A stretch of 64,000 nt of DNA from Candidatus Fermentibacterota bacterium (lineage in GTDB: Bacteria; Fermentibacterota; Fermentibacteria; Fermentibacterales; JCC-6): assembly GCA_030609965.1 (NCBI GenBank), contig JAUWSQ010000006.1:1-64000 (forward strand), given 5' to 3'. The translations under genes were made by a program, and so were the position numbers. Below the pieces are notes generated by a model. The model ran no database searches. It was given only the letters and a program-made list of their open reading frames with translations, and was not told the DNA's origin. Within the stretch, counting starts at the first letter, position 1. Each line of letters starts with the position of its first letter. Of this stretch, positions 1-64,000 are shown piece by piece.

Positions 1-2
1 GC

Positions 3-311
3 TGCCAGCATAATGAGCCATACGGGCTTGTTCCTCTTGAGGCCATGGCGTGCGGCCTGCCGGTTATTGCTGTAAGAGAAGGTGGATTCATCGACAACAT
101 AGACAATGGAAAGAATGGTATGCTTGTAAACCGTGATCCTCTTGAAATGGCCTCTGTTCTTGAAGAGGTTCTGCTGAATGATAGCCTCCGCAGCAAACTG
201 ATACTCAGCGGCAGGAAGTTTGTCACGGGAGAGCGATCAATGAAAGAAGCCGGGAACAGGCTTACCGGGATTCTCTCTGACACTTCTGAAAAGGGAGATC
301 AAATTCGGTAG
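3..311 (+). CDS. Glycosyltransferase family 4, C-terminal fragment (gene starts before the window)
   Basis: The reading frame is open from the window edge, so only about 102 C-terminal residues are present. It contains the donor-binding signature of GT4 enzymes, EPYGLVPLEAMACGLPVIAV, with the EX7E pair of glutamates that holds the nucleotide-sugar, followed by a typical closing helix. GT4 enzymes move a sugar from an NDP-sugar to a growing glycan in the cytoplasm with retained stereochemistry. The acceptor and sugar cannot be told. It lies just upstream of another GT4 gene in the same direction, at the head of a surface-glycan operon. Confidence 0.85.
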   Translation, partial: CQHNEPYGLVPLEAMACGLPVIAVREGGFIDNIDNGKNGMLVNRDPLEMASVLEEVLLNDSLRSKLILSGRKFVTGERSMKEAGNRLTGILSDTSEKGDQIR

Positions 312-383
312 TCCTGTACAATGTGATAAAGAGGGAATTATCTTTCCGCAAACGGTATTTGTTCTTTTCATCAGGAGTGTTTG

Positions 384-1475
384 ATGCAACTTATTATGGA
401 CGCCAGGGCTCTGCAGAAACAAGTTGACGGCATCGGCAGGTATTCTCTTGGAGTTATGGAGGCTCTCTCCAGGCTTGAACCTGACTGGACGCTCTCCGTC
501 ATAGTTAATCCGGAAGCAGCGGTACATGTTGAAGCCCTGCATGTGGAAACGATTGTAAGCAGTGCTGCCCGGTTCCGCCATGAGGAGAACCGCGAACTGA
601 CCCCCCTCATTGAATCTTCGGGAGCTGACTGTTACCTGAACTTTTCTATGGCAGGTCCTGCACCTTCTCTTCCAACCCTTATATCCGTTCATGATCTTAT
701 GGTGCTGAACGTACCGGGTTATTTTGGAAGCAGCTTTTTCAGAAACATTATTGGAAAATTCCTGTTCGGCAGAAGAATAAAGAGATCGATCGACAATGCC
801 AGTGCGATTTCTGTACTTTCAGAAGCAACCCTCAGCGACCTTCGAAGAGCTTTTCCCGGAGCGGAGAAGAAAGCCTTTGTAGCGGGGGCTGGCCAGGACC
901 TTTTCTCTGGAGATGAAGAGGGAAATTCTGAAAGAAATGATTACCTCCTCTACGTCGGAAACGCCAGGGCTTACAAGAACGTTACAAGGCTGATTGTAGC
1001 TTATTCCAGATTGAAGGCTATCAATCCCCGTTTCCCGGGGATGAAAATGGTCGTCCGCAGGGACAGGGCCTTCAAGGATTTCATGCGTGATGTGCAGGAT
1101 TGTTCGGCAAGGGATAGCATAACCGTTCTCTCACATGTTACGGACGATGATCTAAGAAAACTGTACCGCTCCTGTGCCGGCCTTGTGATGCCGTCACTGA
1201 AGGAGGGTTTCGGCCTTCCCGCCCTTGAAGCCATGGCTGCCGGTTCTCCCGTTGTAGCTTCCGTGGGAACAGCTCTTGAAGAGCTGGTGGGGGATGCGGG
1301 TATTCTTGTAAATCCCGAGTCAGTACAAGATATAATGCGAGGGATGGCTCTGCTTACGTCACAACCTGATCTCAGAAAAAGGCTTGCCCGAAATGCTCTC
1401 GAGAGAGCGAGCAACTATTCGTGGGAAAAAACCGCAACTGCTGTCGCAGGCAGGATTAGGGAGATCACGTCATGA
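384..1475 (+). CDS. Glycosyltransferase family 4
   Basis: A 363-residue GT-B fold enzyme. The N-terminal domain opens with the acceptor-side motif DARALQKQVDGIGRY, typical of mannosyltransferase-like GT4 proteins, and the C-terminal domain has LYVGNARAYKN followed by EGFGLPALEAMAAGSPVV with the EX7E motif. It is expected to add one sugar to a lipid-linked oligosaccharide at the cytoplasmic membrane face. An in-frame TTG at 381 sits directly before the ATG at 384; AGGAG at 373-377 is better spaced from the ATG, so that start is used. The end overlaps the next gene by 4 bases (ATGA), implying translational coupling. The exact sugar is not predictable. Confidence 0.88.
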   Translation: MQLIMDARALQKQVDGIGRYSLGVMEALSRLEPDWTLSVIVNPEAAVHVEALHVETIVSSAARFRHEENRELTPLIESSGADCYLNFSMAGPAPSLPTLISVHDLMVLNVPGYFGSSFFRNIIGKFLFGRRIKRSIDNASAISVLSEATLSDLRRAFPGAEKKAFVAGAGQDLFSGDEEGNSERNDYLLYVGNARAYKNVTRLIVAYSRLKAINPRFPGMKMVVRRDRAFKDFMRDVQDCSARDSITVLSHVTDDDLRKLYRSCAGLVMPSLKEGFGLPALEAMAAGSPVVASVGTALEELVGDAGILVNPESVQDIMRGMALLTSQPDLRKRLARNALERASNYSWEKTATAVAGRIREITS

Positions 1476-2953
1476 AAGCAGCGGTCGTCAATCCTCCATT
1501 TATGAACGGCAGGTTTTCAAGGACCTCCCGCTCCCCTGCCATCAACAAAAGCGGAACACTGTACTGGCCGCTCTGGCTGGCTCACGGAGCTGGCGCTCTT
1601 GAGCAGGCAGGTCACGAGGTTCTGTTTCTTGATTGTCCGGCGGAAGGAATTAATGAGCACGATATGCTGCAGATGCTGGCAGAGTTCAATCCGCAACTCA
1701 CGGTTCTGGATACTTCAACTCCTTCCATCTACAGTGATCTGCGAATAGCTTCCATGACAAAGAAGTGTCTTCCGGATACATTTGTTCTGCTGGTCGGGAC
1801 ACATGTCAGCGCTCTTCCCATTCAATGCCTTAAGCTGGCACCGTCAGTGAATGGCATCGCCGTTGGAGAATATGATTCCACTCTTGTCGAGGTGGCCGAA
1901 GAACTGGACGGAGCAGGAGACCTTTCCGGTGTGACGGGGCTCTGCCTTAATATCAGGGGGGAACTCGTTGAGACTGGTTCGAGGGAAATGATAGAAGACC
2001 TGGATTCCCTGCCTTTCCTGGCTGATATCTACAGCAGGCATTTGAATCCGGAAAACTATTTCTTCGCAGCGGCCAGGTTCCCCAGCGTAATGACCATTAC
2101 AAGCCGTGGTTGTCCATATAGATGCTCCTTCTGTGTCTGGCCTCAGGTCATGCACCGGGAAAGCTACCGGGTACGCTCAGCGAAACATGTAGCGGAGGAG
2201 TTCGGGCTATTCAAAGAACATTTCCCCGGTATTCAGGAAATAGTCATAGAAGATGATACTTTTTCAATTGACAGCAGGAGGGTCGAGGAAATCTCCGAGA
2301 TTCTAATAGGGAACCGCAACCGTATTCCATGGACAGCCAATGTCAGAGCCAATCTCTCTCTTCCGGCAATGCGGAAAATGAAAGCTGCGGGCTGCAGGCT
2401 CATTATCGTTGGCTACGAATCCGGTTCACAGGAAATTCTTAACGCCGTAAGCAAAGGAACTACTGTAGCGCAGAATATGGAATTCGCCGAGCGGGCACGG
2501 AAAGCAGGGCTTCTGGTTCATGGATGCTTCATGGCCGGTAACCCGGGAGAAACACCGGAAACCCTTGAGGAAACTTTTCAGATGTCTCTTAAACTCGCCC
2601 CGGACACGGCCCAGTTCTTTCCCATTATGGCATACCCTGGAACAAGGCTTTTCAACCAGTACAGGAGCGAGGGAAAACTGAAAACCGAGAACTTCAATCG
2701 ATGGGTAACGGAGGAAGGGCTCCACGACTGCGTTGTGGATCTCCCGGAACTTCCATCGGAAACTCTTGTGGAATGGTGCAATTTCGCCAGAAAGCGCTTT
2801 TACCTCCGCCCTGGATATATTCTGTACAAGGGCATTCAGTCGCTTGCACACCCATTTACGGAGGGGAGAAGAACTATGCGGGCTTTCGGAACCTTCCGAA
2901 AGCACCTGTTCAGAAGAAGCAAAACTTCCCGGGACTCCAGAGGTGAAAAGTGA
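1472..2953 (+). CDS. B12-binding domain radical SAM protein
   Basis: 493 residues. The N-terminal 150 residues resemble a cobalamin-binding Rossmann domain (ending near GIAVGEYD), followed by the radical SAM core with the cluster-binding CxxxCxxC at C214, C218 and C221 (SRGCPYRCSFC). The SAM-binding GYESGSQE and GNPGETPE motifs follow. This architecture is that of class B radical SAM enzymes such as the BchE/HpnP/HpnJ group, which methylate or rearrange unactivated carbon. It is joined by 4-base overlaps to a GT4 gene upstream and a GT2 gene downstream, so a role in modifying a glycan or its lipid carrier is inferred. The substrate is unknown. It is one of four such proteins in the window. 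Confidence 0.85.
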   Translation: MKAAVVNPPFMNGRFSRTSRSPAINKSGTLYWPLWLAHGAGALEQAGHEVLFLDCPAEGINEHDMLQMLAEFNPQLTVLDTSTPSIYSDLRIASMTKKCLPDTFVLLVGTHVSALPIQCLKLAPSVNGIAVGEYDSTLVEVAEELDGAGDLSGVTGLCLNIRGELVETGSREMIEDLDSLPFLADIYSRHLNPENYFFAAARFPSVMTITSRGCPYRCSFCVWPQVMHRESYRVRSAKHVAEEFGLFKEHFPGIQEIVIEDDTFSIDSRRVEEISEILIGNRNRIPWTANVRANLSLPAMRKMKAAGCRLIIVGYESGSQEILNAVSKGTTVAQNMEFAERARKAGLLVHGCFMAGNPGETPETLEETFQMSLKLAPDTAQFFPIMAYPGTRLFNQYRSEGKLKTENFNRWVTEEGLHDCVVDLPELPSETLVEWCNFARKRFYLRPGYILYKGIQSLAHPFTEGRRTMRAFGTFRKHLFRRSKTSRDSRGEK

Positions 2954-4086
2954 ATCCTGTTCCTTTCTGGATTGTACTGGGGCTTTTTCTTTCGCCCTGG
3001 CTCATCTATCCGGTGGTTCTCATCGGCATATCCAGGTTTTTCAGGCAATATTCCTCTTCCCGGGAAAAGCCGGACGAATGGCCTTCTGTAAGCGTATTGA
3101 TAGCTGCGAGGAACGAAGAGGCGGTGATCGCATCTCGAATTCGAAACCTGCTTGAACAGGATTATGAAGGTTCAATAGAGATTCTGATTGGTTCGGACAA
3201 TTCTGATGACGAAACGGATAGTGTAGCGGGCTCGTTCAGAGATCAGGGAGTAATTCTCCATCGAAGCGCGAATCGAATAGGGAAACCTCTGATGATAAAG
3301 GAACTTCTGAAACTCTCGAGCGGAAAAATCATTGTTTTCTCGGATGCTGATACTGTTTTTGCCCCCGCTACCGTCACTGAACTTGTCACTCCATTCACGA
3401 ACCCTTCCGTAGGCTGCGTTGACGGTTCCCGCAGGAACAGCCTGGATGGGGATACATGCGAAAGTATCTACTGGAAGTACGAAACGGCGATTAAGAAGAT
3501 GTGTTCATCTGTTGGAGCTGTCCTGGGAGCGACAGGAGCTGTATTCGCACTCAGGAGGAATCTGTTCATGCCGTTATCGGCGAGAAGAGCGGATGATTTC
3601 GAACTGGCGGTAATGACAAGAATCCAGGGATATGCATGTGTTTTCAATGAAGATGCTGTAGCCTCGGAACCTTCCCCAGACGACGCAGAACAGTTTCGAA
3701 GGCTGGTAAGGATAGTAAGCTGGATGTTCGTCAGCGGTATACTGCTTATGGGGAAAGCCCTGAAGAAATGTATGTTCCCGCTCTTCCTGCAGCTCCTTGT
3801 ACATAAGGTTCTCAGGTGGCTGTCCGGCCCTCTCCTTGCCGCAGCTACGGTTCTTGCCGGTTTTCTTTCAGGCGGGCTGTTCTATCTGATCCTGTTCATC
3901 CTTTTGTGCCTGTTCCATGCATCAGCCATGGCAGGGTGGCTGCTGAAACGGCATATGCCTTCAAAGCTTCTTTTCCCCTACTATTTCTGGCTTATGAGTA
4001 TCGCGGCTATTGATGGTATATTACGGGTACTGTCCGGAAATCCGGTTGAAACCTGGGAGAATAAGTCGAAAGGCAGAAAGAACTGA
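2950..4086 (+). CDS. Membrane-bound glycosyltransferase family 2
   Basis: 378 residues. An N-terminal membrane segment (about residues 5-25) precedes a GT-A domain with the opening VSVLIAARNEEAVIASRI, the metal-binding FSDADTVF, the acidic ADDFELAV and a QFRRLVRIVSW element matching the QxxRW type of processive or membrane GT2 enzymes. Two to three C-terminal membrane helices follow. It is likely to make glycosidic bonds at the inner membrane face, possibly exporting the product. It starts at GTG overlapping the radical SAM stop by 4 bases, so it belongs to the same operon. Confidence 0.85.
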   Translation: MNPVPFWIVLGLFLSPWLIYPVVLIGISRFFRQYSSSREKPDEWPSVSVLIAARNEEAVIASRIRNLLEQDYEGSIEILIGSDNSDDETDSVAGSFRDQGVILHRSANRIGKPLMIKELLKLSSGKIIVFSDADTVFAPATVTELVTPFTNPSVGCVDGSRRNSLDGDTCESIYWKYETAIKKMCSSVGAVLGATGAVFALRRNLFMPLSARRADDFELAVMTRIQGYACVFNEDAVASEPSPDDAEQFRRLVRIVSWMFVSGILLMGKALKKCMFPLFLQLLVHKVLRWLSGPLLAAATVLAGFLSGGLFYLILFILLCLFHASAMAGWLLKRHMPSKLLFPYYFWLMSIAAIDGILRVLSGNPVETWENKSKGRKN

Positions 4087-4112
4087 AGAAGAAGAAAAGT
4101 CTTGCTCTGGGC

Positions 4113-5483
4113 ATGGGATTTGATGGAATCGCAATATTTCTGGCCATGACCTTTTCCGCATGGATTAAATTTGACTCGGGCATTTTCTCTGATTCAATCC
4201 TCATTTCAAACAGCGTGATATTCTCAGGGGCTCTATTGTCTGTTCCTTTCTGGTGGCTGATTTTTGTAGTGTCAGGCTCCTACAGGCTGCACTGGGACTT
4301 GAGCTGGGCGGATGAATTGAAGCTTGTAGTGAAGCCTGTTACTTCCGGCTTCATAATACTGTTCTTCGCTGCATTCCTGGTATCGCCTTCGGCTTCTATC
4401 GGCAGATGGATAATAGTATTCTATTATGCTTCTCTCCTTCTTTTTGTCTTCTTTGCGCGTGGCTGTATGAGAATCCTGGAAAGAATCCTTGCCAAAAAGG
4501 GCTTGCTTGTTCGCAGGGCGGCAATAGTCGGGACGGGTGAAGCGGCTTCCAATCTCGAGAGTTATCTCACCGAAAACACCGCTTTGGGGTATGAAGTAGT
4601 CGGTTTTATAGCTCCGGGGAAGACCGCCTCTCTGGTGACAGTACCGGAAGACAGAATTCTTGGCTCCGTAAAGGGCTTGCAAGGCATAATAAGGAATAAC
4701 TCAATTAAGGAGCTGCTTGTTACAATAGCTTCAAACTTCCATGACGACATACTCTCTCTTCTTCTTCCGGCTGCGGGAGAGGGAATAAAAGTTAAAGTAG
4801 TTCCGGACCTGTTCGATGTTGTAGCCGGGCACGTTCACAGTACACAGATAATGGGGCAGCCATTCATGGAAATACTGCCTGAACGGCTCAGTTTTTGGCA
4901 GAAAATAGTGAAAGTGTTCATTGATTATTTCATCAGTATCTGCGTCCTCCTTATAGGCCTTCCTTTATGGATAGTTTTTGCAATAATGATAAAGCTGGAT
5001 TCAAAGGGGTCTGTATTCTACCGCCAGGAGAGGGTTGGCAAAGGGGGAAAGATATTCAAGGTATTCAAGTTCAGAAGCATGGTTACTGATGCAGAAAAAA
5101 GAAGCGGACCGATCTGGGCAGGGAAGAATGATTCAAGAGTAACACGCATTGGCAGAAACCTCAGAAAATCCCGCATGGACGAGATCCCCCAGCTGATAAA
5201 TGTGATAAGGGGCGAGATGTCTATTGTAGGCCCGAGGCCTGAGCGCCCCGTGTTCGTCGAGGAGCTCAGGAAAATGTACCCGTTTTATCAGAAAAGACTC
5301 ACCATCAAACCGGGGCTGACAGGATGGGCTCAGGTTAAACTGGAGTATGATACCGATATGGAAAGTGTAGCGAACAAATTGAGATACGATTTCTTCTATA
5401 TAGAAAACCAGTCAATATTTCTTGACCTTGAGATCCTTGCCCGTACACTGAAGGTTGTCCTCACCGGTGCCGGAGCTCATTAG
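4113..5483 (+). CDS. Polyprenyl-phosphate sugar-1-phosphate transferase (exopolysaccharide initiating, WcaJ/WbaP type)
   Basis: 456 residues with about four N-terminal membrane helices, a central Rossmann-like CoA-binding-type domain (GTGEAASNLESYL), another membrane helix and the catalytic bacterial sugar transferase domain. Catalytic hallmarks are FKVFKFRSM, RKSRMDEIPQLINVI, GPRPERP and KPGLTGWAQV. The enzyme transfers a sugar-1-phosphate from an NDP-sugar to undecaprenyl phosphate, the first step of polysaccharide or O-unit synthesis. The start is uncertain: ATG 4113 has no clear ribosome site, and the frame is open back to CTG 4083, which would add a lysine-rich N-terminus usual before a first membrane helix. 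The PAP2 and DgkA-like genes downstream fit carrier-lipid recycling. Confidence 0.92.
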   Translation: MGFDGIAIFLAMTFSAWIKFDSGIFSDSILISNSVIFSGALLSVPFWWLIFVVSGSYRLHWDLSWADELKLVVKPVTSGFIILFFAAFLVSPSASIGRWIIVFYYASLLLFVFFARGCMRILERILAKKGLLVRRAAIVGTGEAASNLESYLTENTALGYEVVGFIAPGKTASLVTVPEDRILGSVKGLQGIIRNNSIKELLVTIASNFHDDILSLLLPAAGEGIKVKVVPDLFDVVAGHVHSTQIMGQPFMEILPERLSFWQKIVKVFIDYFISICVLLIGLPLWIVFAIMIKLDSKGSVFYRQERVGKGGKIFKVFKFRSMVTDAEKRSGPIWAGKNDSRVTRIGRNLRKSRMDEIPQLINVIRGEMSIVGPRPERPVFVEELRKMYPFYQKRLTIKPGLTGWAQVKLEYDTDMESVANKLRYDFFYIENQSIFLDLEILARTLKVVLTGAGAH

Positions 5484-5503
5484 GTTCTTTGAAAGGAAAA
5501 ATA

Positions 5504-6661
5504 ATGGCAGTTCCTCTACTTGACATTACAAGGCAGCATCAGCCGATAATCGAAGATCTTCGCTCAGTTTTCAACAAAGCCCTGGAAACATCAAGGTTTA
5601 TAAAGGGACCCGAAATGGAGCAATTGGAAAAGGAATTCGCTGCATACTGCGGAACAGAAAGAGCTATAGGATGTGCTTCCGGCACGGATGCTCTAATCCT
5701 TGCCCTGATGGCTGTCGGTGTCAGGCCTGGTGATTTTGTCCTGACCACACCGTTCACATTCTTCGCTTCTGCAGGAGCGGTCGTGAGGGCAGGCGGCACT
5801 CCTCTATTCCTGGATATTCTCCCCGACACATACAACATCGATCCGGAGCTTCTATCCGAATGGCTGACAGATAACTGCATGGTTACCAACAGGGGCGTTG
5901 TTCATAAAGGCAACGGTACGCGGATAGGGGCTGTCATGCCCGTTCATCTGTTCGGTCAGCTGGCTGACATGGACAGGATTATGTCGATCTGCAATGACTG
6001 GCAGATTCCTGTTGTTGAGGACGCCTGCCAGGCGGTGGGAGCAAAGTGGTCGGACAAGAAAGCGGGATCCCTGGGTACGGCAGGCTGCTTCAGCTTTTTC
6101 CCGTCCAAAAACCTGGGGGCTCTCGGTGACGGAGGCATGGTTACCACCGACGATCCGGAAATTGCAGAAAGGATTGTCAGCCTGAGAGAACATGGCGGCA
6201 GGGGTTACATCCATGAAGAGGTGGGTTTTAATTCCCGTCTAGATGCAATTCAGGCAGGATTTCTCAGGATCAAGCTGGCACACCTTGAAAGCTGGCACAA
6301 GGGTCGTCGCAGGAACGCCCGTTTCTATGAAAAAGCTTTCAGAAGTCTCGGCAATGTAACAACTCCACTCATCAGGAAAGAAGCGTGGTCCATATACAAC
6401 CAGTATACAATCAAGGCAGCTGATCGAGACGGTCTTCTCAACTATCTTCGAGAGCGGAGCATCGGATGTGCTATTTACTATCCTCTGCCCCTTCATCTAC
6501 AGAAGTGCTTTGAATGCCTGGGTTACAGTGATGGGGATTTTCCTGTCTCCGAAGCCGTTTCAAAGGAAGTCATATCGATCCCGGTTTTCGGGGAGCTGTC
6601 TGAGGAAGAACTCACAGAGGTCGCCTCCACCATCAAGGAATTCTATGCCGATAAGGGTTAG
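5504..6661 (+). CDS. DegT/DnrJ/EryC1/StrS family sugar aminotransferase
   Basis: 385 residues, a PLP-dependent enzyme converting an NDP-ketosugar to an aminosugar with glutamate. It begins VPLLDITRQHQPI, has the cofactor-binding GTDALILALMA, the VEDACQAVGA segment that stacks on PLP, and the catalytic lysine in FSFFPSKNLGALGDGG, followed by NSRLDAIQAGFL. An in-frame TTG lies at 5489, but AAGGA at 5493-5497 is spaced correctly for ATG 5504. Position after the sugar transferase suggests it makes an amino sugar for the same glycan. The 3' end overlaps the PAP2 gene by 17 bases. Confidence 0.93.
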   Translation: MAVPLLDITRQHQPIIEDLRSVFNKALETSRFIKGPEMEQLEKEFAAYCGTERAIGCASGTDALILALMAVGVRPGDFVLTTPFTFFASAGAVVRAGGTPLFLDILPDTYNIDPELLSEWLTDNCMVTNRGVVHKGNGTRIGAVMPVHLFGQLADMDRIMSICNDWQIPVVEDACQAVGAKWSDKKAGSLGTAGCFSFFPSKNLGALGDGGMVTTDDPEIAERIVSLREHGGRGYIHEEVGFNSRLDAIQAGFLRIKLAHLESWHKGRRRNARFYEKAFRSLGNVTTPLIRKEAWSIYNQYTIKAADRDGLLNYLRERSIGCAIYYPLPLHLQKCFECLGYSDGDFPVSEAVSKEVISIPVFGELSEEELTEVASTIKEFYADKG

Positions 6662-7370
6662 ATATTTACTTCCCTTCACGTCAGTACTCTTCGTGTTTTC
6701 GCAAGTAACGGCGGATGATTTTCTTCATTTCATGGGGGAGGACGTCCATCATATCTTCTCCATAGAACCGCTTTCGGTTATAGGCCTCGGAGGAGCCATT
6801 ACGGCAGGGGCGCTCATTGTTGAAGGCAGTGACGGCTGTGGGGGTTTCATGGGAGAAGGGGGTCTGAAGAACTGCTCAGAATTTTGTGACATAGCGTTCG
6901 GACTTCCCCTTCTCGGCGCCTCCTCCTTAATGTGGGCGGGCGGCTCAGCAGCAGGCAGCAGCGATACCGAAGAAACCGGGCAGATGCTCACAGAAGGGCT
7001 TCTTCTGACATACGGCCTTACAGGCGCAATGAAGCTTGCGTCAGGCAGAACAAGACCCGACTGCAGCAATACTCGGAGTTTTCCTTCCGGGCATGCTTCC
7101 GGCACTGCATGCGCGGCGGTAATACTATGGGACAGTTACGGCCCTGGCGCGGGCATCCCGGCAGCGGCGGTCGCCTTTTTTACAGCCCTTTCGAGAGTCA
7201 CTCTTGGAAAGCACTACCCTTCGGATGTGATCGCCGGGGCATCAATAGGAACAGCTATAGGGCTTGCTGTAGTGCTGGCACATGAAGATTCTTCTGTTTC
7301 CGATCAACAGATCCAGCCGATCCTGGGAATCAGATGGAGCAGCTCCGGAGGATTTGGAGTATATTTTTGA
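6645..7370 (+). CDS. PAP2 family phosphatase (possible undecaprenyl-diphosphate phosphatase)
   Basis: 241 residues with an N-terminal signal peptide or membrane segment (MPIRVRYLLPFTSVLFVFSQ). All three phosphatidic acid phosphatase motifs are visible: KLASGRTRP (KX6RP), FPSGHAS (PSGH) and SRVTLGKHYPSD (SRX5HX3D). Such enzymes remove phosphate from lipid phosphates or diphosphates on the outer face of the inner membrane. The start at ATG 6645 follows AAGGA at 6635-6639; a longer open frame begins inside the aminotransferase but gives no sensible N-terminus. The neighbours (sugar transferase upstream, DgkA downstream) suggest it recycles the polyprenyl carrier; a phosphatidic-acid role is also possible. 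Confidence 0.87.
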   Translation: MPIRVRYLLPFTSVLFVFSQVTADDFLHFMGEDVHHIFSIEPLSVIGLGGAITAGALIVEGSDGCGGFMGEGGLKNCSEFCDIAFGLPLLGASSLMWAGGSAAGSSDTEETGQMLTEGLLLTYGLTGAMKLASGRTRPDCSNTRSFPSGHASGTACAAVILWDSYGPGAGIPAAAVAFFTALSRVTLGKHYPSDVIAGASIGTAIGLAVVLAHEDSSVSDQQIQPILGIRWSSSGGFGVYF

Positions 7371-7371
7371 T

Positions 7372-7716
7372 ATGAAAAATAGAATAAGAAGCTTCAAGTT
7401 CGCTTTCAGAGGTATAGGAACCCTTCTGGTAACCCAGATGAATGCCAGAATTCACCTTATCGTTCTTATCCTGGTTATTGCGGCCGGATTACTGGTGAAC
7501 CTTAATACGGGAGAATGGGCTCTCATTGCACTCGCGATTGGCATGGTTCTTTCTGCGGAGGCCATGAACAGTGCGCTTGAATTCCTGGCAGATCATACAG
7601 CGCCGGAGTGGCACGATTCGGTTCAGAAAGCGAAGGACCTGGCGGCAAGCTCGGTACTGCTGGCTGCTGCTGGTGCTCTTGCGGTAGGTCTGTTAGTATT
7701 CGTTCCACATTTCTGA
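7372..7716 (+). CDS. dgkA: Diacylglycerol/undecaprenol kinase, DgkA family
   Basis: 114 residues, the usual size for the small trimeric integral-membrane kinases. It starts MKNRIRSFKFAFRGIGTLL, has three membrane helices, and carries the family active-site pattern SAEAMNSALEFLAD followed by KAKDLAASSVLLAA. The reaction is ATP-dependent phosphorylation of diacylglycerol or undecaprenol at the inner membrane. Sitting directly after PAP2 and an exopolysaccharide-initiating transferase, an undecaprenol kinase role is the better guess. An alternative upstream ATG at 7282 lies in the PAP2 gene and adds non-homologous residues, so 7372 is preferred. Confidence 0.88.
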   Translation: MKNRIRSFKFAFRGIGTLLVTQMNARIHLIVLILVIAAGLLVNLNTGEWALIALAIGMVLSAEAMNSALEFLADHTAPEWHDSVQKAKDLAASSVLLAAAGALAVGLLVFVPHF

Positions 7717-7727
7717 CTGAATTCAAC

Positions 7728-7889
7728 AGGAGTGTGTCTGACAATGTACATTGAGTAGAACATCCTCACAGCAGAGATAGAATGCTCGGAGATTTGAGGA
7801 GAATACTGGATGTATTTGACGATAATATGCGAGTATTATAGCCAGTTGTGTGGGTTTTATACCAATGTTTCATTGTCAGACAGGCTCCT
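7728..7889. mobile_element. MITE-like element with terminal inverted repeats (candidate)
   Basis: The ends 7728-7746 and 7871-7889 are inverted copies matching at 17 of 19 bases (AGGAGTGTGTCTGACAATG against AGGAGCCTGTCTGACAATG), and similarity continues inward with one shift (ACATTG). The element is 162 bp, non-coding and flanked by AAC on both sides (7725-7727 and 7890-7892), which could be a 3-bp target duplication. It fills the gap between dgkA and serS. It could instead be a large hairpin in a leader RNA; no transposase is seen in the window. Confidence 0.5.
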
Positions 7890-7910
7890 AACTGAACAGG
7901 GAGATTAATT

Positions 7911-9179
7911 ATGCTCGACAGAGAGTTTCTTAGAAATGAGCCGGAGAAAGTACGAGCAGCTGCGAAGAATAAGGGTGAACCCTGCCTGATTGATGAATGG
8001 CTGGAGCTTGACGAAAGAAGACGCGGACACCTTGGTGAAACCGAACTCTTAAGAAGACGCAGGAATGAGCTCTCAAAGGAAGTCTCTTCTCTGAAAAAAG
8101 AGGGGAAGGAGGCAGGCTCCCAGATCCTGGAAAGTAAGGAGGCGAGTACCAGCCTGAGCACCATTGATGAGGAACTGACTGTGGTAGATGCCCGGATGAA
8201 AGAAATGGAGCTCCGCTTTCCAAATATTCCCGATCCCGATGTTCCTGTCGGAAAAGATGAGACTTTTAACAGTGTCATTAAATCCTCGGGGGAAATACGC
8301 ACTTATAAATTCAAACCTCGTGCACACTGGGAACTTATGGGAGAACATCTTGATTCAAAGTCTTCAGGAATGATTACCGGCTCCAATTTTATACTTCTTC
8401 GTGGCTGGGCTGCGAAATTACAGAGAATCCTTATCAACTGGATGATGGATTTCCATTCGGATGCTAAAATGGAGGAGGTCTGGACACCCTTTCTCGCCAC
8501 AAGGGAGAGCATGACGGTAACCGGTCAGATCCCGAAACTTGAAAGTGACATGTACCGGGTGGAGAAAGATGACCTGTTTCTTGTACCAACCGGAGAGGTG
8601 CCTCTAACGAATATCTATCGTAATTCCAAGCTTCTGGAGAAAGACCTTCCCATAAAGATATTCGGTTATTCTCCCTGTTTCAGGCGGGAAGCGGGCAGCT
8701 ACGGCAAGGATACCAGAGGCCTTAACAGGGTTCATCAGTTCGAAAAAGTTGAAATGGTCCGTATGGTTAAGCCGGAAAATTCTGAAGCGGCTCTCGAAGA
8801 AATGGCCGATCATGTGGGAAGGATGCTTGAATTACTGGATCTTCCCTACCGGGTTTCCCTTCTTGCGACAGGCGACCTGAGTTTCGCTGCCGCGAAATGC
8901 TACGACTTTGAGGTTTGGTCCGCAGGACAGGATAAATGGCTAGAAGTTTCATCCATATCCAACTTCAGGGATTTTCAGGCCCGGCGCGGGAATATCAAAT
9001 TCAAACCCTCAGCGGGTGGTAAACCTGAATTCGTTCACACTCTGAATGGTTCCGGGCTGGCTCTTCCAAGGATCATGGCTGCCCTTATCGAGAACGGTCA
9101 GACCAAATCTGGAAAAATTGATCTGCCCGAAGTACTGGCCAAAAGAACAGGTACGATGACTCTTGGAGGCTTGAGCTGA
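7911..9179 (+). CDS. serS: Seryl-tRNA synthetase
   Basis: 422 residues, full length for a class IIa SerRS. The N-terminal 110 residues form the long antiparallel coiled-coil arm that contacts the tRNA variable loop. Class II motifs are visible: motif 2 in PCFRREAGSYGKDTRGLNR and motif 3 in LNGSGLALPRIMAALIEN, with the serine-binding FLVPTGEVPLTN. It charges tRNA-Ser, and also tRNA-Sec if present. GGGAG upstream of ATG 7911 is a good ribosome site. It stands alone after the MITE-like element and ends at a strong bidirectional terminator. Confidence 0.98.
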   Translation: MLDREFLRNEPEKVRAAAKNKGEPCLIDEWLELDERRRGHLGETELLRRRRNELSKEVSSLKKEGKEAGSQILESKEASTSLSTIDEELTVVDARMKEMELRFPNIPDPDVPVGKDETFNSVIKSSGEIRTYKFKPRAHWELMGEHLDSKSSGMITGSNFILLRGWAAKLQRILINWMMDFHSDAKMEEVWTPFLATRESMTVTGQIPKLESDMYRVEKDDLFLVPTGEVPLTNIYRNSKLLEKDLPIKIFGYSPCFRREAGSYGKDTRGLNRVHQFEKVEMVRMVKPENSEAALEEMADHVGRMLELLDLPYRVSLLATGDLSFAAAKCYDFEVWSAGQDKWLEVSSISNFRDFQARRGNIKFKPSAGGKPEFVHTLNGSGLALPRIMAALIENGQTKSGKIDLPEVLAKRTGTMTLGGLS

Positions 9180-9185
9180 TTCCAG

Positions 9186-9210
9186 AGGGACGGGCTTAAC
9201 GCCCGTCCCT
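9186..9210. terminator. Bidirectional intrinsic terminator
   Basis: Perfect 10-bp stem AGGGACGGGC (9186-9195) and GCCCGTCCCT (9201-9210) around the loop TTAAC, with short T runs. It lies between the convergent ends of serS and the small secreted protein gene and can serve both. Confidence 0.85.
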
Positions 9211-9231
9211 TTCACCAGCGGAATGCCGCTT

Positions 9232-9504
9232 TCAGCGTGAAGTAACCAGAATCGGCGTTGCAGAATAACACTCTACCATAAAAGCCATGGCCATAAAACG
9301 GCCTGCAAAGGCTTCTAAAGAGTAGGGATCTCTTCTGAGAGCACATTCATACAGCGCAAAAGCGGTAACATAGTCCCCATCCACCATTGCCTCTCCGGCG
9401 ATGCTGACAAAACTGTCAGCGTCGGCAGGGCAGGAAGATACGGTTACGCTGGCCAGCATTACCGACGGTAGAAGCGCTACCAGTATTAATGGTATCAACC
9501 TCAT
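9232..9504 (-). CDS. Small secreted protein with one TPR-like repeat, riboswitch controlled
   Basis: 90 residues. A clear signal peptide (MRLIPLILVALLPSVMLA) is followed by about 65 residues containing one TPR-like helical hairpin, AMVDGDYVTAFALYECALRR with DPYSLEAF after it. No enzyme motif is seen. The start at ATG 9504 has GAGGAGG about 8 bases upstream; the GTG at 9513 overlaps that site and is less likely. Two tandem cyclic-di-GMP-I riboswitch aptamers lie immediately upstream on the same strand, so expression should respond to a cyclic dinucleotide. It may be a stand-alone helper protein or the remnant of a longer TPR protein. The function is not recognised. Confidence 0.65.
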   Translation of the reverse strand: MRLIPLILVALLPSVMLASVTVSSCPADADSFVSIAGEAMVDGDYVTAFALYECALRRDPYSLEAFAGRFMAMAFMVECYSATPILVTSR

Positions 9505-9551
9505 CCTGAGCACCTCCTCAATCTGCCGGAGTTTCCCCCTTGCAGACGTCT

Positions 9552-9627
9552 GGTAACCCGGCTGTCCTTTCCGGTTTCCCGAACTTCGGACCCGTGGTTT
9601 TGCGTCCCGGAGTCTCCTCCGGTTTGC
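9552..9627 (-). ncRNA. Cyclic-di-GMP-I (GEMM-I) riboswitch, downstream aptamer of a tandem pair
   Basis: Read on the minus strand, it opens GCAAACC (9621-9627), forms a CCGGAG/CTCCGG stem capped by the GNRA loop GAGA, then GGGACGCAAA (9599-9608), a second hairpin, and closes AGGACAGCCGGGTTACC (3' end at 9552). These are the conserved blocks, tetraloop and order of the GEMM-I family. It lies about 50 bases before the ATG at 9504. A possible expression platform hairpin pairs TCTGC with GCAGA in between. Ligand choice (c-di-GMP or cGAMP) cannot be settled by eye. Confidence 0.92.
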
Positions 9628-9639
9628 ATTGAGTCAAAC

Positions 9640-9719
9640 GGTAACCCGGCTGTCCTTCCGCTTTCCCCCGAAGCGGTACGGATCCGTGGTTTTGCGTCCC
9701 GGAGTCTCCTCCGGTTTGC
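9640..9719 (-). ncRNA. Cyclic-di-GMP-I (GEMM-I) riboswitch, upstream aptamer of a tandem pair
   Basis: The minus strand shows GCAAACC (9713-9719), the same CCGGAG-GAGA-CTCCGG tetraloop stem, GGGACGCAAA (9691-9700), and AGGACAGCCGGGTTACC ending at 9640. The first 36 bases are identical to the second aptamer while the P3 hairpin differs in sequence but keeps pairing, as expected of two functional copies. A GGCGGT/ACCGCC hairpin (9722-9738) directly precedes it. Confidence 0.92.
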
Positions 9720-9818
9720 GTGGCGGTGCTCTACCGCCTGTTCATATACTTATGACTAATTTCACTAATGTAAAGGCAGGCAAATATGTATACTTTGGAT
9801 CAGACAACTTTCAGTTCG

Positions 9819-11291
9819 TCAAGATATCTTCCTTACGAACCTGTCATAAAGATCTATGAAAATTCGTCTTGCTGTCATTTCTCCTTTTGTCCGGCATCTC
9901 CCGCTGAGGATTCGACCGAACATTCCAATAAATCCTATAGGATGGAAAAGGAGCCTGGTCAGGTAGAAATGCAGATAAGTATTCTTGCGAAACCTGTTCA
10001 GTTTTCCGTAATCACTTCTCCATACAGGTGAAAAGCAGAGTTCGTCTATTTCAGAGAATCCCTGCAGTTCTGGACTCTCCATTGACGGAGTTCCCGGAAA
10101 AGGGGTCATTATAGGCATTACAACCTCATCCACGCCAGTTCTGGCAAGTTTTCTTATGAACGCCCTTGTTTCCCTTCTGTCAGGCGGTATCTCCCCTGGA
10201 GTTCCTGCCACAAAAAAGCAACAGGTCGCGATCCCAAGGTCAGAAGCTTTTCTGATAAGCACTGGCACCCGTTCGATATCAGCTGTCTTGTTCATAAGTG
10301 CCAGAACCCGTGTTGAGCCGGATTCGGGAGAGAGGGAGAAGTACCTGCAGCCAGCCTTCGCAAGAAGCTCCAGTAACTCCTTATCAAGGGTTTCCATTTT
10401 CAGTCCGGAGGGAAAACAGAATGTAATATTCATTTTCTGATCAAGGATACCCCTGCAGATACCTTCAACCCTTTTCCTGCTTATCGCGAAATTCTCGTCC
10501 TGAAGGTGGAAATCCGTGATCCCATACCTGTCTATATAAAACCGAAGTTCCTCAAGAACCCTGTTTGTACTTTTAGCAAGCCAGTGTCCCCCGCTCATCT
10601 GTGGTGCCTGGCAGAATGAACATTTGTATGGACACCCTTTTGATGTAAGGATGTTCATGTATCGAACGCCGCGCATGGCCGGGCCGTGTCCATAGCCGAG
10701 TTTCCAGTAGTTTTCCAGAGGGAGCAGATCAACGGCAGCAAACGGCTGAGAATCCATATCTACTGTGTACTTCTCTTTCCTGTCAACAAATAATTCCGGG
10801 GTAACAAGACCATCAAGAGAACTGAGTTCAGTTTTTCCTTCCAGATAGGATAAAAGAGCAGGAACTCGCTTTTCTCCCTCGCCTAGAACCACATAATCCG
10901 CTCCTGCTTTTATAAATTCCTCCGGTACGAAGGTCGTGTGGTAACCGCCGACAATCACCGGTCTGCCCGCATTCCGGATCTTCAGTTCCCGGACGATCTC
11001 CATACACATGGAATGCTCTCCGGCACAGTGTACAGAAACGCCCGGAATGCAATCATCCGCCACCCTGTCAGCTATCTCAGATGGAGTAAGTCCTCTGGCT
11101 CTGAAGCGGTTTCGAAAGGTGTAGAAACGATGAGGGCGGGAGCCATAGGCATCGATTATCTCTACATCGTAACCAGACTCCCTTACGCTGGCGGCCAGAT
11201 AGGCGAGTCCGGATGGAATTCCTGGAATACTACCGTAAAAATCCTTCTTCAGATGGACTACCGGAGGGCGTATCAGTGTAAGCTTACTCAT
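9819..11291 (-). CDS. B12-binding domain radical SAM protein
   Basis: 490 residues. The N-terminal cobalamin-binding-like domain runs to about residue 150 (VIVGGYHTTF, ADYVVLGEGE) and the radical SAM core carries CxxxCxxC at C220, C224 and C227 (SKGCPYKCSFC), plus LSPESGSTRVL and VAGTPGE for SAM binding. The C-terminal tail has a basic, aromatic helix (YLHFYLTRLLF) that could meet a membrane. It overlaps the preceding radical SAM gene by 8 bases, so the two are co-expressed. By family it may methylate or cyclise a lipid-like or glycan substrate; the actual substrate is unknown. Confidence 0.85.
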   Translation of the reverse strand: MSKLTLIRPPVVHLKKDFYGSIPGIPSGLAYLAASVRESGYDVEIIDAYGSRPHRFYTFRNRFRARGLTPSEIADRVADDCIPGVSVHCAGEHSMCMEIVRELKIRNAGRPVIVGGYHTTFVPEEFIKAGADYVVLGEGEKRVPALLSYLEGKTELSSLDGLVTPELFVDRKEKYTVDMDSQPFAAVDLLPLENYWKLGYGHGPAMRGVRYMNILTSKGCPYKCSFCQAPQMSGGHWLAKSTNRVLEELRFYIDRYGITDFHLQDENFAISRKRVEGICRGILDQKMNITFCFPSGLKMETLDKELLELLAKAGCRYFSLSPESGSTRVLALMNKTADIERVPVLIRKASDLGIATCCFFVAGTPGEIPPDRRETRAFIRKLARTGVDEVVMPIMTPFPGTPSMESPELQGFSEIDELCFSPVWRSDYGKLNRFRKNTYLHFYLTRLLFHPIGFIGMFGRILSGRCRTKGEMTARRIFIDLYDRFVRKIS

Positions 11292-12774
11292 GCTGATCAG
11301 ATTCCATTGCGGAAGTGTCCTCCCTCTGTGTTTCCGGCTGTTTACTGTACTTTGAGGTGGCTACGAGAAGGAATCCCCTTACGTATTTTGAAAGGTCAAA
11401 ATAACTTCTTATGCTCCTTATCTTCTTCCATATAAGCCCCGGTCTCAAATAGAATTTCCGGTGCCCTCTCTGAATCAGATATTTTATCTGCTCTTCTGTC
11501 ATTCCCTCTGGAACAAAGGATACATTCTTGAAATTGAATCTGTTCTCGGTGAATTTAGCAGGAGTGATGTTACCTGAGAGAAGGTCTTCGTACACTTCAG
11601 TTCCCGGGAGGGGAGTAAGATTTACGAAAACAGCATAATCCAGAGGTATTGAACAGGCAAATTCGATCGTCCGCAGACCTTCCTCATAGGTTTCTCCAGG
11701 AATACCGAACATGAAAGTACCGTACGCTTCTATTCCAACGTCCGCAGTAAGTTCAACCGCTTGCTTTATCTGCTGGACCGTGGTTCCTTTCTTAAGTGTA
11801 TCCAGGTTTTTCTGTACGCCGGATTCAATACCGTACAGCACTCTCCAGCAGCCGGCTTTCTTCATTTCCTCCAGCAGTTCTCTATCTATGCTGTCGACCC
11901 TGGCGTTAACCGCCCAGTTGACTTTGATATTCCTTTCTATCATTTCCCGGCAGAATTCCATTGCCCTTTTCCGAGAAAGGGTAAAGGTGTCATCCCAGAA
12001 CGCTATATCGGTAACTCCATGCTCCCTGTAAAGAAGTTCTATTTCGTCTGCGATATTCGATGCGGACCTCATGCGGACATGTCTGTCGGTATGACAGAAT
12101 GTACAATTATACGGGCATCCCCTTGCCCCTATGATATTAGCATGTGGAAGACTCTTGTAGAAAGTCGGGGATGGAATGTAAGACTTGATATCAACAAGCT
12201 CATGGGACGGGAAAGGCAGATAATTGATGTCTTCCGTAATAGCTCTTGATCCGGTTTCAACCAGGAGATTGTTCTTATGGAACATGATGCCGCTCACGCA
12301 ATCGAGAGATTCTTCTCTCTCGATGCAGGCGGCTATTTCCCGCATAGTGTACTCTCCCTCACCGATGACGATCATATCTATTCCGCTGCACTCGTCAAAG
12401 CACTTCTCTTTCCAGAGAGTGGGGTGGATGCCTCCCGCTACGATGAGTATTTCCGGGAAACACTTCTTCAGCTCGTTCAGCATCCATCTGGAATTCTCCC
12501 AATCGACGCTGGTAAGTGTTACTCCGATTATTTCAGGACTTATCTCGGTTATCTTGTCAATCATCTTTTCCAGTGAGTAGAAGAGCCCTTCCATGTATGT
12601 AACTTCATGTCCATCCTCTTTAAGAAAGGGGGCAAGGTACAGCAGAGAAGGGGATGGAACAACGTTTACCAGAGGTTTTATTTTCAGCCATTTGAAGGGA
12701 AATCGTCGGATATTCATGAAATCATGCTGATCCTGTTCCCAGACAGCGGGCATGGTCAATAGTACTATTTTCAA
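11284..12774 (-). CDS. B12-binding domain radical SAM protein
   Basis: 496 residues, starting at TTG 12774. It has a Rossmann-like cobalamin domain (IVAGGIHPTL, IDMIVIGEGEY) and the radical SAM cluster at C220, C224 and C227 (GARGCPYNCTFC). The SAM-binding GIESGVQKNLDTLKKGTT and FGIPGETYEEGLRTIE are closely similar to those of the protein at 17501-18946, so the two are paralogues. Its C-terminus ends with the FYLRPGLIWKKI element also seen in the protein at 1472. It forms a two-gene unit with the 9819 gene and is divergent from a GT2 gene. The substrate is unknown. Confidence 0.85.
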   Translation of the reverse strand: MKIVLLTMPAVWEQDQHDFMNIRRFPFKWLKIKPLVNVVPSPSLLYLAPFLKEDGHEVTYMEGLFYSLEKMIDKITEISPEIIGVTLTSVDWENSRWMLNELKKCFPEILIVAGGIHPTLWKEKCFDECSGIDMIVIGEGEYTMREIAACIEREESLDCVSGIMFHKNNLLVETGSRAITEDINYLPFPSHELVDIKSYIPSPTFYKSLPHANIIGARGCPYNCTFCHTDRHVRMRSASNIADEIELLYREHGVTDIAFWDDTFTLSRKRAMEFCREMIERNIKVNWAVNARVDSIDRELLEEMKKAGCWRVLYGIESGVQKNLDTLKKGTTVQQIKQAVELTADVGIEAYGTFMFGIPGETYEEGLRTIEFACSIPLDYAVFVNLTPLPGTEVYEDLLSGNITPAKFTENRFNFKNVSFVPEGMTEEQIKYLIQRGHRKFYLRPGLIWKKIRSIRSYFDLSKYVRGFLLVATSKYSKQPETQREDTSAMESDQHE

Positions 12775-12953
12775 TTTATAAGCATCTTTCCGTGTTCTTT
12801 GAACTCCAGCAGCGGGTAATTCCGCGGCAGTGAGAAAATATACGATATCCGGGCTATGGTGTTAATCCTTTCCCCAGGACGTTCCCTTGGTTATCATCGG
12901 TACCTGGATATGATGAGACCGCCTGTCAGAGCAAAAGTCTAACTTTCACGAAG
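12775..12953. other. Intergenic region between divergent genes
   Basis: About 180 bases separating the leftward radical SAM pair from the rightward GT2 gene. It must hold promoters for both directions, but no clear -35/-10 pair or operator could be picked out. Confidence 0.3.
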
Positions 12954-14006
12954 GTGTGTATCCTGAAAAAAACAAGAGAAATAACTGTGGTGATTCCAGC
13001 CTACAACGCGGAAGCGACCCTGATAAGTTGCCTGTATTCTCTTCGCAAGCAAACCGCAAAACCTTCTCAGATCATTCTGGTGGATGACTGCTCCACAGAC
13101 AGAACAGCGGCTATAGCTTCCGATGCAGGTATTGATATCCTGTCCTTCTCCGAGCGCGGGGGGCCTGCAATTGCAAGGAATGCCGGTGCAGAAAGGGCTG
13201 CGGGAGACATAATACTTTTTCTTGACGCGGACGTAGTTGTTCCGGTTGATCTCGTTGAAAGGATTTCCGACTGTTTTCTCTCTGACAGCAGCACTGTTGC
13301 CGTCCAGACAGTTTACTCACCCTATTGCCCTGCGGAAGATATTATTTCGGGGTATCAGAATTTCTATTATTACCATTCCCTTACAAGAATTAAGGGAAAT
13401 TCAACTGCGACTTTTGCAACCTGGTGTGCAGCAATATTGAGAGATACTTTTATTGAGATTGGCGGCTTTAACACAAGCATTCCGGAGCCTACCGTTGAGG
13501 ATGAGGAGCTGGGTTACGAAATAGCAGACAGGGGCAAGAAAATCGCACTCGTAAGGGATATCCAGGTAACGCATCTTGCTTCATATACAATATCTCAGTT
13601 CATCAGGCGGAGATACAGAATGGCCAGGGCTCAGGCAAAGAGCGGGTGGAGATCTATAAAAGAAAGGTTGCTGAAGAGATACATCAACATCAGAGAAACC
13701 GGAACCCATCACAGCAGATGGGTTGTACTGAGCATACTGCTTGTTCTGGGCGCTGGTTTCCTCTTTGCAGCATTCCTGGTCAGTAAGGTACTCGGATTAT
13801 CCGGTTTTCTATGGTTTCCCGTCGCTGCTTTTGCAGCGATTATTCTTTCTCTACTGTGCCACATTAATTTTTTCCGCTGTGCGGTTTCTCATTTCGGAAT
13901 GAAGATTCTTCCCGGTTATATGCTGCTGTGTCTTCTTGATATGGCTATCCTTGGCTGGGGAGTTATTGCAGGAACAGTTCAGTTCATGACAGGAAAGCAT
14001 TACTGA
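12954..14006 (+). CDS. Glycosyltransferase family 2 with C-terminal membrane helices
   Basis: 350 residues. The GT-A domain begins ITVVIPAYNAEATL, has VDDCSTDRT for nucleotide binding, FLDADVVVP as the metal-binding DxD, and PTVEDEELGYEIADRG as the acidic catalytic region. Residues from about 255 form three or four hydrophobic helices, anchoring it to the inner membrane. It is closely related in layout to the protein at 16515. The GTG start at 12954 is weakly supported; a CTG at 12963 is an alternative. It converges on the next gene with only 3 bases between stops and no terminator. Confidence 0.85.
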   Translation: MCILKKTREITVVIPAYNAEATLISCLYSLRKQTAKPSQIILVDDCSTDRTAAIASDAGIDILSFSERGGPAIARNAGAERAAGDIILFLDADVVVPVDLVERISDCFLSDSSTVAVQTVYSPYCPAEDIISGYQNFYYYHSLTRIKGNSTATFATWCAAILRDTFIEIGGFNTSIPEPTVEDEELGYEIADRGKKIALVRDIQVTHLASYTISQFIRRRYRMARAQAKSGWRSIKERLLKRYINIRETGTHHSRWVVLSILLVLGAGFLFAAFLVSKVLGLSGFLWFPVAAFAAIILSLLCHINFFRCAVSHFGMKILPGYMLLCLLDMAILGWGVIAGTVQFMTGKHY

Positions 14007-14009
14007 TAC

Positions 14010-14756
14010 TTAAATTCTTCTGAAAATGTATCTGACAAGAGTACGCAGAACTGAAAGGCCGTATGGAACCGGTTTAAGGCTCGAAAATCCTTCTCCATGT
14101 ATTGTGGGAATGGGGACTTCTTCAATGGTAAGGCCTGCCCTGATCGCTCCCACAAGCATTTCCGAATCAAAATTGAAGGTATCCGAGTAACTTTTGTAGG
14201 GTATCTTCTCAAGAGCATTCCTGCTATAGGCTTTGTAACCACTGTGATATGATGTAAGTTTTCGTCTGAAAACCATGTTTTCAATAGCGTTCAGGCAGAT
14301 CGTTCCGTAATACCTTGTCCGCGACATACCACCTGTCCGCATGTCTCCAAAAAGGATTCTGCTGCCGCCGACAACGTCGGCACCACTATCAAACGGAATA
14401 AGCATCGGCCTTAGGTACCCCGGGGGGTACTGACCATCTGAGTGAAGCATCACAGCAATGTCACCATTGTTTTCCAGAATCCAGTTGAAGGCAGTTTTCT
14501 GAACTCCGCCGTAACCCCGGTTCACAGGATGCTGCAGAAGGGAGATCTTCGGGAATTCTTTCGCAAGTCTGCGCGTAAGGTCGGCGGTTCCATCTGAAGA
14601 GCCGTCATCAATAACAAGAACAGTATTCAGTATTTCCATCGTTTCCGGTGGTATATCCCTGATTACTTTCTCCATAAGCAGTTCTGCATTGTACGCAGGC
14701 ATGTAGCAAATGGTTTTATAGTTCTCCAAAGTACAATCCCTTTCTGAAAAGTTCAT
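14010..14756 (-). CDS. Glycosyltransferase family 2, polyprenyl-phosphate sugar synthase type
   Basis: 248 residues without clear membrane helices. TICYMPAYNAELLMEKVI, LVIDDGSSDGTADLTRRL, AVMLHSDGQYPP (metal-binding DxD-like SDGQ) and LTSYHSGYKAYSRNAL match the dolichol-phosphate mannose synthase-like branch of GT2. Such enzymes make polyprenyl-phosphate sugars that a GT-C enzyme then uses on the outer face of the membrane. The 4-base overlap with the upstream GT39-like gene fits exactly that donor-maker and user pairing. Confidence 0.87.
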   Translation of the reverse strand: MNFSERDCTLENYKTICYMPAYNAELLMEKVIRDIPPETMEILNTVLVIDDGSSDGTADLTRRLAKEFPKISLLQHPVNRGYGGVQKTAFNWILENNGDIAVMLHSDGQYPPGYLRPMLIPFDSGADVVGGSRILFGDMRTGGMSRTRYYGTICLNAIENMVFRRKLTSYHSGYKAYSRNALEKIPYKSYSDTFNFDSEMLVGAIRAGLTIEEVPIPTIHGEGFSSLKPVPYGLSVLRTLVRYIFRRI

Positions 14757-16513
14757 TCCGGGCAGGGCATGTGCAAATATGCATAGTATTCCATATCCCT
14801 GGTAGGCTCAATTGCCTGTGATCCTTCCTGCGTCCATGGCTCAATATGGAAACTGTTTCCATCGTACCAGTAAAGGTAGGGTGTTCTTCCCGGATAAGCC
14901 CGCATGAATCGTATGTCCTCGGCGGTAGTTTGATGAGCACAATAGATTATTTCGTTGTCAAGATAGGGGGAATTGAAGTTCATGCCGCTGGAGATATTTG
15001 GGTAACCGTACTGTCCCGCCTGCATGAAAACTATAGATGGAATTTCAACAAAATTTGATGCTGTTATCATGGGTTGCTTATCGATGGTTTGCCATGGGCC
15101 GGATCTAAGTGCTATTCCCTCTGGCAAATATACGAACAGAGTAATCAGAAACAGACAGAAGACAAAGACAGTAACCATGTTACTTCCTTCCACCCCTCTT
15201 TTTCTTCTGGCGAACTTCACCGCTTCGCTCAGTCCCAGAACCGAAAGAAGCAGGAGAATGGGCAGGAAAGTGAAGTAATGTCTGGGTCCGTAATCAATGG
15301 CCGGGTAGTAATGAAGGAACATCAGGAACATGATCATCACAAGGGGGACATAAAGCAGGAGAATGCGCCTGTCCTTTCGCGCCCTCCGAAGCGCCAGAAA
15401 TATTGGAAAGAGGGACAGAAACGGCCATCCGAACAAGATAGTACTTCCAGATACTATCTGCCTTGCAACGTTGAGCAACCCTCTTTGGGGTGTATGCGCG
15501 TAGTCTCCGTACACAGGAAACCAGGCCTTGTCCGGTCCGAAACCTATCAGTTTGCCTCCTCTGACCAGATCGTATCCGGCGTGGAGGGGGTTTCCGGTGT
15601 AGTAAGTGTTTGACAGCAGAAACAGCGTGAATGGTATTGCAGCAGCAGCGGCAGCCGGGGCCAGTATACGGAACCACCTGTCCCGACACCCCGCTATAAC
15701 CGCGAACGGGATGAAGAACAGCCAGACGAGAACAGGATAAGGTTTCGTTGCAAATGCAAGTCCTATAAGAAAGCCCCCTGCAAAGCTATACGCAACCGAT
15801 GCTCCCTTTACCCTCCTTGAGATCATGTAAAGTGACCAGGTAATCAGCATAAGGTTCGTATTGTGGGCCATGAATGTACTTGTCATGAACAGAAAGAATG
15901 GGGATAGAACAAGTAGAATAACACTGATTCTGGCAACGGTCTCCCCCGCCCAGAGCCTTATCAGAAGAAAAATTCCTATAAGGGAAAGTAATCCTTCAAG
16001 AGGACCGAGGAGAGGTGCCGCTCCAGCGGCGGTGAAGGGTGCCATCAACAGCGAGTGAAGAGGTGTATAGACAATAAACCACATATTATTCCTGAAGATG
16101 AAATGCTGGAATGGAAAAAAGTCCATTGGGCTATCAACAATAGGGGCTGGAGCTGCAAGCTGCCCGGCTGCGTAAATTTTTGATTGAAAATAATATGCAG
16201 CCTCATCACCTCCTTTGGGAATTCCCTCAAGAGGATCGTAAGCCATCCAGATGGAAAAAACAGCAAGAATAGCGAGAAGAAGCCCCAGGAACCTGGTTGT
16301 AGAAGGTTTCCTGATTTTTCCCAGAATCACCCTGACAAGATCCCGGTCGGTCCTTCGGGCGAGATGCAGAGCAAAACAGACAGCTGCGGAAACCAGCAGG
16401 ATGAGTTGAGCGAAATCGTCCAATGGACCGCGCTGGACAATATCCATGAATCTGTATCCGATAAAGAGAACTGTAAGAAGTATGCCCGCAGGCAGTAAGG
16501 TTCGAGTTCGCAA
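14753..16513 (-). CDS. GT39/PMT-like polytopic membrane glycosyltransferase
   Basis: About 586 residues with roughly ten or more membrane helices and a large C-terminal soluble part. The first outer loop has the acidic pair in PKGGDEAAYYFQSKIYAAGQ, the hallmark of GT-C enzymes of the PMT/ArnT type that take sugar from a polyprenyl phosphate and place it on a protein or lipid outside the membrane. The start is uncertain: no ATG is available, TTG 16513 follows the upstream stop directly, and a TTG at 16570 would overlap that gene by 56 bases. It is coupled to the DPM1-like GT2 gene downstream. Confidence 0.75.
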   Translation of the reverse strand: MRTRTLLPAGILLTVLFIGYRFMDIVQRGPLDDFAQLILLVSAAVCFALHLARRTDRDLVRVILGKIRKPSTTRFLGLLLAILAVFSIWMAYDPLEGIPKGGDEAAYYFQSKIYAAGQLAAPAPIVDSPMDFFPFQHFIFRNNMWFIVYTPLHSLLMAPFTAAGAAPLLGPLEGLLSLIGIFLLIRLWAGETVARISVILLVLSPFFLFMTSTFMAHNTNLMLITWSLYMISRRVKGASVAYSFAGGFLIGLAFATKPYPVLVWLFFIPFAVIAGCRDRWFRILAPAAAAAAIPFTLFLLSNTYYTGNPLHAGYDLVRGGKLIGFGPDKAWFPVYGDYAHTPQRGLLNVARQIVSGSTILFGWPFLSLFPIFLALRRARKDRRILLLYVPLVMIMFLMFLHYYPAIDYGPRHYFTFLPILLLLSVLGLSEAVKFARRKRGVEGSNMVTVFVFCLFLITLFVYLPEGIALRSGPWQTIDKQPMITASNFVEIPSIVFMQAGQYGYPNISSGMNFNSPYLDNEIIYCAHQTTAEDIRFMRAYPGRTPYLYWYDGNSFHIEPWTQEGSQAIEPTRDMEYYAYLHMPCPE

Positions 16514-16514
16514 A

Positions 16515-17525
16515 TCAGTATTTTCTGCCGGACAGATGCATAATAAGGCCACTAAGCAATGCAGGTACAATAAGCAGAAGGTCGGGCAAAGTTATGAGAG
16601 ATGCTTTAAACCCTTTCATCCCTGCCTCCCTTATGGATGCAAGCCAGAATCCAGCATGACCCGTTGTCAGTATTAAGAAACCAGCAGCAGCCAGCCATAT
16701 TCCCCATTGCGATGCTGCGGCATATACAACAAGTCCGGCAGGTATCAGCCATATACTCACTGCCCCTGAAAGAACAGGCAGCATTTCAAGAGGAGTTGCC
16801 ATTGAAACAGATGGAACCGCATGATCTCTGCTTCTTCTAAGAAGGTAGAGGACTTTAGATTTCATCATCTTCCAGTCGTACTTCATCAAATCAGAGAAAG
16901 TATACTCCCTGAGATGGTAAACCTCTATCTCGGGCGCCATCAGAATTCTACCCCCTCCGCCAACAAGCCTTGCGGCAAAATCTGCATCCTCCACAGTGGC
17001 TCCGGGAATCCTGTCATCAAAACCTTTCAGCTCCAGGAAAACAGATCTTTTTACCGCGAAAAAGAATGTACCGCAGCCTGTAATGAAATCACTGCCTATT
17101 CTTCTTGTAAAAGTGTAATAGTAGTAGAAGTTCTTGTAGAACGTTGCGGGATGGTTTCCTGCAGCAACATGGCTATATGTAGCCTGAACAGCCGCGAATC
17201 CCTGATTGATGCGCTGCTGAAGTTTATCTCGCCAGCCGGAAGGGACAACAGCGTCGCTGTCTACGAACAGCACCCATTCTCCTGCAGCTGCCAGGGCGCC
17301 TGTGTTCCTTGCCCCTGCTGCTCCGGAGCTCCCGGAGTTGGGATAAACCTTAGCTCCGAACTGTGCGGCTATCTCCCCGGACCTGTCATCCGATCTGTCA
17401 TCTACTACAATGAATTCATCCCGGTCAAGCAGTTCTTTCCTCAAGGGCTCCAGAACAGCTTCAAGGGTCTTCTCGCTGTTATGAACAGGTACTACTACTG
17501 TTATTGATGTAATGATTTTTCCCAT
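16515..17525 (-). CDS. Glycosyltransferase family 2 with C-terminal membrane helices
   Basis: 336 residues from ATG 17525 (MGKIITSITVVVPVHNSEKT). Motifs are VVDDRSDDRSGEIA, FVDSDAVVPSGW (DxD) and PGATVEDADFAARLVGGGG, then three hydrophobic helices near the C-terminus. It resembles the GT2 at 12954 in order and length and may be a paralogue acting on another sugar of the same glycan. An upstream in-frame start at 17579 would add 18 residues and increase overlap with the radical SAM gene; the shorter start still overlaps it by 25 bases, implying coupling. Confidence 0.85.
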   Translation of the reverse strand: MGKIITSITVVVPVHNSEKTLEAVLEPLRKELLDRDEFIVVDDRSDDRSGEIAAQFGAKVYPNSGSSGAAGARNTGALAAAGEWVLFVDSDAVVPSGWRDKLQQRINQGFAAVQATYSHVAAGNHPATFYKNFYYYYTFTRRIGSDFITGCGTFFFAVKRSVFLELKGFDDRIPGATVEDADFAARLVGGGGRILMAPEIEVYHLREYTFSDLMKYDWKMMKSKVLYLLRRSRDHAVPSVSMATPLEMLPVLSGAVSIWLIPAGLVVYAAASQWGIWLAAAGFLILTTGHAGFWLASIREAGMKGFKASLITLPDLLLIVPALLSGLIMHLSGRKY

Positions 17526-18946
17526 AGGGCAGAAACCTGCTCTCCAACCATCTGAAGTAGACTCTTCGCTCCATTCCACATCGCTCTCACCTGGAAAGGT
17601 GACATGATATTCATCACTCTATACAAGAGGAACTTCGGTCGAAAAAAGTACTTGATGTATGCCAATCTTCGCAGCTCCATAATCTCCTCGGCAGTCATGG
17701 TGAACGGTACGAAGCATGGCCGATCAAGCAACATTCCCTGATCTGCAAGCTTTTCCGACATCGTCCCGAAAAGCCCGTTAAGAACTCCTTTGTAAAGAGG
17801 CGTTCCCGGAAAAGGGGTAATGGGGAAGAACTCAACGGTGAATGAACCAAGTTCCTTTGCTAATTCTATCGTCTTCAGACCATCTTCGAAGGTCTCTCCG
17901 GGAATTCCGAAGATATAAGTTGTATGTGTTTTTATACCAACAGAGTGCGTAAGCTGTACAGTACTTCTGATCTGGTCAAGAGTTTCAAACTTCATCAGAG
18001 TATCCAGGTGCTTCTGCACGCCGCTTTCAACCCCATAATTAATACACCAGCATCCGGCATTTTTCATTGCCATGAGAATGGGTCTGTCAACGGAATCCGC
18101 CCTGCAGGAAACCCACCATCGAATTTTCAATCCTCTACTGAGAATCTCATCGCATATCCCATAGACATGGTCATGATCGGAGGTGAAATGTTCATCCCAG
18201 AATTTTATTTCGCGAGTCCCGTAGTTATTGATGTAGTATTCTATCTCGTCCACTACAAGAACCGGATCTCGAAGGCGTATTCTGCTGCCGTACATCTTAT
18301 AGCAGTACAGGCAACTTCCTGTGCATCCTCTGCTTGCCAGCATCTGCATTGCGGGAACAGTTGAAACCTGTTCAAAACTGGGGTAGTAGCGTTCCATTTC
18401 ACATAGATCAACTGCAGGGAAGGGTAATTCATCAAGATTATCTATCATCTCCCTGGGAGGGGTTCTGTGAAGTCCTCCTTCGTCCCTTATCAGCAGGCCC
18501 CTTACTTCCTTCAGGTCTACTCCGGACTCCACGGCATCGATCAATTCCGCAGACGTGATTTCTCCCTCACCTATGACGATGGCATCCAGCGCAACTGTGC
18601 TTTCCATAAGTATTTCCGGCATTGCCGTCGCGCCATGCCCCCCTATGAAGGTGAAGATGGAGGGGATAGATTCCTTCACTTCCTCAATAAATGGTTTCGC
18701 TTTGTCCCAGAGGAGACTGATTACGTATACACCCAGAGCCTCTGCCCCGAAATCGACCGTTTTCTTCAACATCTCTTCGTTGTTGTAGAAGAATCCTTCC
18801 AGGAAGAGTATTTCATGACCCGCATCGCGCAGAACTGCCGCTATATACTGAAGACCGGGAGTGGGCCAGCAGCCGGAGATACCGCGTGTATCCTTAGCTC
18901 GGATGTCATCCGGACCCCAGGGAGGAACTACAAGGGCAATGCGCAA
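17501..18946 (-). CDS. B12-binding domain radical SAM protein
   Basis: 481 residues from TTG 18946, chosen because AAAGGA stands 6 bases upstream; a longer frame reaches ATG 18997. The N-terminal domain (FTFIGGHGATAMPEIL, LDAIVIGEGE) is cobalamin-binding-like, and C208, C212 and C215 form the radical SAM CxxxCxxC in SRGCTGSCLYC. GVESGVQKHLDTLMKFETL and FGIPGETFEDGLKTIE mirror the 11284 protein. It begins a leftward unit with two GT2 genes and a GT39-like gene, so a glycan or lipid-carrier substrate is inferred. It is divergent from the epimerase gene. Confidence 0.85.
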   Translation of the reverse strand: MRIALVVPPWGPDDIRAKDTRGISGCWPTPGLQYIAAVLRDAGHEILFLEGFFYNNEEMLKKTVDFGAEALGVYVISLLWDKAKPFIEEVKESIPSIFTFIGGHGATAMPEILMESTVALDAIVIGEGEITSAELIDAVESGVDLKEVRGLLIRDEGGLHRTPPREMIDNLDELPFPAVDLCEMERYYPSFEQVSTVPAMQMLASRGCTGSCLYCYKMYGSRIRLRDPVLVVDEIEYYINNYGTREIKFWDEHFTSDHDHVYGICDEILSRGLKIRWWVSCRADSVDRPILMAMKNAGCWCINYGVESGVQKHLDTLMKFETLDQIRSTVQLTHSVGIKTHTTYIFGIPGETFEDGLKTIELAKELGSFTVEFFPITPFPGTPLYKGVLNGLFGTMSEKLADQGMLLDRPCFVPFTMTAEEIMELRRLAYIKYFFRPKFLLYRVMNIMSPFQVRAMWNGAKSLLQMVGEQVSALWEKSLHQ

Positions 18947-19070
18947 GGGAATTCCTTTCGTTACATGACAATTTCTTTCCAAGGGGGTATCATACAATAC
19001 AAGTGTCCGTTATGACCAGAAATACACACCAAAAAATATTCAACTTTTATTGGATTGGACTGCACTGGAT

Positions 19071-20192
19071 ATGAAAGTTCTTATTACGGGAGGCGCTGGA
19101 TTTATCGGTTCCCATCTCGGGGACCTGCTTATTGAGAAGGGCTACCAGGTACGCGCTCTGGATAATCTCGACCCCCAGGTTCACGGCTGCAATGCAGGCA
19201 GACCTGAGTATCTCAATCCCGAGGTTGAACTCATCATCGGTGATGTGAGAAATCACCTTGATGTGGAATCAGCTCTTGAAGGCTGCAGTATGCTGGTTCA
19301 TTTTGCCGCTGCTGTTGGAGTCGGACAGTCCATGTACAGGATGGAACATTATACCTCTGTTAATTCCCTTGGTGCGGCCGTAGTCCTTGAAGAAGCCGTT
19401 AAAAGAAGGAATTATCTGAAAAAAATGCTTGTCGCGAGTTCGATGTCCATCTATGGCGAGGGTTATTACAGGTGTGCTGATTGTGGTCTATTTGCCCCTG
19501 AACTGCGTCCTCGCGAACAGCTTGTTCGGAGAAACTGGGAAGTTACCTGTCCATCCTGCGGGGAACCAGCCCAGCCCATTCCTGTTCCTGAAACTAAACC
19601 CCTGTATCCCACCTCGATCTACGCGATTAACAAAAGAAGTCATGAGGAGATGTTCCTCTCAGCCGGTCAGGCGTACGAAATTCCCTCGGTTGCCCTGCGT
19701 TTTTTCAATGTCTACGGAACTCGCCAGGCACTGTCCAATCCCTACACCGGGGTGGGGGCTATCTTCGCTTCACGCCTCCTGAACGGAAATGCTCCTGTTA
19801 TTTTCGAAGACGGACTTCAGAGCCGGGATTTCATTCATGTCAAAGATATCGCACGCGCATGTCTTCTGGCCCTTGAGAACCCTGCATCTGATTATAAGGT
19901 TCTCAACGCTGGAACAGGAAAACCAACGACCATTCTTGAAATTGGAAAGGCCATCGCCGCGGAACTGGGCAAACCCTCTGATGATTTTGTTATTAAGAAT
20001 CAGTTCCGGTCCGGTGATGTCAGACACTGTTTTGCGGATACTTCCCAAACTAAGGATATACTTGGTTTCAGCGCAGAGATAGAGTTCTCCCGCGGGGTCC
20101 GCGATCTGTGCAGCTGGGTTAAGACATGTACTTCATCCGATCTCGTGGACTCGGCCACCGAAGAGCTGGAGAAGCACGGTCTCACGAAATAA
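19071..20192 (+). CDS. NAD-dependent sugar epimerase/dehydratase with inserted zinc ribbon
   Basis: 373 residues of the extended SDR family: the N-terminal GGAGFIGSH binds NAD and the active site is S124 with Y184 and K188 (SIYAINKR). Residues 134-164 hold an insert with two CxxC pairs (C135, C138, C160, C163), reading YRCADCG and TCPSCG, expected to bind zinc next to the sugar pocket. The likely role is making an NDP-sugar for the surrounding glycan genes; the exact sugar is not predictable. ATG 19071 gives the proper Rossmann N-terminus, so an earlier TTG at 19050 is rejected. Confidence 0.88.
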   Translation: MKVLITGGAGFIGSHLGDLLIEKGYQVRALDNLDPQVHGCNAGRPEYLNPEVELIIGDVRNHLDVESALEGCSMLVHFAAAVGVGQSMYRMEHYTSVNSLGAAVVLEEAVKRRNYLKKMLVASSMSIYGEGYYRCADCGLFAPELRPREQLVRRNWEVTCPSCGEPAQPIPVPETKPLYPTSIYAINKRSHEEMFLSAGQAYEIPSVALRFFNVYGTRQALSNPYTGVGAIFASRLLNGNAPVIFEDGLQSRDFIHVKDIARACLLALENPASDYKVLNAGTGKPTTILEIGKAIAAELGKPSDDFVIKNQFRSGDVRHCFADTSQTKDILGFSAEIEFSRGVRDLCSWVKTCTSSDLVDSATEELEKHGLTK

Positions 20193-20204
20193 TTTGCATA
20201 TAGA

Positions 20205-21017
20205 TCAAGTTAACTCGAATGCCTTTGGAACCCGGCCCAGGAAAGTGTTAACTTCCCTGAAACCAGTTTTCAGAAGGAGTGCAGCGCCCCGCTCAAGACC
20301 GAAGAATACATGGGGTTCTCTGTGAGTATCCGAACCGACAGTTACCAGGGTTCCGCCAAGCCCTCTGAACCGCTCGAGAATTGCGGGTGTCGGATAAGTA
20401 ACTTTTTCTTTCCTTCGAAGACCGGAAGTATTAAGCTCAAGAGCTATACCCCTTTCGATGAGCACTCTCAGGATATTGTCAATCGTTTCCGGCCAGAGCT
20501 GCAGTTCGTTGAAATCATACTTCAGCCCGGCAAGTGCCAGTCCCCTTCTGAAAAGACCAAGATGCGCTAGAATATCAATATCAGATACTTCCACCATTCT
20601 AAGGGTTTCGGAGTAATACTCCTCTACAATCTTAAAAGGGTCTCCATCCTTATAAACTTCACTGCCAAGAATCATCCCGATACCCTTCACGGAGTGAAGC
20701 GCTCCGGTTATGAAATCGTAATTCGAATAATCGACAAGCTTTTTCGCCTGTTCTTCGTAAATGTGAGGCTCCCCGACTTCCAGGCCCTTCATTACGGATA
20801 CGCGTCCTCCCGATTCTATCCTGGCCCGGGTTATAGATTCATCGTAAGTACCGGCATTGAAACTGCCGTAGCAGAAATCCTCCGGATTCAGATCAAGATG
20901 CGCAACGAATCCAATACCGGCAAGATTGTTCTCGATACCCTTCTTCACAAGCCGCCAGGCGGGAATATCAGCATCAGGAGAGTCACTTGTGTGAACATGC
21001 ATGTCAATTGAATTCAT
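20205..21017 (-). CDS. PHP-domain phosphoesterase, histidinol-phosphatase (HisJ) like
   Basis: 270 residues covering one complete PHP domain. Metal-binding elements are visible in order: MHVHTSDSPDADI, GFVAHLDLNPED, KGLEVGEPH, TGALHSVKG, DILAHLGLF and VTVGSDTHRE. PHP enzymes of this length hydrolyse phosphate esters, most often histidinol phosphate in histidine synthesis. No other histidine gene is near, so a different small phosphoester is possible. It converges with the epimerase gene, 12 bases apart, and is divergent from the LTD-domain gene. Confidence 0.82.
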   Translation of the reverse strand: MNSIDMHVHTSDSPDADIPAWRLVKKGIENNLAGIGFVAHLDLNPEDFCYGSFNAGTYDESITRARIESGGRVSVMKGLEVGEPHIYEEQAKKLVDYSNYDFITGALHSVKGIGMILGSEVYKDGDPFKIVEEYYSETLRMVEVSDIDILAHLGLFRRGLALAGLKYDFNELQLWPETIDNILRVLIERGIALELNTSGLRRKEKVTYPTPAILERFRGLGGTLVTVGSDTHREPHVFFGLERGAALLLKTGFREVNTFLGRVPKAFELT

Positions 21018-21069
21018 GTGTACTCTTTTCGTAGATATTGAATGAATATATCTTCAATTTAGTTTGCTC

Positions 21070-21097
21070 TTGACTGATTCCTTGATTATATTAATTT
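21070..21097 (+). promoter_or_regulatory. Possible promoter of the lamin-tail protein gene
   Basis: TTGACT (21070-21075) and TAATTT (21092-21097) with 16 bases between, in an AT-rich region about 35 bases before the ATG. Moderate match to a housekeeping promoter. Confidence 0.35.
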
Positions 21098-21132
21098 TCT
21101 TAAATAGTGTAATTACGAAAGGAAGGTTCAGT

Positions 21133-21966
21133 ATGAAATTTGTTGGCATCTTGTGTGTTCTAACCTCCGCAATTGCCTTTGCAGACGCGGATCACCTCCT
21201 TCTTACAGAACTCTGTGATACCCCAACCGATGGTGAATTCATAGAGATCTACAACCCCACAGCATCACCAGTTTCATTGTCATATATACATATCTGTGAT
21301 CTATACGGCGACACATCGGCTACTGTCGAGCAGTTCTATCCTCAAATTGCCCTCGGAGCGATTACTCCCCAGAACACTTCAGATTTCCTTGTAAAATTCC
21401 CCTTTGGTGACGAGATACCCCCTGGTGAAGTGATCGTTATAGCAATGAGCGGAACTGCATTTGAAGCGACTTACGGATTACAGGCCGATTACGATATCTT
21501 GGGCACCGGTGGGGGTGCAACTCAGATGACTGTTCCTGCAAACGGCTTCGCAGGATCATCTGCCGGTCTTACCAACTCTGGCGAGACTGTTACCCTCTTC
21601 TCTTACGATGACTCTTCCGACAGCGACGATCTCTGTTACGATATCGATTACGCTGTCTGGGGAAATGATCCTGGTGAATTCGTGGATAAAACAGGTATAA
21701 CCATCAACTCTTCCACATACCTGAATGACATTCCATGGGCCAGCCAGGATGCCATTTATTCTGAGGGGCATACTTACGGATTAACTTTCCAGAGAGTGGA
21801 TATGGATGAGGGAACGGAGACTCTTACTGGCGGAAACGGTATAACCGGCCACGATGAAACCAGCGAGAATCTCAGCGTAACCTGGCTGCAGGGCGATCCT
21901 ACTCCCGGTTACCTTTACACCGCTCTCCAGAGAGAAACCTGGGGTGCGATCAAGACCATTTTCTAG
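21133..21966 (+). CDS. Secreted lamin-tail domain (LTD) protein with C-terminal TWGxIKxxF tag
   Basis: 277 residues. A signal peptide (MKFVGILCVLTSAIAFADA) is followed by a lamin-tail-like Ig domain: LLLTELCDTPTDGEFIEIYN, PPGEVIVIAMSG, TNSGETVTLFSYDDSSD and LTFQRVDMDEG are the usual strands of bacterial LTD proteins. These are found on secreted, cell-surface or nuclease proteins; the domain alone gives no enzyme activity. The last nine residues, TWGAIKTIF, match the end of the unrelated protein at 23581. AAAGGAAGG just upstream supports ATG 21133; a longer frame from 21064 is rejected. A strong terminator follows. Confidence 0.85.
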   Translation: MKFVGILCVLTSAIAFADADHLLLTELCDTPTDGEFIEIYNPTASPVSLSYIHICDLYGDTSATVEQFYPQIALGAITPQNTSDFLVKFPFGDEIPPGEVIVIAMSGTAFEATYGLQADYDILGTGGGATQMTVPANGFAGSSAGLTNSGETVTLFSYDDSSDSDDLCYDIDYAVWGNDPGEFVDKTGITINSSTYLNDIPWASQDAIYSEGHTYGLTFQRVDMDEGTETLTGGNGITGHDETSENLSVTWLQGDPTPGYLYTALQRETWGAIKTIF

Positions 21967-21990
21967 TGTAGTATAAATATTCAAGTACTT

Positions 21991-22018
21991 AAGGGGACAT
22001 GAAAAATCATGTCCCCTT
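21991..22018. terminator. Bidirectional intrinsic terminator
   Basis: Perfect 12-bp stem AAGGGGACATGA / TCATGTCCCCTT with an AAAA loop, between the convergent LTD and lipoprotein genes. Confidence 0.85.
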
Positions 22019-22044
22019 TACTGTATCTGAAAGAATTGTTTTAA

Positions 22045-22716
22045 TTAGTAGGTTATAGCAAGCCCTGCCAGTATCATGCTTCTTGAGATATCAAGCGGTA
22101 TGGTGAACTGAAAGAGTATGGATTCGGGGAGGTATGCTATATTCTCATTCGGGCTGCCCGGAGGCTTCAGCTCGTACTTGCAACCAAGACGGATGCATGC
22201 AAAAAAAGTGTTGTCAACGGAATCCCAGTCATGAGAGCCATCCTCAGATTCAGGAATATTGGCCATATCCGGACCGTATCCTACGTCACTCCCGGCAAAA
22301 ACCTCAAGGTCTCTGTCGAACATGTGTCCCGCGCAAAGGGACAGCCGAGGAAGCATTACCTGCATCGGAATCACGTAGTTCATGTTAAGCATTGCAGACA
22401 GTGCCGTTGGATCAGCAGGATTCAAAAAATTATACTTTACCATGGGACCCACACCGTACCCGAAGGAAGATACTCCAATGTCTATCCTGTCGGTTGCTCC
22501 GATGGCGAAATCCGCTGTGGGATAGGCTTCAAGGAAGTCAATCCTGTTCTCTTCGGCCTCCCGCTTCGATTCAGCTGAGAAATAAGCCGGCAGGGTAACT
22601 CCACCGGTTATCGTAATGTGGTTCTTCCCCAGAGTATGAGCCCCCTGCATAACCCCGTAGTAGCATGAGGAAAAGAGTAGTGTGAAAAACATAAAGGCAA
22701 TAGCAAATTTGAGCAT
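22045..22716 (-). CDS. Predicted lipoprotein, outer-membrane barrel-like
   Basis: 223 residues. The N-terminus MLKFAIAFMFFTLLFSSC ends in a lipobox-like LFSSC, so lipid attachment at C18 is predicted. The rest is rich in alternating polar and hydrophobic strands (HITITGGVTLPAYF, FAIGATDRIDIGVSSFGYG, SILFQFTIPLDI) and ends in LAGLAITY with a terminal aromatic residue, as in small outer-membrane barrels. No family name is recognised. AGGAG 5 bases before the ATG supports the start. It is divergent from elbB. Confidence 0.7.
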   Translation of the reverse strand: MLKFAIAFMFFTLLFSSCYYGVMQGAHTLGKNHITITGGVTLPAYFSAESKREAEENRIDFLEAYPTADFAIGATDRIDIGVSSFGYGVGPMVKYNFLNPADPTALSAMLNMNYVIPMQVMLPRLSLCAGHMFDRDLEVFAGSDVGYGPDMANIPESEDGSHDWDSVDNTFFACIRLGCKYELKPPGSPNENIAYLPESILFQFTIPLDISRSMILAGLAITY

Positions 22717-22853
22717 TTCAACTCCTTTATTTCAGTTGTGGTAAAGATACATTACTGATTCAAATCGGCAATGGCCCCGGGTGCTGTGGACTGCGGGAGA
22801 TTCATTTAGTATCACTTGAGTCTGAAGATATTTGTAATAACCTGGAGGATAGC

Positions 22854-23504
22854 ATGGGAAAGAAAATCGCTTTTGTGTTAAGTGGGTGCGGAGTGAAGGA
22901 TGGTTCGGAAATACACGAAGCTGTTGCCGCGCTGATAGCCCTCGACAGAGCGGGTTACGAAGTCATCTTCACGGCACCAGATGTACAGCAGGCTGCCACC
23001 GTTGATCACAGCACAGAAAACGCCGAGTTGGTGTCCAGAAATGCACTCAGAGAGGGAGCCAGAATCGCCAGGGGCAGCATCACACCCCTATCAGATCTAA
23101 GGTCGGAAGATTACGATGCTGTAGTGTTTCCCGGGGGGTTCGGGGCTGCTCTTACTTTATGCTCCTTCGCTTCGGACGGCCCCGAATGCTCCGTGAATCC
23201 CGAAGTAGAAAGACTGATAAACGAGGCTCTTCTATCCAGAAAACCTATAGCGGCCATGTGTATAGCTCCTGTGATTCTGGCGAGGACGATACCCGGGGCA
23301 AAACTGACCATAGGCAGCCATCCCGAAACAGCCGCTGCCATCAGCGCGATGGGAGCCGTTCATGTGAATTGTTCGGTGAAAGAGTCCGTTGTTGATCTGG
23401 ACAGAAAACTGGTGACAACGCCGGCTTATATGCTCGCTAGCGGCCCTGCGGAGGTTTTCGAGGGCGCTTTGAGCATGGTTGATAAACTGGGAGAACTTTT
23501 CTGA
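22854..23504 (+). CDS. elbB: ElbB/ES1 family glyoxalase-like protein
   Basis: 216 residues, the normal ElbB length, of the class I glutamine amidotransferase/DJ-1 superfamily. Visible features are KIAFVLSGCGVKDGSEIHE, the family-typical PGGFGAALTL and the nucleophile-elbow region KPIAAMCIAPVILA with the reactive cysteine. ElbB proteins are reported to have weak glyoxalase activity and a loose link to isoprenoid synthesis; the physiological substrate is unclear. GGAGG precedes the ATG. Monocistronic, ending in a strong hairpin terminator. Confidence 0.92.
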   Translation: MGKKIAFVLSGCGVKDGSEIHEAVAALIALDRAGYEVIFTAPDVQQAATVDHSTENAELVSRNALREGARIARGSITPLSDLRSEDYDAVVFPGGFGAALTLCSFASDGPECSVNPEVERLINEALLSRKPIAAMCIAPVILARTIPGAKLTIGSHPETAAAISAMGAVHVNCSVKESVVDLDRKLVTTPAYMLASGPAEVFEGALSMVDKLGELF

Positions 23505-23514
23505 TACCTCGCGA

Positions 23515-23561
23515 TTGAGAAAGAGCCGGGGAAGTTTTTTATGCTTCCCCGGCTTTCTCAA
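23515..23561. terminator. Intrinsic terminator, bidirectional
   Basis: An 18-bp stem with one 2-base bulge (TTGAGAAAG-AG-CCGGGGAAG at 23515-23534 pairing with 23544-23561) and a T-rich loop, between the convergent elbB and 23581 genes. Confidence 0.85.
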
Positions 23562-23580
23562 TGAAACAGGAATCAGTATT

Positions 23581-24180
23581 CTAGAATGCAGCTTTTATAT
23601 CACCCCAGGTTGTATTTTCAAAAGCCACCACATCACCAGGCAAGTAAATTGTCGATCCATCAGGAGCGATAATGGTCATGTCATCTATCCACGCGCCGTC
23701 GCCAACTGCTGAATAAATCCGAGCCTCTATAACAAGGTTCTGCAAGCTGTCCGCAGTGGCTTCCCATGACCAGGAAGTGAGATCCCAACCGGTTCCGGGC
23801 CCATAATCACTGTTGCCTCCCGCTGACCAATAATGAACGTTAAGACTATCGGGATTTGAGACCCAGCGGCCCCAGATTCTACATGATGGTGATGCTCCTG
23901 GAGTTGTATCGTAACGCCAGAATTCAGCATCAACTGTATCTCCTACCTGAAGTCCCGTTATTACAGCAATGAATGCTGCGGATGTTGCCTTACCACTGGC
24001 TTCCTCAATATATAGAGACTGAGATCCTCCATGAACAGGATCTGTTGATATCTGGGCTATTACATCTATATGTTCTCCCAGAATTGTCTCGGTGCCTTCC
24101 CAGCCGTAGTTCTCGGTGATGTCAGCGGAGGCCATCTGTGTGGCCACCAGAAGCAGCAGAACGATAAAAACATTTCTCAT
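23581..24180 (-). CDS. Secreted jelly-roll-like protein with C-terminal TWGxIKxxF tag
   Basis: 199 residues from ATG 24180, which has GGAAGGA upstream. The signal peptide is MRNVFIVLLLLVATQMASA. The mature part looks like a carbohydrate-binding-type jelly roll (NYGWEGTETILGEH, VHGGSQSLYIEE, VDAEFWRYDTTPG, AWIDDMTIIAPDGS), a pattern common in secreted proteins of FCB-group relatives. No catalytic residues are recognised. It ends TTWGDIKAAF, matching the tail of the LTD protein at 21133 although the domains are unrelated. A longer frame from 24255 is rejected. Confidence 0.75.
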   Translation of the reverse strand: MRNVFIVLLLLVATQMASADITENYGWEGTETILGEHIDVIAQISTDPVHGGSQSLYIEEASGKATSAAFIAVITGLQVGDTVDAEFWRYDTTPGASPSCRIWGRWVSNPDSLNVHYWSAGGNSDYGPGTGWDLTSWSWEATADSLQNLVIEARIYSAVGDGAWIDDMTIIAPDGSTIYLPGDVVAFENTTWGDIKAAF

Positions 24181-24346
24181 ATTATTCCTTCCCTTTTTGA
24201 ATATCAAAACAAATTCCCACACATAATTCATAAACTCTTTTGATGAGAATATCAAGACCAGTTTATGCCCGATACTACGAGTATTCTCTGTAGGTAAACA
24301 CAGAATTTAAAAGGATACCCTGCGAATTGACTAAGGCAAGCCTGGC

Positions 24347-24985
24347 CTATGTGCGGCTTTTATCGCGTTTTTCCTCCACCATAGCTTTTACCTTCATCAG
24401 TCTCGTCAGATTTCCTCGTTCAATTTCATCCAGTTTCAGCCGGATTGCCCTGATAGCTTCCTCCAGTTCTGGTATCAGCTTGTATTCAAGGGCGTTCACC
24501 CTCCTCCTTGTAGAATCTATCTCTCTCGCAAGGAGGCTGATGGCCTTCTCGTGCTCCGCAAGTTTAATGATCCGCGGGAGAAGTTCCTTATAGACCCGCA
24601 GCGACTCATCAAGCTCGACAGGTGTGTCGAACATTCCGTAATTTCGCACGTTGCCCTCTATCGAAACCTCAAAGACGGGAAGTATCAGGTTCATTATCTT
24701 CCTGGTGGAAGTGCTGACAGTAGCCTGTGCTCCGGGGTACCGGAGCGCATCAAGCAGCCCCGGTTCCGTCATGGCAGCCCTTGCGAAAAGAAACTCACCG
24801 TAGGCAATGCTGAGTTCCTTCTCCAATGCCTCCCGCGCTCCTTCGTAGTCCGCGATAAGTATCTTGAACTGACGCATGAGTTCGTCCAGTTTATCCTTAA
24901 GAAGCTTGTGCCCTCTCTGCGCAAGTTTTACCTTCTTGCGCTTCCCAAGCAGCTCCATCCGGGTTGCACTGACAACTGCAGCCAT
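24347..24985 (-). CDS. ntpD: V/A-type ATPase subunit D
   Basis: 212 residues, mostly one long antiparallel coiled coil (N-terminal helix with VSATRMELLGKRKKVKLAQRGH, C-terminal RRRVNALEYKLIPELEEAIRAI), as in the central rotor shaft subunit D. It turns inside the A3B3 head and carries torque to the rotor ring. It is the last gene of the ATPase operon and overlaps ntpB by one base. No convincing terminator follows. Confidence 0.95.
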   Translation of the reverse strand: MAAVVSATRMELLGKRKKVKLAQRGHKLLKDKLDELMRQFKILIADYEGAREALEKELSIAYGEFLFARAAMTEPGLLDALRYPGAQATVSTSTRKIMNLILPVFEVSIEGNVRNYGMFDTPVELDESLRVYKELLPRIIKLAEHEKAISLLAREIDSTRRRVNALEYKLIPELEEAIRAIRLKLDEIERGNLTRLMKVKAMVEEKRDKSRT

Positions 24986-26385
24986 CAGCCGGGTCCATCT
25001 TCCTCTGAAACGGGCCAGTACTTATCGAGCCGGGCTGGATCTATTCTCTTCATCTCGTCTCTTGGCAGAAGCTTCAAAAGTTCCCAGCCGAGGTCGAGGG
25101 TCTCTTCTATGTTTCTGTTCTCGTGCTCTCCCTGACTGATGTACCTGTTCTCGTACTCTTCGGCGAATTTAAGATACTTCTGGTCAAGAGGGCTCAGTGC
25201 GGCGGCTCCGAGTATTACCGCAAGCTCCCTGGAATCTTTCCCTGCGGAGTAGGCTGCCATGAGCTGGTTGAAAAGGTCAGCATGATCCTCACGGGTTTTG
25301 CCCTTACCAATTCCCTTGTCCTTCAGCCTTGAGAGTGACTCCATAACATCCATTGGAGGATAGATACCCTTCTTATGAAGTTCTCTGTTGAGTATGAGCT
25401 GCCCCTCTGTGATGTAACCGGTAAGGTCGGGTATTGGATGTGTCTTGTCGTCTTCGGGCATTGTAAGAATAGGGATCTGTGTTATTGATCCCTTCCTGCC
25501 TTTGATCCTTCCCGCACGTTCGTAAATTGAGGATAGGTCGGTGTAGAGGTATCCGGGGTATCCCCTTCTTCCCGGAACTTCCTTCCTCGCTGCAGATATC
25601 TCCCTCAGAGCATCACAGTAGTTGGTCATATCCGTAAGAATAACAAGGATATGCATATCCTTTTCGTAAGCAAGGTACTCGGCAGCGGTCAGGGCCATTC
25701 TTGGGGTTGAGATACGTTCAATGGCAGGATCACTTGCAAGGTTCATGAACACCACCGCCCTGTCCATGGCGCCAGTCTTCCTGAAATCACGGATGAAGTA
25801 ATCGGCCTCCTCGAATGTTATTCCCATAGCGGCGAAAACAACCGCAAAGCTTTCCCCCTCGCCAACGACCCTGGCCTGCCTGGCTATCTGTGCCGCGACG
25901 GCGGAGTGGGGAAGTCCGCTTCCGCTGAAAACAGGGAGTTTCTGCCCCCTGACAAGCGTATTGATACCGTCTATTGAACTGAAGCCCGTCTGAATGAATT
26001 CTGCAGGGTAATCTCTTGCATAAGGATTTATAGGAGCTCCGTTGATGTTCTTCATCTTCTCAGGAACAATGGGTGGTGCCGTATCGAATGGAGCCCTTGG
26101 CCTTCCCTGGCCGTCAAAGACTCTGCCCAGCATCTCTTCTGAAACCCCGAGTTCAACCTGTTTGCCAAGAAACCGCACCTTGCTTTCTGCGATGCCCGTT
26201 CCGCTGCTGCCCTCAAAAAGCTGGACCAAGGCCATGCGGCTGTCGATTTCGAGTACTTTACCGTGCCGGATTTCTCCATCGGGAAGCTCTATTTCAACGA
26301 GTTCCTCATATGCGACTCCCTCGACCCCGTCTACCAGCATCAGGGGGCCGGATATCTCTACGGTCGTAGTGTATTCTCTTATCAT
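24985..26385 (-). CDS. ntpB: V/A-type ATPase subunit B
   Basis: 466 residues, normal length. It has the beta-barrel N-terminus ([19 protein letters not shown]) and the non-catalytic nucleotide-domain features of subunit B, including [13 protein letters not shown] in place of a Walker A loop, [22 protein letters not shown] and [12 protein letters not shown]. It alternates with subunit A in the head and shapes the catalytic interface. It begins 12 bases after ntpA and overlaps ntpD. Confidence 0.97.
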
Positions 26386-26397
26386 ATCCCCGCCCTC

Positions 26398-28167
26398 CTA
26401 AGCAGTCTGCTCTTTTTCGATCAGATCGTTGATCTGCGAATTAACATGTTCCTTTATTGCTTCAATATCGTCAAGGTGATCTTCTGGAATGTAGCTCATT
26501 CTTGCGATCTCTTCCTTAAGCGGGAGCTCGAAAAGATCTCCTGGCGATACACTGCCGCGGATGGCTTTTCTCATTTCCGCGTTTGTATGCATTATGACTT
26601 CCATCATTAATTTCTGTTTTACTATCGACGTGTATGTGTCTACCTCATGGAAGGCGTTCTGATGCAGGAAATCCTCTCTGAGAGATCTGGCAGTGAAGAG
26701 AATGAGCTGATCTTCAGGAGACAGCGACTCAGCTCCAACCAACCTGGCTATCTCAAGCAGGTTCGCCTCCCGCTGTAGCAGAGATATGGCTTCCTTCACC
26801 ATTGGTACCCATTCCGGACCGAGCGCTTTGTCGTAATACTCCTTGAGGTTATCTGTGTAGAGTGAATAGCTGTCAAGCCAGCCAATCGCCGGGAAATGTC
26901 TTGCGTATGCCAGCTTCGCCTGGAGGCTCCAGAATACTTTAACAACCCTGAGAGTTGCCTGGACCACGGGGTCCGAAAGGTCTCCCCCCGCAGGACTCAC
27001 CGCTCCAACAACTGTCAGGGCTCCGTTCCTGTCCCCGCCTCTACATTTCACATTACCGGCCCGTTCGTAGAATTCGGCTATCCTGGTGCCAAGATATGCG
27101 GGATAGCCCTCCTCTCCCGGCATCTCTTCAAGCCTTCCGGACATTTCCCTCATGGCTTCCGCCCATCTGCTTGTGGAATCCGCCATAAGAGCGACGGAAT
27201 ACCCCATGTCCCTGAAATATTCCCCTATTGTAATTCCGGTATAAACACTTGCTTCCCTTGCGGCCACAGGCATGTTACTGGTATTGGCCACAAGAACAGT
27301 TCTGTTAATAAGCGGCTCTCCGCTCTTTGGATCCTCAAGCTCCGGGAATTCCTGCAGAACGTCGGTCATTTCGTTACCGCGTTCTCCGCACCCGACGTAG
27401 ATCACCATCTCGGCATCCGCCCATTTAGCAAGCTGGTGCTGGATAACCGTTTTTCCGCTGCCGAAAGGACCGGGAACGCATGCGGTTCCTCCCTTACCCA
27501 GTGGAAAGAACGCGTCTATGACTCTCTGTCCAGTAATGAGTGGTTCCTCCGGTGCTTTTTTCTCTGCAATAGGTCTTGGTTTTCTCACCGGCCAATTGTG
27601 GTACATGGGCAGTTCAAGGATCGAGCCATCTGATATTTTCAGTTTTGCTATGATCGTATCGATATTGAATTTTCCGGCTTCGCTCATCCATACAATCTCC
27701 CCGGATACCTCTGGAGGGACCATGATTCTATGCGTAATAATATTTGTTTCGGGAACTTCTCCTAAAACCTCGCCGCCGGTTACGTTCAGGCCGACAGCTG
27801 CGACAGGAATGAAATCCCATTCCTTCGCATGATCAAGGCCTCTTATGCCTATTCCACGAGTGATCCAGTCGCCCGCCTCTTTGCGTATTTCATCAAGAGG
27901 CCGCTGAATACCGTCATAAATAGCCGTTACAAGTCCGGGTCCAAGCTCGACCGATAGGGGTTTTCCTGTAGCTTCTACTGGATCTCCCGGCTTCAGGCCT
28001 CCGGTTTCCTCGTAGACCTGAATCGATGCTTTCTCACCCTTAAGCTCTATTATTTCGCCTATTAATTTGTAATCGGATACGTACACCAGGTCGTACATCC
28101 TGGCATCCTTCATACCGTCCGCAACGACCAGCGGACCTGCTATCTTGTCAATCGTTCCCCTTGTCAT
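26398..28167 (-). CDS. ntpA: V/A-type ATPase catalytic subunit A
   Basis: 589 residues. Walker A is GPFGSGKT at 233-240, with the extra non-homologous insertion domain before it (about 110-195) that separates A subunits from F-type beta. SVALMADSTSRWAEAMREMSGRLEEMPGEEGYPAYLG holds the arginine-rich and catalytic segments in shorter pieces such as STSRWAEAMRE. It hydrolyses ATP to drive ion pumping, or runs in reverse for synthesis. A GGAGG lies upstream of the ATG. A hairpin separates it from ntpF. Confidence 0.98.
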   Translation of the reverse strand: MTRGTIDKIAGPLVVADGMKDARMYDLVYVSDYKLIGEIIELKGEKASIQVYEETGGLKPGDPVEATGKPLSVELGPGLVTAIYDGIQRPLDEIRKEAGDWITRGIGIRGLDHAKEWDFIPVAAVGLNVTGGEVLGEVPETNIITHRIMVPPEVSGEIVWMSEAGKFNIDTIIAKLKISDGSILELPMYHNWPVRKPRPIAEKKAPEEPLITGQRVIDAFFPLGKGGTACVPGPFGSGKTVIQHQLAKWADAEMVIYVGCGERGNEMTDVLQEFPELEDPKSGEPLINRTVLVANTSNMPVAAREASVYTGITIGEYFRDMGYSVALMADSTSRWAEAMREMSGRLEEMPGEEGYPAYLGTRIAEFYERAGNVKCRGGDRNGALTVVGAVSPAGGDLSDPVVQATLRVVKVFWSLQAKLAYARHFPAIGWLDSYSLYTDNLKEYYDKALGPEWVPMVKEAISLLQREANLLEIARLVGAESLSPEDQLILFTARSLREDFLHQNAFHEVDTYTSIVKQKLMMEVIMHTNAEMRKAIRGSVSPGDLFELPLKEEIARMSYIPEDHLDDIEAIKEHVNSQINDLIEKEQTA

Positions 28168-28195
28168 CCGTCGCCTCCGGTGGGTTGCGGGTTAT

Positions 28196-28218
28196 AGGAG
28201 GCTGTCCGACAACCTCCT
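28196..28218. repeat. Short hairpin between ntpF and ntpA, similar to the 7728 element ends
   Basis: AGGAGG (28196-28201) and CCTCCT (28213-28218) pair around an 11-base loop CTGTCCGACAA. The plus strand matches the terminal repeat at 7871-7889 (read on the minus strand) at 15 of 19 positions. It may be an attenuating hairpin setting the A subunit level, or a remnant of the same small element family. Confidence 0.45.
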
Positions 28219-28237
28219 AAGCGGGTCTTACTCACGT

Positions 28238-28561
28238 CTATTCTTCGGACATCAGATCAACACCGACTGCCTTTATGATTAGTTCCCTTATCGTATCTTC
28301 TCCCCGTCTCTGGGTGCCCGTTATACCGGGAAGAACAACAACCGATGGTATTGCCATATGAACCGTTTCGTCTATCTGATCCTGAAGATTGTCCATCATA
28401 TCCTCAGTTATCATTATGATGGAAGTCTTCTCCTTCACAAGCCTTGCGAATTGTTCACGGGCTTCATTCGAATTTACCGGAACTACTGTTTCCACTCCCA
28501 ATGCCCGGAATCCGAGAACCGAGTCCGCATCACCTATGAACGCAATCTTCCCCTCAGCCAT
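28238..28561 (-). CDS. ntpF: V/A-type ATPase subunit F
   Basis: 107 residues from ATG 28561, which has AGGAGG in front; a TTG at 28564 is less likely. GKIAFIGDADSVLGFRALGVE is the standard opening of subunit F, followed by SIIMITEDMMDNL and PSVVVLPGITG. Subunit F binds subunit D on the central shaft and modulates activity. The adjacent C subunit ends 9 bases upstream. Confidence 0.95.
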   Translation of the reverse strand: MAEGKIAFIGDADSVLGFRALGVETVVPVNSNEAREQFARLVKEKTSIIMITEDMMDNLQDQIDETVHMAIPSVVVLPGITGTQRRGEDTIRELIIKAVGVDLMSEE

Positions 28562-28570
28562 CAAAGCCTC

Positions 28571-29545
28571 CTATCCACGCGGCAGCCGGTTCTTCAAACG
28601 GTCTTCTTTTACACCGGCAGATTTTGCGGCAAGAAGTAATCTGAGGTGGCTTATTTCCATCTCCCGTCTTATCACGAATGCAGCTAGCGGGGATGGTCCG
28701 AAGACAGGAAAAGCTCCCTTTTCAAGCAGTTCCAGCAGCCTTCTGTCACATTCCTTCTCGAATCCCATAAAGAGCCCTGCCTCAAGAGCTTCCTCGAATG
28801 CTGCAACTATGGAATTAAATCCTGGAGTTTCAGCGAGCAGACCGGGCAATGTTCTTCTCTGATAAGCTTCCTCTATTTCGTCTTCCGTATGATAGCCTCC
28901 GGGAAGAAGCAGCTCGCGAAGGTGCTGTCTGGAGACTCCGTCAATACTGCACCTTGAGGCTGTAAGAAAGTTCTTCTGCTCAATGTTGGTCATGACGAAT
29001 GTTCTGAAACCGGAATTAATCTCTACGAGTTCAGTTCTCTCTACTGCAGCGGCAAGCAGGTCCATTTTCCTGTCTATCTGCACAATGCTGACTCTGTCAT
29101 TCTCCAGGAGTTCCTCAAGTGTCCGCAGGAAAAGAGCGGGAAGCTCGTCCCTGGCTTCTACGGATTTAACAGCTTTATGGAGTATCTCCGTTTCTATCAG
29201 CCCTGGCAGCTCAATTTCTACTTCAGCATCCGAGCCGTCTCCTGAAAGGAGATTCTTCCATATATACCTTGCGTTTCTCACATCTCTTCGATACAGAATA
29301 CCTCTCACGAGCCTTTCATCTTCAGAAAGCTCAATAAGCTCTTCTTCGGTTGCTTCCATGGCTTTGATAAAACAATCCTCCATGCAGTGGTACTGCATAA
29401 AGCCGCCGTACCAGGTATCACCAAGAAGCCGTAGCGCTTCTTCGCCGCTGGGGGATGATATAAGCATCTGCCACATTCTCTGGTCCAGCAGGGTTGTTTC
29501 CTCACCGCTTATTCTGCCGTTAGCATAAATGAAGCTCTCTGCCAT
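28571..29545 (-). CDS. ntpC: V/A-type ATPase subunit C (d-type)
   Basis: 324 residues, helical, with the three-repeat layout of the funnel-shaped subunit that seats the central shaft on the membrane ring. Characteristic segments are YANGRISGEETTLLDQRMW, RDVRNARYIWKNLLSGDG and VSIVQIDRKMDLLAAA. It lies between subunits E and F as in other bacterial ntp operons. Confidence 0.9.
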   Translation of the reverse strand: MAESFIYANGRISGEETTLLDQRMWQMLISSPSGEEALRLLGDTWYGGFMQYHCMEDCFIKAMEATEEELIELSEDERLVRGILYRRDVRNARYIWKNLLSGDGSDAEVEIELPGLIETEILHKAVKSVEARDELPALFLRTLEELLENDRVSIVQIDRKMDLLAAAVERTELVEINSGFRTFVMTNIEQKNFLTASRCSIDGVSRQHLRELLLPGGYHTEDEIEEAYQRRTLPGLLAETPGFNSIVAAFEEALEAGLFMGFEKECDRRLLELLEKGAFPVFGPSPLAAFVIRREMEISHLRLLLAAKSAGVKEDRLKNRLPRG

Positions 29546-29548
29546 GAC

Positions 29549-30136
29549 TCAGGTTTTCTCGAGCGGAATGAGTTCGGAAAGCATCATCACCATATCCTCG
29601 TGAACGAGTTCAGCTATCATCGGGAAAGTCCCGTTCTGGCTCACCTTCCCGGATTTGAATATTACACCACCGGCTTCATCGTGTCTTTCATCGGAAAGGA
29701 TGAATTCGCAATTATCGAACGAGTGTTTTCTAAGGTAAGCGGAGTTTATGCGTGACTCGTCAGCGGAAGATATTACAACCTCTACCTTCCCGCTCAGGTC
29801 ACAGCCCGCAAGAAGGGATGATATCATTTCGAGATACGCAACATCACCAGCTGAAGCGAGATTATCTGCAGCTTTCCCGATTGCGTCGTCCATCATCTTT
29901 CTTCTGGCATTCATCAACTTCCTGGCTGCTTCCCTGCGAACATGAAATTCTTTTCTTTTACGTTCTTCCTCGATACCTGATCGACTCTTTTCAACATCCC
30001 TGCTGTGCTTTACTTTCAGGTCTTCCGCATAATTCGTGAGGGCTGCAATCTTCTCTTTCTCTGCAGCTTCTATGATCGTTTCCATTTTCTGCCCGGCCTC
30101 TGCCTGTATTTTTGAAAGGATTGCTTCGAGAGACAT
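29549..30136 (-). CDS. ntpE: V/A-type ATPase subunit E
   Basis: 195 residues: a long charged N-terminal helix (MSLEAILSKIQAEAGQKMETI and onward, rich in K, E and A) and a C-terminal globular part (LSGKVEVVISSADES, GGVIFKSGKVSQNGTF). This is the peripheral stalk subunit that pairs with G/H and holds the head against rotation. Confidence 0.92.
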   Translation of the reverse strand: MSLEAILSKIQAEAGQKMETIIEAAEKEKIAALTNYAEDLKVKHSRDVEKSRSGIEEERKRKEFHVRREAARKLMNARRKMMDDAIGKAADNLASAGDVAYLEMISSLLAGCDLSGKVEVVISSADESRINSAYLRKHSFDNCEFILSDERHDEAGGVIFKSGKVSQNGTFPMIAELVHEDMVMMLSELIPLEKT

Positions 30137-30143
30137 TTTCCCG

Positions 30144-30593
30144 TTACCCTCCTATGCCCTGAAGCATGAGGAACGAAACCAGGAATCCCAGAATTGCGTA
30201 GAACTCAACAAAAACCGCAAGTATAAGGGACTTCGCGGAATCATCCGGCTGCTTGGCTGTCATCATGGCACCGCCGGCACATACTTTACCCTGATGAATC
30301 CCCGAGAACAGTCCTGCAAGAGCAATAGGAATGCCAGCTGTGAATATCTGCCACGCGACATGCATATCCATGCCCGCTGTAACTTTTCCAAGCAGAAGGA
30401 AAGCAATCACAAAACCGTATATTCCCTGGGTTCCCGGCAATGCTGACAGAAGAAGGAGTTTACCGAATTTGCCTGGATCAACACTCATTACCCCGGTACT
30501 GGCCTGGGCAGCTATTCCCACGCCTACAGCTGATCCTATCCCTGCAAGTGCGCAAGCCAGTGCTATTCCCATATATGCTACGAGCTGTTCCAC
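30144..30593 (-). CDS. ntpK: V/A-type ATPase rotor subunit K with sodium-site residues
   Basis: 149 residues forming four membrane helices, two fused c-type hairpins. The ion site has L52, T55, Q56 and Y59 in ALPGTQGIYGF, Q101 in SGIHQGKV and E130 in VFVEFYAILG. The corresponding residues in the Enterococcus hirae NtpK ring (L61, T64, Q65, Y68, Q110, E139) bind sodium. Only the second hairpin carries the carboxylate, as in that rotor. A sodium-coupled enzyme is therefore inferred. Confidence 0.95.
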   Translation of the reverse strand: MEQLVAYMGIALACALAGIGSAVGVGIAAQASTGVMSVDPGKFGKLLLLSALPGTQGIYGFVIAFLLLGKVTAGMDMHVAWQIFTAGIPIALAGLFSGIHQGKVCAGGAMMTAKQPDDSAKSLILAVFVEFYAILGFLVSFLMLQGIGG

Positions 30594-30629
30594 TTATTAT
30601 CTCCCTTCACTCCAAAAAGAGCGGTGTAT

Positions 30630-32657
30630 TTATTCTCTTTCAATATGTACATATCGAGGTTCGTATCTAAGAGGTTTGAACGGTACTCCCGTTCCGTCGT
30701 AAAATTTTCCGAAGAACTCGACAAACTGCAGCCTTGCCGTATGAATGAAACCGCTGAGGGCAGCCATGGCTATATTGAACGCATGCCCCCCGACAACCAC
30801 GACTACTGCGAGTACGATGCCAAGTACTGGAATCCCCAGCTGATGCAGCAGCATCCCTGCTATCTGGTTGATAACCTGCGCAATTATGGCGCTTGAAAGG
30901 GCAAGGGCGAAAAGCCTTGAATATGAAAGGACATCTCCAAGAAGATTGACTATTCCGTATAACGCATAAGCTCCAAGGCCTATTTTACCGAACCCCTTCG
31001 CTGAGCGCCCGCCCATTATGAATATCAGAAGGGAACCAGCAGCGAGCATGTAGATGAAAATCTTATCAAGCGGGCCGTTCAGGTTGTAAAGGGCCCCTTT
31101 CATGAGGTAATGATTGAACAGCCATGGAAAAAGACCTGCGGTGGCAAGCAGCCAGCCGGACTGATCAACGACAGCTGCTAATTTTTCTCCGGCTTTCCAG
31201 CGTTTAACAAGATTTACTACGATCCCCGCTGTCAGCTGCACAAGTCCCAGCGCCAGTGTAAGGTATAGAAAGTGCTTCGATACTCCGAATCCCTCCTGGC
31301 CAGCCTGTCCCGGCTGATATCCAGGAAGCAGGTTGTTCAGAAGATTCGCCGGTGCCTGAAGAAACCCCGGTAAGTTGTCAAATGGTATACCGAACCACCC
31401 TCCAAGGAAAATACCAACGATAATGCTGGCCAGCCCTCCCTGGAAAAGCAATTGGAATAATCGTGGATTTCCGTGTCTTCGTCTGACAAGATACCACCCT
31501 GCAGCGCAGCCCAGCGCCAGAGCTATCCCGTAACCTGCATCTCCAATGCAGATTCCGAAAAAGAAGGCATAAAAAGGTGCCATCAAAGGCGTTGGATCAG
31601 GGTCTGATCTGGTAGGCTGACCGTACATGTCGGTAAGCAGCGTGTAGGGTGCTGTCGAGTTCTTTTCCGTCAGTGGTGAAGGGGGTATTTCTCCTTCTTC
31701 CGGTTCAATTTCCTCAACTGTAACCTCTCCGAGCCGTCCCAGATTCTTGGTGAAATCCTCAAGGTCGACCGTACGGATCCATGCTTTGAACAGGTAGGCA
31801 TGTGAACTTGAATAAGCGGATCTTGTCGCAGCAGACCGCTCAAGAAGCAGGCCTGCTGCATCCAGTAGTGTGCGGAATCTGTTTATTTCCAAAGCGTAAT
31901 TTACGGCTCTGTCATGAAGCGCTGACATTCTTTTTCGAATAAGTTCCAGTTCCAAACGAACAGTCTCAATCAATTCGGAAACCATTCCTGTTCTTGTACC
32001 GAAATCCTGTTGCGAGAAACCTAGTTCGGAAAGAGCCTGCATTACATCCCTGGTGACCGATTCGTGGGTGACTGCTACAACCTTCTCCAGCTTTTTTTCG
32101 TTCAGTATAACCTCAAGATGGAACAGCGGAACATCCGTTTCAAGAAGATGTGCTTTGGTGATAGCTTCCTTCTCAAGTGTTCCCGCAACCATCCGGCAGT
32201 CGCCTTTTCTACGGAGTTCCTCAATGGGAACAGGTAGTTTCAGCCAGAGAAGAAGGAACTGCTCTTCCTGCAGAAGTTCCTTCAATGCTCCCTCCAGCTT
32301 GGCTTTCTGAACAGCAACGAACCATGCTCTTCTGGCGTCCTCAAGCAACCGCTTATCCGAAAGGAGGAGCATAAGTTCTTCTTCTCTTAGTGAAAGAGGG
32401 GGCTCGCGGGGAGCTTCAATTTCCCCTTTGGTCTCCTCCTGAAGAAAAAGAATCGCTTTTTCAAGGCTGGAAATTTGTTCAACCAGTTCTTCGGTATTCA
32501 TATCGGCATGCTTGAGGAAGTCTTCCTCTTCAGGAATATCCAATTCTGACAGGTCAATGAGGTGAACCTTCCCCGAGGCTTCAATGGCATTGAGAACCAG
32601 TTCCCGTCTGAGCGAATGGCACAGAACCTCTATCTTTGAAACAGCATCCAGGCTCAT
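30630..32657 (-). CDS. ntpI: V/A-type ATPase membrane subunit I (a-type)
   Basis: 675 residues. The N-terminal ~330 residues are a soluble coiled-coil arm (residues near LRRELVLNAIEASGKVHLID and QISSLEKAILFLQEE) that joins the peripheral stalk. The C-terminal half has seven to eight membrane helices, starting around MAPFYAFFFGICIGDAGYGI, and ends with a helix pair carrying RLFALALSSAIIAQVINQ, which supplies the essential arginine facing the rotor. It forms the ion half-channels. It overlaps the G/H-subunit gene by 4 bases. Confidence 0.95.
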   Translation of the reverse strand: MSLDAVSKIEVLCHSLRRELVLNAIEASGKVHLIDLSELDIPEEEDFLKHADMNTEELVEQISSLEKAILFLQEETKGEIEAPREPPLSLREEELMLLLSDKRLLEDARRAWFVAVQKAKLEGALKELLQEEQFLLLWLKLPVPIEELRRKGDCRMVAGTLEKEAITKAHLLETDVPLFHLEVILNEKKLEKVVAVTHESVTRDVMQALSELGFSQQDFGTRTGMVSELIETVRLELELIRKRMSALHDRAVNYALEINRFRTLLDAAGLLLERSAATRSAYSSSHAYLFKAWIRTVDLEDFTKNLGRLGEVTVEEIEPEEGEIPPSPLTEKNSTAPYTLLTDMYGQPTRSDPDPTPLMAPFYAFFFGICIGDAGYGIALALGCAAGWYLVRRRHGNPRLFQLLFQGGLASIIVGIFLGGWFGIPFDNLPGFLQAPANLLNNLLPGYQPGQAGQEGFGVSKHFLYLTLALGLVQLTAGIVVNLVKRWKAGEKLAAVVDQSGWLLATAGLFPWLFNHYLMKGALYNLNGPLDKIFIYMLAAGSLLIFIMGGRSAKGFGKIGLGAYALYGIVNLLGDVLSYSRLFALALSSAIIAQVINQIAGMLLHQLGIPVLGIVLAVVVVVGGHAFNIAMAALSGFIHTARLQFVEFFGKFYDGTGVPFKPLRYEPRYVHIERE

Positions 32658-32977
32658 CTGCCCGAGCTCCCGCTACTCAGGATATATTCCCTGAGGCTTG
32701 CTGTCGCGGCTTTCTCAAGAACTTCTTCTTTCTTGGTAAGCCGATTGAGTTTGTCTTCCGTTTCTCCTGACAGGCTGTCTGATAGTGCTGTTATCTTGTT
32801 CTCCACTTCAGCTTCGGCAACCTGGATGATTTTTTTCAGTTGCTTCTCTTTTTCTATGCTCTTTTCTGCAAGCAGGTCCGGAATGGACATTCGTATCTTC
32901 TGGGCTTCCTTCTCAGCCTTTTCCACCTCCAGCTGCGCCTTCTTCTCTTCCCTGTGAAGTTCTCCCAGCTTTGACAT
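32654..32977 (-). CDS. V/A-type ATPase subunit G/H (peripheral stalk)
   Basis: 107 residues, almost wholly charged coiled coil (LHREEKKAQLEVEKAEKEAQ, EKEKQLKKIIQVAEAEVENK). Size and place at the head of the operon match the stalk subunit that dimerises with E. It is the first gene, so the operon promoter must lie in 32978-33157. Confidence 0.85.
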   Translation of the reverse strand: MSKLGELHREEKKAQLEVEKAEKEAQKIRMSIPDLLAEKSIEKEKQLKKIIQVAEAEVENKITALSDSLSGETEDKLNRLTKKEEVLEKAATASLREYILSSGSSGR

Positions 32978-33157
32978 TTATTACCTGCCTTTCGAACTGA
33001 TTATTGATACAGCACAGAGCTTCAGCGCTGGGCTTGAACCTCCTGATTTACGCTATACCTCCATAACAAAGTCATTTGTGGATATTACTTATGAAACTAC
33101 TTTAAGTGATTTTGCATATTAGTATGTGTCAACCTATTACAGAGTTATCCACAATTT
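32978..33157. promoter_or_regulatory. Upstream region of the ATPase operon
   Basis: 180 bases, AT-rich, between the bactofilin gene and the first ATPase gene. It should carry the ATPase promoter on the minus strand, but no single -35/-10 pair stands out. It also holds TTATCCACA at 33145-33153 and TGTGGATAT at 33077-33085, matches to the DnaA box that may be chance. Confidence 0.35.
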
Positions 33158-33538
33158 TCAGATCTTTTCAACATTTTCCACATTAGGCTCAGAATCGTTG
33201 ACACGACTCATCTTGCAGGATCCCTCAAAGAATACTCCATCCTCAATAATGAGAGATCGTGTGAAAATGTCTCCTTCGAGACTTGATCCGCTCTGCAGTT
33301 CCAGTTGATGCTCAGCTCTGACAGTTCCCTGGATCTTACCTCCAACAACAGCCTGACTAACGGTCACATCTCCAGTAACTACACCTTCAAGACCGACTGT
33401 CAGTGTTCCGGTAACAACAACCTCTCCATCCACGGTACCATCAATTCTAAGACCGCCATCTACTCTGATGGCTCCTTTGCATAGACTCCCGGAACCGAGA
33501 ATGGAATCTATCGTGGAGGGCAATTCCTTTTTAGACAT
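33158..33538 (-). CDS. Bactofilin
   Basis: 126 residues. A short N-terminal tail leads into the right-handed beta-helix repeat domain seen as successive G-rich rungs: GSGSLCKGAIRVDGGLRIDG, TVDGEVVVTGTLTVG, GVVTGDVTVSQAVVGGKIQG and SLEGDIFTRSLIIEDG. Bactofilins polymerise into membrane-associated scaffolds that position cell-wall enzymes. An upstream GTG at 33562 is an alternative start. The upstream neighbour is a truncated M23-like membrane protein, matching the usual bactofilin/M23 pairing. Confidence 0.93.
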   Translation of the reverse strand: MSKKELPSTIDSILGSGSLCKGAIRVDGGLRIDGTVDGEVVVTGTLTVGLEGVVTGDVTVSQAVVGGKIQGTVRAEHQLELQSGSSLEGDIFTRSLIIEDGVFFEGSCKMSRVNDSEPNVENVEKI

Positions 33539-33564
33539 GTTCTTCGGTTTCCTCTTTTCCACTA

Positions 33565-33912
33565 TTACTCGAGTGAGTCCTCCGGTATTGGGATTTCTAC
33601 TACAATACTCTCCAGATTCTGCCTGTATTCGCGCAACCGTTGAATCTCAGATTCCAGACTCTCCAGCCTTGCTTCAATATTCCTTCTTGTGGCAAGGGAA
33701 TCCTGTAATTGTAATATCTCACTTCTCAGTTTCTCTGTTTCTCCAACATTCAGAACACCATATGCTACTATTATTGAGGATGCAGTTATCAGCAACACAG
33801 CCAGTGCCAGGAGAATCCTCAGAAAATAGAGCTTCGGGCCACTTATATTGAACTGGCGGTGCGTTTTCCCTGTGTTTGAGATAAACATCACTGTGAAACC
33901 CTTTTCAGGCAT
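33565..33912 (-). CDS. Membrane protein like the N-terminus of M23 (LytM) endopeptidases, without the peptidase domain
   Basis: 115 residues. The opening FTVMFISNTGKTHRQFNIS, one membrane helix (LYFLRILLALAVLLITASSIIVAY in two parts) and a periplasmic coiled coil (EKLRSEILQLQDSLATRR, ARLESLESEIQRLREYR) are the pattern found in front of LytM domains in bactofilin-linked M23 endopeptidases. Here the gene stops after the coiled coil and no LytM metal motifs follow. It may be a scaffold adaptor between bactofilin and a separate hydrolase, or a truncated gene. Confidence 0.7.
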   Translation of the reverse strand: MPEKGFTVMFISNTGKTHRQFNISGPKLYFLRILLALAVLLITASSIIVAYGVLNVGETEKLRSEILQLQDSLATRRNIEARLESLESEIQRLREYRQNLESIVVEIPIPEDSLE

Positions 33913-33989
33913 TTAAATCCGCCCGTTCCGCTGCCGCATGCGGTAAACTAAGCCAAAGGGCTCTTGCTTGTCAACAAACTCCGTCACGA

Positions 33990-34994
33990 TCAACGCCATT
34001 CCAGCAATTTCCGGATATTCTCCCGTTTCAGGCCTGCTCCAAGAGATGCCATCAGTAAAAGCCTGAGCTTGTGTCCCTGCATGTCACCTGCAAGAATAGC
34101 TCCTTTTCTTTCAAGGTCTGCGCCTCCTCCGGGATAATTGTATACTCCAAGCACTCTGCCGATGTAGCACCTGCTGGTTATACAGACTATGGTTCCACTT
34201 TCAATCGCATATTGGATTGCATCCGCAACTCCGGGCGGGACATTTCCCCTTCCAAGAGCTTCAACAACCATCGCTCTGTCGCCGCTGTCAACGCAGTGTC
34301 TTATTTCTCTGGCTCCCAGTCCGGCAGCTGTTCTGACTAATCCCACCCTCTGGTCCAGTATCAGTTTACCAGGTGGCAGCTGAATCCTTCTCATGGGTTT
34401 TCGCTGGAGCAGCACCCTGTCCTGATCAACAAACCCAAGAGGACCGTAACCCGGTGATCTAAAACTACTTACATTACTTGTATACGTTTTAGTAACCCTG
34501 CTGGCTGAATGAATCTCGTCATTAAGAACTACAGTAACTCCCAATTTATGAACTTCATGCTTTGAAGCAACCAGCAACGCTCCCCTTACATTTCTTGGTC
34601 CATCAACACCCATCTCCGACTGACTTCTCATAGCAGCTGTAAAAACGACAGGAATTGCGCTCCTGTGATAAATATCGGCCAGGAAGGCGCTTTCCTCCAA
34701 TGTATCTGTTCCGTGTGTAACTACGATCCCGTGGAATTTACCGCACGCAGATATTTCCTCCAGCTTTAGACTGAGCTGCGCCATCATTTCTGGTGAAATG
34801 GACGGACTTGGAACACTGCAGAATCTGGTATGCTCAATATTAATGAAGGGAGGAATCGCATTTCCCTGTACGGGAAGGGGGTTGTACTTATCTGCGATGT
34901 CAATTCCTCCGTTACCCGACATCATTTCAATTGTTCCCCCGGTAGAAACAAGTGCTATGTTTTTATTGGATCGATTCTGTGGACTAGTTCGCAT
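33990..34994 (-). CDS. Type I L-asparaginase
   Basis: 334 residues. Both catalytic threonine motifs are present: IALVSTGGTIEMM at the N-terminus and VVTHGTDTLEESAFL near residue 95, with FTAAMRSQSEMGVDGPRN and a C-terminal domain that closes the pocket. It hydrolyses asparagine to aspartate and ammonia. No signal peptide is seen, so it is cytoplasmic (AnsA-like). The window also holds an amino-acid fermentation module, with which this would fit. A glutaminase side activity cannot be excluded. Confidence 0.92.
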   Translation of the reverse strand: MRTSPQNRSNKNIALVSTGGTIEMMSGNGGIDIADKYNPLPVQGNAIPPFINIEHTRFCSVPSPSISPEMMAQLSLKLEEISACGKFHGIVVTHGTDTLEESAFLADIYHRSAIPVVFTAAMRSQSEMGVDGPRNVRGALLVASKHEVHKLGVTVVLNDEIHSASRVTKTYTSNVSSFRSPGYGPLGFVDQDRVLLQRKPMRRIQLPPGKLILDQRVGLVRTAAGLGAREIRHCVDSGDRAMVVEALGRGNVPPGVADAIQYAIESGTIVCITSRCYIGRVLGVYNYPGGGADLERKGAILAGDMQGHKLRLLLMASLGAGLKRENIRKLLEWR

Positions 34995-35164
34995 ATTTTA
35001 CCAGCTTTTGTTTCGAAGCGTCGTAGACAGTTGTGGACTTGGAGGCTTGCGATGCAGACTCCGCAGGCGTACTTATATAGTACGTCGAGGACGGATGTAC
35101 TAGTATAACGAAGTAGACGCAGCTGTATACGTCGCTGCAGTAAAATGCTGATGAGATTTGCGGG
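34995..35164. other. Non-coding gap with a short hairpin
   Basis: 170 bases between the 1170-residue protein gene and the asparaginase gene. A CGTACT/AGTACG hairpin (35068-35084) is the only structure seen; it has no T tail. It presumably holds the asparaginase promoter. Confidence 0.3.
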
Positions 35165-38100
35165 CTAGATGTAGTGTATGCCGTCATTGGTTCCAGCCGC
35201 ATTTTCACCAGTGAAACGGACCAGCCGCTTTTTCAGCTTGTCAGGCCTGTCTGCAAGGGATCTTATATATAGCCTTGCCTTACCAATGCTCCATAGAGTA
35301 TCTATCATATTTATGAGCTCACTGTCCCTGCTGACTGCTTCGAGCAGGGGCTGATGCGTTTCAACAAGAGAGAGAAGATCGGATCGTGATGAATCCTGTG
35401 TCCATTTTATTAGAATCGCAACGGTGTTCGCGTTATCTCTATACTTTCGGCGCATGCCGAGGCTTATCGCTCCGGCTTCAGGTGCGCTTACCGCACCGGT
35501 CCTTGTTCCGATTTCGAGGAAGAACTGCGTTACTGTTTCCACGGCATCCCTTGCGGTATCAACTGCAGAACTCGGTTGTGTCATGTCTGGGTTGAATATC
35601 CAGATATGCTCCAGAACGGATCTGACCGATTTTATCTCGGAAGATTTCTTCTTCATGATCTCGCTTTCAAGGGAAGCGAAGATTCTTCCATAATTCTTCA
35701 TGAAAAGTATCTGCTGCTGAGCGGTCTTTTCTCTTGAAATCCTGTCGAACAGTCTGATGGAGATCTTCCTGCCGGGTATGTAGCCGGCAACCGATTCCGC
35801 TGCTTTTCTGGTGGCTTTCCTGAGCCACATCAACTTATATACATTCTTATCAAGATTCTTCACGGCGATATTAACAGTCATTTTCCTGCCGCCTTCGGAC
35901 CTTGAGAGTGATTTTTCAAGAGCAGTTAGTATTATATCTGGTTTAAAGTCATCATCGGTACCTAAATATCCTATTATTTTCACAAAGTTGTCTATCATAT
36001 GTTCGACATTTTCCAGACTCTTTTTATCATCACAGAGCAGTATTACGTCCAGAAGAACATTTTCAAGCGTGGAAAAAACCTTCATTCGCCAATACCTGCA
36101 CACATTCTCACCAGGGGGGCATGGCTGATCAAGGAAGTAGTTTCTTACTTCCTGAGTGATCTCATCAGCCGCTCCTTCTTCTCTTTCGTTTTCCATTACT
36201 CTGAAAATATCAATTAGATCATTACCCTCAGCTATTTTTCTTAGTTTTTCTATTTCAATGCGGGAGGTATTTCCTGAATAGCCGGAAATGATGTCACTGC
36301 ATCCATTCTCTATGAAACCCTCTATGAGTTTGCGCCCCTCGCGGAGAAGTATCTGACGATAAAGGGGATTGCTGGAAAGCATCTGAAGCGATTCCGCCAT
36401 CTCCTTCACTATTTTAGAGGATGTGTCTCTTATGCTCCGCCATCTACTCATAAGGTCTGCAGCATCGAATTTCTCCTTGAATTCAGCGAACGGAGTATCT
36501 TCGCTCAGCCTTCTTGCGAATTCACTTATAAGTTCCGATTCAAGCCTGTGGGACATCCATGACAGGAATGCGGCTCCAGCAGGTTCTCCCCGTTTGGAAG
36601 CAACAGAGAGTTCTGAGATCTCGTTGAAGTAAGGGATAAGAGTATCCGGCGAGTCAGCAATAAGCTCGGTCGCCAGGGGTATGGTTTTCCCAAAAAACAG
36701 CACAGCCGTCTTCAGTTGCCATAGGGCTACTTCACTGTCCTCAGTCTCCTTTGAGGGAATTATGGTATCGATCATATTCCTCATGAAACTTCCAGTAATT
36801 CTTTCTGCTATATCAGGGTGTTCAACAAGTGTTTTTACGAACGACCGAAGGCCGTAGGAAAGGAACTTGCTGAAGATCCTGTGTCCGGTCTTCTCTATCC
36901 AGACCGCCTGCTGAGAAAGGATCTCGCAGAGCGTTCTTGAGGAATAAATGAGATCGTTGGCTTTCTTTTCCTCTATACCTGGAATCCTCAGAAGGTTCTC
37001 CATCGTTGTCTTGAGGGCTTTGCTCCTGTCCTCTGCGCGGAATAGCTTTCCAAGGATGGATATTTCCTCTTGGCGCAGCTGATCTATGCTCATCTCTCTG
37101 TTATAACTGGAAACAGCAGTTGATATAAGTTCAGCGAATATGGGGTCTTCCGTATCAGTTCCCTGCAGTAGAGGAGCTATTACCTTATCCATGAATCTTC
37201 CGCGGAGATCTACGCTGTTTATATTTCCTAGAGTGCGCATAATAAGCTGTGCCGATTCTATAGACTCCTCTGCCAATGGTGTAAGCCATTCTGTCTGTTC
37301 ACCTTCCAGCAGTCTTTTCCGGCTGTTGGTGTTCAGCAGATCAAGGATCGCTGCGAATACCTCGCTTTTTGTTACAAGATCGTGAAACTTGACGTTCCTG
37401 GTTGAACGGAGCAGCAATACCAATGTCGGAAGAAATTTATCGTTGCTGATCTCAACCTTTTCAAGGTAGCTGCTCATTGATTCGATTGCCTCTCCGGGAT
37501 CTTCCTGGCCAAGAATCGAGTCCATAAGGCGTCCAACTGAATCAACGATCCAGCTGATCTCAGCAGCGCTTGTCTTGCCTTTAAGAAAATGCAGTATTAC
37601 AGGGATGAAATCAATGAAGTGTTCGGTTTTATTGCTCTCAAGATAATCGTATCCACTTCTTTCGCGTGCTAGTCTGGAGATCATGATCAGCAGACTGTTG
37701 TCATAAGTCTCCTGTGCTATGGAATATGCTTCGCGGAAAAAATTATAGCAGGCTCCACCCCCTCCAGCGAACAGAATTATTTCAGCGACAGCTCTGCCAT
37801 AGTCTGCTGAAGTCCCGCTGTCTGTAACAGGAAGATCAATGATATCAAAGTTGATATTTCTTTCTGCTCTTCTTTTTAAAGCTTCTTTCGCCTGTTCAGA
37901 AGTGTTTTCAAGGACTTCGTTCATCTCCATTTCCGTAAGGTGCCCCACGATATCGGTGATTACTACCCGCATCGTATCTTCAAGAAGCGCGTTCAGCTCT
38001 TTCGATTCTTCCATCTTTCCAAGAAAGCCGGAAAGAGTACGGATGGCTTCCATCTTGATAGAAAAGCCTCTCATTTTCCTGAACAGAGATTCCCCGTTCC

Positions 38101-38677
38101 TTCCTACCGACCTCCATACAGGAAGGTCTTCTTCTGCAAGAAGGAACCATCCGGTTTCAACCGCGAAATCAATAAGGGTTTCGTGTACAGCAGGGGGGAC
38201 ATCGTTCATTATATCTGTTGCACGCTGAAGAGCCCGCACGATATTTCCTCCGCCGATTCGTGTCCGCTCAAGCATGAATCCGAATCGTTCAGGCCATCTG
38301 ATGCCCTTCTGAATCAGTATACCGGTAAGGTCAAGGTCTTCAGTGTTTTCTGAAAGAACATGTAAAGCCTTGTACAATAATGAGATGAGGTCGTTGAACA
38401 CAAGCCCTGTACGCGGACCTATCTGATTCCATACCCAGCTGAGATGGAAAAATTCCTGAACAGCCACAACAGTAGCCTCGGACGGAAGATTTGTCAGGGC
38501 TGCGAACCATTTGACTGCTGCGTCTTCCATGATCGGAGGTGGAGTGCTCATATTCACCAGGTTTTTAAGAAGTTTATCTACATCTCTGTCTTTTAGAGTT
38601 TTAAGGAGGAATGCCAGGGCATCTCCTGCCTCTGTCCATTCCTCGGAAAATAGAGGGATGGACATAACCTTGTCCAT
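35165..38677 (-). CDS. Large helical repeat-like protein of unknown function
   Basis: 1170 residues, not recognised. It lacks a signal peptide and membrane helices, and is almost entirely predicted helix with many leucine-rich amphipathic stretches (for example ALAFLLKTLKDRDVDKLLKN, FLPTLVLLLRSTRNVKF, GPRTGLVFNDLISLLYKALH), like HEAT/ARM-type scaffolds. No catalytic or nucleotide-binding motif was seen. It follows gyrA on the same strand with a 137-base gap in which its frame stays open to near the gyrA stop but has no ATG, GTG or TTG, so the true start may be unusual. A scaffold or large complex component is possible; function unknown. Confidence 0.75.
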   Translation of the reverse strand: MDKVMSIPLFSEEWTEAGDALAFLLKTLKDRDVDKLLKNLVNMSTPPPIMEDAAVKWFAALTNLPSEATVVAVQEFFHLSWVWNQIGPRTGLVFNDLISLLYKALHVLSENTEDLDLTGILIQKGIRWPERFGFMLERTRIGGGNIVRALQRATDIMNDVPPAVHETLIDFAVETGWFLLAEEDLPVWRSVGRNGESLFRKMRGFSIKMEAIRTLSGFLGKMEESKELNALLEDTMRVVITDIVGHLTEMEMNEVLENTSEQAKEALKRRAERNINFDIIDLPVTDSGTSADYGRAVAEIILFAGGGGACYNFFREAYSIAQETYDNSLLIMISRLARERSGYDYLESNKTEHFIDFIPVILHFLKGKTSAAEISWIVDSVGRLMDSILGQEDPGEAIESMSSYLEKVEISNDKFLPTLVLLLRSTRNVKFHDLVTKSEVFAAILDLLNTNSRKRLLEGEQTEWLTPLAEESIESAQLIMRTLGNINSVDLRGRFMDKVIAPLLQGTDTEDPIFAELISTAVSSYNREMSIDQLRQEEISILGKLFRAEDRSKALKTTMENLLRIPGIEEKKANDLIYSSRTLCEILSQQAVWIEKTGHRIFSKFLSYGLRSFVKTLVEHPDIAERITGSFMRNMIDTIIPSKETEDSEVALWQLKTAVLFFGKTIPLATELIADSPDTLIPYFNEISELSVASKRGEPAGAAFLSWMSHRLESELISEFARRLSEDTPFAEFKEKFDAADLMSRWRSIRDTSSKIVKEMAESLQMLSSNPLYRQILLREGRKLIEGFIENGCSDIISGYSGNTSRIEIEKLRKIAEGNDLIDIFRVMENEREEGAADEITQEVRNYFLDQPCPPGENVCRYWRMKVFSTLENVLLDVILLCDDKKSLENVEHMIDNFVKIIGYLGTDDDFKPDIILTALEKSLSRSEGGRKMTVNIAVKNLDKNVYKLMWLRKATRKAAESVAGYIPGRKISIRLFDRISREKTAQQQILFMKNYGRIFASLESEIMKKKSSEIKSVRSVLEHIWIFNPDMTQPSSAVDTARDAVETVTQFFLEIGTRTGAVSAPEAGAISLGMRRKYRDNANTVAILIKWTQDSSRSDLLSLVETHQPLLEAVSRDSELINMIDTLWSIGKARLYIRSLADRPDKLKKRLVRFTGENAAGTNDGIHYI

Positions 38678-38814
38678 TGTTTCGGCTGAAACGGCTGATG
38701 TATCATGACTCTTGTCCGGAAGGCTGAAACCCTTCCCTACCTCTGGAGGGTTCCCGGAGCGGAGTTGATTATCCTGGCTCCAGGCTTCGATTTTCCCTAC
38801 TATTCCCTGAAGGT

Positions 38815-41301
38815 CTATTCCGATTCTCCCTGATCCATGTTATCGTCATCGGGATGTACAATGGCTGCATCCACTACCCTGTCTTCATCGGGAAGATTCA
38901 TCAGCCTCACCCCCATCGTACTACGTCCCATCTCCCTTATCTGTTCTACTGGAAGTCTTATGATCATTCCTAGTGCGGAGATAAGAATTAATTCGTCCTC
39001 TTCTGAAACCGGCATTATTGAAATGACCGGTCCATTCCTGTCAATGTTGCGGATATTTATTACCCCGCCGCTACCCCTGTGGGTAAGCCGGTACTCCTCA
39101 GATGGTGTCCTTTTCCCAAATCCGCCCTCTGTCACTGTAAGCAGGCTTCCGGGTTTCTCCATTGCCACCATGCCGACCAACCTGTCGCTTTCATCCACCC
39201 TGATGCCCCTTACTCCCCTTGTATGCCTGCCAGTGGGACGAACTTCCTTCTCGGGAAATCTATTTGCTTTCCCGCTCGAAAGCGCCAGGAGAATCCGACT
39301 GCTTCCATCTGTAAGGGAAGCGGAGACCAATTCAGCGTTGTTATCAAGCTTGATGGCCCATATTCCATTTCTCCTGGGGTGACTGTAACTTGAAAGAGAC
39401 GTTTTCTTCACCAGGCCGTTGCTGGTTGCCATAAGTATGAATCTGTCTTCATCGAACTCTTTCACACAGACGTTGGCAACTGGCCTTTCCTCCGGTTCAA
39501 GGTCAAGAAGGTTGACTATCGCTTTTCCTTTACTTATGCGGCCCGCTTCAGGTATCCTGTATACCTTGAGCCAGTAACACCTTCCCTGGTTAGTGAAGAA
39601 CAGGATATAACTGTGATTTGACGAAACAAATATCTGTTCCAGGGCGTCTTCTTCCCTGGTCTTGGCCCCGGTAATACCCTTGCCGCCCCTGTGCTGAATT
39701 TTGTACGTATCCGAAGAAAGTCTTTTAATGTAACCCTCGCGCGAGAGGGTGATTACCATTTCGTCGTCGGGAATCAGGTCCTCAATGTCTATTTCTCCCG
39801 GGGCGTAAGCTAAAATTTCCGTTTTACGTTCGCGACCGTACTCTTCGGCAACTTCCAGAAGCTCATCGGACACGATTTTCATCCTCTTCGATCTGCTTGC
39901 TGCGATTTCCCTTAGTTTTGCCAGAAGTATCTTTAGTTCACTGTATTCTTTCTCCAGTTCATCCCGTTCAAGGCCGGTGAGCCTTCTCAGGCGCATGTCA
40001 AGTATCGCCTGGGCCTGGATCTCGGTGAATCCGAACCTATTCATAAGTGAGGATCTGGCTTCATCGGTGTTGTCGGATTCCCGTATGACCCTGATGACTT
40101 CTTCAATCGAATCCTGCGCCTTCAGCAGGCCTTCAACGATGTGGGTTCTCGCTTCCGCCTTAGTCAGGTCGAACGCTACCCGTCTCTTAATAACATCGTG
40201 CCTGTGCTCTATGTAGTGATCCAGGAAATCACGCAGCGTAAGCCTGACGGGTCTTCCGTTGCAGAGAGCAAGGCTGTTCGCACCGAACGTTTTTGACAGG
40301 GTAGTATGTTTGTAAAGCTGATTAAGGACTATTTCCGAAAGCGCATCATTTTTCAGAACTATTACTATCCGCATTCCCTCCCGGTCGGATTCATCGCGGA
40401 GATCTGCTATGGATACGATCTTTTTCTGCTTTACCAGTTCAGCGATACTCTCTATGAGCCTGGTCTTGTTCACCTGATACGGGATCTCTGTGACAACTAT
40501 GGCTTCCCTGCCCCTTGGGGCTTCTTCAATACTGACCCTTCCGCGGACCAGTATAGACCCCTTTCCGGTTCTGTAGCAGTCTCTGATTCCCCTCATACCC
40601 ATGATAATCCCGCCTGTTGGGAAATCCGGCCCTTTTACTATGCTGAAAAGCTCTTCTTCGGTAAGGTCAGGGTTCTCAATGATGCTGCAGCATGCGGTGA
40701 CTATCTCTCTAAGATTATGTGGCGGTATGTTTGTAGCCATTCCAACTGCTATACCCGACGAACCGTTAACAAGAAGGTTCGGTATTCCGGAGGGCAGTAT
40801 TGACGGTTCCTTCAGGCGGTCATCGAAATTGGGAACCAGATCGACAGTTTCCTTATCGATATCACGAAGCATTTCCGCGCCTATCCTGGACATTCTTGCT
40901 TCAGTGTATCTGTATGCCGCGGCCGGATCACCGTCTATTGATCCGAAGTTACCCTGTCCGTCCACAAGAGGGTGCAGGAGTGAAAAATCCTGTGCCATTC
41001 TGACCATGGAATCGTAGACTGCTGAATCACCGTGGGGATGATACTTGCCCAGAACATCACCAACAACTGTAGCAGATTTCCTGTATGCTCGTTTGTAGGT
41101 TAATTTCTGTTCGTACATCGAATACAGAATTCTTCTGTGTACCGGCTTAAGGCCGTCTCTTACATCCGGCAATGCTCTTGAAACGATTACGCTCATGGAA
41201 TAATCCATGTAGGATCGTTTCATTTCCTCTTCTATATCAATGATGTCTGATTTTCCGATTTGACTTCTACTCAACTGGTCTTCTTCAACCCTCTCGGTCA
41301 T
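38815..41301 (-). CDS. gyrA: DNA gyrase subunit A
   Basis: 828 residues. The breakage-reunion domain begins [20 protein letters not shown], holds the quinolone region [20 protein letters not shown] and the catalytic tyrosine in [10 protein letters not shown]. The C-terminal beta-pinwheel starts with the GyrA box as QHRGGKG, which marks gyrase rather than topoisomerase IV. With GyrB it introduces negative supercoils. It is encoded 60 bases downstream of gyrB. Confidence 0.98.
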
Positions 41302-41361
41302 ACTTGGATTCTTTCTATTTTGTTCACAGACTGTTCCTGTATCCTGTCAATCAGCAAGATA

Positions 41362-43287
41362 TTATACATCAAGATTCATTACATCTGCGGCATGCTGCTG
41401 AATAAATTCACGCCTTGGTTCAACTTCATCACCCATGAGGACGGAAAAAATATGGCTGGCCTCCATCAAGTTCTCAAGTCTTATCTTCAGAAGAACCCGC
41501 CTTTCGGGATCCATCGTTGTTGCCCACAACTGGTCCGGGTTCATTTCACCGAGTCCTTTGTATCTCTGCATTGAAATGCCGGTATTGCCCAATTCCTCGG
41601 CAATTTTTATTCTCTCTGCTTCGTTGTATGCATATCTTTTAGTACTCCCCTTCTTCAGCAGGTACAGCGGGGGTTGTGCAACGTAGATAAATCCATTTTC
41701 TATCAGTTCGATCATATGTCTGTAAAAGAATGTAAGCAGCAGTGTTCTTATATGGGATCCGTCAACATCAGCGTCTGTCATGATAATTATTTTATGGTAC
41801 CTGAGGTTGCTCAAATCGAAATCTTCTTCGATACCCGTTCCCGCCGCTGTGATGATTGTCCTTATTTCGTTGTTCTTCAAAACTCTTGCAAGGTGCGCTT
41901 TCTCTACATTGATGATCTTTCCCCGCAGAGGAAGTATGGCCTGGAAGTGCCTGTTACGGCCCTGTTTTGCCGAGCCCCCTGCAGAATTACCTTCTACTAT
42001 GAAAAGCTCTGCTTCCTCCGGACTGTTCACGGAGCAATCCGCAAGTTTTCCCGGAAGAGCAGCGGTTTCAAGTGCAGACTTTCTTCTTGTAAGTTCCCTT
42101 GCTTTCTTTGCCGCCTGCCGGGAGCTGTGGTTAAGAAGGCATTTCTTAATGATATTTCTTGCGATAGAGGGGTTTTCTTCAAGGAACGTTGATATTCCCC
42201 TGCTTACATGGGAAAGAACAGCTCCCTGAACACTTCTGTTTCCAAGCCTGGTTTTTGTCTGTCCCTCGAATTGAGGATCGGGAATTTTAACGCTTATAAC
42301 TGCGGCCAGTCCTTCTCTTACATCACTTCCGGAGAAAGTATCATCCTTACTGGTGAAGAGATTGTTGGACGAAGCATATTCATTCAGTGTTCTGGTGAGA
42401 GCCGATTTCATTCCCGAGAGGTGTGTGCCTCCATCAATTGTATTGATATTATTCACAAAGGAGAAGATATCCTCCTGGAAGGCTTTATTGTATTGCAGTG
42501 CTACATCGATAATAATAAGCCCGTCTTCATCAAGCTCGAACTCTCCGCTTATTCTCACGGGATCATGAAGTGTGGTATGAGCCTCGTTAATATAAGCTAC
42601 AAATGAGTTCAGACCTCCTTCAAAGCAGTACTCTTCCTGTCTTTCCGCGTTCACTCTTCTATTGTCAGTAATGTTGAGCTTCAACCCGTTGTTTAGGTAT
42701 GCGAGTTCCCGAAGCCTCCCGCACAGCGTTTCAAAATTAAGTACTGACGTTTCAAAAATCTCGCCGTAATCAGGCATGAATCTGATTCTTGTTCCAGTGA
42801 GATTCGTTTTGCCTGTATTTTCCTGTGGTCCTTCCGGCACACCGCGCAGGAATCTCTGTTGATAGATGTTCCCGCCTTTGTGAACCTCAACTGACAGCCA
42901 TTCCGATAAAGCGTTAACCACGCTTACTCCAACACCATGAAGCCCTCCTGATGTTTTGTAAGCTGTATTATCGAATTTCCCTCCCGCATGAAGGGTTGTC
43001 ATAACCACTTCAAGTGCAGTCTTGCCGCTCTCGTGCATCTCTATTGGAATTCCGCGTCCGTTATCGTTAACTGAAATTGATTCGTCGTCGTGAAGAATCA
43101 CCTCTATTGAAGTACAGAAACCTGATTGAGCCTCGTCAATACTGTTATCCACTACCTCCCAGACCAGGTGGTGAAGACCTGTCTGTGATGTTGAGCCGAT
43201 ATACATACTCGGCCTTTTTCTGACATGTTCAAGCCCTTTGAGAACTTTGATCGAGTTCGCGTCATAGCTTGTGTTATTCTCGGTCAA
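41362..43287 (-). CDS. gyrB: DNA gyrase subunit B
   Basis: 641 residues. The GHKL ATPase domain has VWEVVDNSIDEAQSG, NDNGRGIPIEMHE and GGLHGVGVSVVNALS; the TOPRIM domain has EGNSAGGSAKQGRNR, PLRGKIINVEKA and TDADVDGSHIRTLLLTF. It provides ATP energy for supercoiling. It sits 18 bases after dciA, in the dnaA-dnaN-dciA-gyrB-gyrA series typical of origin regions. Confidence 0.98.
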   Translation of the reverse strand: MTENNTSYDANSIKVLKGLEHVRKRPSMYIGSTSQTGLHHLVWEVVDNSIDEAQSGFCTSIEVILHDDESISVNDNGRGIPIEMHESGKTALEVVMTTLHAGGKFDNTAYKTSGGLHGVGVSVVNALSEWLSVEVHKGGNIYQQRFLRGVPEGPQENTGKTNLTGTRIRFMPDYGEIFETSVLNFETLCGRLRELAYLNNGLKLNITDNRRVNAERQEEYCFEGGLNSFVAYINEAHTTLHDPVRISGEFELDEDGLIIIDVALQYNKAFQEDIFSFVNNINTIDGGTHLSGMKSALTRTLNEYASSNNLFTSKDDTFSGSDVREGLAAVISVKIPDPQFEGQTKTRLGNRSVQGAVLSHVSRGISTFLEENPSIARNIIKKCLLNHSSRQAAKKARELTRRKSALETAALPGKLADCSVNSPEEAELFIVEGNSAGGSAKQGRNRHFQAILPLRGKIINVEKAHLARVLKNNEIRTIITAAGTGIEEDFDLSNLRYHKIIIMTDADVDGSHIRTLLLTFFYRHMIELIENGFIYVAQPPLYLLKKGSTKRYAYNEAERIKIAEELGNTGISMQRYKGLGEMNPDQLWATTMDPERRVLLKIRLENLMEASHIFSVLMGDEVEPRREFIQQHAADVMNLDV

Positions 43288-43305
43288 ACCGTTTCCCTTT
43301 CTCCG

Positions 43306-43581
43306 TTATACTGTTTTTAGATCAGTAAAGAGTTCCTCACCCCATACTGAGTTCAGCTTGAGCAGTATTTCCCTCTTTCTCAGTACAATCTCCATAGATG
43401 CTGCCGGATGAACTATTCTGATCAGGAGTACGGATTCTTCGAGACTTACAGGTCTTACGAAGGCTGCAAGTTCTTCTCCCACTATCTCTTTCCACATCAT
43501 AACAACACTGTTTCTTTTCTGGTGAACATCCGGTTTAAAATTTCTTAGAACACCAGGTATCAGGCTTTCAATTTTCTTCAC
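43306..43581 (-). CDS. dciA: DciA-like DUF721 protein, probable helicase loader
   Basis: 91 residues from GTG 43581 (KKIESLIPGVLRNF); a longer frame starting inside dnaN is rejected. The core KRNSVVMMWKEIVGEELAAFVRPVSL and SAEMEIVLRKRE-like ending LRKREILLKLNSVWG match the DUF721/DciA fold. DciA is reported to help load DnaB helicase in bacteria lacking DnaC or DnaI. It occupies the place where recF is often found between dnaN and gyrB. Assignment rests on fold pattern and position. Confidence 0.82.
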   Translation of the reverse strand: MKKIESLIPGVLRNFKPDVHQKRNSVVMMWKEIVGEELAAFVRPVSLEESVLLIRIVHPAASMEIVLRKREILLKLNSVWGEELFTDLKTV

Positions 43582-43594
43582 TGTAACCCGGATA

Positions 43595-44716
43595 CTACTC
43601 CTCAACTGTCTTTGACAGTTTAACAGGCATGATGAGCGCGAGGTAGGAATCGGAATCATCTGTTTCCTCCTCATCCTTAATAACCACTGCTGTATTACTG
43701 TCCTTCATCATCATTATAATTCTTTCGCAGCTCATGTTTCGAAGTATTTCCATGAGAAAATTGCCATTGAAACCTATCTGGAAAGGACTTCCAACATATC
43801 CAGCGGCAAGGTCTTCCTGGGCGTCACCAGCGTCAGCACTCTCAGAATGAACAAGAACTTTGTCCTTCTCAAGGGAGAATTTTATTTGATGAGTGGTTGG
43901 ATTTGCCATTGTCTTAACCCTTCGAAGAACAGATATCAGGTCTTCTCTATCTGTAGAAAGGATACAGTCGTTATCCTGTGGAATAACTTTTTTGTATGGA
44001 GGGTATTCTCCGTCAATGGTTCTGCTGAAAATAATCGTATTACCGAATTCAAAAGATATCTGTGATCCTTTGAATCTTATAAGAACCTCACCGTCTGAAG
44101 ACAATTTTGCAAACAGGTTGAGAGCTTTCTGAGTAACAAGAGCATGGATATTTACAGGAGTAGATATATTCCCAATAGTAATACAACTGAGCCTGAGACC
44201 ATCGGTAGCAACCATTTCAAAACCATTCTCGCCGATATCAAGAAGCGCACCGTTAAGAGTTGCTCTATAATCGTCTCTTGCCACAGCATAAGATGTTTTT
44301 CTTATTGCGTCAGAAAAAACATCAACAGGAACCAATGCTGGATCAACACCGCTTTTTGATGGAAGGGAAGGAAACTGATCACTGGAGTTACCGCTCAATG
44401 TGAAAGAACCCTTTCCACAGCTTATGGTGATTCTGTTACCCGTACCGCTCAAACGGACTTCCTCTTCTGACAGTTCACGTATTATTTCATGCAGTTTCTT
44501 GCCTGGAAGTGTTATTGAGCCTGAAGTTGTTATGGATGCAGGGATCGTCGTGATAACTGTAGTATCAAGATCAGTAGCAGATAACCGAAGAGTTTCTCCT
44601 TCCGTTTCAAGAAGAACATTGGTGAGATAAGGAAGACTGCTTCTTGTAGGGAGGGCTGTAGCTACACAATTAAGACCTTTGAGTAAGTCAGAATGGTTAA
44701 CAAGTAGTTTAATCAT
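43595..44716 (-). CDS. dnaN: DNA polymerase III beta sliding clamp
   Basis: 373 residues, full length, with three clamp domains. Family segments include SLPYLTNVLLETEGETLRLS near the N-terminus, ATDGLRLSCI in the second domain and the closing LALIMPVKL. The ring tethers polymerase III to DNA. It follows dnaA by about 230 bases holding DnaA-box-like sites. Confidence 0.97.
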   Translation of the reverse strand: MIKLLVNHSDLLKGLNCVATALPTRSSLPYLTNVLLETEGETLRLSATDLDTTVITTIPASITTSGSITLPGKKLHEIIRELSEEEVRLSGTGNRITISCGKGSFTLSGNSSDQFPSLPSKSGVDPALVPVDVFSDAIRKTSYAVARDDYRATLNGALLDIGENGFEMVATDGLRLSCITIGNISTPVNIHALVTQKALNLFAKLSSDGEVLIRFKGSQISFEFGNTIIFSRTIDGEYPPYKKVIPQDNDCILSTDREDLISVLRRVKTMANPTTHQIKFSLEKDKVLVHSESADAGDAQEDLAAGYVGSPFQIGFNGNFLMEILRNMSCERIIMMMKDSNTAVVIKDEEETDDSDSYLALIMPVKLSKTVEE

Positions 44717-44944
44717 GGGATATCCTCCAGCTTTATAAATACAATAATTTCAGAACAATAATGATAGTTATTATACTTGTGGATATGTGGACATGTCACA
44801 TAGGGAAATGATACTGATGAATTGTTGCTAGTGGAAGAAATGTTGATAACATTACAGCGAAAAAGAACTTTTCCACAGGAGATAGTTTTGTACACCCTTT
44901 AACATGCTGTTTTACACAGAATGAAAAGACGATGAGAAATGTTT
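44717..44944. other. dnaA-dnaN intergenic region with DnaA-box-like sites
   Basis: 228 AT-rich bases. Near matches to the DnaA box occur at 44778-44786 (TGTGGATAT, one mismatch, minus orientation) and 44869-44877 (TTTTCCACA, one mismatch). It may be a second half of a split origin or a regulatory region for dnaN. Confidence 0.45.
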
Positions 44945-46285
44945 TCAGATTGAAACCAGCTTACGTTTAATCTCTTCGATTTTTCTTTCAAGTTCCGGAT
45001 CTTTATCTTTGAGTTCCCTGATCCTGTCTATTGAATTGAGAACCGTTGAGTGGTCTCTTCCGGAGAAGAAAGAACCTATCTCCGTGAGAGACATAGAAGT
45101 AAGTTCACGAATAAGTGACATGGATACCTGCCTTGGTATAAGAATGCTGCGCTTTCTCTGTTTTCCTTTCAGCTGGCTGGGAGAAACATCAAAACTCTCA
45201 GCAACGGTAGAAGCGATATTACCGGCTGTCAACCTTCTTGTTATCGTACCGAGAGAAGAGCGGATTTCCTTCTGAGCGAGACTCATGTCTACTCTGCACC
45301 CAGTTAATCTTGACATCGCGGAGAGTCTGTGAATTACACCTGAAAGTTGTCTAACATTCTTCCTTATTGAAGATGCAATAAAATCAAGCACATCCTCACT
45401 AACAACAAGTTCCTCGTCTTTTACAAGGAGCTGCAGTATTGCAAGACGAGTTTCATATTCCGGTGGTTTAATATCGGCAACAAGTCCCGATTGAAAACGG
45501 CTTATAAGTCTTTCAGGAAGATCCTGAAGTTCATGTGGAGGTCTGTCGGACGTAAGTACTATCTGTTTTCCGTGCTGATGAAGCTCATTGAATCTATGGA
45601 AAAACGCCTCCTGTGTTTCAACTTTACCTTTGAGAAACTGTATATCATCCATAAGAAGATAGTCTATACCATGAAAAAGCTTCCGGAAAAGCGTATAGTC
45701 ATTCTGAAGCACGCACTTGATAAACGTTTCCACAAGAAGCTCCGTAGAAATATACCTGAAAGTCCTCTTTGAACCTTCCTGTCTAAGTTGATGAGCTATT
45801 GCCTGAATAAGGTGTGTTTTACCAAGGCCTACCCCTCCGTATATAAATAGAGGATTGTAATTTGTAGAACCGATTTCACGACTGACGGCAAGAGCACCTG
45901 CATGTGCCAGCTGGTTGCTGGGGCCTACAACGAAATGCTCAAATGTATAGTTTGAACGAAGGAAAGTTGAATCCTGGGAAGAAGGGGCAACGGGAGAAAG
46001 TCTTTCAGAACTTGATGGTCCGGGTTCGGCAGGGTCTCCTATGAACTGAAGAGCAAGTTCGCTCCTTCCGGAAAGATTGTGAATAATATCATCCAGCATA
46101 TTTCCGAAACGGGATTTAACATGTCCTGCCACAAAGGAGTTGCTGAATCTTATAACAAGCCTTGTCCCGTTACTGTCTTCGTAGGTTGAGTTTTTCAACC
46201 ACGCTTCGAATTCGGTCTTATCGAGTCTGTTTTCTGCCTCCTGAAGGCAGCGGTTCCACAGGTCTGATGGGTCGAAATGTTCCAT
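44945..46285 (-). CDS. dnaA: Chromosomal replication initiator DnaA
   Basis: 446 residues from ATG 46285 (MEHFDPSDLWNRCLQE); a longer frame to 46336 is less likely. It has Walker A in GGVGLGKTHLIQA, Walker B in YLLMDDIQFLKGK, and the C-terminal DNA-binding helix with SGRDHSTVLNSIDRI, the DnaA signature that reads DnaA boxes. DnaA melts the origin and recruits helicase. It is read leftward, away from rpmH, across the probable origin. Confidence 0.98.
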   Translation of the reverse strand: MEHFDPSDLWNRCLQEAENRLDKTEFEAWLKNSTYEDSNGTRLVIRFSNSFVAGHVKSRFGNMLDDIIHNLSGRSELALQFIGDPAEPGPSSSERLSPVAPSSQDSTFLRSNYTFEHFVVGPSNQLAHAGALAVSREIGSTNYNPLFIYGGVGLGKTHLIQAIAHQLRQEGSKRTFRYISTELLVETFIKCVLQNDYTLFRKLFHGIDYLLMDDIQFLKGKVETQEAFFHRFNELHQHGKQIVLTSDRPPHELQDLPERLISRFQSGLVADIKPPEYETRLAILQLLVKDEELVVSEDVLDFIASSIRKNVRQLSGVIHRLSAMSRLTGCRVDMSLAQKEIRSSLGTITRRLTAGNIASTVAESFDVSPSQLKGKQRKRSILIPRQVSMSLIRELTSMSLTEIGSFFSGRDHSTVLNSIDRIRELKDKDPELERKIEEIKRKLVSI

Positions 46286-46607
46286 TGGTATTCCAATCAA
46301 TGGCTGGAGCGTAAAGTAATAGCATGCAGTGAACAACGGTGTTTATCCACAGGGATATCAACAACTAATACATATAGTAACTTAATGAAATATAATAACT
46401 TAACACAAAATCGCATTTCAATGGAATACTTACTGTTGAAAACCTTATTGCACGTACAGAGAGCAGTCCCAAATACTTGACATAAATGATTATATTGGCT
46501 AACTTCCACAATCGTCGGCTCCAGAGATAGTTATTTGCCTGACCATTGAAACTGATGCAGTAATCCTACCGTCGTCAAGGCGAGGATTCAGGAAAGAGTG
46601 ATGATTA
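46286..46607. other. oriC: Probable replication origin region between dnaA and rpmH
   Basis: 322 bases, very AT-rich, with one perfect DnaA box TTATCCACA (46343-46351) close to the dnaA start and several AT-tract stretches (near 46375-46405) suited to unwinding. dnaA, dnaN, gyrB and gyrA run left and rpmH through parB run right from here. Only one exact box is seen, so the full origin may include the dnaA-dnaN gap. Confidence 0.6.
46477..46505 (+). promoter_or_regulatory. Possible promoter of rpmH
   Basis: TTGACA (46477-46482), 17 bases, TAACTT (46500-46505). The -35 is perfect, the -10 weak. Confidence 0.4.
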
Positions 46608-46742
46608 ATGAAAAGAACTTTTCAGCCTAGCAACCTGTCAAAGGCTAGAAGACATGGGTTCCGGAAAAGAATGTCGACAAAGAGCGGTAGAAGAACGATA
46701 AATGCCAGAAGGAGAAAAGGAAGAAAGAAATTGATTCCCTGA
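46608..46742 (+). CDS. rpmH: 50S ribosomal protein L34
   Basis: 44 residues, standard length. The sequence opens [20 protein letters not shown] and continues with the basic [18 protein letters not shown], the family hallmark. A component of the large ribosomal subunit. It overlaps the likely start of rnpA, as in several bacteria. Confidence 0.98.
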
Positions 46743-47074
46743 GACAGATAGAGAAAACCCTGAAAAAAGGTTACCAGTTCAGAAGAGTTTTCAGAAAAGG
46801 TAAAGCTTTCAGGGGTGTATCATTCAGGGCTGTATACATTAAGAATACCCTGGGCAATATACGTCTGGGGTTTTCGCTTTCAGCCAGAAGTGGAAATGCT
46901 GTCAAGAGAAACCTTATGAGAAGAAGGATTAAGGGACTTGCAGAGCAAAACCGAAAAAGGTTTGGAGCGGATATAGTTATATTGCCGGCAGGAAAACTTC
47001 GGGACGCAAGGTGGACGGATATTAAAGAAGATTTTGATAAGATGGTAACCGTGATAGAGAACGATTCCGGCTGA
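46730..47074 (+). CDS. rnpA: Ribonuclease P protein component, non-canonical start
   Basis: About 114 residues. [37 protein letters not shown] and the RNR-type core NLMRRRIKG identify RnpA, the protein subunit of RNase P that matures tRNA 5' ends. The frame is open from a stop at 46688 with no ATG, GTG or TTG before the conserved region. ATT 46730 has GGAAG 6 bases upstream (46719-46723); CTG 46739 is an alternative. The gene overlaps rpmH by 13 bases if ATT is used. The exact start is a guess; the gene itself is not. Confidence 0.9.
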
Positions 47075-47087
47075 AAAGAATACAACG

Positions 47088-47351
47088 ATGAGAGAAAAAG
47101 ACTGCAGAATAAGAAAAGTGACAGAGTCTTTTCTAATAGGTACAATCAAGGGATACAGGAGATACATATCACCATTGTTTCCATCGAGCTGCATTTATAA
47201 TCCAACATGCAGTGTTTATGCGGAAACCGCTATAAGGATGCACGGAGTCATCAGGGGATTAAGACTGGCGATATTACGCCTGCTCCGTTGCCATCCATTC
47301 AGAAAAGGTGGATACGATCCTGTTCCGGACAAATGGGAGAAGCGTAAATGA
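47088..47351 (+). CDS. yidD: Membrane protein insertion efficiency factor YidD
   Basis: 87 residues with KGYRRYISPLFPSSCIYNPT, CSVYAETAIRMHG and RCHPFRKGGYDPVP, the YidD signature with its three conserved cysteines. It helps insertion of membrane proteins with YidC. It overlaps yidC by 4 bases. Confidence 0.96.
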   Translation: MREKDCRIRKVTESFLIGTIKGYRRYISPLFPSSCIYNPTCSVYAETAIRMHGVIRGLRLAILRLLRCHPFRKGGYDPVPDKWEKRK

Positions 47352-48937
47352 GTGATCAAAAGAGGCTCCTTCTGGCTGCCGTATTGATGGCAGCTGTGCT
47401 GTTTATCAGCTGGCAGTTCATGGGGAAATCAGGAACATCTGAAAGTTCGCAGGAAGCGCCGCAGGCATATGAATATGTACAGCAGGAACAACTACCGGTG
47501 CTTGATGATTCTGCAACTGTTGGTAAACAAAGCAACGAAATCGCTTCTGATAAAACCCATAATATTGATATAGAGCAAATATTACCTGAAGAAAGAGTTA
47601 TTAAGGTAATAGTATATGATGGTGATGATGTAATCGTTGAAGCTGATATATCAACCGATGGCGGCACCGTCATAGGATGGAAATTGCCTCAATACGAGGA
47701 TATGCCGGGTGCGGGAACTGGCGAGAATATCAATTTCGCTGGAAACAGCTGGATTCTTAACAATTCTTATTTTGAAACAGTGTCGGAAGATACCATTCTT
47801 GTCAATGAAATTCCGCAGATGCTTGTATTGATTGATCCGTCTGGCTCGGGCGAGATAAAGTATACATTCACACCAGGTCAGTACGGTTTCCTTTACGAAA
47901 CAGAGGGGTTCTCTGACATTACAGTTCTGAATGCTGGAATACTCCCTGTAAGTGAAATGAATTCGAACCTCTCAAGATATTTCAAAGCCCAGTGGAACGC
48001 AGAGAAAATTAAAAGCAGAGGCTCCAATAGTATCACAGAGGATGCGCAGGTAGGTAATGTAGAGTGGATAGCAGCGAGATCCCAGTACTTCGCGGTTATT
48101 CTGATGCCCCAGTCCTACGAAAGAGCATACGGATATCTTTACGCATCGGAAGAAGACGAATCACCATCGATAGGATTACAGGATAACAGTATATATGTCT
48201 ATGCAGGACCGCTTGATTACGGAAGACTGAGGTCGCTGGGCAGGGACACGAGCAGGCTTGTTGATTTCGGATGGCCGATAATCAGGGATATTGGAAGATT
48301 GCTTTTCTGGTTCTGTACTTCAGTACTTTCATTCGTCAGCAACTGGGGCATAAAGATCATTCTGCTGGCAATAGTACTTAAACTTGTTCTCATGCCGCTA
48401 ACTACAAAGAGTTTCAAATCGATGGCAATGCTAAAACAGGTACAACCGAAAATGAAGGAATTACAGGCAAAATATAAGAACGATCCGAAGGCTCTGCAGA
48501 GCGCAATGCAGAAAATGTACAGGGAGGAAGGTGTGAACCCTCTGGGCGGTTGCCTCCCTCTTATCATGCAGATGCCTGTGTTTTTCGCCCTGTACCGTGT
48601 TCTTGCCAATTCAGTACAGCTCAGGGGAGCACCATTCATTCTATGGATTCAGGATCTGTCAAAACCGGAAATACTGATTCCATTCCAGTCTCCGATATTA
48701 GGGCTTCATGGTGTCGGCATACTTGCTCTTCTTATGGGAATAGCGATGTTCCTTCAGCAGAAGATGACCATGACCGATCAGAACCAGAAGGGTATGATGT
48801 ACATGATGCCGATATTCATGACATTCCTCTTCATGAGGTTCCCGGCAGGCCTTACCATGTACTGGTTCAGCAACAGCCTGCTCACAATATGGCAGCAGCA
48901 GCTTATCAAGAAAAAACTTGAGGCCGGGCAGAACTGA
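47348..48937 (+). CDS. yidC: Membrane protein insertase YidC
   Basis: 529 residues. One N-terminal membrane helix (LLLAAVLMAAVLFISWQFM) is followed by a large periplasmic beta domain to about residue 320, then five membrane helices with the 60KD-IMP core (LVLMPLTTKSFKSMAMLKQV, GVNPLGGCLPLIMQMPVFFA, PAGLTMYWFSNSLLTIWQQ). The long periplasmic domain without a lipobox is the Gram-negative form, supporting a diderm cell. It inserts small membrane proteins and assists Sec. Confidence 0.97.
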   Translation: MSDQKRLLLAAVLMAAVLFISWQFMGKSGTSESSQEAPQAYEYVQQEQLPVLDDSATVGKQSNEIASDKTHNIDIEQILPEERVIKVIVYDGDDVIVEADISTDGGTVIGWKLPQYEDMPGAGTGENINFAGNSWILNNSYFETVSEDTILVNEIPQMLVLIDPSGSGEIKYTFTPGQYGFLYETEGFSDITVLNAGILPVSEMNSNLSRYFKAQWNAEKIKSRGSNSITEDAQVGNVEWIAARSQYFAVILMPQSYERAYGYLYASEEDESPSIGLQDNSIYVYAGPLDYGRLRSLGRDTSRLVDFGWPIIRDIGRLLFWFCTSVLSFVSNWGIKIILLAIVLKLVLMPLTTKSFKSMAMLKQVQPKMKELQAKYKNDPKALQSAMQKMYREEGVNPLGGCLPLIMQMPVFFALYRVLANSVQLRGAPFILWIQDLSKPEILIPFQSPILGLHGVGILALLMGIAMFLQQKMTMTDQNQKGMMYMMPIFMTFLFMRFPAGLTMYWFSNSLLTIWQQQLIKKKLEAGQN

Positions 48938-48976
48938 AGCTTTCCGAATGGTATACTTTACATGGAAGAGTAACGC

Positions 48977-50236
48977 GTGAATACAATATCACCGGAGATT
49001 ATCTGTGCAGTTGCTACACCTGAGGGAACATCCGCGCTTTCGGTAATAAGGGTGAGTGGAAAAGGATCCTTCGATCTTCTGGAAAAAATCATGTCCCTTG
49101 AAAAGAACCGACTGACGGGAATGCGTAGAAAAGTCGGAAGAATTATTGAGGAAGACAGAACCGTTGACGAGGTTGTTGCTGTTTCGTGGCCGGAGGGAAG
49201 AAGCTTTACCGGTGAGGAAATGGTTGAGATTATCTGTCATGGAATACCCCGCTCAATAAGAGAAATAATTGAAATACTGATAAAGAACGGGGCGAGGAGA
49301 GCTGAACAGGGTGAATTTGCAAGAAGAGCATTCGGTAACGGAAGGATGAATGCAGTTCAGATCATAGCGCTCGCTGCTTTGTGGGACATGGAGAGCGGGC
49401 AGAAAGTCTTCAATGGTGAAACAGAAGACAGCTGCCGAAAGCTGCTGAGCGGAATAGAAAGTACGAGGGAGACTGTAGAGGGTATTATTGAATTCGGTGA
49501 AACACACCTGGAAGGTAATGAAGAGAGTATAAGAAGCGTTTTCGGTGAACTGATACAAAGAGCGAAGGATTTCAATAAAGAAGCAGCATCCATTGAAAAG
49601 AGCAGTAGAGTAATGATAATGGGTCCTGTAAATTCGGGGAAATCCACGTTATTCAACATGTTGACCGGAAAGGGGAGAGCTCTCGTTTCAAGTGAACCGG
49701 GCACAACGCGTGATGGTTCAACCTGTTTCATGGAATTAAGCGGCAGGAGAGTACAAATTTGCGATACTGCGGGAACAGATGGCCTTGGACTGGACAGGAG
49801 CGCGTCAGAAGCGGTTATAGATGGGCTTGATGGAACGGAAAGGGTGATCTGGATGTCAACTGGCGGAAAGACGCCACCAGCAGATGAAGTAAGGGAAAGG
49901 GCCGGAGAGATAATCGAGATAGCAGCGAAGAGCGATCTGGTCGATAAAAATGGAACAGAAGAAATTCTAAGCGTATCCTCGGTCTCAGGAGAGGGCATTG
50001 AAGAACTGAAAATTGTACTATCGAGGGTACCGGGGAGCATGTCTCTGTCAGGGACAGCCCGAAGAATACTCGATAGTATAAAGGAGTCATACAGGTTTGT
50101 CTCAGCTCATGAGTATGACCTGGCCGCAGAAATTCTTGGAGACACCGAGATTGAAGCAAGAAGAATTATTGGCAGTGGAGAGAATATACAATTGAGCGTC
50201 GAAAGAGCTCTCTCTGGTATGTGTGTGGGAAAATGA
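48977..50236 (+). CDS. mnmE: tRNA modification GTPase MnmE
   Basis: 419 residues from GTG, a little shorter than the usual 450. Domains are the folate-binding N-terminus (ISPEIICAVATPEGTSALSV), the helical domain and an inserted G domain with GPVNSGKSTLFNML, DTAGTDGLG and AKSD in place of NKxD. It ends in MCVGK, the conserved C-terminal cysteine motif. With MnmG it makes cmnm5U34 in tRNA. The 3' end overlaps mnmG. Confidence 0.95.
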   Translation: MNTISPEIICAVATPEGTSALSVIRVSGKGSFDLLEKIMSLEKNRLTGMRRKVGRIIEEDRTVDEVVAVSWPEGRSFTGEEMVEIICHGIPRSIREIIEILIKNGARRAEQGEFARRAFGNGRMNAVQIIALAALWDMESGQKVFNGETEDSCRKLLSGIESTRETVEGIIEFGETHLEGNEESIRSVFGELIQRAKDFNKEAASIEKSSRVMIMGPVNSGKSTLFNMLTGKGRALVSSEPGTTRDGSTCFMELSGRRVQICDTAGTDGLGLDRSASEAVIDGLDGTERVIWMSTGGKTPPADEVRERAGEIIEIAAKSDLVDKNGTEEILSVSSVSGEGIEELKIVLSRVPGSMSLSGTARRILDSIKESYRFVSAHEYDLAAEILGDTEIEARRIIGSGENIQLSVERALSGMCVGK

Positions 50237-52038
50237 TAAAAGAGTGGGATGTAATAGTCGTCGGCGGCGGGCATGCTGGAATAGAGGCGGCGCTTGCAGC
50301 AACACGGATCGGCTGCAGGGTCGTTCTGATATCAGCGAAGATAAGCCGTATTGGCGAGATGTCATGCAATCCTGCAATAGGAGGAATTGCGAAAGGGACA
50401 ATTGTACGCGAAATAGATGCGCTTGATGGTTCAATGGCCCGGTCAGCGGATGCCACAACACTGCATTTTCGGATGCTGAACAGAAGAAAAGGTCCGGCTG
50501 TATGGGGTCCGAGGGTTCAGTCGGATGCTGCGGAGTACGCAAGAATACAGCAGTTATACATCGGAAACAAAGGGATTGATGTTATTGAGGACGAAGTAAC
50601 AGGCCTCGATGGCGTGACAGAAATGGTTACTGGAGTAAGATGCAGAAAAATCGGAACCATCCGAGGGAAAACAGTAGTGCTCGCTGCCGGAACATTCCTC
50701 AGGGGCAGGCTATTCAGGGGAGATGAGTTATGGAAGGGCGGGAGAATAGGGGATATCTCTGCTGATTCGCTGGAAAGGGATCTTGCTGAAAGAATGTTCC
50801 ACGTGGAACGATTTAAGACAGGCACCCCAGCCAGAATCGTGCGAAGCACGGTGAATACTGCGGAACTTGAGGTGCAGCAGTCCGAAGGAACAGATTTTAC
50901 TTTCAGTTTCGATGAACGCCGGCCGAGCACTAAAGAAGAAGTGTGTTACATAACGTACACTGACAAGAATACTATGAATATTGCCAAGGACTTCCTTCAC
51001 CTATCTCCACTGATGGCGGGAAGGATAGAGGGAACCGGACCTAGATACTGCCCAAGCTATGAGGATAAGGTTGTCAAGTTTCCTGATAGAGAGAGACACA
51101 AGATCTTCGTTGAGCCGATGGGGTACTGTTCAAGAGATTTCTACCTGAATGGGCTTTCCACAAGCCTTCCAAGGGAAGCACAGATAAGTATGGTGAGATC
51201 GCTTCCAGGTTTCCGAAGGGCAGAAATATCGGATTACGGCTACGCTGTCGAGTACTCATATTTTGACTTCTCTGAAATTGATGACACGCTTAGATTGAGA
51301 AGAACTGAAAATGTGTTTGCAGCCGGGCAGATATGCGGAACGTCAGGCTACGAAGAAGCAGCGGGACTTGGGTTGATTGCCGGTGCCAACGCCGGGAGAT
51401 TTGCAAAGAACCTGGAGCTGCTCAAGCTATCAAGAATGAATTCATATATTGGAGTAATGATTGATGACATAGTAAGCAAGGGAGCAGATGAGCCATACAG
51501 AATGTTCTCATCAAGAGCAGAGAACAGATTGCATCTAAGACAGGATAATGCAGACAGAAGGCTATACAAATCTGGAGACCGCTTCGGGATACTGTCTCAA
51601 GAGAAGAGGGAACTACTGCACAGCAGTCTGAAAGAAGCAGATACTATAGGGAATATCCTTGATAGCGAGACGGTTGATGGAACACGCATTTCCAAATGGT
51701 GTAGAAGGCCTGGAATAAGTGTTGAAGATGTTGTTGCCCGGTCACATTCTCTAATCGATAGGGATAAAAGGGTTCTGGCGTCAGTGCTTCTGGACGAAAA
51801 ATACAGAGGGTATATAGAAAGAAACCTCAGGAGGCATGAATCCAGCAGAAATCTTGAGAATATAAGCCTCAGAAGAATAGGTTCTTACATGGAGATAGAT
51901 GAAATATGCTGGGAAGCAAGGGAAGTTCTTGAAAGAGATAGGCCGGATACGATGGCTCGAGCGGAGAAAATACCCGGAATAAGACCCACCGATCTTCATG
52001 GTCTTCTTATATATCTGGGCAGACAGGGTTCCACGTGA
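50233..52038 (+). CDS. mnmG: tRNA uridine modification enzyme MnmG (GidA)
   Basis: 601 residues from ATG 50233, whose last bases overlap the mnmE stop. FAD binding is shown by VIVVGGGHAGIEAALAA; MSCNPAIGGIAKGTIVREID is the family signature, and the C-terminal HGLLIYLGRQ-type end is present. It works with MnmE. Two parS-like sequences lie inside the gene, one at 50795 and one at its 3' end. Confidence 0.97.
   Translation: MIKEWDVIVVGGGHAGIEAALAATRIGCRVVLISAKISRIGEMSCNPAIGGIAKGTIVREIDALDGSMARSADATTLHFRMLNRRKGPAVWGPRVQSDAAEYARIQQLYIGNKGIDVIEDEVTGLDGVTEMVTGVRCRKIGTIRGKTVVLAAGTFLRGRLFRGDELWKGGRIGDISADSLERDLAERMFHVERFKTGTPARIVRSTVNTAELEVQQSEGTDFTFSFDERRPSTKEEVCYITYTDKNTMNIAKDFLHLSPLMAGRIEGTGPRYCPSYEDKVVKFPDRERHKIFVEPMGYCSRDFYLNGLSTSLPREAQISMVRSLPGFRRAEISDYGYAVEYSYFDFSEIDDTLRLRRTENVFAAGQICGTSGYEEAAGLGLIAGANAGRFAKNLELLKLSRMNSYIGVMIDDIVSKGADEPYRMFSSRAENRLHLRQDNADRRLYKSGDRFGILSQEKRELLHSSLKEADTIGNILDSETVDGTRISKWCRRPGISVEDVVARSHSLIDRDKRVLASVLLDEKYRGYIERNLRRHESSRNLENISLRRIGSYMEIDEICWEAREVLERDRPDTMARAEKIPGIRPTDLHGLLIYLGRQGST
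50795..50810. promoter_or_regulatory. parS-like centromere site
   Basis: TGTTCCACGTGGAACG matches the palindromic parS consensus TGTTCCACGTGGAACA at 15 of 16 bases. It lies in mnmG, about 2.7 kb from parB, where parS sites commonly cluster. Confidence 0.85.
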
Positions 52039-52042
52039 AACC
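52027..52042. promoter_or_regulatory. Second parS-like site, over the rsmG start
   Basis: GGTTCCACGTGAAACC, matching the parS pattern TGTTYCACGTGRAACA at 14 of 16 bases. Its CACGTG core contains the GTG start codon of rsmG (52035-52037). Confidence 0.75.
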
Positions 52043-52649
52043 ATTTCCACTTTCGTTTCCTCCTTTGAGCGCTATGCTCGAAGATATTAACGAACTGGGA
52101 ATCAGTGTTGATGAGAGACAACTTGAACTCTTCGGAGAGTTTGCGGGGATTCTTCTTGAGAGATCAACCAGAACGAATCTGATAGGACCCGGGGAAAGGG
52201 TCCGGTTGTGGAGAAGACACTTCCTTGAATCAATTCAGTATGCTTTTCTGCTTGATAAGGACAAAGCCGTGGTCGATATCGGAAGCGGCAACGGGTTTCC
52301 CGGAATGGTACTTGCGATTATGGGGTACCGTATGATACTTCTTGAACCACGTAGGAAAAGGTATCTGTTCCTTAACTGTGCGGTATCGGAACTTGGTCTT
52401 TGTAACTGCATAACTGTACAGCAGAGGCTTGAAGATTTCGATCCTGAAGAGGGGGTAAAGCAATTCGTAGCCAGGGCGGTAGCCCCGCCAGCCTTCCTGC
52501 TCTCGAAAATCGGTACAGTTGCTGGAATGGGGTCGATGCTGGTATACAGGCAACCGGAAATATTGGAGGATGAAGAGTTTGCAAGTTACATAGAGTTAAA
52601 TTGTCCTCCGCTTGACCGTAGCGGGTTTCTGGTGCAGTATCGAGTCTGA
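52035..52649 (+). CDS. rsmG: 16S rRNA (guanine527-N7)-methyltransferase RsmG
   Basis: 204 residues from GTG, overlapping mnmG by 4 bases. SAM-binding motif VVDIGSGNGFPGMVLAI and LLEPRRKRYLFLNCAV, and VARAVAPPAFLL identify RsmG (GidB), which methylates G527 of 16S rRNA. Standard member of the origin-linked mnmE-mnmG-rsmG-parAB series. Confidence 0.96.
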   Translation: MKPFPLSFPPLSAMLEDINELGISVDERQLELFGEFAGILLERSTRTNLIGPGERVRLWRRHFLESIQYAFLLDKDKAVVDIGSGNGFPGMVLAIMGYRMILLEPRRKRYLFLNCAVSELGLCNCITVQQRLEDFDPEEGVKQFVARAVAPPAFLLSKIGTVAGMGSMLVYRQPEILEDEEFASYIELNCPPLDRSGFLVQYRV

Positions 52650-52756
52650 TTAGGATTACTACTATTCCTCCCCAATACCGGTATCAAAATGAAATATGAA
52701 GGATATTGATTGCATATAACCCTTCTATCGATACGGCAAATCAGTAAAGGAATATC

Positions 52757-53518
52757 ATGACAGCATCCAGGATAATAGCAATTGCGAACCAGAAAGGCGG
52801 TGTTGGAAAAACAACTACTGCTATCAATCTCGGTGCAAGCCTTGCAATGAATGATTGTGATGTTCTTCTGATAGACTTTGATCCCCAGGTGAATGCTACT
52901 TCAGGACTGGGTATTCGCGAAACTCCTGAAAACAACATCAACTCAATGATTCTCGGAGAAAACAGCCTTGAGGAAGTTATTAAACCAACCGGAGTTGAGG
53001 GACTTATGTTAATTCCCGGATCCAGAAGCCTTTCTGGTCTGGAGATCGAACTCGCCGGAGCTGAATACAGAGAGTATCTGCTGAAGGAAGCGATTGAGGA
53101 AAATACCGACAGGTTTGACTACGTACTGATAGATTGCCCTCCATCATTGGGCTTGTTGACCATCAATGCACTTGTTGCGTCAAATGAAGTTCTTGTTACG
53201 CTGCAAAGCGAGTACTATGCCCTGGAAGGCCTATCGCACCTTATGGATACATTGAGGAATATAAGGCAGCTCTGGAATCCCGGATTAAAAATAAACGGTG
53301 TTGTTCTTACAATGTTCGACAGAAGACTTATCCTCAGCCGCGAAGTAGAGGAGGAAGTAAGAGAATTTATGGGGTCGACTCTTTTCGATACAAAGATTCC
53401 AAGAAACGTAAAACTCAGCGAGGCACCGAGTTACGGGATTCCGGTACTTTTGTATGACGCCAAGTCGAAGGGAGCTCTAAGTTATTTTGATCTGGCCAGG
53501 GAGGTGATAAATAGATGA
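52757..53518 (+). CDS. parA: Chromosome partitioning ATPase ParA (Soj)
   Basis: 253 residues. Deviant Walker A NQKGGVGKTTTAINLGASLA, LLIDFDPQVNATSGLG and YVLIDCPPSLGLLTINAL are the family motifs. It drives segregation of origin regions through ParB bound at parS. It overlaps parB by 4 bases. Confidence 0.97.
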   Translation: MTASRIIAIANQKGGVGKTTTAINLGASLAMNDCDVLLIDFDPQVNATSGLGIRETPENNINSMILGENSLEEVIKPTGVEGLMLIPGSRSLSGLEIELAGAEYREYLLKEAIEENTDRFDYVLIDCPPSLGLLTINALVASNEVLVTLQSEYYALEGLSHLMDTLRNIRQLWNPGLKINGVVLTMFDRRLILSREVEEEVREFMGSTLFDTKIPRNVKLSEAPSYGIPVLLYDAKSKGALSYFDLAREVINR

Positions 53519-54381
53519 CAAAGAGAAAAAGAAGAGCGCTTGGAAAAGGTATGGAAGAAATATTTCCCGGTATTACTGATGATGACAAACTGAGCCCCGG
53601 GGAAGTAGATATAGAGCTTATCGACACAAACCCTTTCCAGCCCAGGAAACAGTGGAAGAAAGAAGAAATAGCATCCCTGGCTCAATCCATAGTTTCTCAG
53701 GGTATAATTCAACCACTGGTAATAAGAAGGGTCAGTGGGCGGTATCAGCTGATTGCAGGAGAGCGGCGCTTGAGGGCTGCGCATGAAGCAGGGCTTGCAA
53801 AGGTTCCCGTGGTTGTCAGGGAAGCGGATGATCAGCAAATGCTTGCGCTTGCTCTGGTGGAAAACATACAGCGCCAGGATCTGGGTCCTGTTGAGAAGGC
53901 TGAGGCTTTTCTGAGGCTTTCTTCGGAATTTAACCTGACTCAGGAGGAAATGGGAGAAATTGTAGGTATAAGCCGTTCCTCTGTGGCGAATTTTCAGAGA
54001 CTTCTGGACCTTCCAGCCCAGGTGCTCGATATTCTCAGAACCGGTCAACTGAGTATGGGGCACGGAAGGGCTTTGCTGGGGCTTTCTAATAAAACACTGA
54101 TATCGCGGATGGCGGTAAACGCTGTTAAGCGAGGTTTATCTGTAAGGCAGATTGAAGAAAGGGTTCGAAAGCAGAATTCGGTGAAAGGGAAACTTTTTAC
54201 TAAGGCTTCCGAAATGGAGAACACTGAAATTAGAAGACTTGAGGATAATCTTCAGAGAATTCTTAAAACAAAGGTCCGGATAAGTGGAAGAAAGAAAGCC
54301 GGTAAAATAGAGATCAGTTACCACAACCTTGATGAACTTGACAGGATTCTGGTTATTATCAAGTCAGGTGCAAATTCCTGA
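53515..54381 (+). CDS. parB: Chromosome partitioning protein ParB
   Basis: 288 residues. The CTPase core includes NPFQPRKQW, GIIQPLVIRRVSGRYQLIAG, GERRLRAA and VENIQRQDLGPVEKA; the helix-turn-helix GEIVGISRSSVANFQRLLDL reads parS, and a C-terminal dimer domain follows. It loads at parS and spreads as a CTP-dependent clamp. Confidence 0.97.
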   Translation: MTKRKRRALGKGMEEIFPGITDDDKLSPGEVDIELIDTNPFQPRKQWKKEEIASLAQSIVSQGIIQPLVIRRVSGRYQLIAGERRLRAAHEAGLAKVPVVVREADDQQMLALALVENIQRQDLGPVEKAEAFLRLSSEFNLTQEEMGEIVGISRSSVANFQRLLDLPAQVLDILRTGQLSMGHGRALLGLSNKTLISRMAVNAVKRGLSVRQIEERVRKQNSVKGKLFTKASEMENTEIRRLEDNLQRILKTKVRISGRKKAGKIEISYHNLDELDRILVIIKSGANS

Positions 54382-54391
54382 ACGAAAAATG

Positions 54392-54420
54392 TTGACCATT
54401 ATTGATGAAGCGGATATAAT
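54392..54420 (+). promoter_or_regulatory. Strong promoter of the ferredoxin gene
   Basis: TTGACC (54392-54397), 17-base spacer, perfect TATAAT (54415-54420), about 58 bases before the ferredoxin ATG. Best housekeeping-type promoter seen in the window. Confidence 0.8.
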
Positions 54421-54477
54421 CGCTCAAATGTTGTATTGAAAATTAATGATCTATCAGAAGGAATGGAAGGAGAACTA

Positions 54478-54645
54478 ATGGCACACAAAATTAACGATGA
54501 GTGTATTGCTTGCGGAGCGTGCAAACCTGAATGTCCAGTTGACGCTATAAACGAAGGAGATAAGTACACGATAGATCCCGACACATGTATAGACTGCGGA
54601 GCATGTGTTCCGGCCTGTCCTGTAGGAGCTATAGACGCTCCGTAA
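54478..54645 (+). CDS. 2[4Fe-4S] ferredoxin
   Basis: 55 residues, the size of clostridial-type ferredoxins. Two cluster motifs are CIACGACKPECPVD and CIDCGACVPACPVG, each CxxCxxCxxxCP. It carries electrons at low potential, for example from the 2-oxoacid oxidoreductase encoded at 61532. GGAGA precedes the ATG; an upstream TTG at 54436 is not used. It has its own strong promoter and terminator, suggesting high expression. Confidence 0.96.
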   Translation: MAHKINDECIACGACKPECPVDAINEGDKYTIDPDTCIDCGACVPACPVGAIDAP

Positions 54646-54670
54646 ATCGGATGTGAGTTTCAAGCATGGA

Positions 54671-54702
54671 AAACCGCCTGAAGATTTTTCTTCAGGCGGT
54701 TT
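54671..54702. terminator. Strong bidirectional intrinsic terminator
   Basis: Perfect 14-bp stem AAACCGCCTGAAGA (54671-54684) with 54689-54702 and a TTTT loop, followed by T residues. It serves the ferredoxin gene and the convergent fusion gene. Confidence 0.93.
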
Positions 54703-54703
54703 T

Positions 54704-57517
54704 TCACAGTCTGAAGTCAGGCAGGTTCGTCCCCTTCATTTCATTTGAAAGCTCTCTTAACGTAATACCTCTGTAGTATTTCAATATTTTACGAAGTTTT
54801 AAAATGGTGTTCTGGCCGGAATTATGGTGTTGCCTGACCCTCTGAAAGAGGTTCATCCTGCTTGAGATGTTTATAGAGTCGATTTCCCAAGGGTGAAAAT
54901 AAAGAACAGGGGTTCTCCTGGTCCTGGCTACAGATCGAAGCAGCATTCGATGTATAAATCCGGGATAGAATCTGAAATATGCTCCACCTGCCACAGGTAC
55001 TTTCAGTCCGTAAATAGATTTTGATGCAAGAGGGAGCTCAATGATCGAACTGTTTTCTCCAATAAGATTAAAGGGCATTTGTGGTGCTTCCGGTATTCCA
55101 TAGCGCAGCTTGAACATTGGATATACACTGCTATCATACTCAAAACCCCGGGCAACGATATCGTCAACCACCCACGAAGTATCCCCCTTCATGGAAAAGC
55201 TGGGAGCCCTGAAACCGACGGGAGCAGGAATCGAAAGAGTATCGATCAGATTGAAAAATCTGTCAAGGTTACTTCTGAATTTCTCCTTTGTCAGTGATGT
55301 AAGCTCAACATGATTGTATCCATGGTAACCTATTTCGTGCCCTCTATTTAGAATTCGGTGTACAAGTTCCGGATGACGCTCAACGATCCAGCCGAGAAAG
55401 AAGAAAGTAGCACTGGCTTTATGGTCATCGAGGATCTGCAGGATACTATCGAGGATACTGTCTATTCTGCTGTTTATCTGGTCCCATTCATCGTTGGGAT
55501 ACCACTTCCTGGCAGCATGTGTCTGGAACCATTCCTCAACATCGAATGAAATTGCAACTTTTGGGCGTTCACTTCTGATGCCGGTTATCTTTCCGCCCAT
55601 CCACTTGAATCTTTTAATATCTTTCTTCGAAGGGAATTTATTCATTGTAGCTTCCGCAGATGGATTTGGAAGAAGCGTATATCCGCCCTCCTCAAGAAGA
55701 TCAAGGCCTTCAGATATTACTTCAGCGGCAAGATGCTTCGATCTATCCAGGAGTTGATGAAGAGTAGTATCATTTATTGAACAGTCAATGCTCTTCTGAA
55801 GAAGAATTTCACCAGCATCAAGCTCTGGAACCATCTCATGGAGAGTAACACCCGGAGTATCTCCTTTGAGGAGCGACCAGAATGTCGGGAGCATTCCTCT
55901 GTTTCGCGGAAGAAGAGCTGAATGTACGTTCCAGGCTCCGAGTCCGGGGATCTTCAGGATTTTCTTTCTCAATATCTGCGGGCAGGCAACCGATATAAAA
56001 ACGTCCGGAGCAAGTGAACTGAGATAATCCCTGGATTCCTTTGAATTCAGCTTGCCAAGGGCAGCATAACCGGCATGCTCCCGCTTGGCGGTTTGTCTGA
56101 GAGAGTGGGAGTATCGGGTTGGGAACAGGAACCTGCCGGAGATCTTAAGAGCAGCGAATTTCAGCAGCTGAATGAAGAAGCCCCAGCTGCCGTAGAGGTT
56201 CATGTAGCGTCTGATATTAAGAATGGGTTTCTTCAGAGAACCATGGCCATGGAGAGATATTAATGTATACCTGTTGAAGGGTCTTTTCCTGATGATTCTA
56301 GCTACTGTCCTGGGAATGTTGAAAGGCTCGTCGTCACATAAAAAAACAACGTTCATCGATGGTGATACCAGTCGTGAGTATAACGAATAGAGATCACTAA
56401 CCATCACCCTTGCGGAGAAAGGCTCAATATCCTCATCCGCACTAGCCATTATTTCCTTCGTCCAGCCGGGAAAGTCAAGGATTCTGTTCACATCAGCAGC
56501 AAGAGAATCAATATCACCCTCATCGGAGAGAAAACCGTTACGGCCGTTATCTATCAATTCATGTATTCCGCCCACATTCGTGGAAACAACAGGAACCCCG
56601 GCTGCAAGAGATTCCAGAAGCGCTCTGGGGAGCCCCTCGGTACGAGAAGTGATCAGGAAAACATCGAATGCCGGAAGAATATCTGCCACATCATTTCTGC
56701 TTCCAAGCAGTATGATGTTATCTCTTAATCCCATTGAATCGATCAGATACTCAGTCTGCTTTCTAAGAGGACCGTCTCCAACAAGGATGAAGATACTCCC
56801 GGGTTTTGTTTTTATTACTTCGGCAGCGACTCTGACAAAAATATCCGGAGCTTTCTCCGGACAGAATCGCATAACCGAACCGATTACTTCTGCTTCTGGA
56901 CTTATGCCCAGTTTCCTTCTGGCTTCAGAACCGCTGCCTCTTGCGGCACGAAACTCATCGAAGTTAACCCCACTGCGTACTATCCTGTAATCATCGAAAT
57001 GACCTAATCCATGCCCCAGGGCTTTGTCACGGTCTCTAGGGCTTACGCAGATATTGATATGAGCCAGATTGAAGCCAATTTTCTCAAGAGTAACGTAGAA
57101 TAATTCCTTAAGCCAGTTCATTGAATCGTAGAACGGCCAGCCATGCGCAGTCTGTATTACAATTACTTCTTTGGAGGCAGCAGCAGCAATCCTTCCAAGA
57201 AAACGCGCTTTTGATCCGTGGGTATGAACGATATTGTATTTACCCTCTCTGATAACTTTCTTAATTTCGTAAAGAGCGAGAAAATCAGCGAGAGGCGAGA
57301 TGTTTCTTTTAAGATGAGGAGCTGTAAGGATACGAAGGTTCCATTTTTCTGCGAGGCCGAAAAGATCTCCCTCGGAAGGCCTCTCGGGACCTGTGAGGAT
57401 ATCGGAATGATACCCTCGATCGGTGATATCTCTTGTGGAGATGAGAGTGTTGTATTGAGCTCCACCAACTGCAAGCTTGGTAATAATGTGAAGAATGCGA
57501 GGCTTTTTTCCCCGCAT
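54704..57517 (-). CDS. Three-domain fusion: GT4 glycosyltransferase, formyltransferase-like, polysaccharide deacetylase
   Basis: 937 residues in three parts. Residues 1-386 are GT4 (ITKLAVGGAQYNTL, FCPEKAPDIFVRVA, TEGLPRALLESLAAGVPVVS). Residues 387-630 resemble formyltransferases of the ArnA/Fmt fold, with N530 and H532 in NVHSALLPRNRG and D567 in ELDAGEIL as the catalytic set. Residues 652-937 are a NodB-type deacetylase of the DUF3473 kind: D659 in SFDVEEWF, H732 and H736 in EIGYHGYNH, R770 in GFRAPSFS, and YFHPWEID. It could add, deacetylate and formylate an amino sugar. It follows a small membrane protein gene with a one-base overlap. Formylation is inferred only. Confidence 0.85.
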   Translation of the reverse strand: MRGKKPRILHIITKLAVGGAQYNTLISTRDITDRGYHSDILTGPERPSEGDLFGLAEKWNLRILTAPHLKRNISPLADFLALYEIKKVIREGKYNIVHTHGSKARFLGRIAAAASKEVIVIQTAHGWPFYDSMNWLKELFYVTLEKIGFNLAHINICVSPRDRDKALGHGLGHFDDYRIVRSGVNFDEFRAARGSGSEARRKLGISPEAEVIGSVMRFCPEKAPDIFVRVAAEVIKTKPGSIFILVGDGPLRKQTEYLIDSMGLRDNIILLGSRNDVADILPAFDVFLITSRTEGLPRALLESLAAGVPVVSTNVGGIHELIDNGRNGFLSDEGDIDSLAADVNRILDFPGWTKEIMASADEDIEPFSARVMVSDLYSLYSRLVSPSMNVVFLCDDEPFNIPRTVARIIRKRPFNRYTLISLHGHGSLKKPILNIRRYMNLYGSWGFFIQLLKFAALKISGRFLFPTRYSHSLRQTAKREHAGYAALGKLNSKESRDYLSSLAPDVFISVACPQILRKKILKIPGLGAWNVHSALLPRNRGMLPTFWSLLKGDTPGVTLHEMVPELDAGEILLQKSIDCSINDTTLHQLLDRSKHLAAEVISEGLDLLEEGGYTLLPNPSAEATMNKFPSKKDIKRFKWMGGKITGIRSERPKVAISFDVEEWFQTHAARKWYPNDEWDQINSRIDSILDSILQILDDHKASATFFFLGWIVERHPELVHRILNRGHEIGYHGYNHVELTSLTKEKFRSNLDRFFNLIDTLSIPAPVGFRAPSFSMKGDTSWVVDDIVARGFEYDSSVYPMFKLRYGIPEAPQMPFNLIGENSSIIELPLASKSIYGLKVPVAGGAYFRFYPGFIHRMLLRSVARTRRTPVLYFHPWEIDSINISSRMNLFQRVRQHHNSGQNTILKLRKILKYYRGITLRELSNEMKGTNLPDFRL

Positions 57518-58047
57518 CAGCTGGATTTGTCTCTGGCCCCGTTAACCGTGCCGGATCTACAGGAGAGAGCGTAAAGGTAAAAAAGTACCAGAATCAGAGT
57601 AAGACCGGAATAGAAAAGCGGACTGAGGAAGGTGCAGCCCAGCGCCCAGAATGCAAGAAATGGTACTGACACATATTTAAAATGCCTGCCGATGGACCAG
57701 TGCTTATCGGAGTTGCATGTGGAAAAATCTCGAAAAAGGTCTTCCGAGATGCTGAAAAGCACGATTGAAATGGCAACCAATAATAGATGAACCACTATTC
57801 CACCGGTGAGGTGCCTGCTGTTGAGCACCGCAAGAAGAGAGGTGAATGCGGGGAGAAAAAGCAGTCCACTAAGAAGAAAGAGCAGCCCGGTCACCAGCAT
57901 CTGGTCAGCTCCGAAAACAGTGTATCTGCTTCTGAGAGTTTTAAGAAGTCGCTGCATCAGAATTCTTGAAAGCCTGAAAAGCCCGAAAACGGTCAGTATT
58001 ACGATGGCAACCATAGCGTAGTCAATAAGTCTCTGGCCCAAATGCAC
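57517..58047 (-). CDS. Hypothetical membrane protein
   Basis: 176 residues with about five membrane helices (VAIVILTVFGLFRLSRIL, MLVTGLLFLLSGLLFLPAF, GIVVHLLLVAISIVLFSI and two near the C-terminus). No family is recognised. It overlaps the fusion gene by one base, so it may anchor or export that glycan product. Weakly hydrophilic loops carry no motif. Confidence 0.65.
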   Translation of the reverse strand: MHLGQRLIDYAMVAIVILTVFGLFRLSRILMQRLLKTLRSRYTVFGADQMLVTGLLFLLSGLLFLPAFTSLLAVLNSRHLTGGIVVHLLLVAISIVLFSISEDLFRDFSTCNSDKHWSIGRHFKYVSVPFLAFWALGCTFLSPLFYSGLTLILVLFYLYALSCRSGTVNGARDKSS

Positions 58048-58105
58048 CTCCTGCGAATGGAATAATCAGCACAATGTGAAAATATAAGCCTATTGCGAAG
58101 TCTCT

Positions 58106-58684
58106 TCAAGCATTGATATCCCTCGTCTGGAACTTGTACCCTGTCAAAGCGAATAGTCCGGTAAGGACAACAATCAAGAGCGTTGCTGGATTTGAAAATA
58201 TCGAATGTATCCCGACCGCGTTAAGGAAACCAAACATATTCAGCATGATAACTGCAGAACCAGCAGCTATGTATGCACCGGAGATGGCTGTGAGTAGAGC
58301 TATTACCGGTTCTCTGTAAAGATGTACGAGGATACCGGAGGTAAGAGCTATTCCCGCGTGAGCTACTCCGGGAACGGAGGGCAGAAGCCCCCTCACTATA
58401 AAGAGGCCGATTAGTGTTCCTATCAGAAACATCGAGAATTTCCAGGCAACAAGTCCAAGGGCAGCTCCCACTATACCCGTCGTCCACTGTATCCAGGGAC
58501 TCGATGCGGTTGTCGTGTTCATAACATCCGCAAGAAGAGTCGCTCCCCAGGTGTATCCGATGATAAATCCGAAAAGAATGACTATGAATCCAAGCATTTT
58601 TCTTCCAAGAAAACAGAACAGCAGGCCAGCGATAAAACTGACGTATGGTAACTCAAATATCTGAGCATCCAGAATATGATTCAT
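58106..58684 (-). CDS. Polytopic membrane protein, DUF4203/TMEM198-like
   Basis: 192 residues with about seven membrane helices and the repeated glycine-rich FLGRKMLGFIVILFGFIIGY and GIVGAALGLVAWKFSMFLIG, the pattern of DUF4203 proteins. Function unknown. It overlaps the HAD gene by 4 bases. Confidence 0.7.
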   Translation of the reverse strand: MNHILDAQIFELPYVSFIAGLLFCFLGRKMLGFIVILFGFIIGYTWGATLLADVMNTTTASSPWIQWTTGIVGAALGLVAWKFSMFLIGTLIGLFIVRGLLPSVPGVAHAGIALTSGILVHLYREPVIALLTAISGAYIAAGSAVIMLNMFGFLNAVGIHSIFSNPATLLIVVLTGLFALTGYKFQTRDINA

Positions 58685-59382
58685 TGCAAACCCCTTTCGG
58701 TCAGAAGGTCAAGCATCAGCTGAATACTATCAATAACGAATTCACTGCTTACATCAAGCCCCCTGTTGTAACTGTTAAGTACCAGAATACTGATGAAACC
58801 ACCCCTTTCGGCGGCGGTAACTCCCTTCTGGGAGTCCTCGAAGACAAGGGTTGATGAGGGCTTTACATCAAGCAGCGAAGATGCCCTGAGGAAAATGTCC
58901 GGTGAGGGCTTTTTCTCGAGGTTATCTCCTCCAACTATCATTGGAACAGGCGCCCCGCCCTTGATGAGGATCTTCTTTATAAGCTTGCAGGGGGTGTTAG
59001 ATGCAATACAGAAGCGCCAGCGGGAAGCGATTCTTTCTGAAGCCAGTATTTCAAGAAGCCTGGCGGTTTGTGGAAAAAGGGGAACGATGCCCTCACTCAC
59101 AAAACTTTCATAAATGTTCTTCTGCCGCTGCTTCGCAAGAGGGATATCTATACAGTCCAGTCCGAATCTTCTGATCTCCCCCTCAAGACCCTCGCCCAGA
59201 GAAGACCAGTACTTCCAGTAATCCTCAGGAGAAATTTCATGCCCCCATTGTTGGAGAGCTATGTTCCATGATCTTCTGAAGAGAGGCTCACTGTCGGCAA
59301 GTACGCCATCGAAATCGAAAAGAAATGCAACTGAAGCATCCCATGCAAGCTTAAATTTATGTTTAACCGATTGTTCCGTCAT
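58681..59382 (-). CDS. HAD-superfamily phosphatase, beta-phosphoglucomutase-like
   Basis: 233 residues. The nucleophile motif FLFDFDGVLADSEPLF (two aspartates), CIASNTPCKLIKKIL (motif II), the lysine in NLEKKPSPDIFLRA (motif III) and VFEDSQKGVTAAERGG (motif IV) are all present, with a helical cap. It acts on a small phosphorylated metabolite such as a sugar phosphate. Coupled by 4 bases to the membrane protein downstream. Confidence 0.88.
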   Translation of the reverse strand: MTEQSVKHKFKLAWDASVAFLFDFDGVLADSEPLFRRSWNIALQQWGHEISPEDYWKYWSSLGEGLEGEIRRFGLDCIDIPLAKQRQKNIYESFVSEGIVPLFPQTARLLEILASERIASRWRFCIASNTPCKLIKKILIKGGAPVPMIVGGDNLEKKPSPDIFLRASSLLDVKPSSTLVFEDSQKGVTAAERGGFISILVLNSYNRGLDVSSEFVIDSIQLMLDLLTERGLQ

Positions 59383-59411
59383 GCTTTATCACCGTACTGT
59401 CAAATGTGACC

Positions 59412-59440
59412 TTGGCTGCCGTAAGATCAATATACATAAT
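59412..59440 (+). promoter_or_regulatory. Possible promoter of the ptb-buk-ior operon
   Basis: TTGGCT (59412-59417), 17 bases, CATAAT (59435-59440), about 100 bases before the first gene. Moderate match. Confidence 0.4.
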
Positions 59441-59537
59441 ACAAAAAACGACAGGACTGAGACCACTCCAATCTTATGCTCAACTGATCAAATACAGAAT
59501 TTCTTAAAAAGTGGTTTCATATATCAGGGAGGTTTAC

Positions 59538-60440
59538 TTGTTCAATAATTTCCATGAAATCAGACAGGCTGCCAGAGGGATTTCGCAAGCAAGGGTCGCT
59601 ATTCCTATGGGGCATGACGCTTCGTCAATCGAGGCGTTGATAACAGCCTACGAAGATGATATTGCTTCAGCCGTGATAGTAGGACCTGCAGCCGGTGTCA
59701 GAGACACCCTCAGGGAGCTTGGAAGAGAACTTCCTGATGGAATCGAGATTTTTAACTCTGAAAACCCTGAAGAGGCCGCTCTGGAGGCTGTAAGGCTTGT
59801 GCGTTCCGGAGAAGCAAATATTCTCATGAAGGGTTTACTGAAGACCTCTATCTTCCAGAAAGCGCTGCTCGATAAGGAAACCGGCCTCAGAACAGGCAGG
59901 ATACTCAGCCATGTAGCGGTGCTGCAGGTGCCCAGCCTGGAGAGACTTGTTGCAATCTCCGACGGAGGAATGAACATAAGACCGGACATGGAAGCAATCC
60001 GGCAGATAGCATTGAACGCAGCTGGTGTGATAACGAAACTAGGAGCGGAAAAACCTCTGGTTGCACTTCTTTCAGCGGTAGAAGTGCCGAACGATAAAAT
60101 GCCTGAAACAGTGATGTTCGCTGAAATTGCCGCAAAGGGAATTCCCGGTCTTGCCGTAGCAGGCCCCATTGCAGTAGACGGCGCGATGGATCCTGAGTCA
60201 GCGGCAATAAAGGGAATTGTTGGAGAAGTAGCCGGCAGGGCCAACATTCTGATAACCCCTGATATTGCGTGTGGCAACATATTGGCCAAGGGGCTCATGT
60301 ACATGTCGGGCGCGGAGCTCGGCGGTCTGATTGCTGGCGCGGCTGCACCTGTGGTCATGCTCTCAAGATCTGATATTCCCCGCACAAAACTGAATTCGCT
60401 GGCCCTTGGAGTAGTGGTATCAGGAGGTAGCAATGGCTGA
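59538..60440 (+). CDS. ptb: Phosphate acyltransferase (phosphate butyryltransferase type)
   Basis: 300 residues from TTG 59538, chosen because GGGAGG lies 5 bases upstream; the frame is open to 59511. It has NILMKGLLKTSIFQKALLD, SHVAVLQVPSLERLVAISD and TPDIACGNILAKGLMYMSGA, the family pattern. It swaps CoA for phosphate on an acyl-CoA, giving an acyl phosphate for the kinase next door. The acyl group is likely branched or aryl given the IOR genes. Confidence 0.92.
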   Translation: MFNNFHEIRQAARGISQARVAIPMGHDASSIEALITAYEDDIASAVIVGPAAGVRDTLRELGRELPDGIEIFNSENPEEAALEAVRLVRSGEANILMKGLLKTSIFQKALLDKETGLRTGRILSHVAVLQVPSLERLVAISDGGMNIRPDMEAIRQIALNAAGVITKLGAEKPLVALLSAVEVPNDKMPETVMFAEIAAKGIPGLAVAGPIAVDGAMDPESAAIKGIVGEVAGRANILITPDIACGNILAKGLMYMSGAELGGLIAGAAAPVVMLSRSDIPRTKLNSLALGVVVSGGSNG

Positions 60441-61515
60441 TAATGGAAGGCTGATATTCGCGATAAATCCCGGAGGAACATCAACAAAAGTTGGATTGTT
60501 CCGCGAAACAGAGCTTGTTTTCGAGGAAAACATCAGACATCTGCCCGATGAGCTGGCTGAATTCGGTTCCACTTTCGACCAGCATGACTTCAGGCGAAAT
60601 ATAATTCTTCAGATCCTTGAAGAAGCGGGCTACAGTCTGAATGATCTTGCAGCGGTTGTGGGGCGCGGAGGCGCGTTCAAACCTCTGAAAAGCGGTACCT
60701 ATGAAGTCAACGAAGAGCTTGTCGAGGCTATTAGAGAGGGATCGACCCTTCAGGCTGATCACCCTTCCAACCTTGGAGCCCTTCTTGCGCACGGTATTGC
60801 GAAAACTGCCGGGGTAAAGCCCTATATAGTTGATCCTGTCTGTGTTGATGAAATGATAGATGAAGCCAGGCTTTCCGGCCTTCCCTCCCTTCAAAGGACC
60901 AGTCTGAGCCACGCTCTCAATATCCGTATGGTTGCCTACAAGGCTGCGGAGATGCTGGGCACGGAACTCTCCGAACTGAATCTCGTAGTTCTTCACCTGG
61001 GAAGCGGAATATCAGTCACTGCGATAAGAAAAGGCAGAATGATAGATACAAGCCAGGCTAACGACGGAGGGCCATTCAGCCCCCAGAGGGTTGGGGCGCT
61101 CCCTACAACAGGACTTGCAAAATTATGTTTATCAGGTGATTACACATGGAATGACATGAAAATCATGCTGCTCAAGCGCGGGGGCCTGATAGCTTATACG
61201 GGTACAGATCATGTAGGAGAAGCTCTGGAACGAGCGGCAGCAGGTGATAAAGAATGTGACCTGGCCCTGCGGGCGATGGCATATCAGATAACAAAAGAAG
61301 CCGGAGCGATGGGCGCAGCGCTTGCGGGTATCATTGATGCCGTTGTCATTACAGGAGGGATAGCGTACAACAGATGGATGACGGACAGGCTTGAGAAGAA
61401 CCTTGAGTACCTCGGGAAAATCATTATCTTTCCCGGAGAAGAAGAACTTGAAGCTCTTACGCGAGGAGTTCTCAGAGTCCTTGATTCAGTAGAAGAAGTG
61501 AAATTGTACAGATAG
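60433..61515 (+). CDS. buk: Butyrate kinase-type acyl kinase
   Basis: 360 residues. The acetokinase-fold signatures are INPGGTSTKVGLF, VVGRGGAFKPLKSGTYEV, VVLHLGSGISVTAI and the terminal VVITGGIAYNRWMTDRL. It makes ATP from acyl phosphate and ADP by substrate-level phosphorylation. It overlaps ptb by 8 bases, confirming coupling. Confidence 0.95.
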   Translation: MADNGRLIFAINPGGTSTKVGLFRETELVFEENIRHLPDELAEFGSTFDQHDFRRNIILQILEEAGYSLNDLAAVVGRGGAFKPLKSGTYEVNEELVEAIREGSTLQADHPSNLGALLAHGIAKTAGVKPYIVDPVCVDEMIDEARLSGLPSLQRTSLSHALNIRMVAYKAAEMLGTELSELNLVVLHLGSGISVTAIRKGRMIDTSQANDGGPFSPQRVGALPTTGLAKLCLSGDYTWNDMKIMLLKRGGLIAYTGTDHVGEALERAAAGDKECDLALRAMAYQITKEAGAMGAALAGIIDAVVITGGIAYNRWMTDRLEKNLEYLGKIIIFPGEEELEALTRGVLRVLDSVEEVKLYR

Positions 61516-61531
61516 AAAAGAAGGGCGGCAA

Positions 61532-63316
61532 ATGAGGAAGAAACTGAACACGATAGAGGAAGGAACACTCCTTCTTTCGGGTAACGAAGCCGTAGCGAGA
61601 GGAGCCTGGGAATACGGTGTCCACTTTGCCTCGGCCTATCCCGGAACGCCTTCAACTGAAATTCTTGAAACTATTGCTGAAGAATACGATGAGATAGACG
61701 CTCAGTGGGCCCCGAATGAAAAGGTGGGGCTTGAAGTAGTCGCCGGCGCTTCGTTCGCAGGAGCACGGGTTCTGTCTGCAATGAAGCATGTGGGGCTTAA
61801 CGTTGCAGCTGATCCGCTTTTCACGCTCAGCTATATAGGAGCGACAGGCGGTATCGTAATAGTATCTGCCGATGATCCTGGCATGCACTCAAGTCAGAAC
61901 GAGCAGGATAACAGGTTGATGGGGAAGGCCGCCAAGGTAGTAGTTCTCGAACCCTCAGACAGCCAGGAAGCCAAAGACATGGTGGGAGAAGGTCTGAGGA
62001 TTTCCGAAGACTTTGACACACCTGTTCTTCTGCGGCTGACAACAAGGATCTGTCACTCAAAAAGCATGGTAAGGATAGGCCCCAGAAAAGAAGTGCCCGT
62101 AAAGGGCTACGTGGGAGACATAAAGAAAAGAGTACCTATTCCCGCCCACGCAAGGTTGATGCACAGCAGGGTTGAGCAAAGGCTTGAAGATATATCCGCC
62201 TGGGGTTCGGAAAGCACTCTTAACAGAATAGAAAAGGGAGATACATCCCTGGGCATAATTACAAGCGGGATATCCTACCAGTACGTCAAGGAAGTAAGCC
62301 CTGAGGCCAGTGTACTCAAGATAGGCATTTCCAACCCGCTGCCCTGGAACCTTATAGAAAAATTTATTAACATGGTGGACAGGGTCATATTCGTTGAAGA
62401 GAACGATCCCTACCTCGAGGAGAACATCAAAGCCCGGTTCCTTATACAGGCAGACGGCAAGAACATCATCTCTATTGAGGGAGAACTGAATCCGGAGATC
62501 GTCAGAAAAGCAGTGCACCCGGGCACTACTAAGGAAATAACCTTCAGCGAGATACAGCTCCCGGCGAGACCTCCTGCCCTGTGTGCTGGGTGTCCTCACA
62601 GAGGAGCTTTCTACTGCCTCAGCAAACTTGGGGGCAGCTCAACCGGTGATATAGGCTGTTATACACTTGGGCTTATGCCTCCTCACAGCGCGCTGGAAAC
62701 CACGATCTGTATGGGAGCATCCATTGGAGTCCTCGCGGGTATCGAAAAGGCTGTCGGCAGAGAAGGAATGGGCAAACTTGTCGCTGCAATTGGCGAGTCA
62801 ACCTTCGTCCATTCGGGAATAACCGGACTTATAGATATGGTCTATAACGGGAATACCGGAACAGTGATGATCATGGACAACAGTCTCACTGCGATGACCG
62901 GAGGGCAGGAAAACCCTACTACAGGGAAGAATCTCCGTGGTGAACCCGCTCCCGTTCTTGATCTGGAGAAATTGGTTGCAGCCTGTGGAGTCAAGCACAT
63001 TCGCGTTATCGATCCGCACGACCTTCCGGAAATGGAAAAGATTCTCAAAGAGGAAATGGCCCGTGAAGAACTCTCCGTAATTATTACTCGGAGACCCTGT
63101 ATAATGGCTTACAAACCGATTCGAAAAGGCGTTGCGGAGGTTGACCCCGAGAAATGTATAGGCTGCAAGCTCTGTATGAAACTGGGTTGTCCTGCCATAA
63201 GCTGGGACGGTGAGAAACCGGAGATCAGCAGCCATCTATGCTGGCCCGACTGTGATCTGTGCATACAGGTATGTCCTGTAGATGCCATTTCCAAGGATAT
63301 GGGAGGACTGACATGA
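61532..63316 (+). CDS. iorA: Indolepyruvate:ferredoxin oxidoreductase alpha subunit
   Basis: 594 residues, typical length. The N-terminal part has AYPGTPSTEILETIAEEYD, the thiamine-binding core has LCAGCPHRGAFYCLSKLG and GEIG-like TGDIGCYTLGLMPP, and the C-terminus has two [4Fe-4S] motifs, CIGCKLCMKLGCPA and CDLCIQVCPVDAI (with the upstream C in HLCWPDC). It oxidises aryl 2-oxoacids to acyl-CoA, reducing ferredoxin. It is 16 bases after buk. Confidence 0.96.
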   Translation: MRKKLNTIEEGTLLLSGNEAVARGAWEYGVHFASAYPGTPSTEILETIAEEYDEIDAQWAPNEKVGLEVVAGASFAGARVLSAMKHVGLNVAADPLFTLSYIGATGGIVIVSADDPGMHSSQNEQDNRLMGKAAKVVVLEPSDSQEAKDMVGEGLRISEDFDTPVLLRLTTRICHSKSMVRIGPRKEVPVKGYVGDIKKRVPIPAHARLMHSRVEQRLEDISAWGSESTLNRIEKGDTSLGIITSGISYQYVKEVSPEASVLKIGISNPLPWNLIEKFINMVDRVIFVEENDPYLEENIKARFLIQADGKNIISIEGELNPEIVRKAVHPGTTKEITFSEIQLPARPPALCAGCPHRGAFYCLSKLGGSSTGDIGCYTLGLMPPHSALETTICMGASIGVLAGIEKAVGREGMGKLVAAIGESTFVHSGITGLIDMVYNGNTGTVMIMDNSLTAMTGGQENPTTGKNLRGEPAPVLDLEKLVAACGVKHIRVIDPHDLPEMEKILKEEMAREELSVIITRRPCIMAYKPIRKGVAEVDPEKCIGCKLCMKLGCPAISWDGEKPEISSHLCWPDCDLCIQVCPVDAISKDMGGLT

Positions 63317-63894
63317 AATCCGTAACCAATGTTATCATCTGCGGAACCGGTGGACAGGGAATACTCCTTGCCAGTGAAGTCCTGTGTGCGGCAGCTCTTC
63401 TCTCGGGGTATGATGTAAAGAAGAGCGAAGTCCACGGAATGTCTCAGCGTGGAGGAAGCGTTTCCAGCCATGTCCGTTTCGGAGAGAAAATTTTCAGTCC
63501 TCTTGTTGAAAAAGGGTGTGCGGATCTTATCCTTGCAATGGAAAAGATGGAAAGCCTCAGATGGTCTCCCTACCTTGCTCCCCACGGCAAGCTTGTGGCC
63601 TGCGACCTTGCGATAACACCCATGACGGTTAATACAGGGCATGCTGAATACCCTGATGTTAATGCGATAATAGAAAGAGAGAACCTTCCTGTAACCCTAA
63701 TTCCCGCTGTTGAGATCGCCGAGGAACTCGGCAACCTCAGAGTTGTAAATGTCGTACTGATCGGAGCGGTGTCACCTCACCTGCCTATTGATGAGAGTCA
63801 CTGGAAGAAGGCAATAGAGGAACGTGTGCCACCGAAGGCGCTTGAAGTGAATCTCGAGGCGTTCCGGAAGGGCAGGGAACTCTTCGGAAAATAA
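63313..63894 (+). CDS. iorB: Indolepyruvate:ferredoxin oxidoreductase beta subunit
   Basis: 193 residues from ATG 63313, which overlaps the iorA stop; an earlier frame start at 63259 is rejected. IICGTGGQGILLASEVL and SEVHGMSQRGGSVSSHVRFG are the conserved gamma-domain features of 2-oxoacid oxidoreductases. It forms the enzyme with IorA. Nothing is seen in the 106 bases after its stop. Confidence 0.96.
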   Translation: MKSVTNVIICGTGGQGILLASEVLCAAALLSGYDVKKSEVHGMSQRGGSVSSHVRFGEKIFSPLVEKGCADLILAMEKMESLRWSPYLAPHGKLVACDLAITPMTVNTGHAEYPDVNAIIERENLPVTLIPAVEIAEELGNLRVVNVVLIGAVSPHLPIDESHWKKAIEERVPPKALEVNLEAFRKGRELFGK

Positions 63895-64000
63895 AGGGAC
63901 ACCGGACAAAAGATAGTTATGTAACCATTGACGACTTTTTGCTTTCCGCTGGATTGATTTGCTATGTTTGTTGTTCTACTTTTGAATTAAAGTGCTTTAA

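Follow-up and report, generated by a model that had tools for sequence, protein, structure and literature searches.

The window (the whole 64,000-nucleotide stretch of DNA that was analysed) encodes two proteins with predicted export signals that end in closely similar short sequences and represent its only two matches to the C-terminal tag described below:

21133..21966, + strand: tagged exported protein 1, with a signal peptide, a lamin-tail (LTD) domain and the C-terminal tag ALQRETWGAIKTIF (translation, PF00932 match)
21922..21963, + strand: 14-residue tag of protein 1; core TWGAIKTIF at 21937-21963, with the TAG stop coming next
23581..24180, - strand: tagged exported protein 2, with a signal peptide, a predicted CBM22/CBM4-like jelly-roll domain and the C-terminal tag AFENTTWGDIKAAF (translation, AlphaFold2, Foldseek against the PDB)
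23584..23625, - strand: 14-residue tag of protein 2; core TWGDIKAAF at 23584-23610, predicted to form a short helix (residues 192-198) past a low-confidence linker

The translation of each protein begins with a hydrophobic, signal-peptide-like segment. When the two were searched for Pfam domains, protein 2 was without a match and protein 1 alone matched, to the LTD domain (PF00932; E 3e-7), at a score slightly below the cut-off (31.2 against 34.3 bits). AlphaFold2 modelling of protein 2, run with 12 relatives, predicts a beta-sandwich with confidence, followed by a linker of low confidence (residues 185-192) and the tag as a short helix (192-198), and a Foldseek search of the PDB with the beta-sandwich returns carbohydrate-binding modules of families 22, 4 and 16; the body of protein 2 is therefore modelled as a CBM22/CBM4-like jelly roll. 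Because LTD occurs only in protein 1 and the jelly roll is predicted in protein 2, the two bodies are considered unrelated. An earlier note, made from the sequence alone, had claimed that the two open reading frames (ORFs) end in TWGAIKTIF and TWGDIKAAF directly before the stop, that both proteins carry signal peptides and that their domains are otherwise unrelated. The first claim holds exactly as described, the second holds in the form of hydrophobic signal-peptide-like starts, and the third holds for an LTD domain versus a predicted jelly roll.

The lineage of the window is Candidatus Fermentibacteria, Aegiribacteria group, and a contig scan of public genomes gave a Candidatus Fermentibacteria match, with Aegiribacteria and Sabulitectum. 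The genome to which the window belongs (2.62 Mb in 81 contigs, 80.7% complete) contains eight strict TWGxIK tails before stops, compared with none for the reversed pattern, and all eight lie at ORF ends, on proteins with signal-peptide-like starts and mostly dissimilar bodies. A looser pattern adds four tails, WADIKTIF, WGELKASF, WATIKTVF and WGGIKVLF (L011, L032, L035, L076). Across the phylum, a search with the pattern TGGGSNNNNNTNAARNNNNNNTWYTRR of 42 genomes representing nine genera and three families detected 609 matches (summed over genome rows) against 11 for the reversed pattern, with the tag present in every genome (42/42) at 1 to 33 matches each. In 767 kb of fetched Fermentibacteria DNA, all 76 distinct occurrences of [TS]W[GA]x[ILV]K in ORFs 100 residues long or longer are C-terminal, the lysine being followed by three residues in 71 and by four in the remaining five, and no internal copies were found in these ORFs. 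The loci in this sample were partly picked for carrying tags, a choice of which the lack of internal copies is independent. The tag is a real, non-chance C-terminal feature, far more widespread than the earlier note reported.

The tails conform to the consensus [AS]-L-[EDQ]-x-x-[TS]-W-[GA]-x-[ILV]-K-x-x-[FY]-COOH. Numbering the last residue 0, the profile of 147 Fermentibacteria tails has A or S at -13, L at -12, E, D or Q at -11, T at -8, W at -7, G or A at -6, I at -4, K at -3, T, A or S at -2, and F at 0 (144/147). The invariance of W and K arises because the selection pattern fixed them; not all of the T, L and E positions and the preference at -2 were dictated by it. Upstream of -13 there is no conservation in the 147 tails, and because the profile starts 14 residues from the end and the bodies form 42 unrelated families (see below), no longer shared domain stands behind the tag. 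The hydrophobic moment of the nine-residue pattern shows a small excess of two-residue over helical periodicity. The tag appears to be some 9-14 residues long and domain-less, and probably a short helix, the last point resting on modelling of a single family.

Signal-peptide-like N-termini were detected in 82 of 96 distinct tagged ORFs in the fetched Fermentibacteria regions, compared with 117 of 297 untagged neighbouring ORFs, using a simple hydropathy rule rather than a trained predictor; five of the 14 tagged ORFs without such a start run off a contig or locus edge. The 203 tagged proteins from all groups that have signal-peptide-like starts fall into 42 unrelated body clusters when their bodies, with the last 22 residues removed, are compared by blastp. 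Pfam assigns the 40 cluster representatives searched to eleven different families with one member each, including LamG, NPCBM, CBM9, CBM96, LTD and DUF4350, of which the first five are mutually unrelated bodies of surface type. Some tagged families are expanded within genomes. Two of the three properties that would mark a C-terminal sorting tag are hence present, namely one short sequence closing many proteins of unrelated body (203 proteins, 42 clusters, 76/76 terminal) and an accompanying N-terminal export signal (by the hydropathy rule); the third, a machine that depends on the tag to recognize its cargo, is inferred only.

The tag is also found at ORF ends, on proteins with signal-peptide-like starts, in Coatesbacteria (16 and 28 matches in two genomes) and Poribacteria (7 to 34 matches per genome in five genomes), where reversed-pattern controls gave 0-3. 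The linkers ahead of the shared tag are phylum-specific, the Poribacteria tail being A-V-[ED]-P-x-G-K-L-x-T-T-W-G-x-[LI]-K-x-x-Y and that of Coatesbacteria V-E-x-T-[TS]-W-G-x-I-K-A-x-F. Four matches were detected in the unclassified bacterium SMBSF40, and one to three per genome in Eisenbacteria, Gemmatimonadota/Latescibacterota and Rhodothermia, all of the Rhodothermia matches belonging to one small family, with one match each in genomes that have full-length SprA. Since a broader tail pattern showed no excess over the control in Eisenbacteria, Gemmatimonadota/Latescibacterota and Rhodothermia, these three groups are not regarded as broad users of the tag.

SprA (TIGR04189), the outer-membrane translocon of the type IX secretion system (T9SS), is encoded in 41 of the 42 Fermentibacteria genomes (40 above the cut-off, the other a C-terminal fragment), whereas all 14 control genomes lack it. 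The SprA of the genome studied here reaches 415 bits, and by sequence it matches solved SprA 6H3I (E 8e-26); those of Coatesbacteria and SMBSF40 are above the cut-off, and the Poribacteria protein is divergent (142 bits against a cut-off of 200). The sole SprA-less Fermentibacteria genome, G014, is 98% complete and carries one strict-pattern tagged protein, which is genuine, compared with 8 to 29 in its genus-mates. It is a reduced genome (1.9 Mb). G014 is also without the PilB ortholog (pilus ATPase) encoded beside sprA elsewhere, keeping another PilB/GspE paralog, and it retains PorU, PorV-B and 33 TIGR04183 matches. SprA-bearing genomes in another family of the order have only 3-8 tags each, so the single tag of G014 is not far below the count in that family. 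In two Poribacteria genomes a tagged gene lies directly upstream of sprA on the same strand, an arrangement not seen in two others (G047 and G048).

The PorV family is represented in all 29 genomes examined. A PorU-like C25 peptidase (NF033707, 320 bits, under the cut-off of 420; PF01364, 178 bits) is encoded next to a PorV ortholog in G014, a gene order repeated in G007, and this PorV ortholog clusters with that of Rhodothermia (support 100/96). A second PorV-family barrel, PorV-A, matches solved PorV both in sequence (E 4e-24) and in fold (8GL6_F, E 1e-14), and it is encoded beside an ExbB/ExbD/TonB set and a protein whose tail is PorZ/PorU-like. It occurs in 38 of the 42 Fermentibacteria genomes and is absent from G014. 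Consideration of PorV-A as a dedicated tag receptor is weakened by its absence from tag-bearing assemblies of Fermentibacteria (G004, G037, G020) and Poribacteria (G047) and by a clade that takes in Rhodothermia and Eisenbacteria, lineages without a tag system, and PorV-A is therefore not viewed as a tag-specific partner. Classical type A domains (TIGR04183) number 30 to 140 matches per genome in tag-bearing genomes, and the tag is consequently an additional signal rather than a replacement. By the presence of SprA, PorV and PorU the tagged phyla are judged to possess a T9SS, on a basis that leaves GldK/L/M/N out of account and includes the divergent Poribacteria SprA and a PorU-like peptidase that in G014 scores below its family cut-off.

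The further claims of the earlier note fared as follows. That a chance match is improbable is upheld by the counts in the genome and phylum. Its two refuting outcomes, absence of the motif from other secreted proteins and a longer homologous domain shared by both proteins, were each sought and neither was obtained: there are many carriers in genome and phylum, and no such domain emerges from the 42 body clusters or ahead of the 14-residue tail. The search for a co-occurring gene gave SprA. The proposal of a code peculiar to this lineage requires amendment, as Coatesbacteria and Poribacteria use the tag too. The statement that known tails (LPXTG, PEP-CTERM, T9SS) look different holds for sequence, yet the T9SS is the best candidate reader. 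Finally, the suggestion that an export or anchoring system recognizes the terminal code is supported, although recognition by any machine is still inferred.

The explanation that is favoured, with moderate confidence, is that the tag is a domain-less C-terminal secretion signal of the T9SS, with recognition, translocation and cleavage all being inferred. Tagged proteins would cross the inner membrane via Sec by means of the N-terminal signal peptide, for which there is sequence-level evidence only. The body would then fold and the tag remain a detached linear tail, probably a short helix (a prediction for one family). From co-occurrence, it may be proposed that either the SprA translocon or a PorV-family outer-membrane barrel recognizes this tail, as the Ig-like C-terminal domain (CTD) is recognized in Bacteroidota, and that the protein passes through SprA. 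It would finally be released, or anchored by the PorU-like C25 peptidase, a putative step for which no cleavage site has been identified. Such a signal of 9-14 residues without a CTD would be used beside ordinary type A CTDs in the same cells.

In favour of a T9SS signal are the pairing of tag and signal peptide, the unrelated surface-type bodies, co-occurrence with SprA, the presence of PorU and PorV, and the sprA-adjacent tagged genes; known T9SS signals are likewise C-terminal on Sec-exported cargo, with the last residues, including a conserved lysine, being critical (PMC11285876). Against it, co-loss of tag and SprA is a single event, that of G014, accompanied by other losses, and SprA alone does not predict the tag, as the Rhodothermia genomes with full-length SprA illustrate. 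The Poribacteria SprA is moreover below the family cut-off, the sprA neighbour link fails in G047 and G048, and, to our knowledge, no T9SS signal is this short or helix-like.

The strongest alternative is a separate, undescribed sorting or anchoring pathway, with a dedicated outer-membrane or periplasmic receptor or processing enzyme that happens to occur in SprA-bearing phyla, working in the manner envisaged for PEP-CTERM and exosortase minus the membrane helix. This remains possible. The tail is unlike any known T9SS signal, the abundance of ordinary CTDs in the same genomes means that the T9SS already has a signal of its own, some SprA-bearing lineages are without the tag system, and the SprA link depends on one co-loss. 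On the other hand, no candidate receptor beyond SprA and PorV-family barrels was found (without an unbiased comparison of gene content), and in this superphylum a C-terminal signal on cargo exported by Sec is otherwise characteristic of the T9SS (PMC10202324, PMC11285876). With the co-loss seen only once, in a reduced genome where pilus genes are missing too, and with ordinary T9SS domains present beside the tag, a separate pathway is not excluded. A bolder version, which can be entertained only as a possibility, is that Fermentibacteria, Coatesbacteria and Poribacteria share a pathway of their own whose receptor is neither SprA nor a PorV-family barrel.

It is unlikely that the tail instead serves quality control rather than sorting, as a target of proteases or chaperones that read C-termini (PDZ/DegS-like, Tsp-like) or as a variant of the BAM beta-signal. 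The nearly invariant terminal Phe, as in outer-membrane barrels and DegS ligands, and the slight two-residue periodicity would fit this view. However, conserved residues occur at -12, -8, -7, -6, -4 and -3 and are not confined to the final three positions, neither of the two window bodies is a barrel by model or annotation, barrels in the same genomes end otherwise (SprA ...INF, PorV-A ...GFAF), and AlphaFold predicts a helix, not a strand, for the tag of protein 2.

Less plausible still is that the tag marks substrates of an exporter related to type II secretion or the type IV pilus, with ATPase genes adjoining sprA. The sprA-linked PilB ortholog is absent from G014 and adjoins sprA in the Fermentibacteria loci examined, but G014 keeps another PilB/GspE paralog, and such an ATPase as tag reader is weakened by the Coatesbacteria genome G043, which has 28 tags and whose best PilB match, at 27% identity, is not a close ortholog. 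Substrates of type II secretion are not known to carry a linear C-terminal signal, and that of pilins is N-terminal. An origin of the shared protein ends by chance or by common descent has nothing in its favour except the expansion of some tagged families within genomes and can be virtually ruled out by the excess over reversed matches (609 against 11), the 42 unrelated bodies and the absence of internal copies.

The tag appears to be an undescribed address label for passage of exported proteins across the outer membrane, an inference made without binding, cleavage or localization data. If it is a T9SS signal, about nine to fourteen residues suffice to address the machine with no folded domain needed, providing a minimal handle for locating the binding site and tagging cargo in a system where cargo recognition is an open question, and Fermentibacteria, Coatesbacteria and Poribacteria join the lineages available for such study. 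If it is not, the tag marks an undescribed sorting pathway, and should the bolder reading be true, a new class of C-terminal protein address in outer-membrane bacteria. The tag also supplies a simple pattern from which export, and probably display at the surface, can be predicted for proteins in several uncultured phyla, the majority of these proteins being unannotated.

Searches of the open-licence literature gave nothing relevant for the tag motif strings and no papers joining the T9SS with Fermentibacteria or Coatesbacteria (Poribacteria were not covered), and neither Pfam nor NCBIfam holds a sorting model matching the tag in the 40 cluster representatives. Comparison with known systems is closest for the T9SS type A CTD (TIGR04183/PF18962), which likewise closes Sec-exported surface proteins of varied body type in phyla that have SprA; its terminal residues are important, and a conserved lysine lies a few positions before the end (PMC11285876). 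In HBP35, the targeting signal was mapped to the last 22 residues, among which the terminal residues and the conserved lysine matter (PMC11285876). Type A CTDs, however, are Ig-like beta-sandwiches of 70-100 residues with motifs A-E (PMC10202324, PMC11285876), a length that has been contrasted with short unstructured signals (PMC11285876), whereas the tag has 9-14 residues, no domain and a predicted short helix. None of the 40 tagged representatives matches TIGR04183/PF18962, and the protein 2 model offers a linker and short helix in place of a CTD, so the tag does not qualify as type A on either count. Prevotella intermedia provides the shortest T9SS signals found in the literature searched, at 43-60 residues; these shortened CTDs also occur beside long ones, and are modelled to bind PorV, but they have three beta-strands and B, D and E motifs, none of which the tag possesses (PMC11969387). 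Type B (TIGR04131/PF13585) and type C CTDs are similarly alternative C-terminal T9SS signals, type B depending on PorP/SprF-like partners rather than PorV (PMC10202324, PMC12618676), but are regions of about 100 residues or longer, and the absence of any TIGR04131/PF13585 match among the 40 representatives scanned rules out type B membership. PEP-CTERM, GlyGly-CTERM and LPXTG tails are, like the tag, short C-terminal codes that genome comparison has revealed on secreted proteins otherwise unrelated. In such tails the signature is followed by a transmembrane helix and a basic cluster; the tag, which lacks both a hydrophobic span and a basic end, finishes in Phe and then the stop, and does not meet this definition. 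As the type A, type B and PEP-CTERM tests all failed, the tag is classified as a C-terminal sorting tag, most likely T9SS-like, that lies outside the known signal families.

A less common variant of the tag, in which the lysine is followed by four residues (e.g., TWGHIKTLMQ and TWGQIKTLLH), is not caught by the strict pattern. It was located as follows (L numbers are loci fetched from genomes, with coordinates running within each locus), including in G014, a reduced Fermentibacteria genome lacking sprA:

L068:893-1576, four-residue form
L125:9317-10000, four-residue form
L109:2-319, four-residue form
L085:4707-5303, four-residue form
L127:3462-4142, four-residue form
L369:6813-7421, four-residue form in G014, SWAFIKAFVQ

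RRTWGSIKAMF ends a small Rhodothermia protein family present once per genome (L148, L162, L169, and L179, one labelled Bacteroidetes); this family is probably independent of the tag system, and its tail remains unexplained. A signal peptide and tail (EEVTWGQIKAGF) are near-identical on one protein across MAGs labelled Gemmatimonadaceae, Latescibacterota, and 'bacterium' (L144, L153, L190), which are relatives carrying different names. In L170, from Syntrophaceae bacterium CSMAG_2795, the LTD protein and the jelly-roll protein of the window each have a close relative; this MAG probably contains Fermentibacteria contamination or is itself misnamed Fermentibacteria.

The neighbourhoods considered were:

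Window 24347-28564, V/A-type ATP synthase-like genes (subunits D, B, A, F) adjoining tagged genes
L276:9498-18890, Fermentibacteria sprA followed directly by two PilB-type ATPase genes
L318:7008-9444, two GWxTD-domain proteins between PorV-A and a classical T9SS-tail protein, own genome
L318:12872-18477 and L325:4571-8099, ExbB, ExbD, and TonB set adjoining PorV-A and its PorZ-tailed neighbour, Fermentibacteria/Coatesbacteria loci

The ATP synthase-like genes are ordinary, and no connection to the tagged genes was seen. The first PilB-type ATPase gene after sprA is well kept across most of the Fermentibacteria phylum and is missing from G014. Near PorV-A, the second PorV-family barrel, the set including ExbD belongs to Fermentibacteria, and Coatesbacteria have ExbB and TonB at the equivalent position; the set could be a motor tied to this outer-membrane pathway.
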